A program made the translations under genes and the position numbers. Under the pieces are notes generated by a model. The model ran no database searches, had not been told where the DNA came from, and was given only the letters and a program-made list of their open reading frames with translations. 64,000 nt of DNA from an uncultured Roseburia sp. Lineage in GTDB: Bacteria > Bacillota > Clostridia > Lachnospirales > Lachnospiraceae. How positions within the stretch are numbered: position 1 is the stretch's first letter; every line of letters begins with the position of its first letter. The stretch is from assembly GCA_944380515.1 (NCBI GenBank), contig CALWHT010000025.1:81551-145550 (forward strand). Reading direction: 5' to 3'. Of the stretch, positions 1-64,000 are shown piece after piece.

Positions 1-756
1 GACAACGTAGAGATAGCGGTGCTGGACGAAGAGCATAAAAAAGGCAATATCGAAGCGATTCTGCCAAGGAGCAATGAACTGGTACGCCCGGCGGTGGCGA
101 ATATCGATTTGGCGCTCATTATTTTTGCGGCGGCAAAGCCAAAACCGAATTTCAATCTGCTGGACCGGTTTTTAATCCTGATGGAGTATCAGGAGGTTCC
201 GGTGGCAATCTGTTTTAACAAGACGGATTTGGTTTCGGAGGAGCAGCTTCATTCCTTTGCCGATATTTACGCGGCCTGCGGCTATCGTGTACTGCTTGCC
301 AGCGCTGCCAGGGAAGACGGTATTGAGGAGGTGCTTGCGCTTCTTCGGGGAAAGACCACGGCGGTAGCGGGACCCTCCGGCGTGGGAAAATCCACGCTTG
401 CAAATTGCTTACAGCCGAACGTGCGCATGGAGACGGGGGCAATCAGCAGAAAGATTGAGCGCGGCCGGCACACTACACGCCATTCGGAAATTATACCGAT
501 TTGCGGCAATACCTATATTATGGATACACCCGGTTTTTCCACGCTGGATATTCCCGGCTTTGAAAAAGAGGATTTGCAGCGGTTTTATCCCGAATTTGCG
601 GCGTACGAGCCGTATTGCAGGTTCCAGGGCTGCAGCCACATCAGCGAGCCGGACTGCGGGGTAAAGCAGGCACTTGCCGACGGCAAGATCAGCGGGCTGC
701 GTTACGGGAATTATAAATTGCTGTACGAGGAATTAAAATCAGTAAAAAAATATTAA
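1..756 (+). CDS. rsgA: Ribosome small-subunit-dependent GTPase RsgA, 5' partial
   Basis: RsgA is a circularly permuted GTPase that helps the 30S ribosomal subunit mature. The reading frame is open from base 1, so the start and most of the N-terminal OB fold lie outside the window; the first internal ATG/CTG is not the real start. In order I see the G4 motif NKTD, the P-loop GPSGVGKST, the G3 motif DTPGF and a C-terminal zinc-binding segment (CRFQGCSH...C). G4 before G1 is the permutation typical of the family. It is followed after 24 bp by rpe and then thiN, a common Firmicute order. Regulation cannot be seen because the promoter is off the window. Confidence 0.95.
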   Translation, partial: DNVEIAVLDEEHKKGNIEAILPRSNELVRPAVANIDLALIIFAAAKPKPNFNLLDRFLILMEYQEVPVAICFNKTDLVSEEQLHSFADIYAACGYRVLLASAAREDGIEEVLALLRGKTTAVAGPSGVGKSTLANCLQPNVRMETGAISRKIERGRHTTRHSEIIPICGNTYIMDTPGFSTLDIPGFEKEDLQRFYPEFAAYEPYCRFQGCSHISEPDCGVKQALADGKISGLRYGNYKLLYEELKSVKKY

Positions 757-780
757 GACACGACATGCAGGAGGAGCAGG

Positions 781-1434
781 ATGAATTGTTTATCGCCGTC
801 AATCCTGTCTGCGGATTTTTGCAGACTCGGGGAACAGGTACGGGAACTGGACGAAGCGGGAGCGCAGTATGTACACATTGACGTGATGGATGGGAGCTTC
901 GTGCCGAGCATTTCCTTTGGGATGCCGGTTATCAGGTCGATCCGTGAATGTACGGAACGCATTTTTGACGTGCACCTGATGATAGAGGAGCCGGGGCGCT
1001 ATATTTCCGAGTTTGCGGACGCCGGGGCGGATTTGATCACGGTGCATGCCGAGGCATGCCGTCATCTGGACCGGACCGTCGGACAGATTAAGGAAAAAGG
1101 GCTTCTTGCGGGCGTGGCGCTGAATCCGGCGACACCGCTTTCGGCCATTGACTATATTTTGCCGGCAGTGGATATGGTGCTGATCATGACGGTCAATCCC
1201 GGCTTTGGCGGACAGAAGCTGATTCCGTATACCATACAGAAAGTCCGTGATTTAAAGAAAAAAATTGACGGGCAGGGTCTTAAGACAGATATCGAAGTGG
1301 ACGGCGGCATTACGCTTGAGAATGTAGCCGGGGTCATGGATGCCGGAGCCAATATCATCGTGGCGGGAAGCGCGGTGTTTTCCGGGGACGTGACAGAGAA
1401 TACGGTCCGTTTCCTGAACATTATCAATTCTTAG
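781..1434 (+). CDS. rpe: Ribulose-phosphate 3-epimerase
   Basis: Interconverts ribulose 5-phosphate and xylulose 5-phosphate in the cytosolic pentose phosphate pathway. At 217 residues it has the usual length for this TIM-barrel enzyme. Visible family motifs are LSPSILSADF at the N-terminus, HIDVMDGSFVP with the metal-binding His and Asp, HLMIEEP, VNPGFGGQ and a C-terminal DGGI phosphate loop. The ATG follows an AGGAGGAGCAGG Shine-Dalgarno a few bases upstream. It lies between rsgA and thiN with gaps of about 20 bp and is probably co-transcribed with both. Confidence 0.95.
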   Translation: MNCLSPSILSADFCRLGEQVRELDEAGAQYVHIDVMDGSFVPSISFGMPVIRSIRECTERIFDVHLMIEEPGRYISEFADAGADLITVHAEACRHLDRTVGQIKEKGLLAGVALNPATPLSAIDYILPAVDMVLIMTVNPGFGGQKLIPYTIQKVRDLKKKIDGQGLKTDIEVDGGITLENVAGVMDAGANIIVAGSAVFSGDVTENTVRFLNIINS

Positions 1435-1453
1435 GGAAGGCGGCAGAGGTGAG

Positions 1454-2116
1454 ATGAATCATTTTTTTGTCATAGCCGGAGGCAGCATTGACGACAAATT
1501 TGCGCTGGGCTGTATAAAGCGGGCCTCGGGTGCAAAAATCATAGCTGCGGATGCCGGTATGGAATTTCTTTACCGGAACAGGATTGTGCCCGATGTGATT
1601 GTGGGCGACTTTGATTCGGTGGACGGCGAGGCGTTTTCCTGGTTTGACGGTCAGGAGGGCATCGACTGGCGCCGGTTAAATCCCCAAAAGGATGACACGG
1701 ACACCGAGGCCGCCGTGCACGCGGCAATGGAGCTGGGAGCAGAGCGGGTTACGATTTTAGGCGGAACGGGCAGCCGGCTGGATCATGTGCTCGGAAATAT
1801 CGAGCTGCTGGGCATCGGCCTGAAACAGGGCGTGCCGATGGAGCTTGTAGACGCAAATAACCGCATCCGCATGGCAGATAAAAGCCTGACAATCCGCAGG
1901 GAAGAACAGTTCGGGCATTACATCTCGCTGATTCCCTATACCGTGCAGGTGGAGCATGTGACGCTGCGCGGTATGAAATATCCGCTTTCCGATTACTGTC
2001 TGAAGGGCTTTTGCACGATTGGCATCAGCAATGAGATTACGGGACCGGAGGCCGAGATTCTCTTTGACGGCGGCATCCTGCTTGTGGTGGAGTCGCGGGA
2101 TGCAGAGCCGGCGTGA
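1454..2116 (+). CDS. thiN: Thiamine pyrophosphokinase
   Basis: Transfers pyrophosphate from ATP to thiamine to give thiamine pyrophosphate. The 220-residue protein has the family signature near the N-terminus: a GG segment, then VGDFDS (about residue 55) and QKDDTDTE (about residue 75), acidic motifs that bind Mg-ATP. GGTGSRLDH follows at about residue 105. It comes 19 bp after rpe. No TPP riboswitch is seen upstream, so it appears to be expressed with rsgA-rpe. TPP is also the cofactor of the PFOR encoded at 24.2 kb. Confidence 0.93.
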   Translation: MNHFFVIAGGSIDDKFALGCIKRASGAKIIAADAGMEFLYRNRIVPDVIVGDFDSVDGEAFSWFDGQEGIDWRRLNPQKDDTDTEAAVHAAMELGAERVTILGGTGSRLDHVLGNIELLGIGLKQGVPMELVDANNRIRMADKSLTIRREEQFGHYISLIPYTVQVEHVTLRGMKYPLSDYCLKGFCTIGISNEITGPEAEILFDGGILLVVESRDAEPA

Positions 2117-2202
2117 GGGAAGCGGTGCGCGGCGCGGAAATAAGGAATCGTAAGGGCCGGGACGGCCCATAGAGAAAGGAATTCTTAGGAGGAAAAACGG
2201 AA

Positions 2203-3303
2203 ATGAAATTAGGAATCGTTGGACTCCCCAACGTGGGAAAGAGTACATTGTTTAATTCGCTGACAAAGGCCGGAGCGGAGTCGGCAAACTATCCGTTCTG
2301 TACGATTGACCCGAATGTGGGGATTGTGGCGGTGCCGGACGAGCGGCTCAAAAAGCTTGGGGATATGTACCACTCTAAAAAGGTGACGCCGGCAGTGATT
2401 GAGTTTGTCGATATTGCGGGACTTGTAAAGGGAGCCAGCAAGGGCGAGGGACTCGGCAACCAGTTTCTTGCGAATATCCGGGAGGTGGATGCCATCGTTC
2501 ATGTGGTACGGTGCTTTGAGGATACCAATGTGGTTCATGTGGACGGGAGTGTTGACCCTGCAAGGGATATCGAGACCATCAATCTGGAGCTGATTTTTTC
2601 CGACATCGAAATTTTGGAGCGCAGGATTGCAAAGGTGGCAAAGCAGGCGCGCATGGATAAGACCTTCGCAAAGGAGCTGGAACTTCTGGAGGCCGTAAGA
2701 GCGCACCTCGAAGGAGGAAACCTTGCCAAAACATTTGAGGTGCCCGACGATGAGGACGACGAGGAGTGGTTTAAATCCTACAACCTTTTGACGGCAAAGC
2801 CTGTCATCTACGCGGCGAATGTGGCCGAGTCCGACCTTGCGGACGACGGTGCGTCCAATCCGCACGTGGCGGCGGTACGGGAGCGCGCGGCAGCGGAAAA
2901 CAGCGAGGTCTTTGTGATTTGCGCGCAGATAGAGCAGGAAATCGCGGAGCTTGACGATGACGAGAAGGCCATGTTTCTGGAGGAACTCGGGTTAAAGGAA
3001 TCCGGACTGGAAAAGCTGATAAAGGCAAGCTACAGCCTTTTGGGATTAATCAGCTATCTGACCGCCGGGGAAGATGAGACCCGTGCATGGACGATAAAAA
3101 AAGGCACAAAGGCACCGCAGGCGGCGGGAAAAATCCATTCCGATTTCGAGCGGGGCTTTATCCGCGCCGAGGTTGTCAATTATCAGGACCTTCTGGACTG
3201 CGGAAGCCTTTCTGCCGCAAAGGAGAAGGGAATTGTCGGCCTGGAAGGAAAAGAATATGTCGTTAAGGACGGAGATGTGATTTTGTTCCGATTTAATGTA
3301 TAA
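2203..3303 (+). CDS. ychF: Redox-regulated ATPase YchF (Obg-like)
   Basis: YchF/OLA1 proteins are Obg-related P-loop NTPases that bind ribosomes and prefer ATP. At 366 residues it is the normal family length. Motifs are GLPNVGKST (G1), DIAGL followed by VKGAS (G3) and NVAESD in place of NKxD (G4), which fits the known loss of guanine specificity in YchF. A C-terminal TGS domain begins near WTIKKGTKAPQAA. An AGGAGG sequence lies about 10 bp before the ATG. An 18-bp hairpin starts 13 bp after the stop and may act as a terminator for this gene (see separate entry). Confidence 0.96.
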   Translation: MKLGIVGLPNVGKSTLFNSLTKAGAESANYPFCTIDPNVGIVAVPDERLKKLGDMYHSKKVTPAVIEFVDIAGLVKGASKGEGLGNQFLANIREVDAIVHVVRCFEDTNVVHVDGSVDPARDIETINLELIFSDIEILERRIAKVAKQARMDKTFAKELELLEAVRAHLEGGNLAKTFEVPDDEDDEEWFKSYNLLTAKPVIYAANVAESDLADDGASNPHVAAVRERAAAENSEVFVICAQIEQEIAELDDDEKAMFLEELGLKESGLEKLIKASYSLLGLISYLTAGEDETRAWTIKKGTKAPQAAGKIHSDFERGFIRAEVVNYQDLLDCGSLSAAKEKGIVGLEGKEYVVKDGDVILFRFNV

Positions 3304-3306
3304 AAC

Positions 3307-3364
3307 GGGGAGGTGACGCATATAGTTTCCCAAGCGAAAGTTTTGGGAAGCTGTATGCGTTTTT
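3307..3364 (+). promoter_or_regulatory. Shine-Dalgarno followed by an 18-bp hairpin that contains the ylmC start codon
   Basis: A near-perfect Shine-Dalgarno (GGGGAGGTGA, 3307-3316) is not followed by an ATG at normal distance. Instead 3316-3333 pairs with 3343-3360, giving 18 continuous pairs (two G-U) with a 9-nt loop and then a short T run. The family-typical ATG of ylmC (3355) lies in the 3' arm near the base. Opening the lowest few pairs would leave a shorter hairpin between SD and ATG and bring them to about normal spacing, as described for phage T4 genes 38 and 25. It could equally be an intrinsic terminator or attenuator after ychF. Confidence 0.75.
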
Positions 3365-3612
3365 GTGATTTTCAGAGAAAAGAAGTCATCAATGTTACGG
3401 ACTGCAAATGCCTCGGTAATGTGAGGGATTTGGAATTTGACGAAAAAAACGGCTGTATTCTTGCAATCATAGTGCCAGGTCCCGCAAAGTTTTTCGGCTG
3501 TGTGGGGCGGGAATTTGAAATATTTATTCCCTGGTGCAAGATTGTGAGAATCGGACCTGATATAATACTTGTCGATATCGACGAGAAGGAATGTAAACAC
3601 AAAGTGCAGTAA
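3355..3612 (+). CDS. YlmC/YmxH family sporulation-associated PRC-barrel protein
   Basis: A small (85-residue) PRC-barrel-like protein of the YlmC/YmxH group, found in spore-forming Firmicutes; its exact role is not established. Recognisable features are MRFCDF...KEVINV at the start, VPGPAKFFGC in the centre and IPWCKIVRIGPDIILVD at the end. I chose the ATG at 3355 because the family normally begins MRxCD/E; a GTG at 3313 would add residues without family similarity and overlaps the Shine-Dalgarno. It lies upstream of nrdR, a frequent neighbour. Confidence 0.85.
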   Translation: MRFCDFQRKEVINVTDCKCLGNVRDLEFDEKNGCILAIIVPGPAKFFGCVGREFEIFIPWCKIVRIGPDIILVDIDEKECKHKVQ

Positions 3613-3681
3613 ATTTATGATGAATCGGCACGATTTTGTGAATTTAAGGCGGAAACAGCTCAAATAGTGGAAAATCTGCGG

Positions 3682-3710
3682 TTGACATTTCGGAGAATGA
3701 CAGATATACT
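3682..3710 (+). promoter_or_regulatory. Sigma-A-type promoter for nrdR
   Basis: TTGACA at 3682-3687 and TATACT at 3705-3710 are separated by 17 bp. This is close to the housekeeping consensus and lies 35 bp before the nrdR ATG, so nrdR can be transcribed independently of ylmC. No NrdR-box palindrome was recognised around it. Confidence 0.8.
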
Positions 3711-3744
3711 GGTTAATAAGAATGTTTAAGCGGGGAGGCAATGT

Positions 3745-4197
3745 ATGAAATGTCCATTTTGCAGCAGTGATAGCACAAGAGTCATTGATTCAAGACCGGC
3801 AGACGACAATAATTCGATTCGCCGCCGTCGGCTTTGCGATGACTGTGGGAAGCGTTTTACGACCTATGAAAAGGTAGAGACGATCCCGCTCATTGTCATC
3901 AAAAAGGACAATAACAGAGAGCAGTACGACCGCTCCAAGATTGAAGCGGGCGTTTTGCGTGCCTGCCACAAACGTCCGATTTCCATTAACCAGATTAATC
4001 AGTTGGTGGACGAGGTAGAGACGGAAATTTTTAACCTTGAGGAAAAAGAGATTCCAAGCTCCCTCATTGGAGAGCTTGTTATGGATAAGCTGAAGGATTT
4101 GGAGGCAGTGGCATATGTGAGATTTGCCTCTGTTTACCGTGAATTTAAAGATGTCAACACCTTTATGAGTGAATTAAAAAAAATGTTGGATAAGTAA
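3745..4197 (+). CDS. nrdR: Transcriptional repressor NrdR
   Basis: NrdR represses ribonucleotide reductase genes, using an ATP-cone that senses ATP/dATP. The 150-residue protein has the standard layout: an N-terminal zinc ribbon (MKCPFCSS...CDDCGKRF) in residues 1-34, then an ATP-cone from about residue 48 (VIKKDNNREQYDRSKI) to 138. It starts after GGGGAGG with good spacing. No nrd genes lie in this window, so its targets must be elsewhere. Confidence 0.97.
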   Translation: MKCPFCSSDSTRVIDSRPADDNNSIRRRRLCDDCGKRFTTYEKVETIPLIVIKKDNNREQYDRSKIEAGVLRACHKRPISINQINQLVDEVETEIFNLEEKEIPSSLIGELVMDKLKDLEAVAYVRFASVYREFKDVNTFMSELKKMLDK

Positions 4198-4265
4198 TCG
4201 CAGATTCTCCTGTCATGCCGCTTGTGCCGTGGACGGGCGGATTTGCGGTGAACGGGAGTTGTTGT

Positions 4266-4631
4266 ATGAATATATCAGGAATCCGCACGTTGGCGGGATT
4301 TTATGATTACAATATCAAAGAAAGAGAAGATGCGCAGCAGATAGAGGAGGCGCAGAAAAGTCTGTCGGTTCGGGAGGCTTTGGAGGAATCGGAGCAGGAA
4401 GCGGAGCCGGAGAAAATCGTACCCGGTGAGGCCGCTTGGATTTGGCCGGAGGCGAAGCGGGGGCTTGCGGGAGCCGGAAGCAACATTATCGGTCTGGATG
4501 TCAAGCGCGCGCTTTCCGATGTCAAAAAGGATGAGATACTTCAGCAGTATCAGTATTTTATCGGTGAGGACGGAGCCGGATATGATTCGGCACGGACAAA
4601 CGGCAATGAGGATTTTCCGCTGGAGGAATAA
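4266..4631 (+). CDS. Small acidic protein of unknown function
   Basis: I do not recognise a characterised family. The protein is about 121 residues and acidic, with no signal peptide or membrane segment. It has a Glu/Gln-rich, probably helical middle (EEAQKSLSVREALEESEQEAE) and a C-terminal block (LDVKRALSDVKKDEILQQYQYFIG) that looks like a conserved motif. The ATG at 4266 follows GGGAG; an ATG at 4215 in the same frame lacks a good ribosome site. An intrinsic terminator follows 12 bp after the stop, supporting a real gene end. Confidence 0.6.
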   Translation: MNISGIRTLAGFYDYNIKEREDAQQIEEAQKSLSVREALEESEQEAEPEKIVPGEAAWIWPEAKRGLAGAGSNIIGLDVKRALSDVKKDEILQQYQYFIGEDGAGYDSARTNGNEDFPLEE

Positions 4632-4642
4632 GAATGTATGGG

Positions 4643-4668
4643 GAACCGCCTGAGAGCGGTTCTTTTTT
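4643..4668 (+). terminator. Intrinsic terminator
   Basis: A 7-bp GC-rich stem (GAACCGC/GCGGTTC) with a 6-nt loop, followed by six T residues. It ends the nrdR/4266 transcript. Confidence 0.85.
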
Positions 4669-4702
4669 GACGGTTATCTGAAAGTATGCCTCAGGTGATT
4701 TA

Positions 4703-4731
4703 TTGACAGGAAAAGCATAGGATGCGAAAAT
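4703..4731 (+). promoter_or_regulatory. Possible promoter for the CPBP protease
   Basis: TTGACA at 4703-4708 is followed after 17 bp by GAAAAT, a 4/6 match to the -10 consensus. It sits between the preceding terminator and the ATG at 4773, where a promoter is expected. Confidence 0.45.
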
Positions 4732-4772
4732 AGGAGAGAATAAAAATTTACGCGACGGGAGGACAGTATGAA

Positions 4773-5819
4773 ATGAAGGAAAAAACAAAAATGATTACAT
4801 TTCTAATCATTGCGTATGGAATCACTTATGTGATGGGAATTTTTATGTGGTACGGAAACAGGAAAGGATATGATTTGTCTGTATTTCCATCCGCACAAAT
4901 GCTTTATCCGGCGGCAGGTGTGGCGCTTGGAGTTTTATTGACAAACAAAGGGGAGAAGAAAATTCCCAAGGGATTTTTCATAACGCTGCTTGTCACAACC
5001 TTAATTTTAATATTATTGTCACTTGCTTCTGTAGCTGCCCCGATGGAAAATCTTGTGGTACAGGGAACCTCTGTTTCTGTATACAATCTTGTATCTCAGT
5101 ATGTCCTCATTATTGGAAGCATAGTATTCTGGATTTTTCTGATTGCCGCGGGAAAAGAGAAAAGAAAGGAAGCGGGGCTGTTTTGGAAAAACGGCAAGGC
5201 ATCGGCAGTTGTTGTAATTTTATTTGTTTTTCTGTATTTTCTCAGAACGCTCTTTTCCGGCTTGCTGTCGGGACTGTTAAGCGGCACAGGGGTACAGTAT
5301 GTAACAGAGTGGCTTCAAATTTTTAACGAGCCGATCCTATGGATAAGTGTTGTTGTGCTGCCAATAAACTTTTTCTTTGTCGTGATCGCATTTTTCGGAG
5401 AAGAATACGGGTGGAGATATTACTTACAGCCCCTTCTTCAGAAAAAATTCGGTCTCAGATGGGGCGTCATTATCCTTGGCGTTGTATGGGGATTATGGCA
5501 TGTGCCGATAGATTTATTTTATTATACGCAGACATCGGGAATACAGATGATTTTTGCACAGCAGATCACGTGTATTACACTTGGCATTTTCTTTGCCTAT
5601 GCCTATATGAAGACAGAAAATATATGGGTCCCGGTCTGCCTTCATTATTTGAATAATAATCTGATTCCGATTTTTACCGCTACATTTTCCGGGGATGTAC
5701 TGGAGAATCAGGTTGTAAGCTGGGGTGATCTGCCGCTCTCACTTTTGATAAACGGAATATGCTTCGGATTTTTCCTGCTTTCGGATGTATTTAAAAGAAG
5801 GGTGGATATTTTGGAGTAA
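4773..5819 (+). CDS. CPBP family intramembrane metalloprotease
   Basis: A CAAX/CPBP (Abi)-type membrane protease of 348 residues with about eight hydrophobic segments. The family motifs are present in order: EEYGWRYY (the EExxxR motif, about residue 210), WGLWHVP with a putative zinc-binding His (about residue 240) and HYLNNN near 290. Bacterial members act as membrane proteases or in bacteriocin self-immunity; the substrate here cannot be told. It appears to be a single-gene unit with its own promoter. GGGAGG lies 10 bp before the ATG. Confidence 0.88.
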   Translation: MKEKTKMITFLIIAYGITYVMGIFMWYGNRKGYDLSVFPSAQMLYPAAGVALGVLLTNKGEKKIPKGFFITLLVTTLILILLSLASVAAPMENLVVQGTSVSVYNLVSQYVLIIGSIVFWIFLIAAGKEKRKEAGLFWKNGKASAVVVILFVFLYFLRTLFSGLLSGLLSGTGVQYVTEWLQIFNEPILWISVVVLPINFFFVVIAFFGEEYGWRYYLQPLLQKKFGLRWGVIILGVVWGLWHVPIDLFYYTQTSGIQMIFAQQITCITLGIFFAYAYMKTENIWVPVCLHYLNNNLIPIFTATFSGDVLENQVVSWGDLPLSLLINGICFGFFLLSDVFKRRVDILE

Positions 5820-5857
5820 ATGTAGTAATCTATTCAGGTATGGACAGGAGGAAGTCA

Positions 5858-6442
5858 ATGAGAATTTTACCGGAAGATTCCTGCGGTATTGTAATTGATT
5901 ATCAGGAAAAACTGCTGCCCGCAATCGCGGAGAATAAAGAACTGCTGTTTCGCACAACGGAGCTTTTGGAAGGACTTTCGGTTCTCGGGGTTCCGCTGCT
6001 TGTGACGACGCAGTATGAAAAAGGACTTGGAGCGACCGTGCCCGAAATTGAAAAAGCGGCGGGGAGAGCGGAGCACTTTGATAAAATCAGCTTCAGCGCA
6101 TACGGGGATGAGGCGGTCAGGACAGCGCTTTCGGGCCTTGGGACGGAGCCGGGCAGACCGAGAAAAAATGTTATTATCTGCGGTATCGAAGCCGATATCT
6201 GTGTGCTTCAGACTGTGCTGGATTTGCGTGAGGCGGGCTGCTGTCCGGTTCTGGTTGAGGACTGTGTAAGCTCCAGACAGCTTCACGATAAAAAAATCGC
6301 GGTGATGCGGGCATATCAGGAGGGGGCCGTTGTGACCACCTGTGAATCGCTTTTGTTCGAGCTTGCGGGCAGGGCGGGGACGCCGCAGTTTAAGCAAATT
6401 TCCGCATTGATAAAAGCAAAGGAAAAAAGTAGGCTATGCTAG
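5858..6442 (+). CDS. Isochorismatase-like cysteine hydrolase
   Basis: A member of the isochorismatase-like cysteine hydrolase superfamily (194 residues); substrates in this family range from nicotinamide to isochorismate and cannot be assigned from sequence. The catalytic triad can be read: Asp in VIDYQEKL, Lys in FDKISFSAYG and Cys in GIEADICVLQT. The ATG at 5858 follows AGGAGG with 6-bp spacing and is preferred to an upstream ATG at 5840, which overlaps that site. Its last codons overlap the start of yqeG by 7 bp, so the two are translationally coupled. Confidence 0.88.
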   Translation: MRILPEDSCGIVIDYQEKLLPAIAENKELLFRTTELLEGLSVLGVPLLVTTQYEKGLGATVPEIEKAAGRAEHFDKISFSAYGDEAVRTALSGLGTEPGRPRKNVIICGIEADICVLQTVLDLREAGCCPVLVEDCVSSRQLHDKKIAVMRAYQEGAVVTTCESLLFELAGRAGTPQFKQISALIKAKEKSRLC

Positions 6443-6966
6443 AAAAGTTTTATCCGAATGAATATATGGATTCAACCTATGACATCAATTTTGACAGGCT
6501 TTATAAAGAGGGTTACCGCGGAGTGATCTTTGACATTGACAATACGCTGGTTCCCCACGGGGCACCCGCGGACGCGCGTGCCCGTGCGCTGTTTTTGCAT
6601 TTAAAGGAGCTGGGCTTTTCCTGTATCCTCCTTTCCAATAATAAAGAACCGAGAGTGAAAATGTTCAACGATGCGGTTTCGGTTTCCTACATCCACCGTG
6701 CGGGCAAACCGAATCCGGCGAATTACCGCAGGGCAATGGAGACAATGGGGACGGATGAAAAGAATACCATCTTTGTCGGGGATCAGATTTTTACGGATAT
6801 CTACGGGGCGAACCGCACCGGAATCCGCACAATTCTCGTAAAACCGATTCATCCGAAGGAGGAAATCCAGATTGTTTTAAAACGGTATCTGGAAAAGATT
6901 GTCCTGTTTTTTTACCGGCGGTACCGCAAAAAGCAGGAAACAGATACACATGGAGACAAAGAGTAA
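6436..6966 (+). CDS. yqeG: YqeG family HAD IIIA-type phosphatase
   Basis: A 176-residue HAD phosphatase of the YqeG group. The nucleophile motif DIDNTLVPHG is at about residues 34-43, motif II is LSNNKEPRV, and motif III/IV is GDQIFTDIYGANRTG. The C-terminal end is basic and aromatic (FFYRRYRKK). Physiological substrate is not established for the family. The gene overlaps the isochorismatase-like gene and is followed by rpiB. Confidence 0.88.
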   Translation: MLEKFYPNEYMDSTYDINFDRLYKEGYRGVIFDIDNTLVPHGAPADARARALFLHLKELGFSCILLSNNKEPRVKMFNDAVSVSYIHRAGKPNPANYRRAMETMGTDEKNTIFVGDQIFTDIYGANRTGIRTILVKPIHPKEEIQIVLKRYLEKIVLFFYRRYRKKQETDTHGDKE

Positions 6967-7006
6967 TTATGGCTTTGCGCAAAGCAGCGCAGAAATGAGG
7001 TAGAAG

Positions 7007-7456
7007 ATGAAAATTGCAGTTGGAAATGACCATGCAGCCACTGAGCTGAAATTTGTGATCGTGGATTATTTAAAGGAACTGGGACACGAGGTTGTGAATT
7101 TTGGAACGAACGGAAGCGAGAGCTGCCATTATCCCGAATTTGGGGAAAAGGTAGGACTGGCGGTCGCCGCAGGTGAGGTCGACTGCGGAATCTTAATCTG
7201 CGGAACGGGAGTCGGCATCTCGATTGCGGCAAACAAGGTGCCGGGCGTGCGCGCGGCGGTCTGCTCCGACTGTGCGACCGCAAGGCTTGTAAAGCAGCAC
7301 AACAATGCAAATATTATCGCGTTCGGCGCAAGAATTGTCGGGAGCGAGCTGGCTAAGGACATTGTGAAGGCTTATCTGGACGCGGAGTTTTTGGGCGGCA
7401 GACACCAGACAAGAATCGACATGATTCACGAAATTGAAATGAGAAATCAAAAGTAG
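7007..7456 (+). CDS. rpiB: Ribose 5-phosphate isomerase B
   Basis: Interconverts ribose 5-phosphate and ribulose 5-phosphate. The 149-residue protein begins MKIAVGNDHAATELK, has the active-site segment CGTGVGISIAANKVPGVRAA with the catalytic-base Cys, and ends with the typical HQTRIDMIHEIE. With rpe at 0.8 kb the window covers two pentose-phosphate steps. RpiB relatives (LacAB) act on other sugar phosphates, but the NDHA...CGTG pattern and context favour RpiB. Confidence 0.94.
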   Translation: MKIAVGNDHAATELKFVIVDYLKELGHEVVNFGTNGSESCHYPEFGEKVGLAVAAGEVDCGILICGTGVGISIAANKVPGVRAAVCSDCATARLVKQHNNANIIAFGARIVGSELAKDIVKAYLDAEFLGGRHQTRIDMIHEIEMRNQK

Positions 7457-7492
7457 GATTGGGCGATATATGGCGGCTTACGGAAAAAAAGC

Positions 7493-7519
7493 TTGAAATG
7501 TACAGGCATTTATTATAAA
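7493..7519 (+). promoter_or_regulatory. Weak promoter candidate for efp
   Basis: TTGAAA (7493-7498) and TATAAA (7514-7519) with a short 15-bp spacer lie in the rpiB-efp gap. The spacing is below optimum, so this is tentative. Confidence 0.35.
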
Positions 7520-7572
7520 ATATAGAAATCAGAGAGTCCAAAATTCGGGCACAATTTAAGGAGGAAGTTTAC

Positions 7573-8130
7573 ATGATTTCAGCAGGAGATTTCAAAAATG
7601 GGATTACCATCGAATTAGAGGGTAATATTTACCAGATTATTGAATTCCAGCACGTGAAACCCGGTAAGGGCGCAGCGTTTGTAAGAACGAAGTTAAAAAA
7701 TATCAAGAGCGGCGGCGTAGTGGAGAAAACATTCCGTCCCACGGAGAAATGTCCGCAGGCCCGCATCGACAGAAAAGACTATCAGTACCTGTATGCGGAT
7801 GGCGATTTATACTATTTTATGGACGTTGAGACATACGACCAGATTGCATTGTCTCAGGAAGCAATCGGAGACGCATTAAAGTTTGTAAAAGAAAATGAAA
7901 TGGTAAAGATGTGCTCCCATAACGGAAGCGTGTTTGCTGTGGAGCCGCCGTTGTTCGTTGAGTTAAAGATCACCGAGACGGAGCCGGGCTTTAAGGGAGA
8001 TACGGCTACAGGCGCTACCAAGCCGGCAGTTGTGGAGACTGGCGCTACGGTAAGTGTGCCGCTGTTTGTTGAGCAGGACGACGTAATTAAAATTGATACG
8101 AGAACAGGCGAGTATTTATCACGCGTATAA
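7573..8130 (+). CDS. efp: Translation elongation factor P
   Basis: EF-P relieves ribosome stalling at polyproline stretches. The 185-residue protein has the three-domain layout: a KOW-like N-terminal domain ([20 protein letters not shown]), then central and C-terminal OB domains ending [17 protein letters not shown]. The loop-tip residue in HVKPGKGAA is Lys, the position that is modified in some bacteria. A good AAGGAGG precedes the ATG and a clear terminator follows. Confidence 0.98.
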
Positions 8131-8148
8131 AGAACGCCGCAGAATGGG

Positions 8149-8180
8149 ACAGGTATTGCAGGCTGCAGTACCTGTTTTTT
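8149..8180 (+). terminator. Intrinsic terminator after efp
   Basis: A 12-bp stem (8149-8160 with 8164-8175, one G-U pair), 3-nt loop and six T residues. Confidence 0.93.
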
Positions 8181-8241
8181 GCTTTATGGGAAATTGCACG
8201 GGCCGGTCGGCGCTTTTTATAGGATTCGGGGGTGGGAAGGT

Positions 8242-9057
8242 ATGAAGCTGGAAAATCCTGTCGTAAGGCAGATACTTGAGGTGTATGACAGTCTTACGGC
8301 TGTGGAAAAGAGTATTGCGGACTTTTTTACCGCAAATCATGAGCAGGAGGATTTCTCGTCGAAGGCCATCGCAAACAGGCTGTTTGTTTCCGAGGCTTCC
8401 CTTTCGAGGTTTGCCAAAAAATGCGGGTATAAGGGGTTTCGGGAATTTATTTATGAATACGAGCGGGTATTGGGGGAGAACCAGAATGAAATCGGGTTTT
8501 ATGCGGGGCGTGTCATAGAGACCTACGAGGAGCTGCTGAAAAAGAGCCGTGAACTGATAGATGACGGCAGAATGCAGCGTGTGGAGAAGATGCTCACCGA
8601 ATGTAAACGGGTGCGGGTGTACGGAAAGGGCAGCAGCGGTTATGCCGCACAGGAGTTTTCCATCCGTTTTATGAGAATGGGGATGGACATCGAAGCGATT
8701 ACGGATAACCACATTATGAAGATGAGTTCAGCCCTTGCGGACAGCGACACCCTGATTATGGCGATTTCTCTGAGCGGGACTACCGGGGAGGTGCTTTCTG
8801 CGGTCAGGCGTGCCAGAAAGAACGGAGCCAAAATTGTGATGATTACGTCAAACCGTTCTGCGGAGCTGCTGACGCTCTGCGATGAGGTGATTCCGATTGC
8901 GGGCATCAAAAATATGGCTGCCGGAACAATGATTTCTCCGCAGTTCCCCATACAGATTATGATAGATATTCTTTTCACTTATTTTTTCCAGACAGATTTC
9001 GGAAACAGACTGAATCTGTACAATGAGACGCTTGCCGCCCTTTATGACAATCAATAG
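8242..9057 (+). CDS. MurR/RpiR family transcriptional regulator, probable sialic-acid operon regulator
   Basis: A 271-residue RpiR-type regulator with an N-terminal helix-turn-helix (about residues 1-78; IANRLFVSEASLSRFAKKCG) and a C-terminal SIS sugar-phosphate-binding domain (GKGSSGYAAQEFSIRFMRMG, then SLSGTTGEVLSAVRRAR). It lies directly upstream of the sialic-acid genes on the same strand, so its ligand is probably ManNAc-6-P or GlcNAc-6-P; this is inference from position. The ATG at 8242 follows GGGGGTGGG; a TTG at 8179 in the same frame lies in the efp terminator tail and is rejected. Confidence 0.9.
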   Translation: MKLENPVVRQILEVYDSLTAVEKSIADFFTANHEQEDFSSKAIANRLFVSEASLSRFAKKCGYKGFREFIYEYERVLGENQNEIGFYAGRVIETYEELLKKSRELIDDGRMQRVEKMLTECKRVRVYGKGSSGYAAQEFSIRFMRMGMDIEAITDNHIMKMSSALADSDTLIMAISLSGTTGEVLSAVRRARKNGAKIVMITSNRSAELLTLCDEVIPIAGIKNMAAGTMISPQFPIQIMIDILFTYFFQTDFGNRLNLYNETLAALYDNQ

Positions 9058-9131
9058 GGCAAAAGTACTAATTTGACTGAAAGTAGTTTCAGAAAAATAT
9101 ATAGACAATTAAATTATTTGAAAGAAGAATC

Positions 9132-9166
9132 AAAAGCGCTGAATTGATTGAAATTTAGCGCTTTTT
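9132..9166 (+). terminator. Intrinsic terminator after the RpiR-type regulator
   Basis: A 14-bp stem (9132-9145 with 9152-9165, one G-U pair) around GAAGCGCT/AGCGCTTTT-type arms, ending in T residues. It separates the regulator from the transport operon. Confidence 0.85.
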
Positions 9167-9168
9167 GC

Positions 9169-9197
9169 TTGAATTTTTTTGACGAACAAGGTAGACT
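9169..9197 (+). promoter_or_regulatory. Probable promoter of the sialic-acid operon
   Basis: TTGAAT (9169-9174) and TAGACT (9192-9197) with a 17-bp spacer, just after the upstream terminator and 80 bp before the binding-protein ATG. The 80-bp leader is where an RpiR-type operator would be expected; I could not define a convincing palindrome there. Confidence 0.55.
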
Positions 9198-9277
9198 ATG
9201 CACATAGACAGGTCATGACAGTCTGAAAGGAAATTTTGAGAAAGCCAATCTTATGGGGTATCCAAGGAGGAAAAAGA

Positions 9278-10657
9278 ATGAAAAACATGAAAAAGTTTTT
9301 GGCACTCGCTATGGCAGCGTGTATGACGGTGGGGATGGCAGCCTGCGGCGGAAATAATACCGCTGATACGACGGGCAATACAACGGGTACGAATACAAAC
9401 GCAAATACAGATACGGCAGACGAGGCCGGAGATGCACAGGAGCAGGAGAGCGGCGGAGCAACGGAAATTACGCTCTGGACTTTCCCGGTCGGCGATTGGG
9501 GCGGCGCTTATGTGGATGAGGTAATTGCCGCATTTAATGAAAGCTATCCGGATGTGAGCGTAAACGTGGAATATCTGGATTATACCTCCGGCGATGATCA
9601 GCTTACGGCAGCAATCGAGGCGGGTACTGCTCCCGATATTCTTCTGGCGGAGCCGCAGAGACTCGTAAAATTCGGAAAGAACGGCCGTATGGTAGCGCTT
9701 GATGATATGTTTACGGATGAACTGAAAACGGATGTCGGAAATGAGTCTATTATTGCGGCATGCTCCGATGGTACGAATTACTGGATGTATCCGCTTTCGA
9801 TCACGGCTCACTTTATGGCGATCAACTATGAGGCATGGGAGTCAAGCGGAGCGCTTGAATATGTAAATCAGGAGGGCGACCGTACCTGGACGACCGAGGA
9901 TTTCCAGAATGCGCTTGCAAAATTAAAAGAGGCGGGGCTTACCTCCGGCGTTGTATACTGCGGCGGTCAGGGAGGCGACCAGGGAACCAGAGCGCTGGTG
10001 ACCAATCTCTACAGTGCGGACTTTACCAATGCTGAGCATACAGAGTGGACGATTAACAGCGAGAACGGTATCCAGGGACTGACCCTGTTAAAAGACCTCT
10101 GTGACCAGGGACTTTTAAGCTATGACGCAGGTATTCAGGCTTCCGATGAACTGCAGCTGTTTTCCAACGGCACGGTACAGATGTCCTTCTGCTGGAACGC
10201 GGCAAACGCAAAGAACTATGCAAGCTCCGTAACCTTTACGCCGTATGCGCTTCCGTTCCCGTCCGATGACGGCGTTCCGGTATTGGAGTCCGGTTTGTAC
10301 GGCTTCGGTATTTTTGATAACGGTGATGCAGCAAAACAGCAGGCAGCGAGAGACTTTATCACCTTTGTGTGCGACGATGCAGAGTGGGGTCCCAAGAGTG
10401 TAGAGGCGACCGGCTTCTTCCCGGTAAGAGGTTCCTTCGAAGTTTATGCGGACAGTGATGATCCGAATATGGAATTCTACAATGCAATGCTTGCTTATGT
10501 AGGCGACAACTTTACGGCAATGGACGGCTTCACCGAACAGCGTGCAGAGTGGTGGACAATGCTTCAGTATGTATTTACCGGTGAAAAATCCGTGCAGGAG
10601 GCAGCCGATACATATGTATCCAACAGCAATGCCTACACGGCATCCTATTCCGAATAA
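9278..10657 (+). CDS. Sugar ABC transporter substrate-binding lipoprotein (probable sialic acid)
   Basis: An extracellular family-1 solute-binding protein of 459 residues. The N-terminus is a lipoprotein signal (MKNMKKFLALAMAACMTVG...) with a lipobox ending at Cys23, followed by a Thr/Asn-rich linker (about residues 27-60) and a binding domain starting ITLWTFPVGDWGGAY. It lies with two permeases and nanA/nanE/nanK-type genes, so sialic acid or a sialoside is the likely ligand (inference). The ATG at 9278 has AGGAGG 7 bp upstream; a TTG at 9236 is rejected. A partial terminator after the gene would keep it more abundant than the permeases. Confidence 0.92.
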   Translation: MKNMKKFLALAMAACMTVGMAACGGNNTADTTGNTTGTNTNANTDTADEAGDAQEQESGGATEITLWTFPVGDWGGAYVDEVIAAFNESYPDVSVNVEYLDYTSGDDQLTAAIEAGTAPDILLAEPQRLVKFGKNGRMVALDDMFTDELKTDVGNESIIAACSDGTNYWMYPLSITAHFMAINYEAWESSGALEYVNQEGDRTWTTEDFQNALAKLKEAGLTSGVVYCGGQGGDQGTRALVTNLYSADFTNAEHTEWTINSENGIQGLTLLKDLCDQGLLSYDAGIQASDELQLFSNGTVQMSFCWNAANAKNYASSVTFTPYALPFPSDDGVPVLESGLYGFGIFDNGDAAKQQAARDFITFVCDDAEWGPKSVEATGFFPVRGSFEVYADSDDPNMEFYNAMLAYVGDNFTAMDGFTEQRAEWWTMLQYVFTGEKSVQEAADTYVSNSNAYTASYSE

Positions 10658-10667
10658 CAAATAGCGG

Positions 10668-10724
10668 ATGGCGTTTTCCCAGGCCGGGGTTTTCTTGCAA
10701 AAACGGCGGGAAAACGCCATTTTT
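10668..10724 (+). terminator. Partial terminator between binding protein and permeases
   Basis: A 13-bp perfect stem (10668-10680 with 10708-10720) with a 27-nt apical region and a T run, inside the operon. Such intra-operon hairpins often lower downstream expression so that binding protein exceeds permease; that role is inferred. Confidence 0.75.
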
Positions 10725-10751
10725 AAAAATAACAGGTAGGAGGATATACGA

Positions 10752-11660
10752 ATGGCAAAGAACGCTGCTCCTGCAAGAAGCCATGTTCTGGCAAGAAGGG
10801 AAACTTTCGTTTCCTATATGTTTTTACTGCCGTGCCTGGTTTTCTTTGTAGGTTTTGTGATCGTTCCGATGTTCATGTGTCTGTTCACAAGTTTTTTTGA
10901 CTATACGATGACAGACTTTAACTTTATCGGATTTCAGAATTATGTTGAAATTTTTCAGGATGAAACCTTCCTGATCGCGTTAAGAAATACCGTATTAATT
11001 GTAGTAGTTTCCGTTCCGACTGTCTGCATCTTTTCTCTTTGGGTTGCGTCTGCAATTTACAACAGAAAAGGAGCGGTTACCTCTTTTTTCCGCTGTGTAT
11101 TTTATCTTCCGGTAGTAACGGGTACCGTGGCGGTAACGGTAGTTTGGAAATGGATGTTCAACCAATACTACGGATTGTTTAACTATGTGCTGTCGTCAAC
11201 GAATGTCATTGACCAGAATATCAGCTGGCTTGGCGATAAGCGGTTTGCAATCTGGTGTATCATTATGATTCTGTTTACGACTTCTATCGGGCAGCCGATC
11301 GTGCTTTATGTTTCAGCGCTCGGAAATGTAGACACCTCTTTGGTTGAGGCGGCTGAGGTGGACGGCGCGACAAGCTTCCAGTGTTTCTGGAAAATCAAAT
11401 GGCCCAATATCATGCCTACGACGCTTTACATTCTGGTAATTACTACGATCAACAGCTTCCAGTGCTTTGCGCTGATTCAGTTATTGACCTCGGGCGGACC
11501 GATGAATTCTACGAATACGATTATGTACTACATTTATGACACGGCGTTTAAGACAAATCAGTATGGTTATGCGAACGCTATGGGAATCATCCTGGCAATC
11601 ATTATTGCGGTATTTTCGGCGCTGCAGTTTAAGGTGACCGGGTCAAGCAAGAAAGACTAA
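10752..11660 (+). CDS. ABC transporter permease, MalF-type
   Basis: A 302-residue binding-protein-dependent permease with six predicted membrane segments, the first at about residues 22-45. The EAA coupling loop is visible as VEAAEVDGATSFQCFWKIKWPNIMP near residue 200. It pairs with the next gene to form the membrane channel of the sialic-acid-linked importer. No ATPase is encoded nearby, so the pair probably uses a shared MsmK-type ATPase from elsewhere in the genome (inference). Confidence 0.94.
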   Translation: MAKNAAPARSHVLARRETFVSYMFLLPCLVFFVGFVIVPMFMCLFTSFFDYTMTDFNFIGFQNYVEIFQDETFLIALRNTVLIVVVSVPTVCIFSLWVASAIYNRKGAVTSFFRCVFYLPVVTGTVAVTVVWKWMFNQYYGLFNYVLSSTNVIDQNISWLGDKRFAIWCIIMILFTTSIGQPIVLYVSALGNVDTSLVEAAEVDGATSFQCFWKIKWPNIMPTTLYILVITTINSFQCFALIQLLTSGGPMNSTNTIMYYIYDTAFKTNQYGYANAMGIILAIIIAVFSALQFKVTGSSKKD

Positions 11661-11672
11661 GGGGAGGGTATT

Positions 11673-12506
11673 ATGGAAACACAGGTTAAAAAAACAACAG
11701 CTTATGACGTTGTTGCACTGATTGTTCTGATCGTGCTCGCATTCCTGTTTATTTTCCCGCTTTATTGGATTGTCACGGGTTCCTTTAAGGATGCGATCGC
11801 GATTAACTCCGCCACGCCGCAGTGGTTTCCGCTTGAGCCGACGATGGATAATTTTGTCCGTTTGTTTGACAGACCGGCATTGCGTTGGCTTTTGAATACG
11901 GTGATCATGGCGGTCGCTGCCATGGTCCTGACCTGTATCACGGCATCGATGGCAGGATATGTGCTTGCAAAAAAGCGCTTTTTCGGGCAGAAGATATTAT
12001 TTTCTTTGTTTGTCTGTGCAATGGCGCTTCCAAAACAGGTTATTTTAATTCCGCTTCTGAAGGAAATGTCTTTTTTGGGACTGCATGATACACTGTGGGC
12101 GGTGATCCTGCCGACCGTAGGCTGGCCGTTTGGCGTATTTTTGATGAAGCAGTTTTCCGAGGGGATTCCGACAGAGCTTTTGGAGGCGGTCAGGATTGAC
12201 GGCGCAGGAGAGATCAAGACCTTTACCCAGATTGTACTGCCAATTATTAAGCCGGGTATCGGCGCGCTGGCAATTTTTACTTTCATCAATTCCTGGAATG
12301 ATTATTTCCTGCAGTTGATTATGTTAAATTCTCAGGAAGTGCTGACGATTTCTCTTGGTATCGCCAAGCTGCAGACAGAAATGTCGAATGACTTCGGTCT
12401 TATTATGGCTGGTGCGGCGCTTGGTTCTATTCCGATTATCGTTATTTTCCTGATGTTCCAGAAGTATTTCACGCAGGGGATTACGATGGGTGCAGTGAAG
12501 GGCTGA
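11673..12506 (+). CDS. ABC transporter permease, MalG-type
   Basis: A 277-residue carbohydrate permease of the MalG group and partner of the preceding MalF-type protein 12 bp upstream. Six hydrophobic segments are visible, and the EAA loop reads LLEAVRIDGAGEIKTFTQIVLPIIKPG at about residues 170-195. The protein ends in FTQGITMGAVKG, the usual C-terminus of this family. It is followed by nanA after a short GC hairpin (12525-12540). Confidence 0.94.
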   Translation: METQVKKTTAYDVVALIVLIVLAFLFIFPLYWIVTGSFKDAIAINSATPQWFPLEPTMDNFVRLFDRPALRWLLNTVIMAVAAMVLTCITASMAGYVLAKKRFFGQKILFSLFVCAMALPKQVILIPLLKEMSFLGLHDTLWAVILPTVGWPFGVFLMKQFSEGIPTELLEAVRIDGAGEIKTFTQIVLPIIKPGIGALAIFTFINSWNDYFLQLIMLNSQEVLTISLGIAKLQTEMSNDFGLIMAGAALGSIPIIVIFLMFQKYFTQGITMGAVKG

Positions 12507-12556
12507 AAAAGGAAATACAGTCAAAGCCGCCTCAGGGCGGCAGAATGGAGAGAACA

Positions 12557-13468
12557 ATGTCAAAATATGATATCAGCAAGTTTCGAAATGTAACTGTGGC
12601 GCTCAACACGCCATTTGATAAAAACGGAGATTTGGATACCGCAGCTGCTAAGCGGGTAGTGCGCTATTTCTGCAATAAAGGAGTGAAAAGCCTGTATGTC
12701 TGCGGAAGCACGGGAGAGGGCTTTCTTTTAACGGACGACGAGCGGAAACGTCTGGTAGAGGCAGTCACCGATGAGGTGGGCGGTGAAATGAACATTATCG
12801 TGCATGTCGGCTGCGCTTCCACCAGACAGTCGGTAGAACTGGCAAGGCATGCCGAGCAGGCAGGAGCGGATGCGACCTCGGCGGTTCCCTGTGTTTATTA
12901 TCGGCCGAGTGAGGAAGGTGTGTACCGTCACTGGACGGCGATTACCGAAGCGGCGGATTTACCGTTTTTTATCTATAACATTCCGCAGCTCACCGGTTTT
13001 AACCTTTCGATGGAGCTGTTCTATCGGATGCTTGAAAATGAGCGGGTGGCGGGCGTAAAATGTTCCTCGGACCCTGCACATGATATCCTTCGCTTTAAAC
13101 AGGCCGGGGGAGAGGATTTTATCGTATTTAACGGGCCGGATGAGCAGTACCTTGCGGGGCGTATCATGGGAGCGGATGCGGGAATCGGCGGAACGTACGG
13201 TGCGATGCCCGAATTATACCTGCATCTGGAGGATGCCATTCGGGCAAAGGATTATGATAAGGCACAGAAAATTCAAAATATTATTACACCGCTGATTTAT
13301 AAACTTTGTTCCTTCGCGTCGTTATATGGCGCCGCGAAAGCAATCATCGCTCTGGACGGCTGTCCGATTGGGGAGCCGAGGCTGCCGTTTTTGCCGGTGA
13401 GCACCGAAGACCCGAAACTGGTGGAGCTGTATCATGAGATTAGAGCGGCTGTCAGAGAAACCGAGTAG
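12557..13468 (+). CDS. nanA: N-acetylneuraminate lyase (DHDPS superfamily)
   Basis: Predicted to split N-acetylneuraminate into pyruvate and N-acetylmannosamine. It is a 303-residue aldolase of the dihydrodipicolinate synthase/NanA superfamily: substrate loop [10 protein letters not shown], Tyr in [12 protein letters not shown] and Schiff-base Lys in [10 protein letters not shown]. Superfamily membership alone would not give the substrate; the assignment rests on the adjacent nanE, anomerase and ManNAc-kinase-type genes. The ATG at 12557 follows GGAGAG with 6-bp spacing, preferred to the ATG at 12545. Confidence 0.9.
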
Positions 13469-13497
13469 ACGGCAGGCAAACGGAAAAGGAGATAACT

Positions 13498-14199
13498 ATG
13501 AGGAATAATGAGCAGACAATCAGTCAAATCAGGGGCGGATTAATTGTGTCCTGTCAGGCGTTGGAAAATGAGCCGCTTCATAGTTCTTATATCATGTCAA
13601 GAATGGCGTATGCGGCGGCGCTTGGCGGCGCCGTCGGAATCCGGGCAAACACGGTGGAGGATATTACGGAAATCAGAAAAACCGTAGACCTCCCCATTAT
13701 CGGAATTATCAAAATGAACTATGATGCGTGCGACGTCTATATCACGCCGACCATGAAGGAGGTAGACGCCCTGTGTGACTGCGGAGTGGAGATTATCGCC
13801 ATTGACGCGACGAAGCGTCCGCGGCCGGACGGAAGCAGTATTCAGGAATTTTTTGCGAAAGTCCGTGAAAAATATCCGAACCAGCTTTTTATGGCAGACT
13901 GCTCCTGTTATGAGGAGGGAATGGCGGCGGCACAAGCGGGCTTTGATTTTATCGGGACGACCATGAGCGGCTACACCTCTTATACCCAGGGTACCGTACT
14001 GCCGAATTTTGATATGATGCGGCGGCTTTCGGCGGAGTGTGGGAAGCTGGTGATTGCCGAGGGCGGAATTTGGAGCCCGGGACAGCTGAAGGAAGCGCTG
14101 GCGACCGGTGCACATGCCGCGGTGGTCGGTTCGGCTATCACAAGGCCTTATGAGATTACAAAGCGTTATGTGAACGCAATCAGCGAAGCAAAAGGATGA
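13498..14199 (+). CDS. nanE: N-acetylmannosamine-6-phosphate 2-epimerase
   Basis: Converts ManNAc-6-P to GlcNAc-6-P. The 233-residue TIM barrel shows the NanE pattern: [16 protein letters not shown] at the start, GIIKMNYD and [11 protein letters not shown] in the middle, DATKRPRP with the catalytic Lys, then ADCS and a phosphate-binding VIAEGGIW...VVGSAITRP. The gene follows nanA by 29 bp with a good ribosome site. Confidence 0.95.
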
Positions 14200-14203
14200 G
14201 GTT

Positions 14204-14653
14204 ATGATTTTCGATACAATACGAAATGCGGGACGGTACCTTGGCATCAGTCCGTATTTGGATACGGCGCTGACGTGGCTGATGAATACCGATCTCTCTG
14301 CACTGGAGAACGGAAGCTTTCCGATTGACGGAGAGCGGGTGTTCATCAACGTTATGGATGCGCAGACGAATCCCGAGAGGGAACGTGATTACGAGTTCCA
14401 TAAATATCACTACGATATTCAGCTGGACCTCTGCGGCAGCGAGGACGTGCTGTTTGGGACGGAGTATGAGGAAATGACAAAGGAGTGGCAGGAGGATGTC
14501 GGCTTCGGACGCTGCAGCTGTGCGGCGGAGGTACATCTTGGAGCGGGGCGGTTTGTTATTTGTGAGCCGATGGAGCCTCACCTTCCGGGAGTTGCTGCGG
14601 GCGGGAAGCAGGAGAACATCCGCAAGGCGGTTATAAAGGTGCTGCACAGGTAG
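14204..14653 (+). CDS. YhcH/YjgK/YiaL family protein, probable sialic-acid anomerase
   Basis: A 149-residue cupin-like protein of the YhcH/YiaL (DUF386) family; E. coli NanQ of this family speeds conversion between sialic-acid anomers. Metal-binding residues appear in HKYHYDIQLDLCGSE and in the C-terminal CEPMEPHLPG. It starts 4 bp after the nanE stop, so it is in the same operon and coupling is likely. The specific substrate is inferred from the operon. Confidence 0.88.
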   Translation: MIFDTIRNAGRYLGISPYLDTALTWLMNTDLSALENGSFPIDGERVFINVMDAQTNPERERDYEFHKYHYDIQLDLCGSEDVLFGTEYEEMTKEWQEDVGFGRCSCAAEVHLGAGRFVICEPMEPHLPGVAAGGKQENIRKAVIKVLHR

Positions 14654-14702
14654 CGCAGAGTACGGCGGCAGACAGAGAAAACAGACAGGCATGGAGGGAA
14701 GC

Positions 14703-15605
14703 ATGAGGATAGCGGTAGCAGACATCGGAGGAACGAATATCAAAGCGGGCATCTGGGAAAATGATGTCATTACGGAGGTGGCGGAGCTGCCGACGGAAGC
14801 GAAGCGGGGCGGAACGCATGTAGTGAATCAGGTAAAAAAACTGCTGCATGGTTTCGGAAGCTTTGACGCCATCGGGATCAGTACGGCAGGGCAGGTGGAT
14901 TCCAAAAGAGGCGTTATCATCTATGCAAATGAAAATATTCCGGGCTATACCGGTACACCGCTCAAGGAAATTCTGGAGGCGGAGTTTGCCGTACCGGTTG
15001 CCGTATTAAATGACGTCAATGCGGCGGCAATCGGGGAGGCATATTACGGTGCGGGAAAGGACAGCAATGATTTCCTGTGTCTGACGTACGGAACCGGCGT
15101 GGGTGGAGCGATTGTGATGAACGGCAGGGTTTACACGGGGGCAGGCTTTTCCGCCGGGGAATTTGGAGCAATGGTCATTCACCCCGAGGACCGGAACGCC
15201 GCGGAAGACATGTTCAGCGGCTGCTATGAAAGATATGCCTCTACAACGGCGCTTGTTCAAAGGGCACAGTGGAAATATCCCGGACTTCGAAACGGCAGGG
15301 AAATTTTTGCGCATTTTGATGAGCCGGGGGTGCGCAGGCTTGTTTCCTGCTGGGCCGATGAGGTGGTCTGCGGTCTTGTCACGCTGATTCACATTTTCAA
15401 TCCCTCCACGGTCATTTTGGGCGGCGGGATTATGGAGCGCCCGGAGGTTTTGGCCCTGATTCGGGAAAAGCTATATCCCAATATTATGGAATCCTTCCGG
15501 GGTGTGAAGCTTGTTGCTGCGGAGCTTGGAAACCGCGCCGGAATGCTCGGCGCCTCACAGGAGGCGTTGGAGGAATATCACGAGAGCTGTAAGGGAAAAA
15601 CATGA
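14703..15605 (+). CDS. nanK: ROK family kinase, probable N-acetylmannosamine kinase
   Basis: Predicted to phosphorylate ManNAc using ATP. The 300-residue ROK protein has the N-terminal ATP-binding DIGGTNIKAG, the ROK motif LTYGTGVGGAIVMNGRVYTGAGFSAGEFG cut by no frameshift, and VILGGGI near the C-terminus. The zinc-binding CxCGxxGC motif of many ROK repressors is not seen, which fits a kinase. GAGGGAAGC precedes the ATG at 14703, preferred to 14691. It is the last gene of the operon. Confidence 0.88.
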   Translation: MRIAVADIGGTNIKAGIWENDVITEVAELPTEAKRGGTHVVNQVKKLLHGFGSFDAIGISTAGQVDSKRGVIIYANENIPGYTGTPLKEILEAEFAVPVAVLNDVNAAAIGEAYYGAGKDSNDFLCLTYGTGVGGAIVMNGRVYTGAGFSAGEFGAMVIHPEDRNAAEDMFSGCYERYASTTALVQRAQWKYPGLRNGREIFAHFDEPGVRRLVSCWADEVVCGLVTLIHIFNPSTVILGGGIMERPEVLALIREKLYPNIMESFRGVKLVAAELGNRAGMLGASQEALEEYHESCKGKT

Positions 15606-15606
15606 A

Positions 15607-15638
15607 AAACAGAGGGTGTCCGCGGACACCCTCTGTTT
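15607..15638 (+). terminator. Bidirectional intrinsic terminator
   Basis: A perfect 32-bp inverted repeat (15607-15622 with 15623-15638; about 14 usable pairs around a tight loop) with A residues on the left arm and T residues on the right. It can serve both nanK and the convergent spoVB-type gene, whose stop codon overlaps it. Confidence 0.93.
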
Positions 15639-16959
15639 AAGTCAGCTTGCGGTAAAGGATGAGGATTGCCAGCACTGCGACCACAATCTGGCTTGCCAGA
15701 ATCCCCCACAGATAGCTTTTGATTCCAAAAACCGGAACAGCCAGCAGGACAAACAAAATCCGTACCGTACAGGCGATGAGATTTAACTCGAAGGTAATGC
15801 CGGGGTAGCCCAGCCCGTGCAGGATGCTGCTTAAGGTGGAGCTTAAATAAAGAAACGGACAGATCCAGCCGAGGGTGGTGATAAAGGCTCCCGCAAGTGC
15901 ATTGCCAAACAGGAAATTTCCCATAAAATTGCCGCTTATCAAAAATGCGGCGGTGCATAAAAAGCCGAGCAGCAGGCAGGATTGGATGGTTTTTCGTACC
16001 GTTTTATGGATCAGCGTGCGGTTTCCGGATGCCTGCGCCTCCGAAATAGTGGGCAGCAGCAGGACGGAAATAGAATTTGTCACAACCGAAGGGAACATAA
16101 TAACCGACATTGCCATTCCGGTCAGAATACCGTATACGCCAAGGGCTTCCGAGTTTGTATAGCCAAAGGCGCGCAGGCGGTTCGGAATCATAATATTTTC
16201 AAAGCTGGAGAACAGATTTAAAACCACACGGTTTGCCGTCAGGGGGAGCGCCATAGAGGTCAGGTTGCGGGCGCAGGAAAGAAACTGCATTTTATGAGGA
16301 CTTCGGGAGGTTTTTGCCGTTTGGCGGAAAACGCTGACGGAAACAAGCGTGCTGGCGACCTCACCCAATACAAGCCCCCAGATTGTCATGGGGAGTGTCA
16401 GGGTTTTTCCGTGGCTTAAGCTCACCTGATACATCAGGTAAACGCTTCCGACCCGTGCGAGCTGTTCCGCGAGCTGGCAGAGAGAGGGAACCGCTGTTTT
16501 TTTTAAGCCGTAATAATAACCGTTAATGCAGGCGTGGATGCAGCTTGGCACAAAGGAAAAAGAAAGCACCGTAAGCAGAGGCGCGCAGCGTGAATCACCA
16601 AGCCAGGCGGACGCGATAAAATCGGCATTGCGGTAGATGATGACGCCGGTGAGCACGGAGAGCGCCAGTGAGAGAACAAGCCCGACGGACAGGTAAGTAC
16701 CTGCACCGGCGGGATTTTTTCTGCCCATTTCCATGGAGACAAATTTTGAGATGGATGTCTGGATTCCGGCGGCGGTGATGGCAAAACCGAGCGCCATGAC
16801 TGGGGAAATCAGCTGGTAAATTCCCAGCCCCTCTGCACCAATCGTGCGCGACAGGAATATTCTATAGAAGAAACCTATAATGCGGGTGAGAACTCCGGCT
16901 AAGGTGAGCAGCAAGGTTCCGGTAATAAAGGTACTTTTCGTCATGGAAAAATGTTTCAA
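15637..16959 (-). CDS. spoVB: Stage V sporulation protein B-like lipid flippase
   Basis: A 440-residue polysaccharide-export/MATE-superfamily membrane protein with about 12-14 hydrophobic segments. The N-terminus (TLAGVLTRIIGFFYRIFLSRTIGAEGLGIYQL) is the SpoVB signature; such proteins move lipid-linked precursors across the membrane, here probably for spore cortex. It is transcribed towards nanK and shares a terminator with it, and is divergent from the cysteine desulfurase. Start could be this ATG or the one five codons inside (MTKSTF). Confidence 0.88.
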   Translation of the reverse strand: MKHFSMTKSTFITGTLLLTLAGVLTRIIGFFYRIFLSRTIGAEGLGIYQLISPVMALGFAITAAGIQTSISKFVSMEMGRKNPAGAGTYLSVGLVLSLALSVLTGVIIYRNADFIASAWLGDSRCAPLLTVLSFSFVPSCIHACINGYYYGLKKTAVPSLCQLAEQLARVGSVYLMYQVSLSHGKTLTLPMTIWGLVLGEVASTLVSVSVFRQTAKTSRSPHKMQFLSCARNLTSMALPLTANRVVLNLFSSFENIMIPNRLRAFGYTNSEALGVYGILTGMAMSVIMFPSVVTNSISVLLLPTISEAQASGNRTLIHKTVRKTIQSCLLLGFLCTAAFLISGNFMGNFLFGNALAGAFITTLGWICPFLYLSSTLSSILHGLGYPGITFELNLIACTVRILFVLLAVPVFGIKSYLWGILASQIVVAVLAILILYRKLT

Positions 16960-17034
16960 TACTGACCTCCGAAGTCTGCCGGAGAATCCGGTCTTATTTC
17001 TATGATTTTAATATATGAAAGAAGTGGAGAGAAA

Positions 17035-18213
17035 ATGAACAATTCAAAATATAAAGAACGTGCAGTCTATCTGGACAATGCGGCCACAACGAGGATGTCA
17101 GATGAGGTAAAGGCGGCGATGGAACCGTATTTGAAGGAAAATTTCGGAAATGCATCTACCATTTACGGCTATGGGGAAACTGCAAAGGAGGCGCTTCGGA
17201 ACGCGCGGGAGACGATCGCGGAGACGCTGGAGGCTAAGCCCTCGGAAATTTTTTTTACTTCGGGCGGCTCCGAATCCGACAACTGGGCGGTCAAGTGTAT
17301 TGCGGGAGAGTATAAGCACAAAGGGACTCATATCATCACCAGTAAAATCGAGCACCATGCGATTTTAAATTCCTGCGCCTATCTCGAACAGCTCGGCTAT
17401 GAGGTAACTTATCTGGATGTGGATGAGTACGGCCTTGTTTCTCCCGAAGCGGTTTTTAATGCCATCCGGGACGATACAACGCTGATTACGATTATGTTTG
17501 GGAACAATGAAATCGGAACGATTGAGCCGATTCTGCCAATCGGGAGGATTGCACGGGAGAAGGGCGTGCTGTTCCACACGGATGCGGTACAGGCGTACGC
17601 GCAGATTCCGATTTCGGTACACTGCTATCCGGTGGACCTTTTAAGCGCCAGCGCGCATAAATTCCATGGCCCGAAGGGAACGGGCTTTCTGTATATCCGA
17701 GAGGGCGTAAAAATTCCGTCTTTTATTCACGGAGGAGCCCAGGAAAGCGGAAAACGCGCGGGGACGGAAAACATTCCGGGCATTGTCGGGATGGCAAAGG
17801 CGGCTGAGATTGCTGCGCGCGGAATGCGCAGACGGATTCAGCGGGAGACGATGCTCAGGAATTATCTGCTGGAGAAAGTGACGCACGAAATTTCCGGTGT
17901 ACGTATCAACGGACACCGCACAAGGCGTCTGCCCGGAAATGCGAACTTCAGCATCCGCGGCGTGGACGGCGCCTCACTTTTAATTTTGCTTGACGAGGAC
18001 GGCATCTGTGTCTCCGGGGGGTCCGCCTGCAATACGGGGGAGAGCAGGATTTCCTATGTAATCCGGGAGCTTAAGGTTCCGGAGGAATATGCGGCGGGAA
18101 CCATCCGCATGACGCTTTCCGGGGATACCACGAGAGCCGATATCGACGCGGCGGTAGCGTCGCTGAAACAGAATGTGGCGAGACTCCGGGATGAGCCGTG
18201 CACTCCGGGATGA
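17035..18213 (+). CDS. Cysteine desulfurase, NifS/IscS type
   Basis: A PLP enzyme of 392 residues that takes sulfur from cysteine for Fe-S clusters or thiolation. YLDNAATTRMS opens the protein, the PLP Lys is in SASAHKFHGPKG (about residue 209), and the sulfur-accepting Cys lies in SGGSACNTGE (about 330). No iscU or thiI gene follows, so the acceptor is unknown. The ATG at 17035 has GGAGAG upstream; an in-frame ATG at 17002 adds an unsupported leader. Confidence 0.93.
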   Translation: MNNSKYKERAVYLDNAATTRMSDEVKAAMEPYLKENFGNASTIYGYGETAKEALRNARETIAETLEAKPSEIFFTSGGSESDNWAVKCIAGEYKHKGTHIITSKIEHHAILNSCAYLEQLGYEVTYLDVDEYGLVSPEAVFNAIRDDTTLITIMFGNNEIGTIEPILPIGRIAREKGVLFHTDAVQAYAQIPISVHCYPVDLLSASAHKFHGPKGTGFLYIREGVKIPSFIHGGAQESGKRAGTENIPGIVGMAKAAEIAARGMRRRIQRETMLRNYLLEKVTHEISGVRINGHRTRRLPGNANFSIRGVDGASLLILLDEDGICVSGGSACNTGESRISYVIRELKVPEEYAAGTIRMTLSGDTTRADIDAAVASLKQNVARLRDEPCTPG

Positions 18214-18233
18214 GTGCTCCTGCTGCCAGAAAG

Positions 18234-18262
18234 TTTTTTCTGCCGGAAAGGTATGCTATAAT
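18234..18262 (+). promoter_or_regulatory. Probable promoter of the HAD phosphatase
   Basis: A perfect TATAAT (18257-18262) lies 27 bp before the ATG; a T-rich -35 region about 17 bp upstream matches poorly. Confidence 0.5.
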
Positions 18263-18288
18263 GGAAGAAAAAGAAAAGAGGACATAAG

Positions 18289-18936
18289 ATGTATTATTTC
18301 ATGGACCTTGACGGGACCGTTACGGACTCGAAGGAAGGAATTACAAAATCGGTAGCGTATGCGCTCCGGCGGTTCGGAATCAGTGTTGACAATTTAGATA
18401 CGCTGGAGGTATTTATCGGGCCGCCGCTTGCCGATTCTTTTCGGGAGTATTACGGCTTTGACGAGGAGCAGGCTGCGGCTGCGGTCGAGGCATACAGGGA
18501 GTATTTCAGGGCGCAGGGGATTTTTGAAAACGTCCTGTATGACGGGATGCGGGAGCTTTTGGAACATGTAACGGAGCGCGGAGTGAAGGTGGTGCTGGCA
18601 ACTTCAAAGCCGGAGCCGTTTGCAAAACAGATTCTGGAATATTTTGACTTGCTGAAATATTTTTCTTTTGTGGCGGGCAGCACGCTGGATGGAAAACGCA
18701 GCAGAAAAGGGGATGTGATACGCTATGCGCTGGAGTCGATTGGCATCGCGCCGCAGGAGGCGGTGATGATCGGGGACAGGAAACATGATGTGATTGGCGC
18801 CAAAGAAAACAAAATGAAATCTGTCGGGGTGCTCTATGGCTACGGAGACCGGGCGGAGTTAGAAGCCGCGGGTGCGGACTGGCTGGCAGAGGACGTGCGC
18901 GGACTGGAGGTACTGCTGCAAAATCTGGCAAAGTAA
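18289..18936 (+). CDS. HAD family hydrolase, phosphoglycolate phosphatase-like
   Basis: A 215-residue HAD phosphatase with nucleophile motif DLDGTVTDSKEG at residues 5-16, a helical cap (residues about 16-90), motif II LATSKPEPFA and motif III/IV MIGDRKHDVIGAKENKM. It resembles Gph/PpaX-type enzymes; the substrate (phosphoglycolate, pyrophosphate or another small phosphate ester) cannot be fixed from sequence. Confidence 0.9.
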   Translation: MYYFMDLDGTVTDSKEGITKSVAYALRRFGISVDNLDTLEVFIGPPLADSFREYYGFDEEQAAAAVEAYREYFRAQGIFENVLYDGMRELLEHVTERGVKVVLATSKPEPFAKQILEYFDLLKYFSFVAGSTLDGKRSRKGDVIRYALESIGIAPQEAVMIGDRKHDVIGAKENKMKSVGVLYGYGDRAELEAAGADWLAEDVRGLEVLLQNLAK

Positions 18937-18962
18937 AAATAAGTTGAAGTGAAGTACATATT

Positions 18963-19019
18963 AAAAAAGATGTCCCCAACTATGAATGTTGAAATTCATA
19001 GTTTGGAACATCCTTTTTG
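18963..19019. terminator. Bidirectional intrinsic terminator
   Basis: An imperfect stem of about 22 bp with central arms AACTATGAAT/ATTCATAGTT, flanked by A6 on one side and T5 on the other. It lies between the converging HAD and ABC-F genes and fits termination in both directions. Confidence 0.88.
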
Positions 19020-19054
19020 CTTTGCAGGAACATGGACAAGCCGGGCGGCGCTTT

Positions 19055-20695
19055 TCAGTTATCATTCTCATCGTCCGAGGACATATTGTAAACCTGGCGT
19101 TTTCTTGCCATCTCATCATTTTCAAGATATTCATCGTAGGTGGAAACCTTATCGATAAACGTTCCGTCCGGCAGAAACTCGATAATTCTGTTCGCCGTCG
19201 TCTGTACGACCTGATGGTCGCGGGATGCAAACAGGATAACGCCCGGGAATTTAATCAGTCCGTTGTTTAACGCCGTGATGGATTCCATATCCAGATGGTC
19301 GGTAGGCTCATCTAAAATCAGGACATTGCTCGCCATAATCATCATGCGGGAGAGCAGTACGCGTACCTTTTCGCCTCCGGAGAGCACGCGCATTTTCTTT
19401 GTTCCGTCCTCTCCGGCAAAGAGCATGCGCCCCAGAAAGCCGCGGACATAGGTGGCGTCTTTGATTTCCGAGAACTGGGTCAGCCAGTCTACGATAACCA
19501 TATCCGTGTCAAAAATTTCGGTGTTATCCTTCGGGAAATAGGACTGGCTGGTGGTAACGCCCCACTTGTAGGAGCCGGAATCCGGTTCCATCTCCCCGGT
19601 AAGAATCTTAAAGAGCGTTGTCTTTGCCAGTTCGTTTCCGCCCACAAATGCAATCTTATCATCATGGCCTACGATAAAAGATACATTGTCGAGCACCTTT
19701 ACGCCGTCAATCGTCTTTGTAATTCCCTCGACGGTGAGCACCTCATTTCCGATTTCACGGCTGGGGCGGAAATCGATATAGGGATATTTTCGGCTGGAAG
19801 GACGGATTTCATCGAGCTGAATTTTTTCCAGCGCACGCTTCCTCGAGGTCGCCTGCTTGGATTTGGAGGCGTTTGCCGAGAAGCGGGAAATGAACTCCTG
19901 CAGCTCTTTGATTTTTTCTTCCTTTTTCTTGTTTGCTTCCTTCATCTGTTTTACAAGAAGCTGACTGGATTCATACCAGAAATCATAGTTTCCGGCGTAG
20001 AGCTGAATTTTTCCGTAATCAATGTCCGCGATATTGGTGCAGACCTTATTGAGAAAATAACGGTCATGGGAAACCACGATGACGGTGTTCTCGAAATTAA
20101 TTAAAAATTCCTCCAGCCAGTTGATCGCGTCGAGGTCCAGATGGTTGGTAGGCTCATCCAAAAGCAGAATGTCCGGATTGCCGAACAGCGCCTGGGCGAG
20201 CAGCACCTTGACCTTTAAGGCGCCCGGCAAATCCGCCATGAGGGTGTAATGCTCCTCGGTAGGGATTCCGAGACCGTTTAAAAGCGTGGCGGCATCGGAT
20301 TCCGCGTTCCAGCCGTCCATGTCGGCAAACTCAGCCTCCAGCTCGCTGGCGCGGATCCCGTCCTCGTCCGTGAAGTCTTCCTTCATATAAATGGCGTCTT
20401 TTTCCTTCATAATATCATAAAGACGCTTATTTCCCATAATGACGGTATCAAGAACCGTGTATTGGTCATATTTAAAATGATCCTGCTGTAAGAAAGAGAG
20501 ACGCTGTCCCGGCGTAATTACGACGTCGCCGTTCGTCGGCTCAAGCTGACCGGATAAAATCTTTAAAAAGGTAGACTTTCCGGCGCCGTTTGCACCAATC
20601 AGACCGTAGCAGTTCCCCTCCGTAAATTTGATATTTACATCCTCAAACAGGGCTTTTTTTCCGATACGCAGTGTAACGTTATTTGCACTAATCAT
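19055..20695 (-). CDS. ABC-F family ATPase, YkpA/YbiT-like
   Basis: A soluble twin-ABC protein of 546 residues without membrane domains, of the translation-linked ABC-F class. The first domain has Walker A GANGAGKST and LDEPTNHLDL; the second has signature LSGGEKVRVLLSRM and LDEPTDHLDM. The second Walker A reads GGNELAKTT instead of GxxGxGKST, a departure I believe recurs in this subfamily. The linker carries the lysine-rich KKKEEKIKELQEF segment. C-terminus is acidic (SSDDENDN). Probably housekeeping rather than resistance; compare the Lsa-like protein at 41.2 kb. Confidence 0.9.
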   Translation of the reverse strand: MISANNVTLRIGKKALFEDVNIKFTEGNCYGLIGANGAGKSTFLKILSGQLEPTNGDVVITPGQRLSFLQQDHFKYDQYTVLDTVIMGNKRLYDIMKEKDAIYMKEDFTDEDGIRASELEAEFADMDGWNAESDAATLLNGLGIPTEEHYTLMADLPGALKVKVLLAQALFGNPDILLLDEPTNHLDLDAINWLEEFLINFENTVIVVSHDRYFLNKVCTNIADIDYGKIQLYAGNYDFWYESSQLLVKQMKEANKKKEEKIKELQEFISRFSANASKSKQATSRKRALEKIQLDEIRPSSRKYPYIDFRPSREIGNEVLTVEGITKTIDGVKVLDNVSFIVGHDDKIAFVGGNELAKTTLFKILTGEMEPDSGSYKWGVTTSQSYFPKDNTEIFDTDMVIVDWLTQFSEIKDATYVRGFLGRMLFAGEDGTKKMRVLSGGEKVRVLLSRMMIMASNVLILDEPTDHLDMESITALNNGLIKFPGVILFASRDHQVVQTTANRIIEFLPDGTFIDKVSTYDEYLENDEMARKRQVYNMSSDDENDN

Positions 20696-20858
20696 AACTG
20701 TCGTTCTCCTGATTCCTTTTTATTTCAGTGTTTTCTGTGATTACATCAACTCGTATCATACTAGAAAAGTGAAAAGATTGCAACTGAAACTTCCTATTAA
20801 GAGTGTGATTTGCTATAATAAAGATTACAGGGGTAAACGGCACAAGGAGATAATTGCT

Positions 20859-23800
20859 ATGGAGAGAGAAGAATTTGAGCAGTTTGCGGCAGAACTGCCG
20901 GTGGGGATTGTAGTTCTGAAGGGCGGAAGGAGTCTGAGGGCGGATACCGCAAATGAAGAATTTCTGCGGATGACTGGATATCCGCGGGAGCTTTTAGGCT
21001 CCGGAAAAGATTTTATAGAATGTGTCTGGCCGGCGGATGCGGGAGCTTTTGAAGATGCCATTGAGAAGTGCAGGGAGCAAAAGGGTACGCAGGAATTTGA
21101 GGCGCGGATTCTTTCGGCAGACGGGCAGCTGCGATGGCTGATGTTTCAGTGCCGTCTGTATTATTATAAGGACGCGGTGCCCTACTATATGCTGGTAAGC
21201 TGGGATATCAGCGCGCGCAAGGAGCTGGAGGATGAGCTGCGGCTGTTAAACGAGCAGTATGAAATGCTGGAGGAAGTGGCAGACGATTTTCCGTTTGTGT
21301 TTGATGTACAGCAGCAGAGATTCCGTGTTCCCTATAAATATCACAGAAGCGGCAAGGTTTTGGACCCGGAGCAGAAATATATGAGCCTGGAGCAGGGGCT
21401 TGGCGATATCCATGAGGAGGAGCGGGAGGCTTACCGGAACATGATTTGCATAGCATCGGAGCGGGAAGTCTCGGGTTCTATCGACTATCGCATGAATGTG
21501 GCGCCGGAGGGAAGGACGCCTGTCTATACCTGGTATCGGACGGTATACCGGAGTATTCAGGGCGCAAACGGCAAAATTCTGCGCATCATCGGAAGGAGTT
21601 ACGACATCAGCTCCGACAGAAGGATTCAGGAGCGCCTTACGGAGGAGGTAAGGCTTGACCCGTTGACACGGCTGCTGAATAAGGTGGAAACGGGAGAGGA
21701 GGTACGCCGGTACATTTCCGCGGCTCCGGCCGGAACGCACGTCCTGTTCCTGATTGATATTGATAATTTTAAACGGATTAATGATACCTTCGGTCATACG
21801 GTCGGCGATATGGTGATTGCCGATATCGCGCAGATGATAAAGGAGCGGTTCCGCAGCAGCGATATTGTAGGCAGGGTTGGCGGAGACGAATTTCTTGTTT
21901 TTATGAAAAATACGACGCTTGAAGACGCGGTGGAAAAAGCCCATCAGCTTTGCAGCAGCGGTGATAAGCAGCTTGTGGGGGACGATACGGTCATCAGTGT
22001 TACCATGAGCGTAGGCCTCGCGGTTTACGGGGTGGACGGGGATGATTACGCAGAGCTGTTTGAAATGGCGGACCGTGCCATGTACCAGATTAAAAAAAGC
22101 GGCAAGAGCAATTATTCGTTTGCCGGTGACGGGGAGCACGGCGGATTTGACGGAGACCGAAAGGAACGGTTGATAGAGGCGGATTTTGAGCGCCGGCAGG
22201 AGGCAGACAAAGAGTTTTTGAACGTAGCGTTTTCCCTGCTGTCCCATGCCAGGGACATCAACGGCTCGCTGAATGTACTGCTGGAGCAGATTGGGAAAAA
22301 ATATCATATGGATATGGTGGCGGTGTTCGAGCACGGGCAGGACGGAAAGCAGCCGACACTCACAAATTATTGGAACAGCAGCGGGCTGCTTGCGGATAAA
22401 AAGGCATTAAAACGGGCTGTTATGGAGCTTGAGGATGCTGCTGTCGGCGAACTGGAGATTTTGGGAGCGGCCGGGACAGAGAGCGGCCGGGTTGTTCTGG
22501 AAGACCGCGGGAGCGGGGAAAATAATATCCGCCGGCTTGCGGGGATCAAATTTGAGTATGCCGGAAGCGGAGTGGGAGGGCTTTACCTTGGAACCGGAAA
22601 GACCGGGGAGTTTCTGCGCAAATCGGACCGGATGACGCTCTGCGAGCTCGGCAGGGTTGTGGCGGTTTTTGTGTCTCTGCGGAATAAGCTGCGGGACGAC
22701 CAGAAGGAAATACGTCATTTACAGGATCGTGATAAGCTGACGGGACTCTATAATCTGGAGGCCTTTCGGCTTCGGGTGGAGCGGATTTTAAGCAAAGAGA
22801 GGAAAAACGGCAGCGGAGAGACAAAATACGCTCTGGTGCATGTAGACATCAACAAATTTTCCTACGTCAACGAGAATTTCGGTCAGCAGGTGGGCGACAA
22901 CATTTTAAAGGAATTTGCGCACGTGCTTGGGGAAGCGGCAAATATAGCGGCTGCCTGCCGGATGTATTCCGATTACTTTGTTGTGCTTGCCTCGGGCAAA
23001 AGCAGGGAGGAGCTTGCGGCAAAGGTCGCGGAGGGAAACAATCTGTTTGAAAAGAGGCTGAAAATCAAATATCCTGCCGGAAGCCTAAGGCTGTCAACCG
23101 GCATCTATTTTATCGAGGATTACGCGGAAAACTTTGACGCTATCTTAGAGAGCGCCAATCTGGCGCGCAAGCATATGAAGGAGCAGGGAAACGGCGGTAT
23201 TGCCATATATAAAGACGAGATGCGCAAAAAGCGCGACAACGAGATTCAGATTACCGGAAGATTCTACGGGGCGCTTCAGAAGGGAGAGCTTGAGCTTTTC
23301 CTTCAGCCGAAATTCCTGTTGCATGAGAGAAAAATGTACGGCGCCGAGGCGCTTGCAAGGTGGCGCCTGAAATCGGGAGAGCTGATGCTGCCGGCCCAGT
23401 TTATACCGGCGCTGGAAAACATGGGCTACATCGTTGATCTGGATTTTTACATCTTTGAGCAGCTTCTGCGCGTGATGCGCAAATGGAAAAAGGCCGGCAG
23501 AGAATTATTTACCATTTCGACCAATTTTTCCAGACGGAATTTTGAGGACGGCGGGCAGGGCTTTCTGGAACGGCTGCTCGAGCTGACGGAGCGTTATCAG
23601 GCGTCGCCGGGGCAGATTGAAATTGAAGTGACGGAGAGCGTGGTCGCGGAAAATCTCCGCAGCTTAAAGGAGGTTCTAACCCGACTTGGGGAGCTGGGCT
23701 ATCGGATTGCCATTGATGATTTCGGAACGGGCTATTCTTCCTTAAGCGTTCTGTTGGAAATCCCGGCGGATGTGGTTAAAATAGATAAAAGCTTTACGGA

Positions 23801-24002
23801 GCGGATTAATGTCGAAGAACAGCGCGCTTTCGTTTCACAGATGGGGCAGTTTATCCATTCCGCAAAGGAAGCTGTCATTTTTGAGGGGATTGAGACGGAG
23901 GAGCAGCTTAAATTCCTCCGGGACTGCGGTTTCCTGTACGGCCAGGGCTATCTGTTCGACAAACCGCTTCCGGTGGAAGAGTTTGAAAGAAAATATATCT
24001 GA
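20859..24002 (+). CDS. PAS-GGDEF-GAF-like-(degenerate GGDEF)-EAL cyclic-di-GMP protein
   Basis: A large 1047-residue signalling protein. Order seen: PAS (about 5-120), a second PAS-like region (about 130-250), a GGDEF domain with intact VGGDEF (about 260-420), a GAF-like region (about 440-600), a second GGDEF-like domain in which the motif is SDYF (about 610-770), and a C-terminal EAL domain. The EAL domain keeps GAEALARW, the NFS, EVTES, IDDFGTG, KIDKSF, EGIET and GQGYLF motifs, so phosphodiesterase activity is likely; the first GGDEF may be active or bind GTP. No membrane segment is seen. The ATG at 20859 has AAGGAG; longer readings overlap the divergent ABC-F gene. Confidence 0.9.
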   Translation: MEREEFEQFAAELPVGIVVLKGGRSLRADTANEEFLRMTGYPRELLGSGKDFIECVWPADAGAFEDAIEKCREQKGTQEFEARILSADGQLRWLMFQCRLYYYKDAVPYYMLVSWDISARKELEDELRLLNEQYEMLEEVADDFPFVFDVQQQRFRVPYKYHRSGKVLDPEQKYMSLEQGLGDIHEEEREAYRNMICIASEREVSGSIDYRMNVAPEGRTPVYTWYRTVYRSIQGANGKILRIIGRSYDISSDRRIQERLTEEVRLDPLTRLLNKVETGEEVRRYISAAPAGTHVLFLIDIDNFKRINDTFGHTVGDMVIADIAQMIKERFRSSDIVGRVGGDEFLVFMKNTTLEDAVEKAHQLCSSGDKQLVGDDTVISVTMSVGLAVYGVDGDDYAELFEMADRAMYQIKKSGKSNYSFAGDGEHGGFDGDRKERLIEADFERRQEADKEFLNVAFSLLSHARDINGSLNVLLEQIGKKYHMDMVAVFEHGQDGKQPTLTNYWNSSGLLADKKALKRAVMELEDAAVGELEILGAAGTESGRVVLEDRGSGENNIRRLAGIKFEYAGSGVGGLYLGTGKTGEFLRKSDRMTLCELGRVVAVFVSLRNKLRDDQKEIRHLQDRDKLTGLYNLEAFRLRVERILSKERKNGSGETKYALVHVDINKFSYVNENFGQQVGDNILKEFAHVLGEAANIAAACRMYSDYFVVLASGKSREELAAKVAEGNNLFEKRLKIKYPAGSLRLSTGIYFIEDYAENFDAILESANLARKHMKEQGNGGIAIYKDEMRKKRDNEIQITGRFYGALQKGELELFLQPKFLLHERKMYGAEALARWRLKSGELMLPAQFIPALENMGYIVDLDFYIFEQLLRVMRKWKKAGRELFTISTNFSRRNFEDGGQGFLERLLELTERYQASPGQIEIEVTESVVAENLRSLKEVLTRLGELGYRIAIDDFGTGYSSLSVLLEIPADVVKIDKSFTERINVEEQRAFVSQMGQFIHSAKEAVIFEGIETEEQLKFLRDCGFLYGQGYLFDKPLPVEEFERKYI

Positions 24003-24034
24003 GGATTGCACTTGTTTTTGTACAGACGAAAGCC

Positions 24035-24063
24035 TTTTCATTTCCAAAATTATATGCTAAAAT
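24035..24063 (+). promoter_or_regulatory. Probable promoter of nifJ
   Basis: TTTTCA (24035-24040) and TAAAAT (24058-24063) with a 17-bp spacer, giving a leader of about 100 nt that ends in a strong AAGGAGG. No Rex-type operator was recognised. Confidence 0.5.
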
Positions 24064-24166
24064 GTGACTTAGGTCGATAAATTGTACCCTTTTGCGTTTT
24101 TCACACAGGAGTGCGGCGGGGTGCGGTATGACATTCTATTTTTTTAAGAATAAGGAGGAATAAGTA

Positions 24167-27100
24167 ATGTCCAGAGCAAAACAGTCAATGGACGGTAATA
24201 CAGCAGCAGCGCATGTGGCCTATGCGTTTACTGATGTTGCGGCTATTTACCCAATTACACCATCCAGTCCGATGGCAGATACGGTAGACCAGTGGTCTGC
24301 AGCAGGACAGGAAAATATTTTCGGCAATCAGGTGAAAGTAGTAGAGATGGAGTCTGAGGCCGGCGCAGCGGGTGCTGTTCACGGTTCCCTTGCGGCAGGT
24401 GCACTGACCACTACCTTTACGGCTTCCCAGGGACTTCTGTTGATGATCCCCAATATGTATAAGATTGCAGGCGAGCAGCTTCCGTGCGTATTTGATGTAT
24501 CCGCACGTACCGTAGCGACTCAGTCCTTAAATATTTTCGGTGACCACAGTGACGTGTATGCCTGCCGTCAGACAGGTTTCGCAATGTTATGTGAGACCAA
24601 CCCACAGGAAGTTATGGACTTAAGCCCGGTTGCGCATCTTGCATCCATCGAGGGCAAGGTTCCGTTCATCAACTTCTTTGACGGATTCCGTACCTCCCAT
24701 GAGATTCAGAAGATTGAGAAGTGGGATTACGCAGACTTAAAGGAAATGTGCAACATGGATGCGGTGAAAGCATTCCGCGCGCATGCGTTGAATCCGGAGC
24801 ATCCGGCTATGCGCGGTTCTCACGAGAACGGAGACGTTTTCTTCCAGCATCGTGAGGCATGCAACACTGTATACAATGAGCTTCCGGCTATCGTAGAGAA
24901 GTACATGGCAAAGATTAACGAGAAGCTCGGAACCAACTACGATCTGTTCAACTACTACGGAGCAGAGGATGCGGACCGCGTTATCGTAGCGATGGGTTCC
25001 GTAAATGACGTTGCGGAAGAAGTGATCGATTACCTGACCGCAAGAGGTGAGAAGGTCGGCTTGATCAAGGTTCGTCTGTACCGTCCGTGGGTATCTGAGG
25101 CATTCTTAAAGGTGCTTCCGAAGACGGTAAAGAAGGTTGCTGTTCTTGACAGAACAAAAGAGCCGGGCGCACTTGGCGATCCGTTATACCTGGACGTTGC
25201 CGCTACGCTCCGCGAGGCTGGTCTTGACGCAATCGTACTGACCGGCGGACGTTACGGACTCGGTTCCAAGGATACGCCGCCTTCCAGCTTGTTCGCAGTA
25301 TATAAGGAGCTGGAGAAAGACGCTCCGAAAGCACGTTTCACCATCGGTATCGTGGATGACGTGACAAACTTAAGCCTTCCGGAGGTAAAACCTGCACCGA
25401 TTACGGCTGCTGAGGGAACCGTAGAGTGTAAGTTCTGGGGTCTCGGCGGAGACGGTACCGTAGGTGCAAACAAGAACTCCACGAAGATTATCGGTGACCA
25501 TACCGACAAATATATCCAGGCATACTTCCAGTATGACTCCAAGAAGACCGGCGGTATCACGATTTCTCACTTAAGATTCGGTGATAAGCCGATCAGAAGC
25601 CCGTATTACATCAACCAGGCTGACTTTGTTGCCTGCCATAACCCGTCCTATGTGACCAAGGGCTTTAAGATGGTTCAGGATGTAAAGCCGGGCGGAGTAT
25701 TTATGATCAACTGCCAGTGGTCGGATGAGGAATTAGAGCATCATCTGAATGCCGCTGCGAAGAAATACATTGCAGACAACAACATTCAGTTATATACCAT
25801 CAATGCGATCGACAAGGCAATCGAGATCGGTATGGGCAAACGTACCAACACCATCTTACAGTCCGCATTCTTCAAATTGGCGAACGTAATGCCGATCGAT
25901 GAGGCGGTTGATTACATGAAGCAGGCTGCAAAGAAGTCCTACGGCAAGAAGGGCGATGCAGTCGTAGAGATGAACTACAAGGCAATCGACGCAGGTGTGG
26001 ATGCTGTACATAAGGTAGAGGTTCCGGCTTCCTGGTCCAACCCGGCAGCAGATCCGGCTCCGGCAAAATTAACCGGTCGTCCTGAGACGGTTAAGATGGT
26101 AGAGGAGTTAATGAACCCGATTTCCCTGATGGACGGCGATTCCCTTCCGGTTTCCGCATTCATGGGCAATCCGGACGGACAGTTCGAGCACGGTGCGGCT
26201 GCATACGAGAAACGCGGTACTGCGGTAACCGTTCCTACCTGGGACGCTTCCAAGTGTATTCAGTGTAACCAGTGTGCGTTCGTATGTTCCCATGCGACCA
26301 TTCGTCCGTTTATGTTAAGCGAGGACGAGGTAAAGGCAGCTCCGGAGAACATCAAGCTTGCTGATACAAAACCGAAGGCGAGCGAGTACAAATATACCAT
26401 GAGCGTATCTCCGTTAGACTGTATGGGATGCGGCGAGTGTATCACCGTATGTCCGGTGGGCGCAATCGAGATGGTTCCGCAGGAATCCCAGGCAGCAGAG
26501 CAGCCGGTATTCGATTATCTGGTGGCAAATGTTGGCAAGAAGCCTGGCATGCCGGCAGACAATACCGTAAAGGGCTCTCAGTTCAACCAGCCGCTGCTTG
26601 AGTTCTCCGGATCCTGTGCAGGATGTGCAGAGACCTCTTACGCACGCCTGATCACACAGCTGTTTGGTGAGCATATGTACATCAGCAACGCAACGGGATG
26701 TTCCTCTATCTGGGGCGGACCGGCTGCTACTTCACCGTATACGGTAAACAAGGACAGCAAGAAAGGACCGGCATGGGCGAACTCCTTATTCGAGGATAAC
26801 GCGCAGCATGGTCTTGGTATGCAGATTGGTCAGGAGGTACTGCGTGAGCAGGCAATCGCAAGCGCTGAGAAGTGTGCTTCCTCCGACAAGGCAAGCGCTG
26901 AGTTAAAGGCAGCGTTTGACAAGTTCATTGAGACAAAGAATGATACAAAGGCAAATACGCCTGCAACCGAGGCTCTTGTGGCAGAGCTGGAGAAAGCTGC
27001 GGCGGCAGGATGCCCGGATGCGGCAGCTGCACTTGATAAGAAAGATTATCTTGCAAAGAAATCCATCTGGATCTTCGGCGGTGACGGCTGGGCATACGAT

Positions 27101-27712
27101 ATTGGTTTCGGTGGTCTGGATCATGTCCTTGCTTCCGGCAATAACGTAAATGTCATGGTATTCGATACGGAGATGTACTCCAATACGGGCGGTCAGGCTT
27201 CCAAGGCTTCCAACCTCGGTGAGGTTTGCCAGTTTGCGGCATCCGGTAAAGAGGTAGGAAAGAAGAGCCTTGCGGAAATCGCGATGAGCTACGGTTATGT
27301 GTATGTAGCACAGATTGCACTTGGAGCAAACATGGCTCATGCAGTGAAGGTAATTGCGGAAGCAGAAGCTTACAACGGACCTTCTCTGATTATCGGCTAC
27401 GCTCCGTGTGAGCTGCACGGTGTGAAGGGCGGAATGAACCACTGCCAGGATGAGATGAAGAAAGCAGTAGCTTCCGGTTACTGGAACCTGTTCTCCTTCA
27501 ATCCGGCACTGAAGGCAGAGGGCAAGAATCCGTTTACCCTGACCTCCAAACCGGGCGACGGAACCTATCAGGACTTCTTAAACAACGAGACACGTTACAG
27601 CCGTCTGACCAGAGCATTCCCGGAGAGAGCAGAGAGACTGTTCAAGGCATCCGAGGAGGCTGCAAAGGAGCGCTACGAGCACTTACAGAGACTGGTAGAG
27701 CTGTACAAATAA
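24167..27712 (+). CDS. nifJ: Pyruvate:ferredoxin (flavodoxin) oxidoreductase
   Basis: Oxidises pyruvate with CoA to acetyl-CoA, CO2 and reduced ferredoxin, the central step of clostridial fermentation and electron source for hydrogenase. The 1181-residue single chain holds the N-terminal TPP-binding domains, a gamma-type domain (GLGGDGTVGANKNS), two 4Fe-4S motifs (CIQCNQCAFVC about residue 700, CMGCGECITVC about 760), the proximal-cluster Cys pair CAGCAE and the C-terminal TPP domain (GGDGWAYDIGFGG). An Ala/Glu/Lys-rich stretch (about 905-960) looks like a surface insertion. Codon use is strongly biased (CGT, GGT, AAG), fitting high expression. It supports the hydE/G/F genes at 43-47 kb. Confidence 0.98.
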   Translation: MSRAKQSMDGNTAAAHVAYAFTDVAAIYPITPSSPMADTVDQWSAAGQENIFGNQVKVVEMESEAGAAGAVHGSLAAGALTTTFTASQGLLLMIPNMYKIAGEQLPCVFDVSARTVATQSLNIFGDHSDVYACRQTGFAMLCETNPQEVMDLSPVAHLASIEGKVPFINFFDGFRTSHEIQKIEKWDYADLKEMCNMDAVKAFRAHALNPEHPAMRGSHENGDVFFQHREACNTVYNELPAIVEKYMAKINEKLGTNYDLFNYYGAEDADRVIVAMGSVNDVAEEVIDYLTARGEKVGLIKVRLYRPWVSEAFLKVLPKTVKKVAVLDRTKEPGALGDPLYLDVAATLREAGLDAIVLTGGRYGLGSKDTPPSSLFAVYKELEKDAPKARFTIGIVDDVTNLSLPEVKPAPITAAEGTVECKFWGLGGDGTVGANKNSTKIIGDHTDKYIQAYFQYDSKKTGGITISHLRFGDKPIRSPYYINQADFVACHNPSYVTKGFKMVQDVKPGGVFMINCQWSDEELEHHLNAAAKKYIADNNIQLYTINAIDKAIEIGMGKRTNTILQSAFFKLANVMPIDEAVDYMKQAAKKSYGKKGDAVVEMNYKAIDAGVDAVHKVEVPASWSNPAADPAPAKLTGRPETVKMVEELMNPISLMDGDSLPVSAFMGNPDGQFEHGAAAYEKRGTAVTVPTWDASKCIQCNQCAFVCSHATIRPFMLSEDEVKAAPENIKLADTKPKASEYKYTMSVSPLDCMGCGECITVCPVGAIEMVPQESQAAEQPVFDYLVANVGKKPGMPADNTVKGSQFNQPLLEFSGSCAGCAETSYARLITQLFGEHMYISNATGCSSIWGGPAATSPYTVNKDSKKGPAWANSLFEDNAQHGLGMQIGQEVLREQAIASAEKCASSDKASAELKAAFDKFIETKNDTKANTPATEALVAELEKAAAAGCPDAAAALDKKDYLAKKSIWIFGGDGWAYDIGFGGLDHVLASGNNVNVMVFDTEMYSNTGGQASKASNLGEVCQFAASGKEVGKKSLAEIAMSYGYVYVAQIALGANMAHAVKVIAEAEAYNGPSLIIGYAPCELHGVKGGMNHCQDEMKKAVASGYWNLFSFNPALKAEGKNPFTLTSKPGDGTYQDFLNNETRYSRLTRAFPERAERLFKASEEAAKERYEHLQRLVELYK

Positions 27713-27740
27713 GTAAATATCGGACCCTTGTATCTGATGA

Positions 27741-27792
27741 CGAAAAGAGTCGGTTTTCGGCGAAGCTGCCGGAAACCGGCTCTTGTCGTTTT
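27741..27792 (+). terminator. Intrinsic terminator after nifJ
   Basis: A stem of about 21 bp (one mismatch, two G-U pairs) with a 6-nt loop followed by TTTT, 28 bp after the nifJ stop. Confidence 0.88.
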
Positions 27793-27810
27793 AAAGGATA
27801 TTTTTACTGC

Positions 27811-27839
27811 TTTACAAAAAAAAACGATAATGATAGAAT
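27811..27839 (+). promoter_or_regulatory. Sigma-A-type promoter
   Basis: TTTACA (27811-27816) and TAGAAT (27834-27839) with a 17-bp A-rich spacer, 42 bp before the coiled-coil gene. Confidence 0.75.
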
Positions 27840-27880
27840 ATTCCTAGACATTTTGCTTTGGGAGGAGGAAGCGCATTGTC

Positions 27881-28801
27881 ATGGCAAATTTATTTCAGGC
27901 TTTGTTAGCGGATTTTTCCTCCGGCAGGGGAAGAACGGTACAGACACGGAGAAGAACGAGGATGCATGAGGTAACGGAGACGCAGGGGAAGGCGCAGGCT
28001 GTTTTGCAGGAGGAGGGACAGACCGGGGCAGAACAGGAAAGGGTACAGGAGAACGTGGAAAAAGAAGATTTATTATTAAGCCAGATTGACGAATTCCGGG
28101 AGAAGGCAAAGCAGCTTCAGATGCTGCTGGCCTCCAAGGAGAGCAAGGTACAGGAATTGCAGTCGCTTGTCAACGAGAGACAGGATAAGGCGCAGGAATT
28201 GGAGCAGATTTTAACGGAGCGTCAGGAAGAGGCGACAAGGATTGAGACCGACTTTAATATAAAGGTGGATCAGCTGGTGCGCAAGGTTACGGACAAGCTG
28301 ACAGAAATAGAAAGAGGCATTTCCGGCCAGGTGGCGGAGGTCCGCCAGATGAGTGAACAGCAGTTTGCGTCAAACCGACAGTTCGGTGAGGAGCAGGCGG
28401 CGGCAGGCAGAAAGCTTCATCAGGAACAGATCGCCGAGGTGAAAAAGCTGAGCGAGGAACAGCTTGCAACGAATAAGCAGTTTCTTGAGGAGCAGGCAAT
28501 CGCGAATAAAAAGCTGAGCGAGGGGCAGATCGCCGAGGTGAAGGAGCTGCTCGAAAGCGCAACGGCACAGCTGGAATCCATCAAGACAGACCTTTCCGAG
28601 AAGGTACATACCGAAAATGTCAAGTGTTACCGGAATATTCAGGATTTGTTTAACGAGTTTGATTCGAAAATCGAAAAGATGGATGAAATGGAATCGGGCG
28701 TCGGCTCGGTCAAGGGCTATGTGAAATGCCTGACATGGTTTTCCATTCTGAATTTTGTCGTGTTGATTGGATTTATTTTATATTCCGTAGTTTTTGCATA
28801 A
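27881..28801 (+). CDS. Coiled-coil protein with a C-terminal membrane anchor, unknown function
   Basis: No known family recognised. The 306-residue protein has a basic N-terminus (about 1-45), a long Glu/Gln/Lys-rich coiled coil (about 50-270) and one C-terminal membrane segment (CLTWFSILNFVVLIGFILYSVVFA), so it is probably a tail-anchored cytoplasmic protein. Within the coil a 33-residue unit (consensus KxLSEEQxAxNxQFxEEQAxAxxKLxxxQIAEV) is repeated twice at about residues 150-215, an 11-residue-periodic pattern. GGGAGGAGG precedes the ATG. The next gene is the pyrophosphatase, 74 bp on. Confidence 0.75.
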   Translation: MANLFQALLADFSSGRGRTVQTRRRTRMHEVTETQGKAQAVLQEEGQTGAEQERVQENVEKEDLLLSQIDEFREKAKQLQMLLASKESKVQELQSLVNERQDKAQELEQILTERQEEATRIETDFNIKVDQLVRKVTDKLTEIERGISGQVAEVRQMSEQQFASNRQFGEEQAAAGRKLHQEQIAEVKKLSEEQLATNKQFLEEQAIANKKLSEGQIAEVKELLESATAQLESIKTDLSEKVHTENVKCYRNIQDLFNEFDSKIEKMDEMESGVGSVKGYVKCLTWFSILNFVVLIGFILYSVVFA

Positions 28802-28875
28802 ATGTTTTATGTTGTAAAAGGAGGACGCGGGCAGTTGCCGGCGTCTGTTTTTTCCGGGAGAGTGAGAGGGAGCAT

Positions 28876-30537
28876 ATGAGCACAGGGACAAAGAAAGTTT
28901 GGGTCGTCGGCCATAAGAATCCGGATACGGATTCGATTTGCGCGGCGATTTCCTACGCGTATCTGAAAAATCAGGCAAAGGACGGAAAAACCTATGTGGC
29001 GAAGCGTGCCGGCGCCATCAATGCCGAGACGCAGTATGTGTTAAAGTGCTTCGGAGAGAAAGAACCGGAACTCGTAACATACGCGGGGGCACAGCTTAAG
29101 GACATCAGCATCCGAAAGACAGCCGGTGTCAGCAGCCAGATTTCTTTAAAGCGCGCATGGGAGTTGATGAAAAAGCTGGAGGTCGTGACGCTTCCGGTGA
29201 CGAACCGCTCCGGGAAGCTGGAGGGAGTGATCGTGACGAAGGATATCGCAACCTCCTACATGGATGTGTTTGATAATCACGTGCTTTCCAAAGCTCGCAC
29301 GCAGTATAAAAATATTGCCGAGACGCTTGAAGGGACGATTCTCGTCGGAAATGAGCATGCCTATTTTGTGCGCGGCAAGGTTGTGGTCGCAACCTCGAAT
29401 CCCGAGTATATGGCGGATTATATCGAGCCGGATGACCTGGTCATCCTGGGGGATCGCGAGGAGGCGCAGCTTCAGGCAATCCGCTCCGACGCGAGCTGCA
29501 TCATCATCGGAGGCGGGCTTGAGGTCGCGGAGGAGGTAAGACAGCTTGCCGCAAAGCGCGACTGTGTTGTGATAACGACACCCTTTGATACGTTTTCGGT
29601 GGCAAGGCTGATTAACCAGAGTATGCCGATCAAGCAGTTTATGACGAAAAAAAATCTGATTACCTTTGATATCGAGGATTACGTGGATGAGGTCAGGGAG
29701 ACGATGTCGAAAATCAGGCACCGCGATTTTCCGATTTTGAATCAAAACGGTAATTATGTCGGCATGATTTCACGCCGGAATCTTATGAACATGCAGAAAA
29801 AACAGGTGATCCTGGTGGATCACAACGAGAAGGCGCAGGCGGTGGACGGCATAGAGGAAGCCGATATTCTCGAAATCATCGACCATCACCGCCTCGGGAG
29901 CCTGGAGACGGTCTCGCCGGTTTATTTCCGCAATCAGCCGCTGGGCTGCACATCGACGATTATCTATCAGATGTACCGGGAACAGGGGATAGAGGTGCCG
30001 GCACAGATTGCGGGACTGCTGCTTTCCGCGATTCTTTCGGATACGCTTATGTTCCGTTCGCCGACCTGCACGCAGCTTGACAAGGCGGCGGCACAGGAGC
30101 TTTCAGGCATTGCCGGGGTCGAGATGGAGGCTCATGCCAAAAACATGTTCCAGGCGGGAAGTGATTTTTCCGGGAAAACGACGGAAGAAATTTTTTATCA
30201 GGATTTTAAGGTCTTTCATACCGATAACTGTGAGTTCGGCGTGGCGCAGATCAGTGCGATGAGCCGGGAAGAGCTGGATAAGCTGGGAGAGCGTCTCCGC
30301 CCCTTCATGGGTCAGGCGCTCGGAGAGAAAAAGCTGGATATGGTATATGTCATGCTGACCGATATTTTGGAGGAATCCTCGAGAATTATTTACGAGGGAG
30401 ACGGTGCGGGAAGAATTCTGGCGGATGCCTTTCATCGGAAGGAGGACGGCTCGGCAGGGATTCTGCTGGAGGGAATCGTATCCCGGAAAAAGCAGCTCAT
30501 ACCGACGCTGATGAATGAGATGGCGGAGCGCCTGTAG
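28876..30537 (+). CDS. Manganese-dependent inorganic pyrophosphatase with CBS-DRTGG insert
   Basis: Family II pyrophosphatase hydrolysing PPi to phosphate. The 553-residue chain is longer than the plain enzyme because a regulatory CBS-DRTGG-CBS block lies between the two halves of the DHH domain. Seen: GHKNPDTDSICAAISYAYL at the start, CBS1 about 65-120, DRTGG-like region about 130-240, CBS2 about 245-300, then IDHHRLG, LGCTSTIIYQMY and a DHHA2 domain to the end. In characterised CBS-PPases adenine nucleotides tune activity. The ATG at 28876 (GAGAGGGAGC upstream) is chosen; longer readings overlap the preceding gene. Confidence 0.95.
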   Translation: MSTGTKKVWVVGHKNPDTDSICAAISYAYLKNQAKDGKTYVAKRAGAINAETQYVLKCFGEKEPELVTYAGAQLKDISIRKTAGVSSQISLKRAWELMKKLEVVTLPVTNRSGKLEGVIVTKDIATSYMDVFDNHVLSKARTQYKNIAETLEGTILVGNEHAYFVRGKVVVATSNPEYMADYIEPDDLVILGDREEAQLQAIRSDASCIIIGGGLEVAEEVRQLAAKRDCVVITTPFDTFSVARLINQSMPIKQFMTKKNLITFDIEDYVDEVRETMSKIRHRDFPILNQNGNYVGMISRRNLMNMQKKQVILVDHNEKAQAVDGIEEADILEIIDHHRLGSLETVSPVYFRNQPLGCTSTIIYQMYREQGIEVPAQIAGLLLSAILSDTLMFRSPTCTQLDKAAAQELSGIAGVEMEAHAKNMFQAGSDFSGKTTEEIFYQDFKVFHTDNCEFGVAQISAMSREELDKLGERLRPFMGQALGEKKLDMVYVMLTDILEESSRIIYEGDGAGRILADAFHRKEDGSAGILLEGIVSRKKQLIPTLMNEMAERL

Positions 30538-30567
30538 CGCCCCGCGCCGCGGCGGATTTTGCCGCAT

Positions 30568-30602
30568 ACGTCCGGCGCAGAAGCAGCGGACGTCAGTTTT
30601 TT
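30568..30602 (+). terminator. Intrinsic terminator after the pyrophosphatase
   Basis: A 7-bp GC-rich stem (ACGTCCG/CGGACGT) with a structured 12-nt loop and a T6 run. It overlaps the end of the convergent AraC gene. Confidence 0.8.
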
Positions 30603-31441
30603 AAGCTTTGGAGAAAGTCCCGCGGGGATTCTCCGAAGCTTTTTTTGTAGGCGCGGGAAAAGGTCGAATAATTTTTAAAGCCGCAGGCATAACAGACCTC
30701 CGTAATCGGTGTGCCCTCCGCAATCAGCTCTTTTGCCAGAAGCAGCCGTTTCGTGGAGAGATAGCCGCCGATGGTATAGCCGGTCTGTTCTTTAAAGGTG
30801 TGCATCAGATAGTAGCGGCTCAAAAAGAAGCGGGCGGACAAATCGTCGATGGAAATATCCTCGGTGAGATGCTCGCTCAGATAATTTAAGACGGCTATGA
30901 TTTTTTCATCGGAGGGAGAATTTTCAATGAAGGCCAGCCCATTGTGCAGCGCCGCTCGGTTGAGCTGTATCATAAATTCCAGAAACAGGAGCCTGTGGTG
31001 CAGCGCACCGGCATAGTCCTCATCCGTGAGGGAACCGTCCAGAAGCTTGATGGCTGAGGCAAGCTTTGCCGCCTTGGAGCCGTGCAGCCGCAGCACATGG
31101 GACTGTTCCTTTGCCGCTTGCTTTAAACAGAAGCCGAGGTCGCCGTCCGTGTCCGAAAACGATTCGAGATACTCCGGGGAGACATAAATGATAATGCGCT
31201 CGTAGGTGGCGTCGGAACGGATAATGGGGCGGTGCACCTCACCCGCATGGATCAGTACGATATCATTTGGCAAAAGCTCATAGGAGCGCCCCTCGACGCA
31301 GTAGGTAATATCGCCGCTTAAAAGAATCAGAATTTTGTGAAAGTCGTGGTAATGATAGGAAAAATCCGTCCGGCTCTGCTCTTTTAAATGAAACATTTTA
31401 AAGCTGGCGGTCAGATAACCGATTTTTTTGTATTCTGGCAT
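30593..31441 (-). CDS. AraC family transcriptional regulator
   Basis: A 282-residue regulator with an N-terminal cupin sensing domain (about 15-150; FSYHYHDFHKILILLSGDITY and HAGEVHRP) and two C-terminal helix-turn-helices (about 180-282; ISIDDLSARFFLSRYYLMHTFKEQTG and ITEVCYACGFKNYSTFSRAYKKSFGESPRDF). The ligand is unknown. It is next to bacteriohemerythrin on the same strand, separated by a terminator, so no functional link is claimed. Confidence 0.92.
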   Translation of the reverse strand: MPEYKKIGYLTASFKMFHLKEQSRTDFSYHYHDFHKILILLSGDITYCVEGRSYELLPNDIVLIHAGEVHRPIIRSDATYERIIIYVSPEYLESFSDTDGDLGFCLKQAAKEQSHVLRLHGSKAAKLASAIKLLDGSLTDEDYAGALHHRLLFLEFMIQLNRAALHNGLAFIENSPSDEKIIAVLNYLSEHLTEDISIDDLSARFFLSRYYLMHTFKEQTGYTIGGYLSTKRLLLAKELIAEGTPITEVCYACGFKNYSTFSRAYKKSFGESPRDFLQSLKN

Positions 31442-31471
31442 ATAATTTCTCCATTCATGTTCGGTACCGGC

Positions 31472-31517
31472 AAAAAAATGCCGCCGCCCCGCCGGGAAGG
31501 AAGAGCAGCGGCAGCAT
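31472..31517 (-). terminator. Intrinsic terminator after bacteriohemerythrin
   Basis: Read on the minus strand, a 10-bp GC-rich stem (31508-31517 with 31478-31487, one G-U) is followed by seven T residues. Confidence 0.8.
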
Positions 31518-31531
31518 GCCGGGAAAACCGA

Positions 31532-31957
31532 TTACAGGCGGTCCGGGTTATCGACGATGAAACGGTATTCCGCCACGGAGCGGTCAAAGCCCTTGATGTG
31601 GGTATAGAGCCATTCGATGACATTTTTCTGTACCTGTGCGACAAAGGCGTCCGACGGTCCTTCCTCCTCCTCAAGCATTCTGGTAAGGTCCGCAACCACC
31701 TTGCGCAGCTCGTCATGCTTCTGCCGGTGCTCCTTAATGCCGGGGTAATTGATTTCCTCCTGCAATTTTTCCTCCGCGGAAAAATGAAATTCCGTATAAT
31801 CCGCGAGATAGTCCATCATTTTAATAGCGGCAAGCTTATCGTTGCCGTTTTCGCAGCTCTCCAGAAGCTGATTGATGCGGTCGATCAGCTCACGGTGCTG
31901 GGTGTCGATCATTTCATTTCCCGTAATCAGGGTATCGTCAAATTCTGCTCTCATCAT
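31532..31957 (-). CDS. Bacteriohemerythrin
   Basis: A 141-residue non-haem di-iron oxygen-binding protein. The iron ligands of the family are in place: His21 (DTQHRE), HF..EE near 58-62, HRQKH near 76-80 and THIKGFD near 117-121. In anaerobes such proteins are thought to bind or scavenge oxygen. It is a free-standing single-domain form, not fused to a chemoreceptor. Confidence 0.94.
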   Translation of the reverse strand: MMRAEFDDTLITGNEMIDTQHRELIDRINQLLESCENGNDKLAAIKMMDYLADYTEFHFSAEEKLQEEINYPGIKEHRQKHDELRKVVADLTRMLEEEEGPSDAFVAQVQKNVIEWLYTHIKGFDRSVAEYRFIVDNPDRL

Positions 31958-32202
31958 GCTATCTTCTCCTGTTCTTTTAAAATATACCTGTCGGTACTGA
32001 TTCTACTATAATACATTTGAAACGGAAATACTAGTATTTTTCCGCAAACAAGAGAGCACAATATGCAATGTTTTGAGCACCGGACGAGTATATATTTTAA
32101 AAAGTGTTCTATATAATAGAAGCATATGAGACAGGTGTCCGCGGAGGAAAAGCCGCGGGCATACGGCGATTAAGAGGCGGGGCGTCCGCAGAATGTGAGG
32201 GT

Positions 32203-33390
32203 ATGATGAAGAACTTCAGCAATTACAATGATTACAGTACAAAAGAGGAATTACATTTTGAATCCAAGGCCGTGCACGGTGCGCTTGGAACGGAGCCTTT
32301 GACCGGGGCGGTCAGCATGCCGATTTTTCAGGCTGCAACCTTCCGGCATCCGGAGCTGGGACAGTCCACCGGCTTTGCGTACAGCCGTCTGGAGAATCCG
32401 ACCAGACAGGAGCTGGAGCGCACGATGGCGATTTTGGAGGGCGGCATCAAGGGCTTTGCCTTTTCGAGCGGACAGGCGGCGAATATGGCGGTATTTTCCC
32501 TGTTAAATCCGGGGGAGCATGTCATTTTATCAGATGACATTTACGGAGGGACATTCCGTATTATCGGCGATGTATTCGGAAGATACGGAATTGAGCATAC
32601 GTATGTGGACATGTCGGATCTTGCGGAGGTAAAGGCGGCTGTCCGGCCGAATACAAAGATGCTGTTTGTGGAGACGCCGACGAATCCGATGATGAAGGTG
32701 GCGGATATCCATGCCGTTTCCGAGATCGCGAAGGGTATCGGCGCGCTGACGGTTGTGGATAATACGTTTCTGACACCGTATTTCCAGAAACCCCTGCAGC
32801 TCGGCGCGGATATTGTAACCCACAGCTCCACAAAATATCTGGGAGGACATAACGATACGATTTCCGGCATTGTGGTCGTAAAAGATAATCAGGAAATCGC
32901 GGACAAAATCCATATCCATATCAAATCCCACGGAAGTCAGCTCGCACCGCTTGACAGCTGGCTGGTGCTGCGCGGGATCAAGACGCTTGCCGTGCGTATG
33001 GACCGCCACAATGAAAATGCGGCACGCGTCGCCGGGTGGCTTCGTACACAGCCGAAGGTAAAGCAGGTCTATTATGTCGGCTTTCCGGATCACAAGGATT
33101 ATGAGATTACGAAAAAGCAGACGACGGGCTTCGGCGGGATGATCTCCTTTACCGTTGACAGCTTTGAGACGGTGAAGAAGATTTTAAAGGGCGTGGATAT
33201 GATTATGTTTGCGGAGAGCCTCGGCGGCACCGAGACCTTGATCACTTATCCGACGACGCAGACACACGAGGACACGCCGCTTGACATCAAAGAGAAGCTC
33301 GGCATTACGGACTGTTTCCTGCGCATGTCGGTCGGCATTGAAAACGCGGAGGATATTATTGCGGATTTGGACCGCGCAATGAACGCTTAG
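32203..33390 (+). CDS. Cys/Met metabolism PLP-dependent lyase or synthase
   Basis: A gamma-family PLP enzyme of about 395 residues (cystathionine gamma-synthase, cystathionine beta-lyase or methionine gamma-lyase type). Visible are YSRLENPTRQELE, SSGQAANMAVF, DNTFLTPYFQKPLQLGAD and the PLP Lys in THSSTKYLGGHND. Substrate specificity cannot be read. The start is ATG 32203 or 32206, with GAGGG just upstream; an in-frame ATG at 32104 lacks support. A TATAAT-like box lies at 32112-32117. I saw no S-box or T-box leader. Confidence 0.9.
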   Translation: MMKNFSNYNDYSTKEELHFESKAVHGALGTEPLTGAVSMPIFQAATFRHPELGQSTGFAYSRLENPTRQELERTMAILEGGIKGFAFSSGQAANMAVFSLLNPGEHVILSDDIYGGTFRIIGDVFGRYGIEHTYVDMSDLAEVKAAVRPNTKMLFVETPTNPMMKVADIHAVSEIAKGIGALTVVDNTFLTPYFQKPLQLGADIVTHSSTKYLGGHNDTISGIVVVKDNQEIADKIHIHIKSHGSQLAPLDSWLVLRGIKTLAVRMDRHNENAARVAGWLRTQPKVKQVYYVGFPDHKDYEITKKQTTGFGGMISFTVDSFETVKKILKGVDMIMFAESLGGTETLITYPTTQTHEDTPLDIKEKLGITDCFLRMSVGIENAEDIIADLDRAMNA

Positions 33391-33410
33391 GAGAAAGGCG
33401 CACAGAGAAG

Positions 33411-34265
33411 ATGAAATTTACAAAAATGCAGGCCTATGGCAATGATTATGTTTATATTGACGCAATTCACCAGAAGCTTTCCCATCTGCCGGAGCTGGCA
33501 AGGTTTGTCAGCGACCGGCATTTTGCCGTGGGTTCCGACGGCATGGTATTAATCTGTCCTTCCGAGCGCGGGGATTTTCGGATGCGGATGTTTAACCCGG
33601 ACGGGACGGAGGGGGAAATGTGCGGAAACGCGCTGCGTTCCGTGGGAAAATATGTCTACGACCACAGGCTGACGGATAAGACGGAGCTTGTCATTGAGAC
33701 GCTCGGCGGTATGCAGCATCTGACGCTCACGGTGACGGACGGGCTGGTTTCCAATATCCGGGCGGATATCGGCAGGCCGCGGCTGTCTGCGGGGGTGATT
33801 CCCGTAGTCACAGAGCTTCCTGAGTTTGTGGAGCAGCCGGTACAGGTGCTTGACCGCACGTTTCGGATTACCGCCGTTTCCTGGGGAAATCCGCACTGCG
33901 TGATGTATGTGGATTCGGTGGCGGAGCTTGACGTGGAGCGTTACGGGAAAGAAATTGAGCATATGACCTCGCTGTTTCCCAATAAAACCAATGTGACCTT
34001 TGCAGAGTTTGTCAGCAGGGATTACATCAAAATCCGTGAATGGGAGCGGGGAACCGGGGAGACGATCGGTTGCGGCACCGGCTGCGCGACGGCTGTTGTC
34101 GCCGGTGTTTTGACCGGGAGGACAGATCGCAGAGTGACGGTGGAGCAGATCGGCGGTCCGCTTTTGATTGAGTGGGACGAAAACACGGATCATCTGTATA
34201 TGACAGGACCCTCTCACACGGTGTTTGAGGCGGAGCTTGACGCCTCACATATTCTGGAAAAATAA
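33411..34265 (+). CDS. dapF: Diaminopimelate epimerase
   Basis: Converts LL-diaminopimelate to the meso form for lysine and peptidoglycan. The 284-residue protein has FTKMQAYGNDYVYID at the start and the two catalytic Cys residues in EMCGNALRSVG (about 76) and GCGTGCATAV (about 224). It stands directly upstream of murE, which uses the product. Confidence 0.97.
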   Translation: MKFTKMQAYGNDYVYIDAIHQKLSHLPELARFVSDRHFAVGSDGMVLICPSERGDFRMRMFNPDGTEGEMCGNALRSVGKYVYDHRLTDKTELVIETLGGMQHLTLTVTDGLVSNIRADIGRPRLSAGVIPVVTELPEFVEQPVQVLDRTFRITAVSWGNPHCVMYVDSVAELDVERYGKEIEHMTSLFPNKTNVTFAEFVSRDYIKIREWERGTGETIGCGTGCATAVVAGVLTGRTDRRVTVEQIGGPLLIEWDENTDHLYMTGPSHTVFEAELDASHILEK

Positions 34266-34295
34266 ATACAAAAGCAGTGCAAAAGTGAGGAAAAC

Positions 34296-35831
34296 ATGAA
34301 ATTAAATCAAATTTGTAACGGATTGGAATATACCTGCCTGCAGGGCAGCATGGAGGCCGAGGTGCGGGACATTGTCTACGATTCCAGGAAGCTTGCGAAG
34401 GAAACGATGTTTGTCTGTATGGCGGGAGCCGTGACGGACGGACATCGCTACATTCCCGATGCCGTGGAAAAGGGCGCGTCCGTCATTGTGGTGGAGCGCC
34501 GCAAAGAGGCGGAAGGGATCCCCGGGGAAATCACGGTGCTGCTTGTGGCGTCCACGCGCCGCGCGCTCGCACTCATGTCGGCGGCGCTCTTCGGCTACCC
34601 GGCAAAAAAGCTTGTGACGATCGGCGTGACCGGAACGAAGGGAAAGACGACGACAACCTATATGATGAAAAATGTGCTGGAGCTCGCCGGCAAAAAGGTC
34701 GGCCTCATCGGAACCATCGGCGTGATGATTGGGGATGAGGAGCTTCCCTCGAAAAATACGACGCCGGAATCCTATGAGCTGCACCGCATGTTTGCCGCAA
34801 TGGTCGAGGCCGGCTGTGAGTACGTGGTGATGGAGGTTTCCTCGCAGGGGCTGAAAATGGACCGCACGGCGGGGATTTTATTCGATTACGGCGTATTTAC
34901 CAATCTTTCCCCCGACCATATCGGGCCGACGGAGCACGCTTCATTTGAGGAATATCTGGAGTGTAAAAGCCTGCTGTTCCGTCAGTGCCGGGTGGGGATC
35001 ATCAATGCGGACGACGCCCACAGCGAAGCGATTGCGGCGGGGCATACCTGTGAAATCCACAGCTTCGGAGTTTTGGACGCATCGGAGGGAGCGGAGAAGC
35101 AGTTCCTCGGGAAACCGGTGGATTTACTCGCCTCAGATAGCGGCTTTTTGAAAGAGGACGGAAAGCTCGGCATGCATTTTACAGTGAAGGGCTGTATGGA
35201 CTGCGCCGTTAAGCTTCACATCCCAGGCAGGTTTTCGGTGTACAATGCACTTGTCACGATGCTGGTCTGCCATATGGCGGGCATTCCGCAGCAGGCGATT
35301 TTAGAGGGACTTTCGCGGGTTCAGGTCAAGGGGCGCGTTGAAATGCTGCCGGTATCGAAGAATTACTATCTGATTATTGATTATGCCCACAATGAGGTCA
35401 GCACAAGGAGTGTTCTGACGACGCTGCTCGAATATCATCCGAAGCGGCTGATTTGTGTTTACGGGGGCGGCGGCAACCGTTCGAAGCTGCGCCGGTACGA
35501 CATGGGAGAGGTCACGGGTGAGATGGCGGATTTATGCGTCCTGACCTGCGATAATCCAAGGGATGAGGAAATCCGCGATATTAACGCCGATATTAAAGTG
35601 GGACTTGCAAAGAGCGGCGGAAAGTATATTGAGATTGACGACAGAAAGGAAGCGATTGCCTACTGCATGACCCATGCAAAGCCCGGGGATATGATTGTCC
35701 TGCTGGGAAAGGGGCATGAAAATTACCAGGAAATCAAGGGCGTCAAATACCATTTTGACGAGCGGGAGGCCGTTGCCGAAATATTGGAGGAGCTTAAGGA
35801 GGGAAAACGCCGGCGCGTACAGGCCGAGTGA
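34296..35831 (+). CDS. murE: UDP-MurNAc-tripeptide synthetase (meso-DAP adding)
   Basis: Adds the third amino acid to the peptidoglycan stem peptide. The 511-residue ligase has the ATP loop GVTGTKGKTTTTYMM, a central domain with EVSSQGLKMDR and the C-terminal motif DNPRDE, which marks enzymes that select meso-diaminopimelate. It follows dapF by 30 bp, making a supply-and-use pair. A strong terminator ends the unit. Confidence 0.96.
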   Translation: MKLNQICNGLEYTCLQGSMEAEVRDIVYDSRKLAKETMFVCMAGAVTDGHRYIPDAVEKGASVIVVERRKEAEGIPGEITVLLVASTRRALALMSAALFGYPAKKLVTIGVTGTKGKTTTTYMMKNVLELAGKKVGLIGTIGVMIGDEELPSKNTTPESYELHRMFAAMVEAGCEYVVMEVSSQGLKMDRTAGILFDYGVFTNLSPDHIGPTEHASFEEYLECKSLLFRQCRVGIINADDAHSEAIAAGHTCEIHSFGVLDASEGAEKQFLGKPVDLLASDSGFLKEDGKLGMHFTVKGCMDCAVKLHIPGRFSVYNALVTMLVCHMAGIPQQAILEGLSRVQVKGRVEMLPVSKNYYLIIDYAHNEVSTRSVLTTLLEYHPKRLICVYGGGGNRSKLRRYDMGEVTGEMADLCVLTCDNPRDEEIRDINADIKVGLAKSGGKYIEIDDRKEAIAYCMTHAKPGDMIVLLGKGHENYQEIKGVKYHFDEREAVAEILEELKEGKRRRVQAE

Positions 35832-35868
35832 AAAGCCTTTATATCAGAAAAAGAAACAGAAGCAAAAT

Positions 35869-35914
35869 AAAATTCCCTGCCCGGCGTTTGCAGCCGTCGG
35901 GCAGGGAATTTTGT
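35869..35914 (+). terminator. Intrinsic terminator after murE
   Basis: A perfect 15-bp stem (35869-35883 with 35898-35912) with a 14-nt loop, A-rich left arm and T-rich right arm, so it may work on both strands. Confidence 0.93.
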
Positions 35915-35950
35915 ATTAAGAAGGGGGTTTTGGTCAACTGACGGAAACCC

Positions 35951-35974
35951 ATGCTGTTAAAGATTTAACAGCAT
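35951..35974. repeat. Inverted repeat upstream of lepA
   Basis: Two 11-bp arms, ATGCTGTTAAA and TTTAACAGCAT, around a 2-bp centre. No T run follows, so it is not a terminator; a protein-binding site is possible. It is about 95 bp upstream of the lepA promoter. Confidence 0.6.
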
Positions 35975-36067
35975 ATATATATTATGAACCAAAAAACGCC
36001 AAAAATCCAGTGAACATATTGTGAATTTTCAGGGAGGGCTGTCAGTTGCCACGGCCGGGCGTTGTAC

Positions 36068-36097
36068 TTGACGTTTGCTTTTGTTTTCACGTATAAT
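36068..36097 (+). promoter_or_regulatory. Sigma-A-type promoter of lepA
   Basis: TTGACG (36068-36073), 18-bp spacer, TATAAT (36092-36097). The transcript would include a 9-bp GC hairpin (36113-36136) in the leader before the AGGAGG of lepA. Confidence 0.8.
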
Positions 36098-36112
36098 ATA
36101 TGGGCATGATTC

Positions 36113-36136
36113 GCCAGGCGGTATCAGCCGCCTGGC
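36113..36136 (+). promoter_or_regulatory. Hairpin in the lepA leader
   Basis: GCCAGGCGG pairs with CCGCCTGGC around TATCAG. It lies between promoter and ribosome-binding site and has no T run. It may stabilise the transcript's 5' end; role unknown. Confidence 0.5.
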
Positions 36137-36167
36137 ATTGCGGCGCAGAAATCAGGAGGAAACGCAG

Positions 36168-37979
36168 ATGTCAGTTGACCAGAGCAAAATCAGGAATTTT
36201 TGTATTATTGCACATATCGACCACGGCAAGTCAACGCTTGCCGACCGTATTATAGAGAGTACCGGAACGCTTACCAGCCGTGAGATGCAGGCGCAGGTGC
36301 TTGACAACATGGATTTGGAGCGGGAGCGGGGGATTACGATTAAGTCCCAGGCGGTCCGCATTATTTACCGGGCGAAGGACGGGGAGGAGTATATTTTCAA
36401 TCTTATCGACACGCCGGGACACGTGGATTTCAATTACGAGGTATCCAGAAGCCTTGCCGCCTGCGACGGCGCAATCCTTGTCGTAGATGCCGCACAGGGG
36501 GTGGAGGCGCAGACGCTCGCAAATGTCTATCTCGCGCTTGACCATGATCTGGACGTGATGCCGGTCATCAATAAGGTGGATCTGCCCAGCGCCCAGCCGG
36601 ACGAGGTGGTAAAGGAGATTGAGGACGTCATCGGAATCGAGGCGGAGGATGCCCCGCGGATTTCGGCAAAGACAGGCTTAAATATCGATCAGGTGTTAGA
36701 GCAGATTGTCGAGAAGATTCCGGCGCCGGGCGGCGATCCGGGGGCGCCGCTGCAGGCGCTTATTTTTGACGCACTCTACGATTCCTATAAGGGCGTGATT
36801 GTATTCTGCCGGATTAAGGAGGGAACCGTCAGGGTCGGTGACCCGGTAAAGATGATGGCGACGGGGGCACAGTCCGAGGTGACGGAGGTCGGTTATTTCG
36901 GCGCCGGACAGTTTATCCCCTGCGACGAGCTTTCGGCGGGCATGGTCGGCTATCTTTGTGCGAGTATCAAAAATGTCCGTGACACCCGTGTCGGAGATAC
37001 GGTGACGAACGCGAAACATCCCTGTGCCGAGCCGCTCCCGGGCTATAAGAAGGTCAATCCGATGGTATACTGCGGCATGTATCCGGCGGACAGCGCGAAG
37101 TACCCCGATTTGCGGGATGCGCTCGAAAAGCTTCAGATTAATGACGCGTCGCTGCAATATGAGCCGGAGACGTCCTTAGCGCTCGGCTTCGGTTTCCGCT
37201 GCGGTTTCCTGGGGCTGCTTCATCTGGAGATCATACAGGAGCGCTTAGAGCGCGAATTCAACCTGGATTTGGTGACGACGGCGCCGGGGGTTATCTACAA
37301 GGTACACAAGACAAACGGCGAGGTCATTGACCTGACGAACCCCTCGAATCTGCCCGACCCCTCGGAGATTGATTACATGGAGGAGCCGGTGGTGGCGGCG
37401 GAAATCATGGTGACGAGCGATTATGTCGGGGCGATCATGACGCTCTGCCAGGAGCGCCGGGGCGTGTATATCAGCATGGAATACCTCGAGGAGACACGTG
37501 CGCTCATTAAATATGATTTGCCGTTAAACGAAATTATCTATGACTTTTTTGACGCGTTAAAATCGCGTTCGCGGGGCTATGCGTCGTTCGATTACGAGCT
37601 GAAGGGCTATGTGCGCTCCGAGCTTGTGAAGCTTGACATCCTGATCAACAAGGAGCAGGTGGACGCGCTTTCGTTTATTGTCTTTAAGGACAGCGCCTAC
37701 GAGCGGGGCAGAAAGATGTGCGAGAAGCTAAAGGGGGAGATTCCGAGGCATCTGTTTGAAATTCCGATTCAGGCGGCGGTCGGCGGAAAGGTCATTGCGA
37801 GAGAGACGGTAAAGGCACTGCGCAAGGACGTGCTTGCAAAATGCTACGGCGGCGATATTTCCCGGAAGAAGAAGCTGCTTGAGAAGCAGAAGGAGGGAAA
37901 GAAGCGGATGCGCCAGATTGGAAATGTGGAGATTCCGCAGGAGGCCTTTATGAGCGTGCTCAAGCTGGATGAGGATTAG
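36168..37979 (+). CDS. lepA: Elongation factor 4 (LepA)
   Basis: A ribosome-bound GTPase of 603 residues related to EF-G, thought to help 30S biogenesis or back-translocation. Motifs: [13 protein letters not shown] (G1), [10 protein letters not shown] (G2 region), DTPGHVDF (G3) and NKVDLP (G4); the C-terminal LepA-specific domain ends [24 protein letters not shown]. The ATG at 36168 follows AGGAGG; an in-frame ATG at 36075 lies inside the promoter region and is rejected. hemW follows 2 bp later, a conserved pairing. Confidence 0.97.
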
Positions 37980-37981
37980 AT

Positions 37982-39208
37982 ATGGCAAAAAAAGAGTTGG
38001 AGCTTTATATCCACATTCCGTTTTGCATGAAAAAATGCAATTACTGTGATTTTTTATCCTTCACTGCCGACGAGGATACACAGCGGCGGTACATTGAGGC
38101 GTTAAACAGGGAAATCGCCTTTTACGGAAAGCACTGCAAAGATTATGTGCTTTCCACCGTCTATATCGGGGGCGGAACGCCCTCCTGGCTTGGGGAGGAG
38201 GAAATCGCCGCGGTGATGGAGACGGTGTACGCCGCCTTTTCGGTGAAGGAGGACGCAGAGGTTTCGCTGGAATGCAATCCCGGGACGGTCACTGCCCGCA
38301 AGCTTTCGGTGTACCGGCAGAGCGGGATCAACCGCTTAAGCATCGGGCTGCAATCGACGGATAACCGGGAATTAAAGATGCTGGGGCGCGTTCATACCTT
38401 TGAGCAGTTTTTAAAAACCTACGAGCTGGCGCGGGAGGCGGGGTTTGCCAATATCAATGTGGATTTGATGAACTCCCTGCCGGGACAGACGACGGATTCC
38501 TTTTTGGCAACACTGCAGAAGGTATGCAGGCTTCGGCCGGAGCATGTCTCCGCGTATTCTCTGATCATCGAAAAAGGCACGCCGTTTTACGATTTATATA
38601 AATTTGACGCGGTAAAGCAGGCGGCCGGCATGCAGACGGATGCCCTCCCGACGGAGGAGGAGGTCTGCGCGATGACGAAAATGACGGAACGCGTACTGGC
38701 GGAGCACGGCTATGTGCATTATGAAGTGTCAAATTTTGCGCTCCCCGGTTATGCGTGCCGCCATAATATCGGCTACTGGAAACGGGCGGAATATCTCGGT
38801 GTGGGGCTGGGAGCGGCTTCTCTGCTGTCAAATATCCGCTACACCAATACGGGGGAGCTGTACGCTTATCTGGAGGGGTCAGCGTGCCTTCGTCCGGGAT
38901 TGTGGGAGAATCCAAAGGAGGACGGACAGACGGAGGAGCTTCCGGCGGTCAATCTCCATGTATCTGTCGAGCGGATTGACCGCCGCGGACAGATGGAGGA
39001 ATTTATGTTTCTGGGACTTCGGATGATGGATGGTATTTCCAGACAGGAGTTTGAGGAGTGCTTCGGCGTACCGATTGAGGCGGTCTATCAGGAGACGATG
39101 GCACATCTGCAGGAGGAGGGGCTGTTGATCAAGCGCGCGGGAAGAATTTATCTGAGCGAGCGGGGACAGGAGGTAAGCAACTACGCACTTGCGCAGTTCC
39201 TTTCTTAA
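37982..39208 (+). CDS. hemW: Radical SAM family heme chaperone HemW
   Basis: A 408-residue radical SAM protein of the HemW group, formerly called oxygen-independent coproporphyrinogen oxidase-like. The cluster motif CMKKCNYCDF (CxxxCxxC) is at about residue 15 and the SAM-binding GGGTPSWL follows at about 64. HemW lacks the extra Cys of true HemN and acts in haem delivery. It starts immediately after lepA and shares its transcript. Confidence 0.93.
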   Translation: MAKKELELYIHIPFCMKKCNYCDFLSFTADEDTQRRYIEALNREIAFYGKHCKDYVLSTVYIGGGTPSWLGEEEIAAVMETVYAAFSVKEDAEVSLECNPGTVTARKLSVYRQSGINRLSIGLQSTDNRELKMLGRVHTFEQFLKTYELAREAGFANINVDLMNSLPGQTTDSFLATLQKVCRLRPEHVSAYSLIIEKGTPFYDLYKFDAVKQAAGMQTDALPTEEEVCAMTKMTERVLAEHGYVHYEVSNFALPGYACRHNIGYWKRAEYLGVGLGAASLLSNIRYTNTGELYAYLEGSACLRPGLWENPKEDGQTEELPAVNLHVSVERIDRRGQMEEFMFLGLRMMDGISRQEFEECFGVPIEAVYQETMAHLQEEGLLIKRAGRIYLSERGQEVSNYALAQFLS

Positions 39209-39253
39209 TCTTAAGAAAATGTTTCGTGGCATTTTTCGGTGCGTTAGGGTACA

Positions 39254-40852
39254 ATGAATACCAGAGTAATCATGGATGGTAAAACTATGGATTGGAATAT
39301 GCAAAGGCGAAGGAAAAAGCGTTTAAGGAATCTGGTATGCATTGTCTATTGTATGATACAGCTTGCTGTGGTGCTGGGGGCATTTTGGGGCATGGATAAG
39401 CTGCTCGCGCGCATTGTTCCCGCGAGCATCGATTTGTCGGCGATTGAGGGCAGTATCGTGGTGCTGGACGGCGACGGGGATTCCCTGGATGAGGACAAGC
39501 TCACCGTATGTGTGGATGCGGGCCATGGCGGAAAGGATAACGGCTCTGATTACCGGCTTCGCTATGAGAAAAACGACAATTTAAAAATAGCGCAGGCCGT
39601 CGCCTCGTATCTGACAGGACAGGGCGTGCAGGTGATTATGACGCGGACGGACGACACCTTTTTATCGTTGGAGGAACGAACCGAATTTGCCAATCAGAAC
39701 GGGGCGGATTATCTGATTTCTCTCCACCGCAATACGGGTGACGGGAACGGTGTGGAAACCTGGATATACAGCAATGCGGATGAGGAGACGAACGCGCTGG
39801 CGGCCAATATCATGGACAATCTGGATGCAGCGGGAATTCAGCGGAACCGGGGCGTAAAGCAGGGAACGCAGAACAGTGATTCCGGGGACTATTACATAAA
39901 TCTCCATTCGGACATGCCGTCCTGTATTGTGGAGCTTGGCTTTATGAACAGTACGGCGGATAATCAGCTTTTTGACGCGAATCTGAGCGATTACGCAAAG
40001 GCAATCGGCGACGCGGTCCTGACGACTTATGAGGCATACGGGGAGAGCGGAGCGCAGGCGGACACAGAGGCTGCCACGGAAACCGGGGGCACGGAGCAGA
40101 CGGGCGGAGCCGGGAATGCCAATATGGGACAGGTGCTGCAAAATACTGTCATAGAGAATGTTGACGCGCTGGATGCTTCCGGTAAGGAATGGGGACAGGG
40201 AACAAATGTGGACGAGAAAAACCGTCCGACCGGAGCGCTGTTGTATCAGGAGCAGTACGGCAAATATAATGCGTATTTTATCGGTGAGGAGAGCCGGAAT
40301 ATTTACCTCACGTTTGATGAGGGGTACGAATACGGGCAGACGGAAAGTATTTTAAATACGTTAAAGGAAAAAGGCGTTTCGGCGACTTTTTTTATTACGG
40401 AGCCTTACGCAAAGTCAAATCCTGAGCTGGTGCGCCGGATGATTGACGAGGGGCATGTGGTAGGAAATCACAGCGTGACGCATCCGGCGGCAGGACTGCC
40501 GTCCCTGTCGGCGGAGCAGCAGAAAAATGAAGTGACCGGGAATCACGCCTATGTCAAGGAGAATTTCGGCTATGACATGTATCTGTTCCGCTATCCGACC
40601 GGACGCTTCAGTGAGCAGTCCCTGGCAATCGTGAATAACTGTAATTATAAGAGTATTTTCTGGAGCTTTGCGTATCTGGATTATGACGTGGAAAATCAGC
40701 CGGATGAGGCGGAGAGTCTTGGGAAGCTTAAGGACAGGCTGCATCCGGGGGCAATCTATCTGCTCCATGCGGAGTCTGAGACGAACGCTGCAATTTTGGG
40801 TGATTTTATCGATGCAGTCCGTGCGGCGGGGTACGGATTTTTGAATTTTTAA
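39254..40852 (+). CDS. CwlD-like amidase fused to PdaA-like polysaccharide deacetylase
   Basis: One 532-residue chain joins two peptidoglycan enzymes. An N-terminal basic segment and membrane anchor (about residues 18-52) are followed by an Amidase_3 domain (about 75-265) with zinc ligands in VDAGHGGKDNG, YEKNDNLKIA and ISLHRN, and catalytic Glu in IVELGFMNS. After an Ala/Thr/Glu/Gly-rich linker (about 268-330) comes a NodB-type deacetylase (about 350-532) resembling spore PdaA: YNAYFIG, YLTFDEGYEYG, GHVVGNHSVTHP, RYPTGRFSE and HPGAIYLLHAES. In B. subtilis CwlD and PdaA act in turn to make muramic delta-lactam in spore cortex. The start is uncertain; ATG 39272 or 39287 are alternatives because TACAAT overlaps 39254. 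Confidence 0.88.
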   Translation: MNTRVIMDGKTMDWNMQRRRKKRLRNLVCIVYCMIQLAVVLGAFWGMDKLLARIVPASIDLSAIEGSIVVLDGDGDSLDEDKLTVCVDAGHGGKDNGSDYRLRYEKNDNLKIAQAVASYLTGQGVQVIMTRTDDTFLSLEERTEFANQNGADYLISLHRNTGDGNGVETWIYSNADEETNALAANIMDNLDAAGIQRNRGVKQGTQNSDSGDYYINLHSDMPSCIVELGFMNSTADNQLFDANLSDYAKAIGDAVLTTYEAYGESGAQADTEAATETGGTEQTGGAGNANMGQVLQNTVIENVDALDASGKEWGQGTNVDEKNRPTGALLYQEQYGKYNAYFIGEESRNIYLTFDEGYEYGQTESILNTLKEKGVSATFFITEPYAKSNPELVRRMIDEGHVVGNHSVTHPAAGLPSLSAEQQKNEVTGNHAYVKENFGYDMYLFRYPTGRFSEQSLAIVNNCNYKSIFWSFAYLDYDVENQPDEAESLGKLKDRLHPGAIYLLHAESETNAAILGDFIDAVRAAGYGFLNF

Positions 40853-40861
40853 AAACACCGA

Positions 40862-40890
40862 TTGACAGAAGCACTGAAAAATTATAAGAT
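40862..40890 (+). promoter_or_regulatory. Promoter of the Lsa-type ABC-F gene
   Basis: TTGACA (40862-40867), 17-bp spacer, TAAGAT (40885-40890). It lies about 290 bp before the ABC-F start, giving a long leader that contains a short open reading frame and a terminator. Confidence 0.75.
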
Positions 40891-40918
40891 AATGGCAGTC
40901 AGAAAGGCGGGTGAAAGG

Positions 40919-40939
40919 ATGATTATTATTTCCTGTTAA
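40919..40939 (+). CDS. Six-codon leader peptide MIIISC
   Basis: ATG at 40919 followed by three Ile codons, Ser, Cys and TAA. A partial Shine-Dalgarno (GGCGGGTG) lies a few bases upstream. Its second half (40928-40939) pairs perfectly with 41007-41018, so translation or stalling on it would change leader folding. Too short to judge by coding statistics; the call rests on position ahead of an antibiotic-resistance ABC-F gene, where such leaders are known. Confidence 0.6.
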   Translation: MIIISC

Positions 40940-41018
40940 TCAAACGAACTGAAAAGCATATCAAAAAAGAGTGTCCGATGCGGGCACAGGTTTGGTATGT
41001 CTCGTTTTAACAGGAAAT
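40928..41018 (+). promoter_or_regulatory. Long leader hairpin over the leader peptide
   Basis: A 12-bp perfect stem (40928-40939 with 41007-41018) extends inward through AACGA/TCGTT and a 9-bp segment around 40957 and 40990, and encloses a small GTGTCCG/CGGGCAC hairpin. A ribosome on the leader peptide would melt it. The freed ATCTTTT (about 41023-41029) can pair with AAAAGAT inside the terminator arm, a possible antiterminator. Confidence 0.65.
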
Positions 41019-41074
41019 CTGATATCTTTTCACGGCTGCCGTATTGCGGAAAGAACAGCAAAGTGTGCGATTGT

Positions 41075-41109
41075 AAAAAAGATGTGAGGAAGACCTTGCA
41101 TCTTTTTTC
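41075..41109 (+). terminator. Leader terminator upstream of the ABC-F gene
   Basis: AAAAAAGATG (41075-41084) pairs with CATCTTTTTT (41099-41108), and the interior adds AGG/CCT around a 4-nt loop. It lies upstream of the coding region rather than after a gene, which marks it as an attenuator. Confidence 0.8.
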
Positions 41110-41177
41110 GTGTTGTGTCGGAAATAAACCTGTTACATCACGGGGCATGCCGTCGATGCGTAAGGAGTGTGATGGAA

Positions 41178-42767
41178 ATGTCCAGAATAGATGTGAGCCA
41201 TTTGACGTTTTATTATGACGGAAGTTATGAAAATGTGTTTGAGGATGTGTCGTTTCAGATTGACACCGATTGGAAGCTGGGATTTATCGGGAGAAACGGC
41301 AGGGGAAAAACGACGTTTTTAAAGCTTCTGCTCGGTGAGTATGAATATCGGGGGACGATTTCTTCCGATGTCGTGTTTGACTATTTTCCGTGCAGGGTGA
41401 GCGATAAGACGAAGCAGACCATCGAGGTTGTGGAGGAGCTTGCCCCGGACTATGAGTTTTGGGAGCTGTGCCGGGAGTGGTCTTATTTAAAGGGGGCAGA
41501 CGATGTGTGGTTCCGCCCGTTTGAGACGCTAAGCAACGGAGAGCAGACGAAACTGCTGCTTGCCGTGCTGTTTTTGCGGCAGGAGCATTTTCTTTTGATT
41601 GACGAGCCGACGAATCATCTGGATATGGAGACAAGGCAGGTGGTGTGTGAGTATCTGCGGCGGAAAAAGGGATTTATCCTGGTATCTCATGACCGGGCGT
41701 TTTTAGACGGCTGTATCGACCATGTACTCTCGATAAACAGGCAGGGAATTGAGGTCGTGCAGGGGAATTTTTCGAGCTGGTGGGAAAATAAAGAGCGGCA
41801 GGACGCCTATGAACTGGCGGAGCATGAAAAGCTGAAAAAGGACATTAAGCGTCTTTCGGCTGCGGCCAGACAGGCGAAAGGCTGGGCGGATGCCGTGGAA
41901 GCCACCAAAATCGGAAAAAAATCCTTTGAAAATGGTGAAAAGGTCGGACTGCGCGATTATATCGGGGAAAAATCAAGGCGGATGCAGAAGCGCCGCAAAA
42001 ACCTGGAACGGCGGCGGGAAAAGGAGCTCGAAGAAAAGTCGAAGCTTTTAAAAAATGTGGAATCCCAGGAAGAACTCCGGCTTATAACTGCCTCCTATCA
42101 CAAGGATTTGCTGGTGGAGGCCAAAGCGGTTTCTCTGTCTTACCTCATGGAAGATGGCGCGGGACAAAAGGAGGTATGCAGCGGTCTTTCATTTGAACTG
42201 CGGCAGGGGGACTGTCTGGTGTTAAAGGGGCCAAACGGCTGTGGAAAGTCAACCGTGCTGCAGGCGGTGCTTGCCGCCGCGGGGGCAGTGCCGGCGTATG
42301 CAAAGCAAACGGGGGCCTGCCGAAAGCCGCAGATCGAAAAAGGGAACCTTACCGTTTCTTCGGGGCTTAAGATATCCTATGTCTCCCAGGACGCATCCTG
42401 GTTATGCGGGAGGCTTGCGGATTATATCGCAGAGGAAAAAATAGATGAAACTCTGTTTAAGCAGTTTCTGCGGAAATTGGATTTTTCCCGTTCCCAGTTT
42501 GAAAAGCGCATGGAGGAATTTTCCGAGGGACAGAAAAAGAAGGTATTGCTCGCAAGGAGCCTCTGTGACGCGGCGCATGTGTATATCTGGGATGAACCGC
42601 TGAACTTTATCGATATTTTCTCGCGCATGCAGCTCGAGGAGCTCATTTTGGCGTATCGTCCGACGATGCTTATGGTAGAGCATGATAAGAGCTTTGTGGA
42701 GCGCGTGGGCACAAAGGTTGTGGAGCTTTCACAGGCTTGCAATTCAAAGAAAAGCATGTTACCATAG
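41178..42767 (+). CDS. Lsa-type ABC-F ribosomal protection protein
   Basis: A soluble twin-ABC protein of 529 residues closely resembling the Lsa/CplR group that removes lincosamides, pleuromutilins and streptogramin A from the ribosome. Markers: IDTDWKLGFIGRNGRGKTTFLKLLLG (first Walker A), RPFETLSNGEQTKLLLA, LLIDEPTNHLDM, QGNFSSWWENK, a Lys/Arg-rich linker and the second Walker A GPNGCGKST, with signature EFSEGQKKKVLLARS. The second domain carries an extra stretch (about 375-405), making it longer than Lsa(A). Start is ATG 41178 (MSRID) or 41172. A leader peptide and terminator suggest drug-inducible expression. The resistance spectrum is inferred. Confidence 0.88.
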   Translation: MSRIDVSHLTFYYDGSYENVFEDVSFQIDTDWKLGFIGRNGRGKTTFLKLLLGEYEYRGTISSDVVFDYFPCRVSDKTKQTIEVVEELAPDYEFWELCREWSYLKGADDVWFRPFETLSNGEQTKLLLAVLFLRQEHFLLIDEPTNHLDMETRQVVCEYLRRKKGFILVSHDRAFLDGCIDHVLSINRQGIEVVQGNFSSWWENKERQDAYELAEHEKLKKDIKRLSAAARQAKGWADAVEATKIGKKSFENGEKVGLRDYIGEKSRRMQKRRKNLERRREKELEEKSKLLKNVESQEELRLITASYHKDLLVEAKAVSLSYLMEDGAGQKEVCSGLSFELRQGDCLVLKGPNGCGKSTVLQAVLAAAGAVPAYAKQTGACRKPQIEKGNLTVSSGLKISYVSQDASWLCGRLADYIAEEKIDETLFKQFLRKLDFSRSQFEKRMEEFSEGQKKKVLLARSLCDAAHVYIWDEPLNFIDIFSRMQLEELILAYRPTMLMVEHDKSFVERVGTKVVELSQACNSKKSMLP

Positions 42768-42794
42768 AAACAGCTTCACAGAGAGCAGGGGTTC

Positions 42795-42983
42795 CGTCAG
42801 TGGTATTCCTCCTTTCTGCGGAAGAAAACAGATACACGAGTACAAAAATATGGCACTGACGCCAAAATCACCGATGACGGCGATTGAGGGGAAAGGTATG
42901 GCAAATCATAAGGATATTTCGGCGGCGCAGAGACTGCGGCGCCGTCAGAAGGCTGTACCTGAAAACGGGTGCGGCCTTTTTTT
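42795..42983 (+). promoter_or_regulatory. Structured leader and terminator before the hydrogenase maturation operon
   Basis: CGTCAGTG (42795-42802) pairs with CACTGACG (42854-42861). Downstream are a GC-rich hairpin (about 42921-42943) and a terminator: 13 pairs (42949-42961 with 42966-42978, three G-U), AAAA loop and seven T residues. Placed just before the first gene, this looks like attenuation. I could not match it to a known riboswitch. A strong GAGGGGAAAGG plus ATG at 42898 opens a frame that runs through the terminator into the regulator gene, so a leader peptide is also possible. Confidence 0.6.
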
Positions 42984-43008
42984 CTTTTTACAGGTTATGG
43001 AGGATTTT

Positions 43009-43284
43009 ATGGAGACAAGAGTAGCGTTAATCGGAATTATTGTGGAAAATACGGATTCCACGCCGCAGTTAAATCAGCTTTTGCATGAGTACGGCGATTT
43101 TATCATCGGCAGGATGGGGATTCCGTACCGGGAGCGCGGCGTGCATGTCATCAGCGTGGTGATTGACGCGCCGCAGGATGCCATCAATGCGCTGTCGGGA
43201 AAAATCGGGCGGCTCTCCGGAATTACGGCAAAGACTGTTTATTCCAATGTGGCGGGAAAGGCGGAAAAAAATGCTGCAGAATAA
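43009..43284 (+). CDS. TM1266 family iron-only hydrogenase system regulator
   Basis: A small 91-residue ferredoxin-like/ACT-NikR-type protein of the TM1266 family, which accompanies [FeFe]-hydrogenase maturation genes and is a putative regulator. It has the pattern RVALIGIIVEN, IIGRMGIPY, GVHVISVVIDA and LSGKIGRLSGITAKTVYS. The ATG at 43009 follows GGAGG with 5-bp spacing. It overlaps hydE by 14 bp. Confidence 0.88.
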   Translation: METRVALIGIIVENTDSTPQLNQLLHEYGDFIIGRMGIPYRERGVHVISVVIDAPQDAINALSGKIGRLSGITAKTVYSNVAGKAEKNAAE

Positions 43285-44332
43285 AAGAAATACAGGCTCT
43301 GCGCTCATAGAAAAAATCGCCGAAACCAAAGACATCACAAGGGAGGAGCTTTCGTACCTGCTTTCTGGGGAGGATGAGGAAATCATTCAGGAGCTTAACC
43401 GAAAGGCAAGGGAAACGGCGGATGAGATTTACGGGAAAAAGGTATTTATCCGAGGGCTGATTGAATTTACCAATTATTGTAAAAATGACTGTCTTTACTG
43501 CGGCATCCGAAAGAGTAACCGCAGGGCGGAGCGTTACCGTCTGACGGAGGAGGAAATTTTATCCTGCTGTGAGAGCGGCTATGATCTGGGTTTTCGCACC
43601 TTCGTGCTGCAGGGCGGGGAGGATGCTTTTTTTACCGACGAAAAAATCTGCGGCATTGTAAAACAAATCAAGTCCCGCTATCCCGACTGTGCCGTGACGC
43701 TTTCCATAGGAGAAAAATCAAGGGAGAGCTATCAGGCGTATTTTGACGCGGGGGCAGACCGGTATCTGCTGCGCCATGAGACGGCGGACGCGGCGCACTA
43801 CGGGAGCCTTCACCCGAAGGAAATGTCATGGGAAAACAGAATCCGCTGCCTTTGGGATTTAAAGGCCATCGGCTATCAGACCGGCTGCGGGTTTATGGTA
43901 GGTTCCCCGCATCAGACGGTGGATACGCTGTATGAGGATTTGCAGTTTATCCGTAAATTGCAGCCGCAGATGGTCGGGATTGGGCCGTTTATCCCGCAGA
44001 AGGACACACCCTTTGGGGGCGAGGCTGCGGGGACGATGGAAATGACGCTGCGGCTTCTTTCCATTATCCGGCTGCTGCATCCTCCCGTGCTGCTTCCGGC
44101 GACGACGGCGCTTGGGACCATTCACCCGAAAGGGAGGGAACTCGGCATTTTGGCGGGCGCAAACGTGGTAATGCCGAACCTTTCCCCCGTGGGGGTGAGG
44201 GAGAAATATAAGCTGTACGACAATAAAATCTGTACCGGAGACGAGGCTGCGGAGTGCCGCTTTTGCATGGAAAACCGGATGAAGGGCATCGGGTACGAGG
44301 TAGCGGTGGACCGGGGAGATTTTCGTGGCTGA
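43271..44332 (+). CDS. hydE: [FeFe]-hydrogenase H-cluster radical SAM maturase HydE
   Basis: A 353-residue radical SAM enzyme needed to build the H-cluster; it makes the organometallic precursor used for the dithiolate bridge. The cluster motif CKNDCLYCGI (CxxxCxxC) lies at about residue 68, followed by FVLQGGEDAFF and GFMVGSPHQT. The start at 43271 overlaps the TM1266 gene, so the two are coupled. hydG begins 50 bp after. Confidence 0.94.
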   Translation: MLQNKRNTGSALIEKIAETKDITREELSYLLSGEDEEIIQELNRKARETADEIYGKKVFIRGLIEFTNYCKNDCLYCGIRKSNRRAERYRLTEEEILSCCESGYDLGFRTFVLQGGEDAFFTDEKICGIVKQIKSRYPDCAVTLSIGEKSRESYQAYFDAGADRYLLRHETADAAHYGSLHPKEMSWENRIRCLWDLKAIGYQTGCGFMVGSPHQTVDTLYEDLQFIRKLQPQMVGIGPFIPQKDTPFGGEAAGTMEMTLRLLSIIRLLHPPVLLPATTALGTIHPKGRELGILAGANVVMPNLSPVGVREKYKLYDNKICTGDEAAECRFCMENRMKGIGYEVAVDRGDFRG

Positions 44333-44381
44333 AAAGCTCTGGAAAAGACCGGAGCGGTTCATAAATCAGAAAGGAAGGAAG

Positions 44382-45809
44382 ATGTGTATGTACGATGTAA
44401 AATCAATGAGGGCGGAGGAATTTATCTCCGACGAGGAAATCAGAGAAACGCTTGCCTATGCGGACGCCAACAAGGATAATGAGGCGCTGATTGATGAGAT
44501 TATTGAAAAGGCAAAGCAGAGGAAGGGCTTAAACCACCGGGAGGCATCCGTATTATTGGCCTGTGAAATTCCGGAAAAGGTGGAAGAGGTATACCGCCTG
44601 GCGGAGCAGATCAAAAAAGATTTTTACGGCAACCGGATTGTGCTGTTCGCTCCGCTGTATCTGTCAAATTACTGTGTGAACGGCTGTGTTTACTGTCCGT
44701 ATCACCTGAAAAACAAGCATATTGCGAGAAAGAAGCTGACACAGGAGGAAATCGTAAAAGAGGTGACCGCGCTTCAGGATATGGGGCATAAGCGCCTTGC
44801 CATCGAGGCGGGGGAGGACCCGGTCAACAATCCGATTGAATATATTCTGGAATGTATCGACACGATTTACAGCATTAAACATAAAAACGGCGCAATCCGC
44901 CGCGTCAATGTCAATATTGCGGCGACTACCGTGGAGAACTACCGCAAATTAAAGGACGCGGGTATCGGAACCTACATTTTATTCCAGGAGACCTACCACA
45001 AGGAAAGCTATGAGAAGCTTCATCCGACGGGACCAAAGCATGATTATGCATATCACACGGAGGCGATGGACCGCGCCATGGAGGGCGGCATTGACGATGT
45101 CGGACTCGGCGTGCTGTTCGGACTGGATTTATATCGTTATGAGTTTGCGGGACTTTTGATGCACGCGGAGCACTTAGAGGCCGTACACGGCGTCGGGCCG
45201 CACACCATCAGCGTGCCGCGCGTGAAGCATGCGGACGATATTGACCCGGCGGCGTTTGACAACGGGATTTCGGACGATACCTTTGCGAAAATCTGTGCCC
45301 TGATTCGTGTTTCCGTGCCCTATACAGGCATGATTATCTCTACCAGAGAGAGCCAGGAGGTCCGTGAGCGGGTATTGCCTCTGGGTGTCTCCCAGATCAG
45401 CGGCGCGTCCAAAACAAGTGTCGGCGGCTATGCCGAGCCCGAGAAAGAGGAGGAGGTTACCAGCGAGCAGTTTGATGTCAGCGACCAGCGGACGCTCGAT
45501 GAGGTGGTCAACTGGCTGATGAAGCTTGGCTATATCCCGAGCTTCTGCACCGCCTGCTACCGGGAGGGAAGAACCGGGGACCGCTTTATGGCGCTCTGCA
45601 AAAATATGCAGATTTTAAATTGCTGCCATCCCAACGCGCTGATGACGTTAAAGGAATATCTGGAGGATTATGCGAGCGAGGAAACCAGAAAAATCGGTAT
45701 GGAGCTGATTGACCGGGAACTGGAGAAGATTCCCAATCCGAAGGTAAAGCAGACTGCCTATGAGCATATTCACGATATCGCGGAAGGAAAACGTGATTTC
45801 CGGTTTTAG
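44382..45809 (+). CDS. hydG: [FeFe]-hydrogenase H-cluster radical SAM maturase HydG
   Basis: A tyrosine-lyase radical SAM enzyme that makes the CO and CN ligands of the H-cluster. The 475-residue protein has the N-terminal motif CVNGCVYCPYHLKN and the HydG-specific C-terminal cluster-binding Cys set (CTACYREGRTGDRFM...C...CC). The ATG at 44382 has AAGGAAGGA upstream; an in-frame ATG at 44325 lies within hydE. hydF follows 12 bp on. Confidence 0.95.
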   Translation: MCMYDVKSMRAEEFISDEEIRETLAYADANKDNEALIDEIIEKAKQRKGLNHREASVLLACEIPEKVEEVYRLAEQIKKDFYGNRIVLFAPLYLSNYCVNGCVYCPYHLKNKHIARKKLTQEEIVKEVTALQDMGHKRLAIEAGEDPVNNPIEYILECIDTIYSIKHKNGAIRRVNVNIAATTVENYRKLKDAGIGTYILFQETYHKESYEKLHPTGPKHDYAYHTEAMDRAMEGGIDDVGLGVLFGLDLYRYEFAGLLMHAEHLEAVHGVGPHTISVPRVKHADDIDPAAFDNGISDDTFAKICALIRVSVPYTGMIISTRESQEVRERVLPLGVSQISGASKTSVGGYAEPEKEEEVTSEQFDVSDQRTLDEVVNWLMKLGYIPSFCTACYREGRTGDRFMALCKNMQILNCCHPNALMTLKEYLEDYASEETRKIGMELIDRELEKIPNPKVKQTAYEHIHDIAEGKRDFRF

Positions 45810-45821
45810 GGAGGAACGATT

Positions 45822-47021
45822 ATGGCAGGAACTTTGAACGAGACGCCGGGCAGCAATCGTCTGCACATCGGCATTTTCGGAAAAACCAACAGCGGGAAGT
45901 CTTCTTTTATCAATGCGTTTACAAAGCAGGAGGTTTCCATCGTCGCGGACGTGGCGGGCACAACGACCGACCCGGTCTATAAGCCGATGGAGATTTATCC
46001 GCTCGGTCCCTGCGTCATCATCGACACGGCAGGCTTTGACGACGAGAGCGCTCTTGGGGAGCGCCGTGTGGAAAAGACAAGGCTTGCGGCGGAAAAAACG
46101 GATATCGCGGTCATTCTTGTCTCAGATTTGAGACAAAACGTCGAGCTGGAGTGGTACCGCTTTTTTAAGGAGAAGAATACCCCGGTTTTATTTGTAATCA
46201 GCAAGGCCGATGTCCTTGCCGATGCGGATGTGATCGCGGCGGAAATCAGACGCGAAACAGGGGAGGACGCCCTTCTCATAAGCGCCAGGACGGGAGAGGG
46301 CATGGAGCGTGTCAGGGAGGCGCTGGCGCGCCTTGTGCCGGAAAATTTCGGCTCCCGGCTGATTACCGGGGAGCTTGTATCGGAAAATGACCTTGTGCTG
46401 CTCGTGATGCCGCAGGATATTCAGGCACCAAAGGGACGGCTTATTCTGCCGCAGGTACAGACGCTGCGGGAATTGCTGGATAAGAAATGCCTGGTGATGA
46501 GTGTGACGACCGATAAGCTGCTCTCGGCCCTTGCCGCCTTAAAGCATCCGCCGAAGCTTATCATTACGGATTCGCAGGTGTTCGGCTATGTCTATGAACA
46601 CAAGCCGAAGGAGAGCATGCTGACCTCGTTTTCGGTGCTGTTTGCGGCTTATAAGGGGGATTTGCCCTACTATGTGGAGGGAGCGGCGATGCTTGACGCA
46701 TTGACGCCGCAGTCGCGGGTGCTCATAGCGGAGTGCTGCACCCACGCGCCGCTGGCGGAGGATATCGGCCGTGAGAAAATCCCGAATCTGCTGCGCAGAC
46801 GCGTGGGAGAGGGCATTACCGTAGAGGTGGTGAGCGGCACGGATTTCCCGCAGGATTTATCGGGGTACGACCTGGTGATCCAGTGCGGCGCCTGTATGTT
46901 CAACCGTAAGTATGTGATGTCCCGGATTGACCGGGCGAGGGTGCAGGGAGTCGCGATGACCAACTATGGTGTGGCAATCGCGCATCTTAGCGGGATTCTG
47001 GATAAAATCAGTATGCCGTGA
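45822..47021 (+). CDS. hydF: [FeFe]-hydrogenase maturation GTPase HydF
   Basis: The scaffold GTPase that receives the H-cluster precursor and passes it to the hydrogenase. The 399-residue protein has an N-terminal GTPase domain (GKTNSGKSSFIN, DTAGFDD, SKAD) to about 175, a dimerisation region and a C-terminal cluster domain with ECCTHAP and IQCGACMFNRK Cys/His ligands. It completes HydE-G-F; the hydrogenase HydA is not in the window. Confidence 0.95.
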   Translation: MAGTLNETPGSNRLHIGIFGKTNSGKSSFINAFTKQEVSIVADVAGTTTDPVYKPMEIYPLGPCVIIDTAGFDDESALGERRVEKTRLAAEKTDIAVILVSDLRQNVELEWYRFFKEKNTPVLFVISKADVLADADVIAAEIRRETGEDALLISARTGEGMERVREALARLVPENFGSRLITGELVSENDLVLLVMPQDIQAPKGRLILPQVQTLRELLDKKCLVMSVTTDKLLSALAALKHPPKLIITDSQVFGYVYEHKPKESMLTSFSVLFAAYKGDLPYYVEGAAMLDALTPQSRVLIAECCTHAPLAEDIGREKIPNLLRRRVGEGITVEVVSGTDFPQDLSGYDLVIQCGACMFNRKYVMSRIDRARVQGVAMTNYGVAIAHLSGILDKISMP

Positions 47022-47032
47022 AGGAAAAGTTT

Positions 47033-47060
47033 AAGGACAGCTGCAGCGGCTGTCCTTTTT
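47033..47060 (+). terminator. Intrinsic terminator after hydF
   Basis: AAGGACAGC pairs with GCTGTCCTT (9 bp, 7-nt loop) and is followed by T residues. It ends the hyd operon. Confidence 0.85.
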
Positions 47061-47113
47061 CTATAGCATATTTTTTCATTACACAAAAATGTGCAAATGC
47101 ACAAAAAATAGTA

Positions 47114-47965
47114 ATGAATATTGCGGAAATCAGAATTTATCCGCTGTCCTTTGCAGAGTTTTATAATGTATATGATGGAGATTATGATGACGCATGGAAT
47201 GAATATATGACATATGGCGGACTTCCACAGGTGGTACAGTTTTCCGGGGAACAGCAGAAAGCGGAGTATTTAAAAAATATGTTTGCGAATGTTTATATCA
47301 GGGATGTAGTGGAACGCAATAAGATTCAGAATGTTGATGAGATTGGAACGTTGGTGGATATTCTTGCATCAGCAATAGGAGCGCTTACGAATCCAACGAA
47401 AATATCGAATACTTTTAGAAGTGAACGTGGCAGCAATTACAGCAATAAAACCATATCGAATCATATTGATTATCTGGCGGAAGCATTTTTGATTTCCAAA
47501 GCGAACCGATATGATATTAAGGGCAGAAAATATGTGGGTGCAAACCTGAAATATTATTTTACGGATGTGGGACTTAGAAATGCCAGGTTGAATTTCAGGC
47601 AGCAGGAATCCACCCATATCATGGAAAATATTGTTTATAATGAATTGCTGGTGCGGGGCTACAATGTGGATGTGGGGATTGTGGATGCATTTGCAAAGAA
47701 TAAAGAAGGAAAGAGAGTCCATAAGCAGTTAGAGGTTGATTTTGTAGTAAATCAGGGCAGCCAAAGGTATTACATTCAGGTAGCCTGTGATATGACGTCA
47801 GAAGAAAAGCAGACACAGGAGCTTTATTCCCTGAGAAATATTCCGGATTCATTTAAGAAGATTGTTATCGTAGATGGAACAGCAAAACCCTGGAGAAATG
47901 ACGAAGGGTTTGTGATCATGGGGATGAAATATTTTCTGCTTCATGCAGACAGTTTGGAATTTTAG
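47114..47965 (+). pseudogene. Remnant of a DUF4143-type AAA ATPase (C-terminal part only)
   Basis: The frame encodes about 283 residues matching the C-terminal half of DUF4143-containing ATP-binding proteins: EIRIYPLSFAEFY, YGGLPQVV, YIRDVVERN, NSTISNHIDYL-like segment, YFTDVGLRN and ENIVYNELLVRGYNVDVG. The N-terminal P-loop ATPase domain is missing: homology starts abruptly at about 47123, just after the hydF terminator. Base composition is more AT-rich than neighbours. It may be a decayed acquired gene; translation from ATG 47114 cannot be excluded. Confidence 0.8.
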
Positions 47966-48105
47966 AAAACATAACATTTATCTCCGCTTGCGTGCAGCTT
48001 GCGCCCAAAATCCGGCAGCTTGGGAAAATGTCCTTGTATCGGACGCCGGAATCTGTTACCCTCAGGGTACGAAACACGGAACAGACCAAAAGAAGGGGTG
48101 GCAAT

Positions 48106-48543
48106 GTGAAAATAAAAATAAATACGGACAACGCAGCGGAGGAGATAGAAATATCCATCACTTGCCGCAGCCTGACGCCGGATATCGAAAAAATCATTGC
48201 AATGCTGCGGATGATGGACTTAAAGCTGACCGGGACAAGGGACGGGGAAACCTGGCTTTTGGATGCAGCGGAGGTGCTTTATATCGATACGGCGGATAAG
48301 AAAACCTTTTTTTATACACAAAGTGACGTATATGAGACCAGCCTTCATTTATATGAGCTGGAGGAGCAGCTTTCGGAGTGCGGTTTTTTGCGGATTGGAA
48401 AGTCCTGCATTGTGAATTTAAAGCATATTGTGTCCTTAAAGGCCGAATTTGACAGGAAAATCGGCGTAACGTTAAGCAACGGGGAAAGGCTTGTAATTTC
48501 CAGACAGTATGCGGAAAGCTTTAAGAAAAAACTGGGGGTCTAG
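48106..48543 (+). CDS. LytTR family DNA-binding regulator
   Basis: A 145-residue protein with a C-terminal LytTR DNA-binding domain (about 45-143: AAEVLYIDTADKKTFFYTQ, CGFLRIGKSCIVNLKHI, LSNGERLVISRQYAESFK) and no receiver domain. Such stand-alone LytTR proteins are commonly followed by a DUF3021 membrane protein, as here. Start is a GTG at 48106 with AAGGGGTGG upstream. Likely regulates the ABC exporter downstream and itself (inference). Confidence 0.88.
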   Translation: MKIKINTDNAAEEIEISITCRSLTPDIEKIIAMLRMMDLKLTGTRDGETWLLDAAEVLYIDTADKKTFFYTQSDVYETSLHLYELEEQLSECGFLRIGKSCIVNLKHIVSLKAEFDRKIGVTLSNGERLVISRQYAESFKKKLGV

Positions 48544-48666
48544 TGTAAAAAATAAGCTCGATAGCTTATTTTTTACACGGCTATTTGTGCCGGAGCGTCA
48601 CAAATAAGCCTTGTTGGCAGACGCAAATTTAATATTTGCGTCGCCCCGTCGCGTAAAACGCTCCGG
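48543..48666 (+). ncRNA. Structured intergenic RNA with terminator-like hairpin and predicted pseudoknot
   Basis: Three hairpins lie in 124 nt. (1) 48543-48558 pairs with 48563-48578: 16 perfect pairs, CGAT loop, terminator-like. (2) 48579-48589 pairs with 48599-48610 (11 pairs, one bulge); its loop, CCGGAGCGT (48590-48598), is fully complementary to ACGCTCCGG (48658-48666). (3) 48620-48628 pairs with 48634-48642. The loop-to-3' pairing forms a 9-bp pseudoknot ending 3 nt before the GGAGG of the next gene. Family unknown. Confidence 0.7.
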
Positions 48667-48678
48667 AATGGAGGAAAA

Positions 48679-49155
48679 ATGGAAGAAAGAAAGACATTTT
48701 TGGATTATCTGGCGCAGGTATTGATTTGTTTTGGGTTTTCCATGCTCTGCATGCTGGTGTTTACCGTGCTGTTCGGTGAGAGTGCGAAGGAGCTGTCCGC
48801 TTTTTTCGTGCTGGGTAAGGAGGGGATTCCCGTTGCGGTTATGGCGGAGTTTCTGGTGTTGGATGCTTTGATTATATTTTTGCGTTACATCTTCTTTACC
48901 GACAGGCTGATAAAGCGCATGGGAATTGCGGCAAGGACGGCTTGTATGCTGGCGCTTACCGTGGCTGTGATCGCATTGTTTATTGTTTTGTTTGACTGGT
49001 TCCCGGTGGATATGTGGGTGCCGTGGGCCATGTTTTTCCTCTGCTTCCTCGTTTGTTTTGCCGTAAGCCTCGGCGTCTCGGTACTAAAGGGCAGACTGGA
49101 AAACAGGAGGCTGGAGGAGGCATTGGAAAAAAAGAGAAGGGAGATGGAACAATGA
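48679..49155 (+). CDS. DUF3021 family membrane protein
   Basis: A 158-residue protein with four membrane segments (about 12-35, 48-70, 85-105, 112-135) and a charged C-terminal helix (LKGRLENRRLEEALEKKRREMEQ). DUF3021 proteins typically follow LytTR regulators and may sense or anchor them; function is unproven. GGAGG precedes the ATG. Its stop overlaps the ATPase start (ATGA). Confidence 0.85.
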   Translation: MEERKTFLDYLAQVLICFGFSMLCMLVFTVLFGESAKELSAFFVLGKEGIPVAVMAEFLVLDALIIFLRYIFFTDRLIKRMGIAARTACMLALTVAVIALFIVLFDWFPVDMWVPWAMFFLCFLVCFAVSLGVSVLKGRLENRRLEEALEKKRREMEQ

Positions 49156-50012
49156 GCGGAAAGGCGGCTTGTATCAGGGCGGAGAATATCTCGATGTCCT
49201 TCGGGAAAAAGGAAGTTTTGCAGTCTGTCAGCTTAAATATCGCGGAGGGAGAAATTTTCGGACTGCTCGGGCCCTCCGGGGCGGGCAAAACGACTTTGCT
49301 TAAAATACTGACCGGGCAGCTTCGACAGACAGGCGGCAGGGCATTTCTGTTTGGGCTTGACACGGAGCGTCTGCCGAGGGATGCTTACGAAAATATCGGT
49401 CTGGTGCTCGACAATACCGGTTTATATGAGCGTCTCTCCTGCTATGATAACCTTTTGCTGTTCGCGGAGATTTACGGAACGGGTAGGGAAAAGATTATGG
49501 AGGCGCTCCGGCGGACGGGTTTGGCGGAGGCTAAGAAAAGACCCGTTTCCAGGCTTTCCAAGGGGATGAGGCAGCGCCTGGCGCTGGCACGCGCAATCCT
49601 GCATGAACCGGGGCTGCTGATTTTGGATGAGCCGACAGCGGGGCTCGACCCGGCGACGGCGGCCGAAATTCACGCACTGATCAGGGAGGAGCGGGAACGG
49701 GGGACGGCAGTGCTTTTGACGACGCATAATATGGAGGAGGCTACAAAGCTGTGCGGCCATGTGGCTCTGTTACATCTTGGGAATATTGTTGAGTACGGCA
49801 GTCCGGCAGAGGTGTGCAGACGATATGATCACTTAAATGCGATTTGCCTGACTTTAAAGGACGGGGAGAGCATTACCGTCGAAAATACGCCGCTGTCTGC
49901 CAAGCTGGTGGCGGATTATCTGCAATCCGGGCAAATTGAAAGCATTCATTCTACGGAGCCGAATCTGGAAACCGTATTTATGGAATTGACGGGAAGGGGG
50001 TTTGCTTCATGA
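49152..50012 (+). CDS. ABC transporter ATP-binding protein
   Basis: A 286-residue ABC ATPase of the drug/lipid-export (CcmA-like) type. Walker A GPSGAGKTTLLK, signature LSKGMRQRLALARAI, Walker B LLILDEPTAGLDP and H-loop TTHNMEEA are intact, and a C-terminal extension follows from about 215. It overlaps the DUF3021 gene and the permease by 4 bp each, so all three are coupled. Substrate unknown; LytTR-linked exporters often deal with peptides or envelope stress. Confidence 0.93.
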   Translation: MSGKAACIRAENISMSFGKKEVLQSVSLNIAEGEIFGLLGPSGAGKTTLLKILTGQLRQTGGRAFLFGLDTERLPRDAYENIGLVLDNTGLYERLSCYDNLLLFAEIYGTGREKIMEALRRTGLAEAKKRPVSRLSKGMRQRLALARAILHEPGLLILDEPTAGLDPATAAEIHALIREERERGTAVLLTTHNMEEATKLCGHVALLHLGNIVEYGSPAEVCRRYDHLNAICLTLKDGESITVENTPLSAKLVADYLQSGQIESIHSTEPNLETVFMELTGRGFAS

Positions 50013-50707
50013 GACTTCGAATCATAGGGGCAATCTGGAAAAAACAGTGGAAGGATACGCTGAAAAACAAGGCTGTGTTTATACAATTTATCATGCTGCC
50101 CGCGCTTGGGGTGTTTATGAAGCATATGGTGTCTGTGGAAGGGCTGCCGCCGAATTATTTCATCACAATGTTTGCGGCCATGTATGTCGGTATGGCTCCG
50201 ATGGTGAGTATGGCGTCCATCCTCGCGGAGGAAAAAGAAAAGCATACGCTGCGTATGCTTTTGATGTCGAATGTGAAGGCGGGGGAGTATCTGTTTGGGG
50301 TGGGAGCCTATGTGTTTCTGCTGTGCATGGCCGGGGCCGCCGTGTTTGCGTTCGCAGGCGGATATACGGGCGCGGGCCTGGCGCAGTTCCTCGGCGCGAT
50401 GGCGGCCGGTGTGGCAGCCTCGCTTCTGATTGGAGCTGCCATCGGTACGTGGAGCAGAAATGAGATGGCGGCAAACTCACTGACGGTTCCGCTGATGCTG
50501 GTGTGCTCTTTTCTGCCGATGCTTTCCATGTTTAATGAAAAAATCGCTTCCGCCGCGCGGTTTGTTTATTCCTGCCAGGTTCAGACAATGCTGAAAACAG
50601 CAGGCGCCGAAGGAATTGACCCCTTCGGCGCTGCGGTGATAGCTGTAAATATTCTGTGTGCAATTGTGATTTTTCGGTTTGTGTACCGAAGGAGCAGACT
50701 GGATTAA
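50009..50707 (+). CDS. ABC-2 type transporter permease
   Basis: A 232-residue membrane protein with six predicted segments, partner of the ATPase upstream (ATGA overlap). The segment MASILAEEKEKHTLRMLLMS near residue 70 is typical of ABC-2 permeases. The gene converges with htpG, leaving only 6 bp between stop codons and no clear terminator. Confidence 0.88.
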   Translation: MRLRIIGAIWKKQWKDTLKNKAVFIQFIMLPALGVFMKHMVSVEGLPPNYFITMFAAMYVGMAPMVSMASILAEEKEKHTLRMLLMSNVKAGEYLFGVGAYVFLLCMAGAAVFAFAGGYTGAGLAQFLGAMAAGVAASLLIGAAIGTWSRNEMAANSLTVPLMLVCSFLPMLSMFNEKIASAARFVYSCQVQTMLKTAGAEGIDPFGAAVIAVNILCAIVIFRFVYRRSRLD

Positions 50708-50713
50708 GGGCTG

Positions 50714-52816
50714 TTATTTTGCAAGCAGCATCATGATCCGGTTGCTTCGCTCCACAAACTTTGTCATCGCGTCCACGGACAACGGCTGGTTGGAGAGCAT
50801 TGCAAGGTCGTAGAGCTGTTCGCAGAACATCGGCACATGCTCGGAATCCTTGTACTCAAAAATGTATTTTACCAGTTCGTTTCCGGCATTTAAGGTCAGC
50901 GTCTGGTCGGCTGCAAACATATTCGGATCCATGCCGCCCATACCGCCCATCGCGTACATCTTCATCATATCCTGCATGCGTCTGCCTTCCTCGGAGAGGG
51001 TGATGACGGAGGCGATATCCGGGTTCTTTAATTTTTCTACCTTAACGGTCAGTTTATCGTTATTTAAGGCTTTTTTGAATACCTCGGTCAGCGTGTCCGT
51101 CTCTTCCTTCAAATCATCCGCAGAGCTTTCGTCCTTTAAGGAATCGGTCACGTCGGCGTCGATACGCATGAATTTATAGTGCTCATTGCGCTGCTCGAGC
51201 TGGGAGATAAATGAGGTGTCGATGTTGTGGTCAAGAATCACGGCATCCATGTTCTGCTCCTTAAACATCTTGATATACTGACCCTGCTGGAGCCTGTCGG
51301 TTACGTAATAGATGACCTTGCGCTCGTCTTTTTCCTCAGCGTTGTCCTCTGCGGGCTTGCCGTCGGCGTCCACAACCTCGGCGTCCTCCGCGGGCTTGCT
51401 GTCGGCATCGGAAGCGTCTCCTTCCGTCTTTTCTTCCTCCTTGACAAGAAGCTCCGGAAGGGTTAAGTATTTGTCATCCAGATTCTTAAACAGGATGTAG
51501 TCGTTCATCTTGTCACAGAATTTCGTATCTTTCAGGCAGCCGAATTTGATAAACGGGCTGATATCATCCCAGTATTTTTCGTAGCTTTCCTTGTCGGTTT
51601 TGCACATGCCAATCAGCTTGTCGGCAACCTTCTTTGTGATGTACTCGGAAATCTTTTTCACAAAGCCGTCGTTCTGCAGGGCGCTTCTGGAAACATTCAG
51701 CGGCAAATCCGGACAGTCAATGACACCTTTTAAGAGCATTAAAAACTCCGGGATGACCTCCTTGATATTGTCCGCGATAAATACCTGGTTGTTGTATAAT
51801 TTGATGGTGCCCTCAATGGAATCATATTCCGTATTGATTTTCGGGAAATAGAGGATTCCCTTCAGGTTGAACGGATAATCCATATTCAGGTGAATCCAGA
51901 ATAAAGGCTCCTTGTAATCCAAAAAGACCTTGCGGTAGAAAGCCTTGTATTCCTCGTCGGTACATTCGTTCGGATTTTTTGCCCACAGCGGGTTTGTATC
52001 GTTTAACGGAACGGGACGTTTTACGATTTTTAACTTGTCCTTTGCCGGGGAAATCTCAACGACCTCTTTTTCTCCGTTTTCATTTTCCTTTTCCTCGGTC
52101 TTTGCTTCCTCGTGAATCGTCTCTACCACGGTGTCGGTATCAAGCTTGTCAGCGGCGTCAATCGTCTCGTATTCCGTCTCGGCATTTGCCTTGCGCAGGA
52201 AAATCGGAATCGGCATGAAAGAACAGTATTTTTCGATGACCTCCCTTGCGCGGTATTCGTTTGCAAATTCCACGGAATCCTCGTTTAAATAGAGGGTAAT
52301 CTCGGTGCCCGGCGTTTCTTTCGTGCCGTCGGTCATATCAAACTCCGTACCGCCGTCGCAGGACCAGTGAACCGGAGCAGCCCCTTCGCGGTAGGACAGG
52401 GAGTCAATCGTGACGCGGTCTGCCACCATGAAGGCGGAATAGAAGCCGAGTCCGAAATGGCCGATAATCTGGTCGTCGTTTGCCTTATCCTTATATTTCT
52501 CAATGAAATCCGTCGCACCGGAAAAGGCAATCTGGTTGATGTATTCCTCGACCTCGTCGGCGGTCATACCAAGACCGTTATCAATCACCTTTATGGTTTT
52601 ATCTTCGGAACTTACTACAATTTCAATTTTCGGCTGATAGTCGGACGGCAGGGTACATTCTCCCATCATCTCAAGCTTTTTGAGCTTTGTGATGGCGTCG
52701 CTGCCGTTGCTGATCAATTCACGATAAAAAATATCGTGGTCGGAATATAACCATTTTTTTATAATCGGAAAAAGGTTATCACTGTTGATTGAAAGATTTC
52801 CATGCTTTTCTGCCAT
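50714..52816 (-). CDS. htpG: Molecular chaperone HtpG (Hsp90)
   Basis: An ATP-dependent chaperone of 700 residues, longer than the usual 620-640. The ATPase domain shows YSDHDIFYRELISNGSDAI, DNGLGMTADEVEEYINQIAFSG and GHFGLGFYSAFMVAD. Two acidic inserts explain the extra length: an EEAKTEEKENENGEKEVVE stretch (about 240-260) and a Glu/Asp/Ala-rich stretch (about 470-500) with an imperfect repeat (DADSKPAEDAEVVDADGKPAED). A CIRCE-type HrcA site lies upstream. Confidence 0.97.
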   Translation of the reverse strand: MAEKHGNLSINSDNLFPIIKKWLYSDHDIFYRELISNGSDAITKLKKLEMMGECTLPSDYQPKIEIVVSSEDKTIKVIDNGLGMTADEVEEYINQIAFSGATDFIEKYKDKANDDQIIGHFGLGFYSAFMVADRVTIDSLSYREGAAPVHWSCDGGTEFDMTDGTKETPGTEITLYLNEDSVEFANEYRAREVIEKYCSFMPIPIFLRKANAETEYETIDAADKLDTDTVVETIHEEAKTEEKENENGEKEVVEISPAKDKLKIVKRPVPLNDTNPLWAKNPNECTDEEYKAFYRKVFLDYKEPLFWIHLNMDYPFNLKGILYFPKINTEYDSIEGTIKLYNNQVFIADNIKEVIPEFLMLLKGVIDCPDLPLNVSRSALQNDGFVKKISEYITKKVADKLIGMCKTDKESYEKYWDDISPFIKFGCLKDTKFCDKMNDYILFKNLDDKYLTLPELLVKEEEKTEGDASDADSKPAEDAEVVDADGKPAEDNAEEKDERKVIYYVTDRLQQGQYIKMFKEQNMDAVILDHNIDTSFISQLEQRNEHYKFMRIDADVTDSLKDESSADDLKEETDTLTEVFKKALNNDKLTVKVEKLKNPDIASVITLSEEGRRMQDMMKMYAMGGMGGMDPNMFAADQTLTLNAGNELVKYIFEYKDSEHVPMFCEQLYDLAMLSNQPLSVDAMTKFVERSNRIMMLLAK

Positions 52817-52895
52817 GTTAAAACACTCCTTTTTACTTCTTTACAAATTCGGCTTATGGAATACGAGGCATTCGCGTATTCCCGATAAATCTAAT

Positions 52896-52922
52896 ATTAT
52901 AACCGTCATTCTAAAAAGTCAA
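52896..52922 (-). promoter_or_regulatory. Candidate htpG promoter
   Basis: On the minus strand TTGACT (52917-52922) and TATAAT (52896-52901) with a short 15-bp spacer, about 80 bp before the htpG ATG. Confidence 0.55.
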
Positions 52923-52929
52923 TAGAAAA

Positions 52930-52956
52930 TTAGCACTCTTTTACAGTGAGTGCTGA
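52930..52956. promoter_or_regulatory. CIRCE-type HrcA operator
   Basis: TTAGCACTC, nine bases, then GAGTGCTGA: one mismatch to the CIRCE consensus TTAGCACTC-N9-GAGTGCTAA. It lies immediately upstream of the htpG -35 region. This predicts control of htpG by HrcA, encoded elsewhere. Confidence 0.9.
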
Positions 52957-53032
52957 CAGAAAAAGAAAAATGGCAGTAATCCTGCGGCTCGGAGGAATTC
53001 TTAAAAGTTTATAAACTGCCGGAGAGCGTCAG

Positions 53033-53061
53033 TTTACACACTGTCAGAGCCATGTTATAAT
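53033..53061 (+). promoter_or_regulatory. Sigma-A-type promoter of the zinc-ribbon protein gene
   Basis: TTTACA (53033-53038), 17-bp spacer, TATAAT (53056-53061), 28 bp before the GTG start. Confidence 0.82.
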
Positions 53062-53089
53062 GAAAAAATACGAATAAGAGGTGAGTTTT

Positions 53090-55918
53090 GTGATAGTATT
53101 GAGAGCAAATCAGGAATTGAAAATGACATTCGAAAGACTGATTCAGACAATGGGAGCCAATGTTCAGTGGAACGGTCTTTTTGTAGTGATGAATAATTTT
53201 ATTATTTTGCAGGGAGAAGTGCGCTCCCTGTTTTTTCATTTTGACAGCAGGAAAGCGGCGGAAAATATTATCGACGTGAATGTAAAGGAGGAGGATATTA
53301 AGGACACGGCAGGGGAACCGCAGGTGCAGGATGTTGTGAATATGATCCTCTACGCTTTCGGAAAATGGGGTTCGATTAAAGGCCTTCGGGTAGAAAAAAA
53401 TTATGAGCAGCTCGGCAGTCTGTTTGGCGCGATTTTAAAGGGCATTTCCGTTGAGCCGGAGTACACGCCCGAATATTTCCGTTTCTATAAAAACGGAATC
53501 CGGATTACCTATGAGGAGGTCGTCGAAGCGGCTCTGGAGGCGAGGGAGGCTGTTTTGGAGGAAGAAGCGCCGGAGGAGACACCGGGACTCTGGCATAAGG
53601 TTGTGTGGCAGCAGGCTGTGGCTGCGTTTGAGCGTGTGGATATGACGGCGGAAGAGAGAAACGGCGGCAGGCTCGGCAATAATTTTTACCGCGTCGGTTA
53701 TCTTTGCCCCGGGTGCGGGGAAAAGCTTCATATGACAGTCTACCCGCAGGGAAAGGAATTTCGGATTGAGACACCCGAGGGAATCGTGCTTTTGGCGAGG
53801 GCGTATACCTGTGCCTCCTGCAACTGTTTTTATACGCCGCGGCCATATAAGATGCTTTCCGAGGGAGATATTTACCGGATGGATTTCGGGGAGGATCAAA
53901 AGGCGTACGAGGATTATCTGGAGCTGCTCGGGAAAAACGGGGAGCGTACGGCGAGCTACCGTTATAATGAATACGAGGACGGGCGGCTGCCGCAAGGCGG
54001 GGCGGCTATTCCTGCCGACGGGGAAAGCCTGGAAGAACTGTGCGAAAACCTGCCGGAATATACTGACCCCGAGTTCGAGGAGCTTATGGGCAGAATCGAG
54101 GAAGGCTTCTTTCCAGAGAAAAGCGTCGCCGCATGTGAAAAAACGATACGGGCGGAAAAAAGAAAAAGGGAGAAAAGGCGGCGAAAGGAATCACGCGGCG
54201 GGGAGGTCTCTGCGCGGGAGAGGGAAGAACGTGCCGGGCAAACTGCCGTGCAAGCCACTCGTCAAGCTGTCCATCAAACCGCCCGTGAAGCTGCCCGGCA
54301 AACCGCCCGTCAAGCTGCCCGGCAAACCGCCCGTCAAGATGACGTAGAGCCATCTGCGGGGAAGAGGGAGCAGCATGCCCGTCAAACTGTCCGTCAAACT
54401 GCCCGTCAAGATGACCGGCAAAGTGCCCGTCAAGATGACCGGCAAAGTGCCGTGCAGACAGCCCGGCATACGCAGAAAGCGGCGGGAGAAAACCGGCCGC
54501 AGCAAACAGAGGCGGCGGATCCGCCTGAGACTGAGGCCACCCGGAGGCATGCCGGGGAAGTGCGGAAAAAATATGAGGCAAGGCTTGGCGTGCTGGAGCG
54601 GATGTCGGAAAACCAGCTTGGGGAGCTGCGGCGTCAGCTTGAGGGAGAAAGGTATCTGCCCGCCGAGGACAGGCAGCGCTATATCGGACAGGTAGAGCAG
54701 GCGCGGCAGCAGCAGAAGCTTGGACGCCTGACCCGGAAGGTAGAAACCTGCCTGGATAAAAATTACGCCGCGATGAAACGGGTTCGGGATGAGGTGCGCA
54801 GGGAAAAACTGCCGGAAGCAATGAAAGAGGACCTTCTTTTGCGGCTTCAGGAGCGCATGGACGGGCAGGCTAAGCGGGAGGTAAAGCAGATGATGGAGCA
54901 TATGCCGGCCCGTATGGACCAAGCCCGTTACAATGCCTTTACAGATAAGTTAAAAGAATATGAGGGGGTGGATTTATCACCCTATGAAAGCAGCTTAAAG
55001 GAGCGGAGAAAAGAAGCGGAGCAGCAGGAAATTGCGGGAATGGTCAGGCGTGCGAGAAAAAACACCAGAGAGGATGTCACGGAGCTGATGGAGCGGCTGC
55101 GGGTGCAGAATTTTTCGCAGGAGTTTGTGCTGCCGTATCTGAATAAACTTGAGGACAGGATCAGAGAGTTGGACGAGGATGCGATTGCCAATCTGTTGGG
55201 TGATACGGCACATATGTCCTTCGAGGACGGATTAGAAGCCTATGAGACCATAGAAAACGGGGACTTTCTGCCGGATTTAAAAGCAAATGCGCTGGAGATG
55301 CTCGGAAAGCGGCTTGCGAAAATCAAAACGGACGAGTCGGAGCTTTTGGTGGGCAAGCTGCGGGAGGAATTGGAAAAGGCAGGGATTGCGGAGAACCCGA
55401 GGCATCATTTCTATCCGGCAAGAAAGGTGCTGTTGCAGCAGGCATCCCCCGAGGAGGTGGAGGTGATTGATTTTGCCGTTGCGTCCTACGCTGCGGGGAG
55501 AGGAAGCTTTGAATATCCGATTCTGGTGGTGGATACCTCCAGGAACCGTAGCGGCGGTGAGGGGATGATTCTGACGCCGGAGCACCTGTATTACAGCACG
55601 CTTTTGACCTCTTACGGAATCCCTGTCACGGATATTGAGCGGATAACGGTTTCCACAGGCCTCTTAAACCGTGGGATTTATGTCCGGCGGAGAAATGGTC
55701 AGAAGATAAAGCAGCCCTATGCGGTGGAGGCAAAAGAGCTGTCTGCCTACGCCCGGGTGCTGGATGAATTTGTCCGGTATTTGCAGGAAAAACCGGATTC
55801 CAGAAAGGTTTCCTATCTTGCGAGGGAAAAGCATGAAAATATCTGCTGTTTCCGCTGCGGCTATGTGTATCGGGGCGGGAGCGTGTGCCCGAAGTGCGGT
55901 TTTAAAAATAATGTGTAG
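53090..55918 (+). CDS. Large zinc-ribbon/coiled-coil protein of unknown function with ARQ repeats
   Basis: No known family recognised over the full 942 residues. Seen: a globular N-terminus (1-130), a CPGCG...CASC putative zinc-binding pair (about 205-245), a basic low-complexity tract of ARQTARQA-type units (about 385-460), a charged coiled-coil region (about 490-790), a C-terminal domain resembling bacterial PH/YokE-like folds (about 810-905; VEVIDFAVASYA, EGMILTPEHLYYSTLL) and a final zinc ribbon (CCFRCGYVYRGGSVCPKCGF). No signal or membrane segment. The GTG at 53090 follows GAGGTGA with 6-bp spacing; an upstream GTG at 53081 overlaps that site. Confidence 0.8.
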   Translation: MIVLRANQELKMTFERLIQTMGANVQWNGLFVVMNNFIILQGEVRSLFFHFDSRKAAENIIDVNVKEEDIKDTAGEPQVQDVVNMILYAFGKWGSIKGLRVEKNYEQLGSLFGAILKGISVEPEYTPEYFRFYKNGIRITYEEVVEAALEAREAVLEEEAPEETPGLWHKVVWQQAVAAFERVDMTAEERNGGRLGNNFYRVGYLCPGCGEKLHMTVYPQGKEFRIETPEGIVLLARAYTCASCNCFYTPRPYKMLSEGDIYRMDFGEDQKAYEDYLELLGKNGERTASYRYNEYEDGRLPQGGAAIPADGESLEELCENLPEYTDPEFEELMGRIEEGFFPEKSVAACEKTIRAEKRKREKRRRKESRGGEVSAREREERAGQTAVQATRQAVHQTAREAARQTARQAARQTARQDDVEPSAGKREQHARQTVRQTARQDDRQSARQDDRQSAVQTARHTQKAAGENRPQQTEAADPPETEATRRHAGEVRKKYEARLGVLERMSENQLGELRRQLEGERYLPAEDRQRYIGQVEQARQQQKLGRLTRKVETCLDKNYAAMKRVRDEVRREKLPEAMKEDLLLRLQERMDGQAKREVKQMMEHMPARMDQARYNAFTDKLKEYEGVDLSPYESSLKERRKEAEQQEIAGMVRRARKNTREDVTELMERLRVQNFSQEFVLPYLNKLEDRIRELDEDAIANLLGDTAHMSFEDGLEAYETIENGDFLPDLKANALEMLGKRLAKIKTDESELLVGKLREELEKAGIAENPRHHFYPARKVLLQQASPEEVEVIDFAVASYAAGRGSFEYPILVVDTSRNRSGGEGMILTPEHLYYSTLLTSYGIPVTDIERITVSTGLLNRGIYVRRRNGQKIKQPYAVEAKELSAYARVLDEFVRYLQEKPDSRKVSYLAREKHENICCFRCGYVYRGGSVCPKCGFKNNV
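54246..54447 (+). repeat. In-frame 24-bp tandem repeat tract
   Basis: Degenerate tandem units of about 24 bp (half-units of 12 bp), such as GCCCGGCAAACCGCCCGTCA, encode ARQTARQA-like repeats. A second block further on uses GATGACCGGCAAAGTGCCCG. Unit length is a multiple of three, so copy-number changes would alter length but not frame. Confidence 0.8.
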
Positions 55919-56108
55919 ATTTTGTAAAAATTGTATAAAAAAGCTTCTTTTTCCGGGGTGGATGTGATAGAATATGACTATATTCTCAGGTACACAAGTT
56001 TGAAAAATGACAGGACAGTACCATAAGAAAAACAGGCGGTTTTCATCGAAAAGATGCAGAGGTCTGTAGAAAAAAATTGCCGCAGAGCTGCGGCGGATTG
56101 GAGGGAAC

Positions 56109-57326
56109 ATGGCTAGATTTACGTTACCACGGGATTTGTATCATGGAAAGGGCGCGCTGGAAGCGTTAAAGTCCTTTGAGGGGAAGAAGGCGATGATTTG
56201 CGTAGGCGGCGGCTCCATGAAGCGTTTTGGATTTTTGGAGCGCGCGCAGAAGTATCTGGAAGAAGCAGGAATGGAAGTACGGCTGTTTGAGGGAATCGAG
56301 CCGGATCCGTCGGTTGAGACGGTTATGAAGGGCGCGGCGGCGATGGAAGAATTCCAGCCCGACTGGATTGTTGCCATCGGCGGAGGTTCTCCGATTGACG
56401 CGGCGAAAGCGATGTGGATTAAATATGAATATCCCGATATTACGTTTGAGGATATGTGCAAGGTATTCGGTATTCCGAAGCTTCGCCGGAAAGCGCATTT
56501 CTGCGCGATTTCTTCCACGTCGGGAACGGCGACGGAGGTTACCGCGTTTTCCATTATTACCGATTATCAGAAGGGCATTAAATATCCGATTGCCGATTTT
56601 GAGATTACGCCGGATGTTGCGATTGTGGATCCGGAGCTTGCGGAGACCATGCCGCAGAAGCTGGTTGCGCATACCGGAATGGACGCGATGACCCATGCGA
56701 TAGAGGCTTACGTTTCGACGGCAAACTGTGATTTTACGGATCCGCTGGCGCTGCATGCCATCAAGATGATTCAGCGCGATTTGGTTGGCTCCTACAACGG
56801 AGATATGGAAAAGAGAGATTCCATGCACAATGCGCAGTGCCTCGCCGGAATGGCATTTTCCAACGCGCTGCTTGGTATTGTACATTCCATGGCGCATAAG
56901 ACAGGTGCGGCTTTTGCGGATTACGGCGCTCATATTATCCACGGGGCGGCGAACGCCATGTATCTGCCGAAGGTGATTGCCTTTAACGCAAAGGATGAGA
57001 CGGCAAAGGCACGCTACGGTGAGATTGCGGATTTCATGGGACTCGGCGGAAATACGCTTGATGAGAAGGTTTCGCTTCTGATTACATATCTGCGGGGTAT
57101 GAATGACGATTTGAATATTCCGCACTGCATTAAGAATTACGGTGCGGACAGCTATCCGACGGAGCAGGGCTTTGTTCCGGAGGAGGTATTCCTTGAGAGA
57201 CTTCCCGAGATTGCGGCAAACGCGCTGTTGGATGCATGTACGGGATCCAATCCGCGTCAGCCAAGCCAGGAGGAGATGGAGAAATTATTAAAGTGCTGCT
57301 ATTATGATACGGAAGTAGATTTCTAA
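56109..57326 (+). CDS. Iron-containing alcohol dehydrogenase
   Basis: A 405-residue group-III (Fe-ADH) enzyme, probably reducing aldehydes to alcohols in fermentation. NAD(P)-binding GGGSPIDAAKAMW lies at about 96, STSGTATEVTAF near 140, and metal ligands in GMDAMTHAIEAY, GIVHSMAHKTGA and HGAANA. It differs from the two-domain AdhE by lacking the aldehyde dehydrogenase half. Substrate not resolved. A terminator follows. Confidence 0.94.
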   Translation: MARFTLPRDLYHGKGALEALKSFEGKKAMICVGGGSMKRFGFLERAQKYLEEAGMEVRLFEGIEPDPSVETVMKGAAAMEEFQPDWIVAIGGGSPIDAAKAMWIKYEYPDITFEDMCKVFGIPKLRRKAHFCAISSTSGTATEVTAFSIITDYQKGIKYPIADFEITPDVAIVDPELAETMPQKLVAHTGMDAMTHAIEAYVSTANCDFTDPLALHAIKMIQRDLVGSYNGDMEKRDSMHNAQCLAGMAFSNALLGIVHSMAHKTGAAFADYGAHIIHGAANAMYLPKVIAFNAKDETAKARYGEIADFMGLGGNTLDEKVSLLITYLRGMNDDLNIPHCIKNYGADSYPTEQGFVPEEVFLERLPEIAANALLDACTGSNPRQPSQEEMEKLLKCCYYDTEVDF

Positions 57327-57345
57327 AATATCATATCTTTTTTGG

Positions 57346-57376
57346 AAAACGGCGTAGCTTCGGCTATGCCGTTTTT
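57346..57376 (+). terminator. Intrinsic terminator after the alcohol dehydrogenase
   Basis: A 13-bp stem with TTCG loop (AAAACGGCGTAGC paired with GCTATGCCGTTTT, one G-U) and T6. Confidence 0.93.
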
Positions 57377-57383
57377 TAGTGCT

Positions 57384-57722
57384 TTAGAGCAAGCAGCACT
57401 TTTCATTCATAATGTCTTCTACATTCCGACCGCCATAAAAGATACGGACAATGGTAACGGTATGCTTTTCTGCGTTTGTCAGATAATATACTGTATAGTT
57501 GTCGATGGGCATTTTCCTCATACCCATACTGGACCATGGTTCCCAATCAACATGTGCGTGGCGGTTAGGAAACAGTCTTAATTCTTTAATGCCCTGACGG
57601 ATACGGTTGGTCTGGTTCGTTGCAGTTTCTGGTGCTTTCAGTTCAAAAGAGATGTAAGCATAGATAGCTGTAATGTCTTCTACTGCAACGGGAGAATAAA
57701 TAACGTTGTATTCTTCTGTCAT
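57384..57722 (-). CDS. RelE/ParE family toxin
   Basis: A 112-residue RelE/ParE-superfamily protein: IYSPVAVEDITAIYAYI at the start, LRLFPNRHAHV in the middle and YTVYYLTN...VTIVRIFYGGRNVEDIM at the end, the usual ParE-like core. It overlaps the antitoxin gene by 4 bp. Whether it cuts mRNA (RelE) or targets gyrase (ParE) cannot be decided; the FYGGRN ending leans to ParE/YoeB-like folds. Confidence 0.87.
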   Translation of the reverse strand: MTEEYNVIYSPVAVEDITAIYAYISFELKAPETATNQTNRIRQGIKELRLFPNRHAHVDWEPWSSMGMRKMPIDNYTVYYLTNAEKHTVTIVRIFYGGRNVEDIMNEKCCLL

Positions 57723-58033
57723 ATGCCAAACTCCTTGGACAGGATGGCATCCACTTCCTCTGTGGAATAGGTTTTGCCGGATTTCATGGATTCAATTCCA
57801 TGTGCAAGCTGTTCGTCCAGTTCTGCCCTGGTTATGCCGCCAATAGCTGTGGGCTTGGCACTTGGCAGCTTCAAATCAAAAGGAATTCCTTTGGTGAGGA
57901 CAATCTGGCTATAGAGCATCTGGATTGCACTGGAAGGGGAAATTCCCAGCCTGGCGAGGATATCTTCCGCATTTTCTTTTAAATTTGTATCAATACGTGC
58001 ATAGATTACAGATGTATTTGACATTTTTATCAC
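57719..58033 (-). CDS. RelB/DinJ family antitoxin
   Basis: A 104-residue antitoxin with an N-terminal ribbon-helix-helix (SVIYARIDTNLKENAEDILARLGISPSSAIQMLYSQIVLTKGIPF) and a C-terminal toxin-binding tail. Family members repress their own operon. It precedes and overlaps the toxin gene. A 3 x 18-bp repeat lies 70-125 bp upstream and could be an operator. Confidence 0.9.
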   Translation of the reverse strand: MIKMSNTSVIYARIDTNLKENAEDILARLGISPSSAIQMLYSQIVLTKGIPFDLKLPSAKPTAIGGITRAELDEQLAHGIESMKSGKTYSTEEVDAILSKEFGI

Positions 58034-58105
58034 ACTCCTTTTTCATAGTATAGCCATTTTTGATAATAAATGCAAGCATTTGCAAGCAAATATTTATTTT
58101 GCGTG

Positions 58106-58159
58106 CAAATGCTTGTCTTGCTGCAAATGCTTGTCTTGCAGCAAATGCTTGTCTTGCAT
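58106..58159. repeat. Three contiguous 18-bp direct repeats upstream of the antitoxin
   Basis: CAAATGCTTGTCTTGC plus two variable bases (TG, AG, AT) repeats three times without a gap. An inverted partial copy (GCAAGCATTTGCA) lies at about 58072-58084. Each unit contains GCAAATGC. The layout is iteron-like; it lies between the TA module and the next operon. Confidence 0.88.
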
Positions 58160-58360
58160 GCAATCAGGGCAGAAGTACAAGAGATTTTTTTATGCCCTGG
58201 TCGTTTTGGAACGGCGTGTTCGAAGTAAAAACAATTGCAAAAAAGAAAGTTCAGATGGAAGCTTATGCAGCTTAGGCAGGCAAAAGTGCAGAATGTGTCA
58301 GAGGTACTTGAAAGTAAAGAAGAAAATACTTCATAATAGGGCACAGGAAAGGAAGGAAAT

Positions 58361-58822
58361 ATGAAGGTCAATTATTATTGGGATGAGACGGTGAGAGAAA
58401 ACCGTGTTGATATTTATTGCCGGGTCAGGGACCGGGAGATGGATAATCTGATAGAATTTCTGAAAGAGGATTTTTGTTTATACGGAAAAGAGGGAGGCGC
58501 GATGCGCCAGATTTATCTGAATGAGATTTATTATGTGGAAGTAGTGGAGCGTCGTTGCTTTGCCTATTTAGAGCGGGCGGTTTATGAGCTGGATTGCAGT
58601 CTGAAGGTATTTTTGGAGCGGTATGAGGAACGGGGTTTTTGGCAGATTGGGAAATCCACGGTGGTTAATGTAAAGCGCATTGAAAAAATTGTTCCCGACA
58701 TTAATATGAGAATGCACCTGGTGATGGAAAACGGTGAAAAACTGATTTGTAACCGGGCGTTCAAAAAAGATTTTATGAAAAGACTGAAGGAGAAAAAGGA
58801 GGATTTACATGAAAATCATTGA
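58361..58822 (+). CDS. LytTR family DNA-binding regulator (second copy)
   Basis: A 153-residue stand-alone LytTR protein: MRQIYLNEIYYVEVVERRCFAYL, ERGFWQIGKSTVVNVKRIEKI and MENGEKLICNRAFKKDFMKRL cover the DNA-binding domain in residues 45-145. It differs clearly from the copy at 48.1 kb. It overlaps the next gene by 14 bp, so the operon is tightly coupled. Probable autoregulator; targets unknown. Confidence 0.87.
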   Translation: MKVNYYWDETVRENRVDIYCRVRDREMDNLIEFLKEDFCLYGKEGGAMRQIYLNEIYYVEVVERRCFAYLERAVYELDCSLKVFLERYEERGFWQIGKSTVVNVKRIEKIVPDINMRMHLVMENGEKLICNRAFKKDFMKRLKEKKEDLHENH

Positions 58823-59234
58823 TAAAAAATCATTTTTTCCGGTGGTTTGCGTTGTGTATACCTGTCTGTCTGTTGGAAAAATTGTGCTGGAAACGGCGAT
58901 GGGTGTGGAATTTGGAAATTATCAGCAAAATCTTATTTTTATGCTGTTATTGTCTGTGCTGGCGACCTTAGTGCTGTCGCAGCATTACCGTCTGAACCGC
59001 TTGCCGCTTGCGCTTGTGATATTGCTGCAGTATGCGGTATTGATCGGGGCGGTAATGCTGCTGACCTGGATGATAAGTTTTTTTGATGAGATGCATCCCG
59101 ATGGGTACCGAGATATGTTTTGGTCGTTTACGATTCCCTATGTGATAGGAGCGGTGATTTATTATGTGTCGCTGTTTTTGGAAATCAAAAAGGCAAACCG
59201 ACTGTTGCAGGACATGAAAAAGGAGGGAAAATAG
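58809..59234 (+). CDS. Four-helix membrane protein, DUF3021-like
   Basis: A 141-residue protein with four hydrophobic segments (about 10-30, 42-60, 67-90, 105-125) and a charged tail (EIKKANRLLQDMKKEGK). It follows a LytTR gene in the same way as the DUF3021 protein at 48.7 kb and has a similar layout, so I infer a comparable role; sequence similarity is weak. Confidence 0.7.
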   Translation: MKIIDKKSFFPVVCVVYTCLSVGKIVLETAMGVEFGNYQQNLIFMLLLSVLATLVLSQHYRLNRLPLALVILLQYAVLIGAVMLLTWMISFFDEMHPDGYRDMFWSFTIPYVIGAVIYYVSLFLEIKKANRLLQDMKKEGK

Positions 59235-59870
59235 ATGCAATTTCTACTTTTAGCACTGGTTGCATTCGGCGGACTCGGATTGGAGGCGTTGCTGGCATAT
59301 TGTCTGGAGCCGCTGCTTTACGGGTGTGGAATGCAGGATTGGAATACGGGACAGATGATCGTACACTGGATTTTAACATGTATAAGTTGGGGACTGGTGG
59401 CCTGCTATGCGGTTCGTGATGCCAAAAAGAGCTGCGGTTTTGATTTGTTTGCGGAAAAGCGGCCGATGCGGCATTTACAGTGGGCAGGAATCGCATTCAG
59501 CATTGCCGTTGCTGTCATTGTACATTATCTTGACTGGGGCGGATTAAAAATTGTGGAAGAATTTGAAAAAAAGGGTGCCCTGCTTTTTACGTTTCAGCAT
59601 ATTTATTACGCATTCGAGACGGTGCTGTTTCTGTTGATTATCGTGTTTGCACAGAAGGCCTTTGAAACGTGGTTCCGCCATCCGGACATTCCATACGGTG
59701 GTATTATCTGCGGGCTGACCTGGGGCTTTGCCCATACATTCACGAAGGGAAGCCTGTCGGCAGGCATGGAAGGGATTTTGTTTGGTTTTTTGATGGGAGC
59801 GGCGTATCTGTTTGCCGGCAGAGATGTGCGGAAAGCCTATGTGGTGCTGCTTGTAATGTTTATTCTATAA
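59235..59870 (+). CDS. CPBP-like membrane protein with altered active-site motif
   Basis: A 211-residue protein with about six hydrophobic segments. Its C-terminal half resembles CPBP proteases (CGLTWGFAHTFTKGSLSAG), with the conserved His, but the usual EExxxR motif is replaced by KAFETWFR, with a single Glu. It starts directly after the preceding stop codon. It may be a non-catalytic relative; this is a weak family call. Confidence 0.6.
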   Translation: MQFLLLALVAFGGLGLEALLAYCLEPLLYGCGMQDWNTGQMIVHWILTCISWGLVACYAVRDAKKSCGFDLFAEKRPMRHLQWAGIAFSIAVAVIVHYLDWGGLKIVEEFEKKGALLFTFQHIYYAFETVLFLLIIVFAQKAFETWFRHPDIPYGGIICGLTWGFAHTFTKGSLSAGMEGILFGFLMGAAYLFAGRDVRKAYVVLLVMFIL

Positions 59871-60004
59871 AAAGCAGTGTACGCGCAGCCCCTTTATGAA
59901 AATAAGAGAGGGCACTGTTCTATAGGCATTCAGAAAATCCACTCTGTATTTTGGGGCGGCAATATGGTAGAATAATTTCATCAAAAAACAAGGAGCGATT
60001 TTCT

Positions 60005-60739
60005 GTGAAGAATGAACAACTGATCCGGCGTTTCCAGATTGAGCGCAAAAAATTTGACCGCTCCGGGATTTACGCCTATACCCAGCGGACGCTGGCTTAT
60101 AACTCCAATAAAATCGAAGGCTCCACGCTGAACGAGGAGCAGACCGCTTCTCTTTTTGATACCGGGATGCTGCCGGTCAGCGACGATTATTACCGGGCCA
60201 AAGATGTGGAGGAGATGAACGGACATTTCCTGATGTTCAATAAGATGATCGACACTCTGGAGGAGCCTCTGAGCGAAGCGCTCATCAAAGCATTTCATTA
60301 CGAACTGAAAAGCGGTGTGTTTGAAGACCGGGCCAATGGGTATGCGATTGGAGATTATAAAAAACGCCCTAATATGATTGGTATGTACGAAACTGCCCTC
60401 CCCAAAGAGGTGCCGGAGAAAATGCAGACGCTTCTCACCTGGTATCATGAAATTCCGGTCAAAACCCTTGCGGTTATGGCAGAGTTTCATGCCCGGTACG
60501 AGTCCCTGCATCCCTTCCAGGACGGCAATGGCAGGACAGGCAGGCTTATTCTGTTCCGGGAATGCTTAAAAGCGGATATGATTCCGGTGGTCATTGAAGA
60601 TCAATACCGGACAAAGTATATCGAAGGATTGAAAGAATATCGGAAAAACGGAGAAACGACACTTCTTCAGGAACTATTTGCAGCAGAACAAAAGAAATAT
60701 GCCAGAAAGATTTCCTACTTTCTTGGCGAAGATGCTTAA
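60005..60739 (+). CDS. Fic family protein with N-terminal inhibitory motif
   Basis: A 244-residue Fic-domain protein. The catalytic motif HPFQDGNGRTGRLI lies at about 170-183; such enzymes usually transfer AMP to target proteins. The N-terminal segment YNSNKIEGS (about residue 35) matches the S/TxxxE(G/N) inhibitory helix, so it is a self-inhibited class II type. Start is a GTG at 60005 with AAGGAG upstream; an ATG at 59951 in frame has no ribosome site. No separate antitoxin gene is next to it, in agreement with built-in inhibition. Confidence 0.9.
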   Translation: MKNEQLIRRFQIERKKFDRSGIYAYTQRTLAYNSNKIEGSTLNEEQTASLFDTGMLPVSDDYYRAKDVEEMNGHFLMFNKMIDTLEEPLSEALIKAFHYELKSGVFEDRANGYAIGDYKKRPNMIGMYETALPKEVPEKMQTLLTWYHEIPVKTLAVMAEFHARYESLHPFQDGNGRTGRLILFRECLKADMIPVVIEDQYRTKYIEGLKEYRKNGETTLLQELFAAEQKKYARKISYFLGEDA

Positions 60740-60740
60740 A

Positions 60741-60806
60741 ATGCTATGAAAGCCTCACGGACTGCTTCCTTTTCAGTCAGCAGCTTCCGCGGGGCTTTCA
60801 TAGCAT
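60741..60806. repeat. 14-bp inverted repeat with 38-nt spacer after the Fic gene
   Basis: ATGCTATGAAAGCC and GGCTTTCATAGCAT are perfect arms. It starts 1 bp after the Fic stop and is followed by AAAAA, not T, so on the plus strand it is a poor terminator. It could be a transcript-end structure or the mark of a small element. Confidence 0.65.
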
Positions 60807-60915
60807 AGCAAAAATCACGAATCCTCTTCCGGCAGAACTACGGTACTGCCCGTTTCTTCTTTTTTCATTATAGCACGCTATCTTCCCTTTAGACAGGAAA
60901 GCCCCTGAGGCGGGC

Positions 60916-61248
60916 TTATTCCTCCGGGGTTGTAAGAGCGTGGTACAGGATGTCGATAAATTCACTGTTTGTAGGCTTTGCCGTCAGCGGATAGCCTGCA
61001 AGCTCAATTAAGAGCTGTCGGTTTCCGCGCTCCCAGCAGCTTGTGATCACCGTGCGCAGACACCGCTCAATATTGTTTCGGTTGGTGTGAAATCTGGCGG
61101 CGACATCTGCATATAAATTTTTGTAGACGGTAAGCAAATAATCTTCATTTTCGGCACAAAGCTCCAGCGCATAACAAAGATAATGAAATCCGTTGTAGGT
61201 GGAGCGGATTCCAAGTGATAAAAGCAAATGTGTAATTTTGTTCTTCAT
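60916..61248 (-). CDS. Orphan Spo0A C-terminal-domain protein
   Basis: A 110-residue protein that matches the Spo0A effector domain: LLLSLGIRSTYNGFHYLCYALEL, LYADVAARFHTNRNNIERCLRTVITSCWERG and KPTNSEFIDILYHAL. The receiver domain is absent. Spo0A uses this fold to bind 0A boxes, so this could act as an unregulated or competing DNA binder. The ATG at 61248 has AGGAGGT upstream; the longer reading is AT-rich and rejected. A palindrome overlaps its leader. Confidence 0.85.
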   Translation of the reverse strand: MKNKITHLLLSLGIRSTYNGFHYLCYALELCAENEDYLLTVYKNLYADVAARFHTNRNNIERCLRTVITSCWERGNRQLLIELAGYPLTAKPTNSEFIDILYHALTTPEE

Positions 61249-61264
61249 ACATGTACCTCCTGAG

Positions 61265-61288
61265 TATATACTATAATTGTAGTATATA
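61265..61288. promoter_or_regulatory. Palindrome before the Spo0A-C gene
   Basis: TATATACTA and TAGTATATA arms with a 6-bp spacer lie just upstream of the AGGAGG of the minus-strand gene. It contains -10-like TATACT/TATAAT elements. A TGTCGAT (61349-61355, minus strand), near the 0A-box core TGTCGAA, lies about 80 bp further upstream. Autoregulation is possible but unproven. Confidence 0.5.
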
Positions 61289-61492
61289 AAATACAAAAAC
61301 AGATAAATACAGATAAAAATTGATAAAATTCTATAAAAAAAGAAATAAATCGACATATTAATCTGGTAGGGATCAGATGCAAAAACCTGTGGGTATATAC
61401 TGGAAAACTTATTGGTTCTTCTGTATGAAGCGGAGCTATTTTACAATATTCCATGAAGATTTCGAAACAGGAAAGAAGGCATATATGTAAAC

Positions 61493-62860
61493 ATGAAAAA
61501 AGAAGTATCAGAAAAGGAGCTGTTTGAAACTATGCCGGTGCCAAGGGCGGTTGCAGCGCTGGCAATCCCTACGATAATCAGCCAGGTGGTGACTATGATT
61601 TACAACCTGGCCGACACATTTTTTGTCGGACAGATAGGAAATCCCTATATGGTGGCGGCGGTATCACTTGTATCTCCCTGGTTCAACCTGCTTACGGCAC
61701 TGGGAAATCTTTTCGGCCTTGGCGGCGGGAGTCTGATTTCCAGGATGCTTGGAAGGAATAACCACGGAGATATTAAAAATGTGTCCGCTTTCAGTGTGTG
61801 GGGAGGAGGGGTGGTCACCATTGTATTTTCTCTTTTGACTTTTTTGTTCCGGGAACCGCTGTTGTCTTTTCTGGGTGCCAGCCCGGATACATATGATTAC
61901 GCAGAAAGTTATCTGCTCTGGATTGTTGTGCTGGGGGGTCTGCCTACGATGCTCAGTCTGACGCTGGGCCATCTTTTAAGAAGTGAGGGTCATGCCAGAC
62001 AGGCGAGTATCGGGATGATGTTCGGCGGCATCCTGAATGTTGTGCTTGATCCGGTGCTGATTTTCGGCTTCCATCTGGATGTTGCGGGAGCTGCTGTCGC
62101 GACAGCATTTTCGAATCTGGCTTCTGTGCTTTTCTTTGTGCTCATGTATGTACGTCTTGGAAACCATACCGCGGTTTCCCTGTCTCCAAAACATTTTACC
62201 CTGCGTTTCCTGCGGCCGGTTTTCTCGGTCGGCTTGGCGTCCGCTCTTGCAACGACGCTGGGAAATGCCTCCAATATGGTCATCATAAAGCTGTCTGCCG
62301 GCTATGGGGACATTCCGGTGGCTGCTTACGGTATCGTAAAACGAATTGACCAGTTTCCGCTGAACGTTTCCATGGGTCTGTGTCAGGGATTTATGCCTCT
62401 GGTCGGATATAATTATGCATCGGGGAATTATAAACGTATGCGCTCGGTTTCCTTTTTCTCGTGGAAGACGGCGCTCATCATGTCAGCCTGCTTTGTGGCT
62501 TGCTTTGCCGTGTTTGCGCCCCAGATTATGCATCTGTTCATCCCGGAGCAACAGACCAGCACACTGGGAGCCGGTTTCCTTCGGATTGCATGTCTGGCGG
62601 TGCCGCTCACCTCGGTGAATTTTCTGATCAGCTATACCCTGCAGGCCATGGGCAAAGGAACCCAATCTGCGGTTCTTACCTTCAGCAGGCAGGGGCTACT
62701 AAACATTCCGCTTCTGATTCTGATGAATATGACGGTGGGGCTGTACGGGATGATCTGGACCCAGCTTTTGGTAGAGGTGATTATGCTGCCGGTTTCCTTT
62801 GGAATGTATATGCATACATGGAGAGGCCTAAAGCAGCCACAGGCGCGAAGCAGAGAATGA
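61493..62860 (+). CDS. MATE family efflux transporter
   Basis: A 455-residue cation-coupled multidrug/toxin exporter with 12 predicted membrane segments. Typical N-terminal features are AIPTIISQVVTMIYNLADTFFVGQIGNPY and GLGGGSLISRMLGRNN; YNYASGNYKRM opens the second half. The substrate is unknown. It is intact in an otherwise patchy accessory region. Confidence 0.92.
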   Translation: MKKEVSEKELFETMPVPRAVAALAIPTIISQVVTMIYNLADTFFVGQIGNPYMVAAVSLVSPWFNLLTALGNLFGLGGGSLISRMLGRNNHGDIKNVSAFSVWGGGVVTIVFSLLTFLFREPLLSFLGASPDTYDYAESYLLWIVVLGGLPTMLSLTLGHLLRSEGHARQASIGMMFGGILNVVLDPVLIFGFHLDVAGAAVATAFSNLASVLFFVLMYVRLGNHTAVSLSPKHFTLRFLRPVFSVGLASALATTLGNASNMVIIKLSAGYGDIPVAAYGIVKRIDQFPLNVSMGLCQGFMPLVGYNYASGNYKRMRSVSFFSWKTALIMSACFVACFAVFAPQIMHLFIPEQQTSTLGAGFLRIACLAVPLTSVNFLISYTLQAMGKGTQSAVLTFSRQGLLNIPLLILMNMTVGLYGMIWTQLLVEVIMLPVSFGMYMHTWRGLKQPQARSRE

Positions 62861-63025
62861 AAAGAGTTTTTTAAAGCAGTAAGGAAGGATTTGTGATATA
62901 TGAAAAAACGGTATATACTTTAGGCTTTGCACTGGATAACAAATGGAAAATTCTCAGGAACTCGCTTTTCAGATATACTATAGGCGTAAACAAAATACAA
63001 CAAAACAGATTGTTTAAAAAGGAGA

Positions 63026-63571
63026 ATGATGACTATGAAAATAAGAAAATTACTCTCGATGATTTTGATTGGCGCGACGGCGGTAAGTCTGCTGGCAGGC
63101 TGCGGCTCTGATACAGCGGGCAGTCAGCAAAACAGTACAGGCAATAGCGCCCAGAGCGGCGTTAGGGAGGATACGGCGCAGACAGAAGAAGAAAGCAGCG
63201 TTACGGAAGAAGTGGCGCAGACAGAAGAAGAAAGCGTCGTTATGGAGGACACGGCTCAGACAGAAGAACAGAGTGGTGACGCGTCAGGAAATGTACTTGT
63301 CGTTTATTTTTCGGCGACAGGGAATACGGAAGAGGTCGCAAATGTCATTGCCGAGACGACAGGGGGAGAGCTTTTTGAAATCGAGCCCGCAGAGCCATAT
63401 TCGGATGCGGATTTAAACTGGTCGGATGACAACAGCCGTGTTTCCCAGGAATATGCCAACGAGAGCTTAAGAGATGTGGAGCTTGCGGCTGACACGGTGG
63501 AAAACTGGGATTCCTATGACACCGTATTTATCGGATATCCTAAAATGGAGCAGGGTTATATCTGTGTATAG
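63026..63571 (+). pseudogene. Truncated flavodoxin-like lipoprotein
   Basis: A lipoprotein signal (MKIRKLLSMILIGATAVSLLAGC) is followed by an acidic three-fold repeat (AQTEEES-type, about 45-85) and a flavodoxin domain with the FMN-phosphate loop YFSATGNTEEVA. After DTVFIGYP the family continues with a WWG segment and about 80 more residues; here the frame changes to KMEQGYICV and stops. The protein is about 180 residues, so the second half of the domain is lost. Starts at 63029 or 63035 are also possible. Confidence 0.82.
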
Positions 63572-63655
63572 CGGTGTATTGCGTAGAGGAAGGAGGGCGA
63601 ATAGGTACAGAAAGCACAGCAGAAAGAAAAAAGTGTGTATAGAGTAAGGTAGGAA

Positions 63656-63681
63656 CGACCATGAAAGTGGTCGCTTTTTTT
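63656..63681 (+). terminator. Intrinsic terminator
   Basis: CGACCAT and GTGGTCG (one G-U) form a 7-bp stem with a GAAA loop, followed by C and seven T residues. It lies between the flavodoxin fragment and the DUF4314 gene. Confidence 0.82.
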
Positions 63682-63735
63682 ATGCCCTCCTACCGGGCAG
63701 AAGGGAAATCAGATTTCAGAATGGAGATGTAGACG

Positions 63736-64000
63736 ATGAATGAATGGGAACGCCTGCACCAGCAGGCCAAGCGGTACCAGGCAGAGTATCCTCCCGGTAC
63801 CCGAATCATGTTACTGAGCATGGGCAGAGATCCCTGTCCTGTCGAGGATCAGACAAGAGGCACTGTCAAAGTAGTGGATGATATCGGAACACTGCACTGC
63901 TCGTTTGACAATGGAAGATCTCTCGGCGTTGTGCCTGGTGAGGACTCATTTCGCAAGCTGACGGAGGAAGAACTGGCAGAGGAACAGGAATCCGGCATGA
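63736..64000 (+). CDS. DUF4314 domain protein, 3' partial
   Basis: The frame from ATG 63736 stays open to the window end (88 codons). It reads MNEWERLHQQAKRYQ, then YPPGTRIMLLSMGRDP, TRGTVKVVDDIGTLHCSFDNGRSLGVVPGEDSFRKL, which is the DUF4314 pattern. The family is often found on integrative and conjugative elements of Firmicutes, so the window may be entering one. Function unknown. Too close to the edge to see the stop. Confidence 0.82.
   Translation, partial: MNEWERLHQQAKRYQAEYPPGTRIMLLSMGRDPCPVEDQTRGTVKVVDDIGTLHCSFDNGRSLGVVPGEDSFRKLTEEELAEEQESGM

Follow-up and report, generated by a model that had tools for sequence, protein, structure and literature searches.

A single-chain amidase and PdaA-like deacetylase in an uncultured Roseburia and other Lachnospiraceae

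The window analysed here—64,000 nucleotides of one contig from an uncultured Roseburia sp. (genome G000)—carries a gene in which an amidase and a PdaA-like deacetylase form a single chain. The fusion is confirmed: an assembly or annotation artefact is ruled out by two-domain chains in many genomes, and those of other genera stand at 40-55% identity to the window protein, far beyond chance. So far, peptide removal, MurNAc deacetylation, and lactam closure have been known from the spore cortex, where two proteins carry them out; in Bacillus subtilis, according to the portion of PMC10116595 drawn on here, PdaA deacetylates MurNAc only where CwlD has already taken off the peptide, after which it is able to form the lactam ring, which makes the substrate hand-over proposed in the first-pass annotation a sensible idea by analogy. 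Tentatively, we take the fusion to be an accessory, membrane-anchored bifunctional peptidoglycan editor whose more likely site of action is the growing or stressed wall rather than the cortex. Anchored on the outer face of the membrane, the chain would cleave the stem peptide off MurNAc with its amidase half, after which the tethered deacetylase half would remove the N-acetyl group from the bared (denuded) MurNAc and might also close the muramic-delta-lactam, as PdaA does; it would act beside, not in place of, the CwlD and PdaA of its own genome. We infer that both reactions take place, in this order and on MurNAc rather than GlcNAc, with cyclisation as a possible further step, and likewise infer when and where the gene is expressed. 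Such a chain offers a direct test of denuded-strand deacetylation or muramic lactam outside the cortex, and puts two linked enzymes at the disposal of in vitro studies of substrate hand-over.

The fused chain and its active sites

The first-pass annotation placed the gene at 39254-40852, a forward-strand frame that is indeed open (532 aa); translation, however, probably begins at ATG 39287 (521 aa). Among the relatives read, the first 11 codons of the longer frame are common only to the 97%-identical L009, and because the proteins of all others begin directly ahead of the basic stretch preceding the membrane helix, the downstream ATG is the likelier start. Residue numbers for active sites and Pfam spans are counted from ATG 39254, those for the structure model from ATG 39287 (Table 1).

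Both domains read from the letters alone were recovered in this one ORF at scores above the Pfam cut-offs: Amidase_3 (PF01520) at residues 85-255 (138.5 bits against a gathering cut-off of 27), with its His-Glu-His-Glu set, and the CE4/NodB family Polysacc_deac_1 (PF01522) at residues 347-467 (111.9 bits against 23.1), with D355, H406 and H410 (HxxxH), and H505. A Pfam scan of the window protein at E 0.001 returned no third family. An AlphaFold2 model built from 38 sequences (mean pLDDT 86.0, pTM 0.51) predicts a long N-terminal helix (residues 2-43), consistent with the membrane anchor proposed earlier, and two confident domains separated by a disordered linker (254-279); given the pTM, the relative placing of the domains was not used. 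Foldseek paired the deacetylase half with PdaA of B. subtilis (1ny1, E 7.2e-20) and the amidase half with a Clostridioides difficile amidase (4rn7, 5.9e-16), with CwlD (7rag) lower at 1.9e-12.

Table 1. Coordinates of the fusion gene, its parts, and upstream features in the window
Feature	Position	Strand	Remarks
Upstream neighbour, hemW-like	37982..39208	+	order lepA-hemW-fusion
TTAAGAAA upstream element	39211..39218	+	fixed distance before -10-like hexamer
Promoter-like GTGGCA-N18-TACAAT	39226..39255	+	9/12 matches; 19/100 resampled sequences reach the score
Amidase-deacetylase fusion gene	39287..40852	+	521 aa from probable start ATG 39287; longer ORF opens at 39254
Predicted N-terminal membrane anchor	39290..39415	+	model helix 2-43; basic RRRKKR, then hydrophobic stretch
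Amidase_3 domain	39506..40018	+	Pfam; residues H91, E105, H158, E227; fold match
Flexible linker (predicted)	40046..40123	+	model residues 254-279, pLDDT <50
PdaA-like CE4 deacetylase domain	40190..40840	+	Pfam, PdaA model score, solved-structure alignment, Foldseek
Motif 1, TFDEG	40310..40324	+	Asp base kept, Glu at third metal position

The catalytic residues, with roles assigned from the families, are intact in the window protein. All zinc and catalytic residues of the amidase are found, as the earlier reading had claimed (H91, E105, H158, E227), and the deacetylase retains D355 (base), H406 and H410 (metal), R446, D476, and H505 (acid). At the third metal position stands E356, where B. subtilis PdaA has Asn; alignment to the solved PdaA, pairing TFDEGYEYG with TFDNGYENG, shows that the earlier remark on this exchange was right. 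We then surveyed 24 fused loci besides the window, with same-locus copies and two fusions of a second type (below) set aside. The amidase residues are intact in all 23 fused relatives that reach that far, and 21/24 loci have kept the base, the two metal His, and the acid His of the deacetylase. Glu occupies the third metal position in 20/24, and the otherwise intact L074 and L171 have Met and Ile there, respectively; Glu is therefore favoured, not universal. Nor is TFDEG peculiar to fusions, an idea weakened by its presence in many standalone clostridial relatives, some of them above the PdaA cut-off (its frequency in our contig scan is biased, since TFDEGYEY was among the scan patterns). Our literature search found no published, tested enzyme with Glu at this position.

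In the three remaining loci (L172, L173, and L196), the fused deacetylase lacks metal and acid residues beside an intact amidase. Each of these genomes also encodes another deacetylase that matches the window protein and has intact motifs (L195, L197, and L177; the motifs of L197 were judged by eye), which we count in favour of the wall-editor reading. Such degenerate halves would suit an explanation in which the main task of the deacetylase half is to regulate or target its amidase partner by binding denuded strands, deacetylation being secondary. A parallel comes from the section of PMC12440217 used here, where E. coli SddA deacetylates amidase-made denuded strands, shares an operon with an amidase activator, modulates septal amidases, and inhibits amidase activation, and where an Agrobacterium homologue without metal ligands remains in the envC operon. 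Against this, the catalytic set is intact in the window and in most relatives, and in the same section amidase inhibition by SddA required its activity; we consider a mainly regulatory role distinctly unlikely. In outline, the SddA-EnvC/amidase system resembles the fusion as a denuded-strand deacetylase genetically coupled to amidase action, whereas SddA, as that section describes it, belongs to another Pfam family (PF04748), targets GlcNAc, and works as a separate protein in a Gram-negative bacterium. The simplest account of the fusion would, by analogy, be an SddA- or PdaA-like hand-over within one anchored chain. Among open-licence PMC titles and abstract openings, we found no paper on an amidase-deacetylase fusion of this sort.

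Kinship of the two halves

The protein had been introduced as a CwlD-PdaA fusion, a name that does not hold by descent. The amidase reaches 88.7 bits on the CwlD model (TIGR02883, spore_cwlD; cut-off 221.55), and the deacetylase 217.7 bits on that for PdaA (TIGR02884, spore_pdaA; cut-off 298). In our trees, all from quick SH-aLRT searches without bootstrap, 30 CwlD-like proteins form their own clade (97, starred) with the fused amidases elsewhere, and the deacetylase falls in a 42-row clade (SH-aLRT 100) of Lachnospiraceae and Oscillospiraceae proteins that leaves the canonical TFD[AC]G PdaA group outside; five rows, short or remote, were dropped from the deacetylase tree beforehand. Another TFDEG-bearing group, which includes the top scorers on the PdaA model, also lies apart from this fusion clade. 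Low model scores and tree positions together mean that the name expresses analogy, not descent.

Comparison with known enzymes gives a similar picture. Like B. subtilis PdaA, the fused deacetylase has the CE4 fold, the Asp base, two metal His, the acid His, and a residue other than Asp at the third position of motif 1; unlike PdaA, it has Glu there (PdaA has Asn, Ala, or Cys), sits in a separate clade below the PdaA cut-off, and has an amidase attached. The solved structures nearest to it by sequence are 2j13 (152.7 bits) and PdaA (150.5 bits; PDB 1w17/1ny1). The amidase half shares with C. difficile CwlD (7rag) the Amidase_3 zinc amidase and the N-terminal anchor, and differs in model score and clade; by sequence it is closer to 4rn7 (92.2 bits) than to CwlD, which reaches only 38.8 bits. 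On TIGR02873 (YlxY), which we take to be SwsB, the deacetylase scores only 83.5 bits against a cut-off of 391.5. The part of PMC12444981 consulted describes SwsB as a pure muramic-lactam cyclase with Asn for the base Asp and no deacetylation. The CE4 fold is thus common to SwsB, itself a member of the lactam pathway, and the window fusion, whereas the fusion keeps the base Asp.

The amidase lies closest to proteins of another kind. Its best PHROG match is a phage endolysin family (phrog_435, 157.6 bits), and the fused amidases, grouped with that of Roseburia porci (86, unstarred), are joined (99, starred) with two endolysin-like proteins, L064 and L066, the latter carrying peptidoglycan-binding domains. 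This endolysin- or autolysin-type kinship would suit two independent domains, that is, a general autolysin joined to a deacetylase of GlcNAc that confers lysozyme resistance, as vegetative deacetylases do in C. difficile (PMC7864072, in the portion cited). Yet the three PgdA-type models give the deacetylase 64.6-89.6 bits where the PdaA model gives 217.7, and the conservation of the fusion, along with a gene overlap in R. porci, argues for joint action; we give independent domains very little credence.

In R. porci (L023), the amidase and deacetylase are two genes overlapping by ATGA, each product with its own hydrophobic N-terminus, and both place among the fusions in the deacetylase and amidase trees. 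One group of 35 rows (96, starred) holds all 24 fusions of its tree, R. porci, and ten singles, a mixture that makes a single joining with later splits or losses possible. A looser arrangement occurs in G261 (L185), a genome of another genus, where a membrane amidase gene, outside the fused branch, lies ~70 nt before a lipoprotein-like deacetylase gene of the wider clade. The L185 deacetylase has a repeated PSKKPETDAESTQA linker.

A second fusion type occurs in the same genus (L163:1288-2811 in G015 and L164:1185-2642 in G032). Like the window fusion, it has Amidase_3 followed by Polysacc_deac_1 in one chain; unlike it, it bears TFDDG, has an amidase on its own branch (97, starred), and has almost abutting domains. 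By its sequence, this type seems to have been joined independently. Upstream of each copy lies a gene of unknown kind, alike in the two genomes. One-chain, ATGA-overlapping two-gene, and second-fusion versions show that Lachnospiraceae have coupled these two activities on more than one occasion.

Ten proteins were also scanned for N-terminal modules. Standalone TFDEG or TMDEG deacetylases have varied N-terminal parts—Ig-like in L030 and L180, G5 in L055, and CWB2 in L060—so modules that bind the wall or surface often accompany this deacetylase domain.

Separate enzymes, spore genes, and distribution

The first-pass annotation envisaged a one-enzyme route to cortex muramic lactam and asked whether the genome lacks separate cwlD and pdaA. 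It does not, which is the first half of the refuting observation named in that annotation, and a one-enzyme route in G000 accordingly finds no support. In this genome (3.07 Mb, 99.85% complete), Amidase_3 and Polysacc_deac_1 are matched four times each, once by the fusion. A protein of 277 aa on contig C48, with TFDCG, is PdaA by the NCBI model (300.8 bits against 298), and one of 231 aa on C13 is CwlD-like, narrowly under the cut-off at 207 bits (221.55) and inside the CwlD clade; the fusion as sole CwlD or PdaA of G000 is thereby excluded. By gene content G000 looks like a spore former, with a SpoIVA match (607.6 bits), a sigG-like sigma factor (421.1 bits, under the cut-off of 457, as in all genus mates), and four proteins matched by Hydrolase_2 (the SleB/CwlJ family). 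According to the excerpt of PMC11913394 used, electron microscopy has shown spores in Roseburia intestinalis.

A single ORF with both domains is present in 9/36 genomes of the genus, our own included (G000, G004, G006, G015, G019, G020, G022, G032, and G035). Of 250 genomes drawn from the family, 29 gave a match to the window protein at E 1e-60 or better, and two-domain fusions are present in 9 of the 29 (G000, G141, G157, G202, G206, G217, G236, G240, and G299). Taking as canonical PdaA any protein outside the fusion clade that scores at least 240 bits for PdaA, we found one in 12/36 genus genomes (those in G021 and G023 were read in part, with motif 1 not seen): 6/9 with the fusion against 6/27 without (p 0.036, uncorrected for kinship). 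All nine genus fusion genomes also have a CwlD-like gene of 206-213 bits. An accessory role is favoured by the separate PdaA and CwlD-like genes of G000 and by this co-occurrence of fusion and canonical PdaA.

These data also bear on the possibility that the fusion is a second cortex enzyme, a single chain that forms muramic-delta-lactam during sporulation or assists in its formation, and the main enzyme where canonical PdaA is absent. The spore genes of G000 agree with such a role, as does SpoIVA in 15/17 distinct fusion genomes tested (8/9 in the genus and 8/9 genera of the family draw; the tally covers genus and family-draw fusion genomes, with named fusion loci from the contig scan left out). 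The two genomes without SpoIVA are both incomplete: G022 (68% complete), whose best match to the sigG model is 237.6 bits, and G299 (89% complete), which carries a sigG fragment. In G004 (100% complete, 7% contaminated), the fusion is present and canonical PdaA is not, and five SpoIVA-positive fusion genera of the family are likewise without one (G236, G141, G240, G217, and G157). The strongest point comes from G236 and G141: both have SpoIVA and a sigG-level match, but at E 1e-45 their sole PdaA-like hit is the fusion.

Several observations stand against a cortex role. Six fusion genomes of the genus, our own and five others, retain canonical PdaA, and all nine retain the CwlD-like gene. SpoIVA association in the family points neither way, at 8/9 fusion genomes against 153/241 others (p 0.16, not significant) and 21/29 genomes matching the window protein at E 1e-60 against 140/221 others (p 0.41). 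Standalone deacetylases of the wider clade, though none of them fused, occur in six genomes, 93-99% complete, without SpoIVA or a sigG-level match (G102, G127, G148, G227, G256, and G268), so this type of deacetylase is not tied to spores. Finally, fusions fill the place of missing PdaA in only 2 of 19 PdaA-less SpoIVA-positive genus genomes (G004 and G006). Taken with the promoter tests below, we regard a cortex role as a live but doubtful explanation, and an accessory wall editor remains our preferred reading.

Separately, 19 of the 31 SpoIVA-positive genus genomes have no match of at least 240 bits to the PdaA model outside the fusion clade. The fusion is not a general stand-in for the missing enzyme, since 17 of these 19 are also without it.

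Upstream region and neighbourhood

Sporulation control of the fusion, which the first-pass annotation suggested testing, gives no consistent signal upstream but may still operate. We scored 15 upstream stretches singly against sigma-A and four sporulation sigma models, using consensus sequences and 100 resampled sequences for each. For the window stretch, the resampled fraction was 0.19 for sigma-A and 0.61-0.82 for the sporulation sigmas. Over all stretches, 3/60 sporulation-sigma tests reached 0.05 or below (L019 with sigma-G, 0.03; L076 with sigma-F, 0.00; L016 with sigma-K, 0.01), none of them in the window; this is about chance level, so no sporulation-sigma model fits consistently, which counts against a cortex role. 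The L076 match, which beats 100/100 resampled sequences, counts in its favour. By eye, GGGTACAATG in the window likewise agrees with the sigma-F -10, but its -35 does not. The -10 hexamers of sigma-E and sigma-K begin CATA, and no -10 hexamer inspected begins in this way. Sigma-A tests reached 0.05 in 1/15 stretches (L015), and no individual sigma-A-like site is convincing; on the whole, scoring stretches one at a time was uninformative.

The conserved block upstream nonetheless looks sigma-A-like. In the window, a -10-like TACAAT at 39250-39255 overlaps the upstream ATG at 39254, a further hint that translation begins at ATG 39287. The element TTAAGAAA occurs in 10/24 upstream stretches against 0.43 expected under first-order resampling, a count that overstates independence because the stretches are related (about six lineages); it is present in 9/21 stretches before fused or tandem genes and in 1/3 before standalone genes. 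All but one of the 10 have a TA..[AT]T hexamer whose first base is 38, 39, 48, or 49 nt downstream of the element (39 in the window). The element is missing from 14/24 stretches, including six genus-type fusions and all six stretches of other genera, and four fusions without it (two close pairs) share TAGACA-N17-TATTAT. Judging from these sequences, we have moderate confidence in a sigma-A promoter with an activator site upstream of the fusion, and count it in favour of the accessory wall editor.

A more specific version of the wall-editing idea combines this region with the enzymology: the fusion would be a single-chain maker of de-N-acetylated muramic acid or muramic-delta-lactam outside the spore, under a sigma-A-type promoter and with TTAAGAAA as a possible response-regulator site. 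We think this full combination unlikely. If it were true, muramic lactam would also be a mark of the vegetative wall, growing or stressed, in gut Lachnospiraceae, and its maker would combine a PdaA paralogue with an endolysin-like amidase that was recruited independently; muramic lactam is described as unique to spores in the part of PMC12444981 at hand.

The gene lies directly downstream of a reading frame that, like its own upstream neighbour, we name from its translation—presumably hemW and lepA, respectively. A hemW gene lies upstream in 9/15 distinct fused or tandem relatives with upstream DNA, preceded by lepA in L009, L010, L013, L017, and L022, and in 0/6 loci of other genera. On the 3' side, a cluster at 42682-45809 looks from its translation like a TM1266-type regulator with HydE and HydG, which we take to be for iron-only hydrogenase maturation; several relatives likewise have hydE- and hydG-like genes on the 3' side of their fusion.

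The region 40862-41115, which separates the fusion from an ABC-F-like ATPase gene (ORF 41115-42767), has a promoter-like TTGACA-N17-TAAGAT, a stretch rich in purines, a leader ORF of six residues (40919-40939, MIIISC), and a long inverted repeat. An Rfam search of the window gave no match. The RNA of 40897-41120 folds at -77.9 kcal/mol (z -7.07), with a terminator-like stem at 41075-41108, and by these sequence features the region looks like a ribosome-mediated attenuator.
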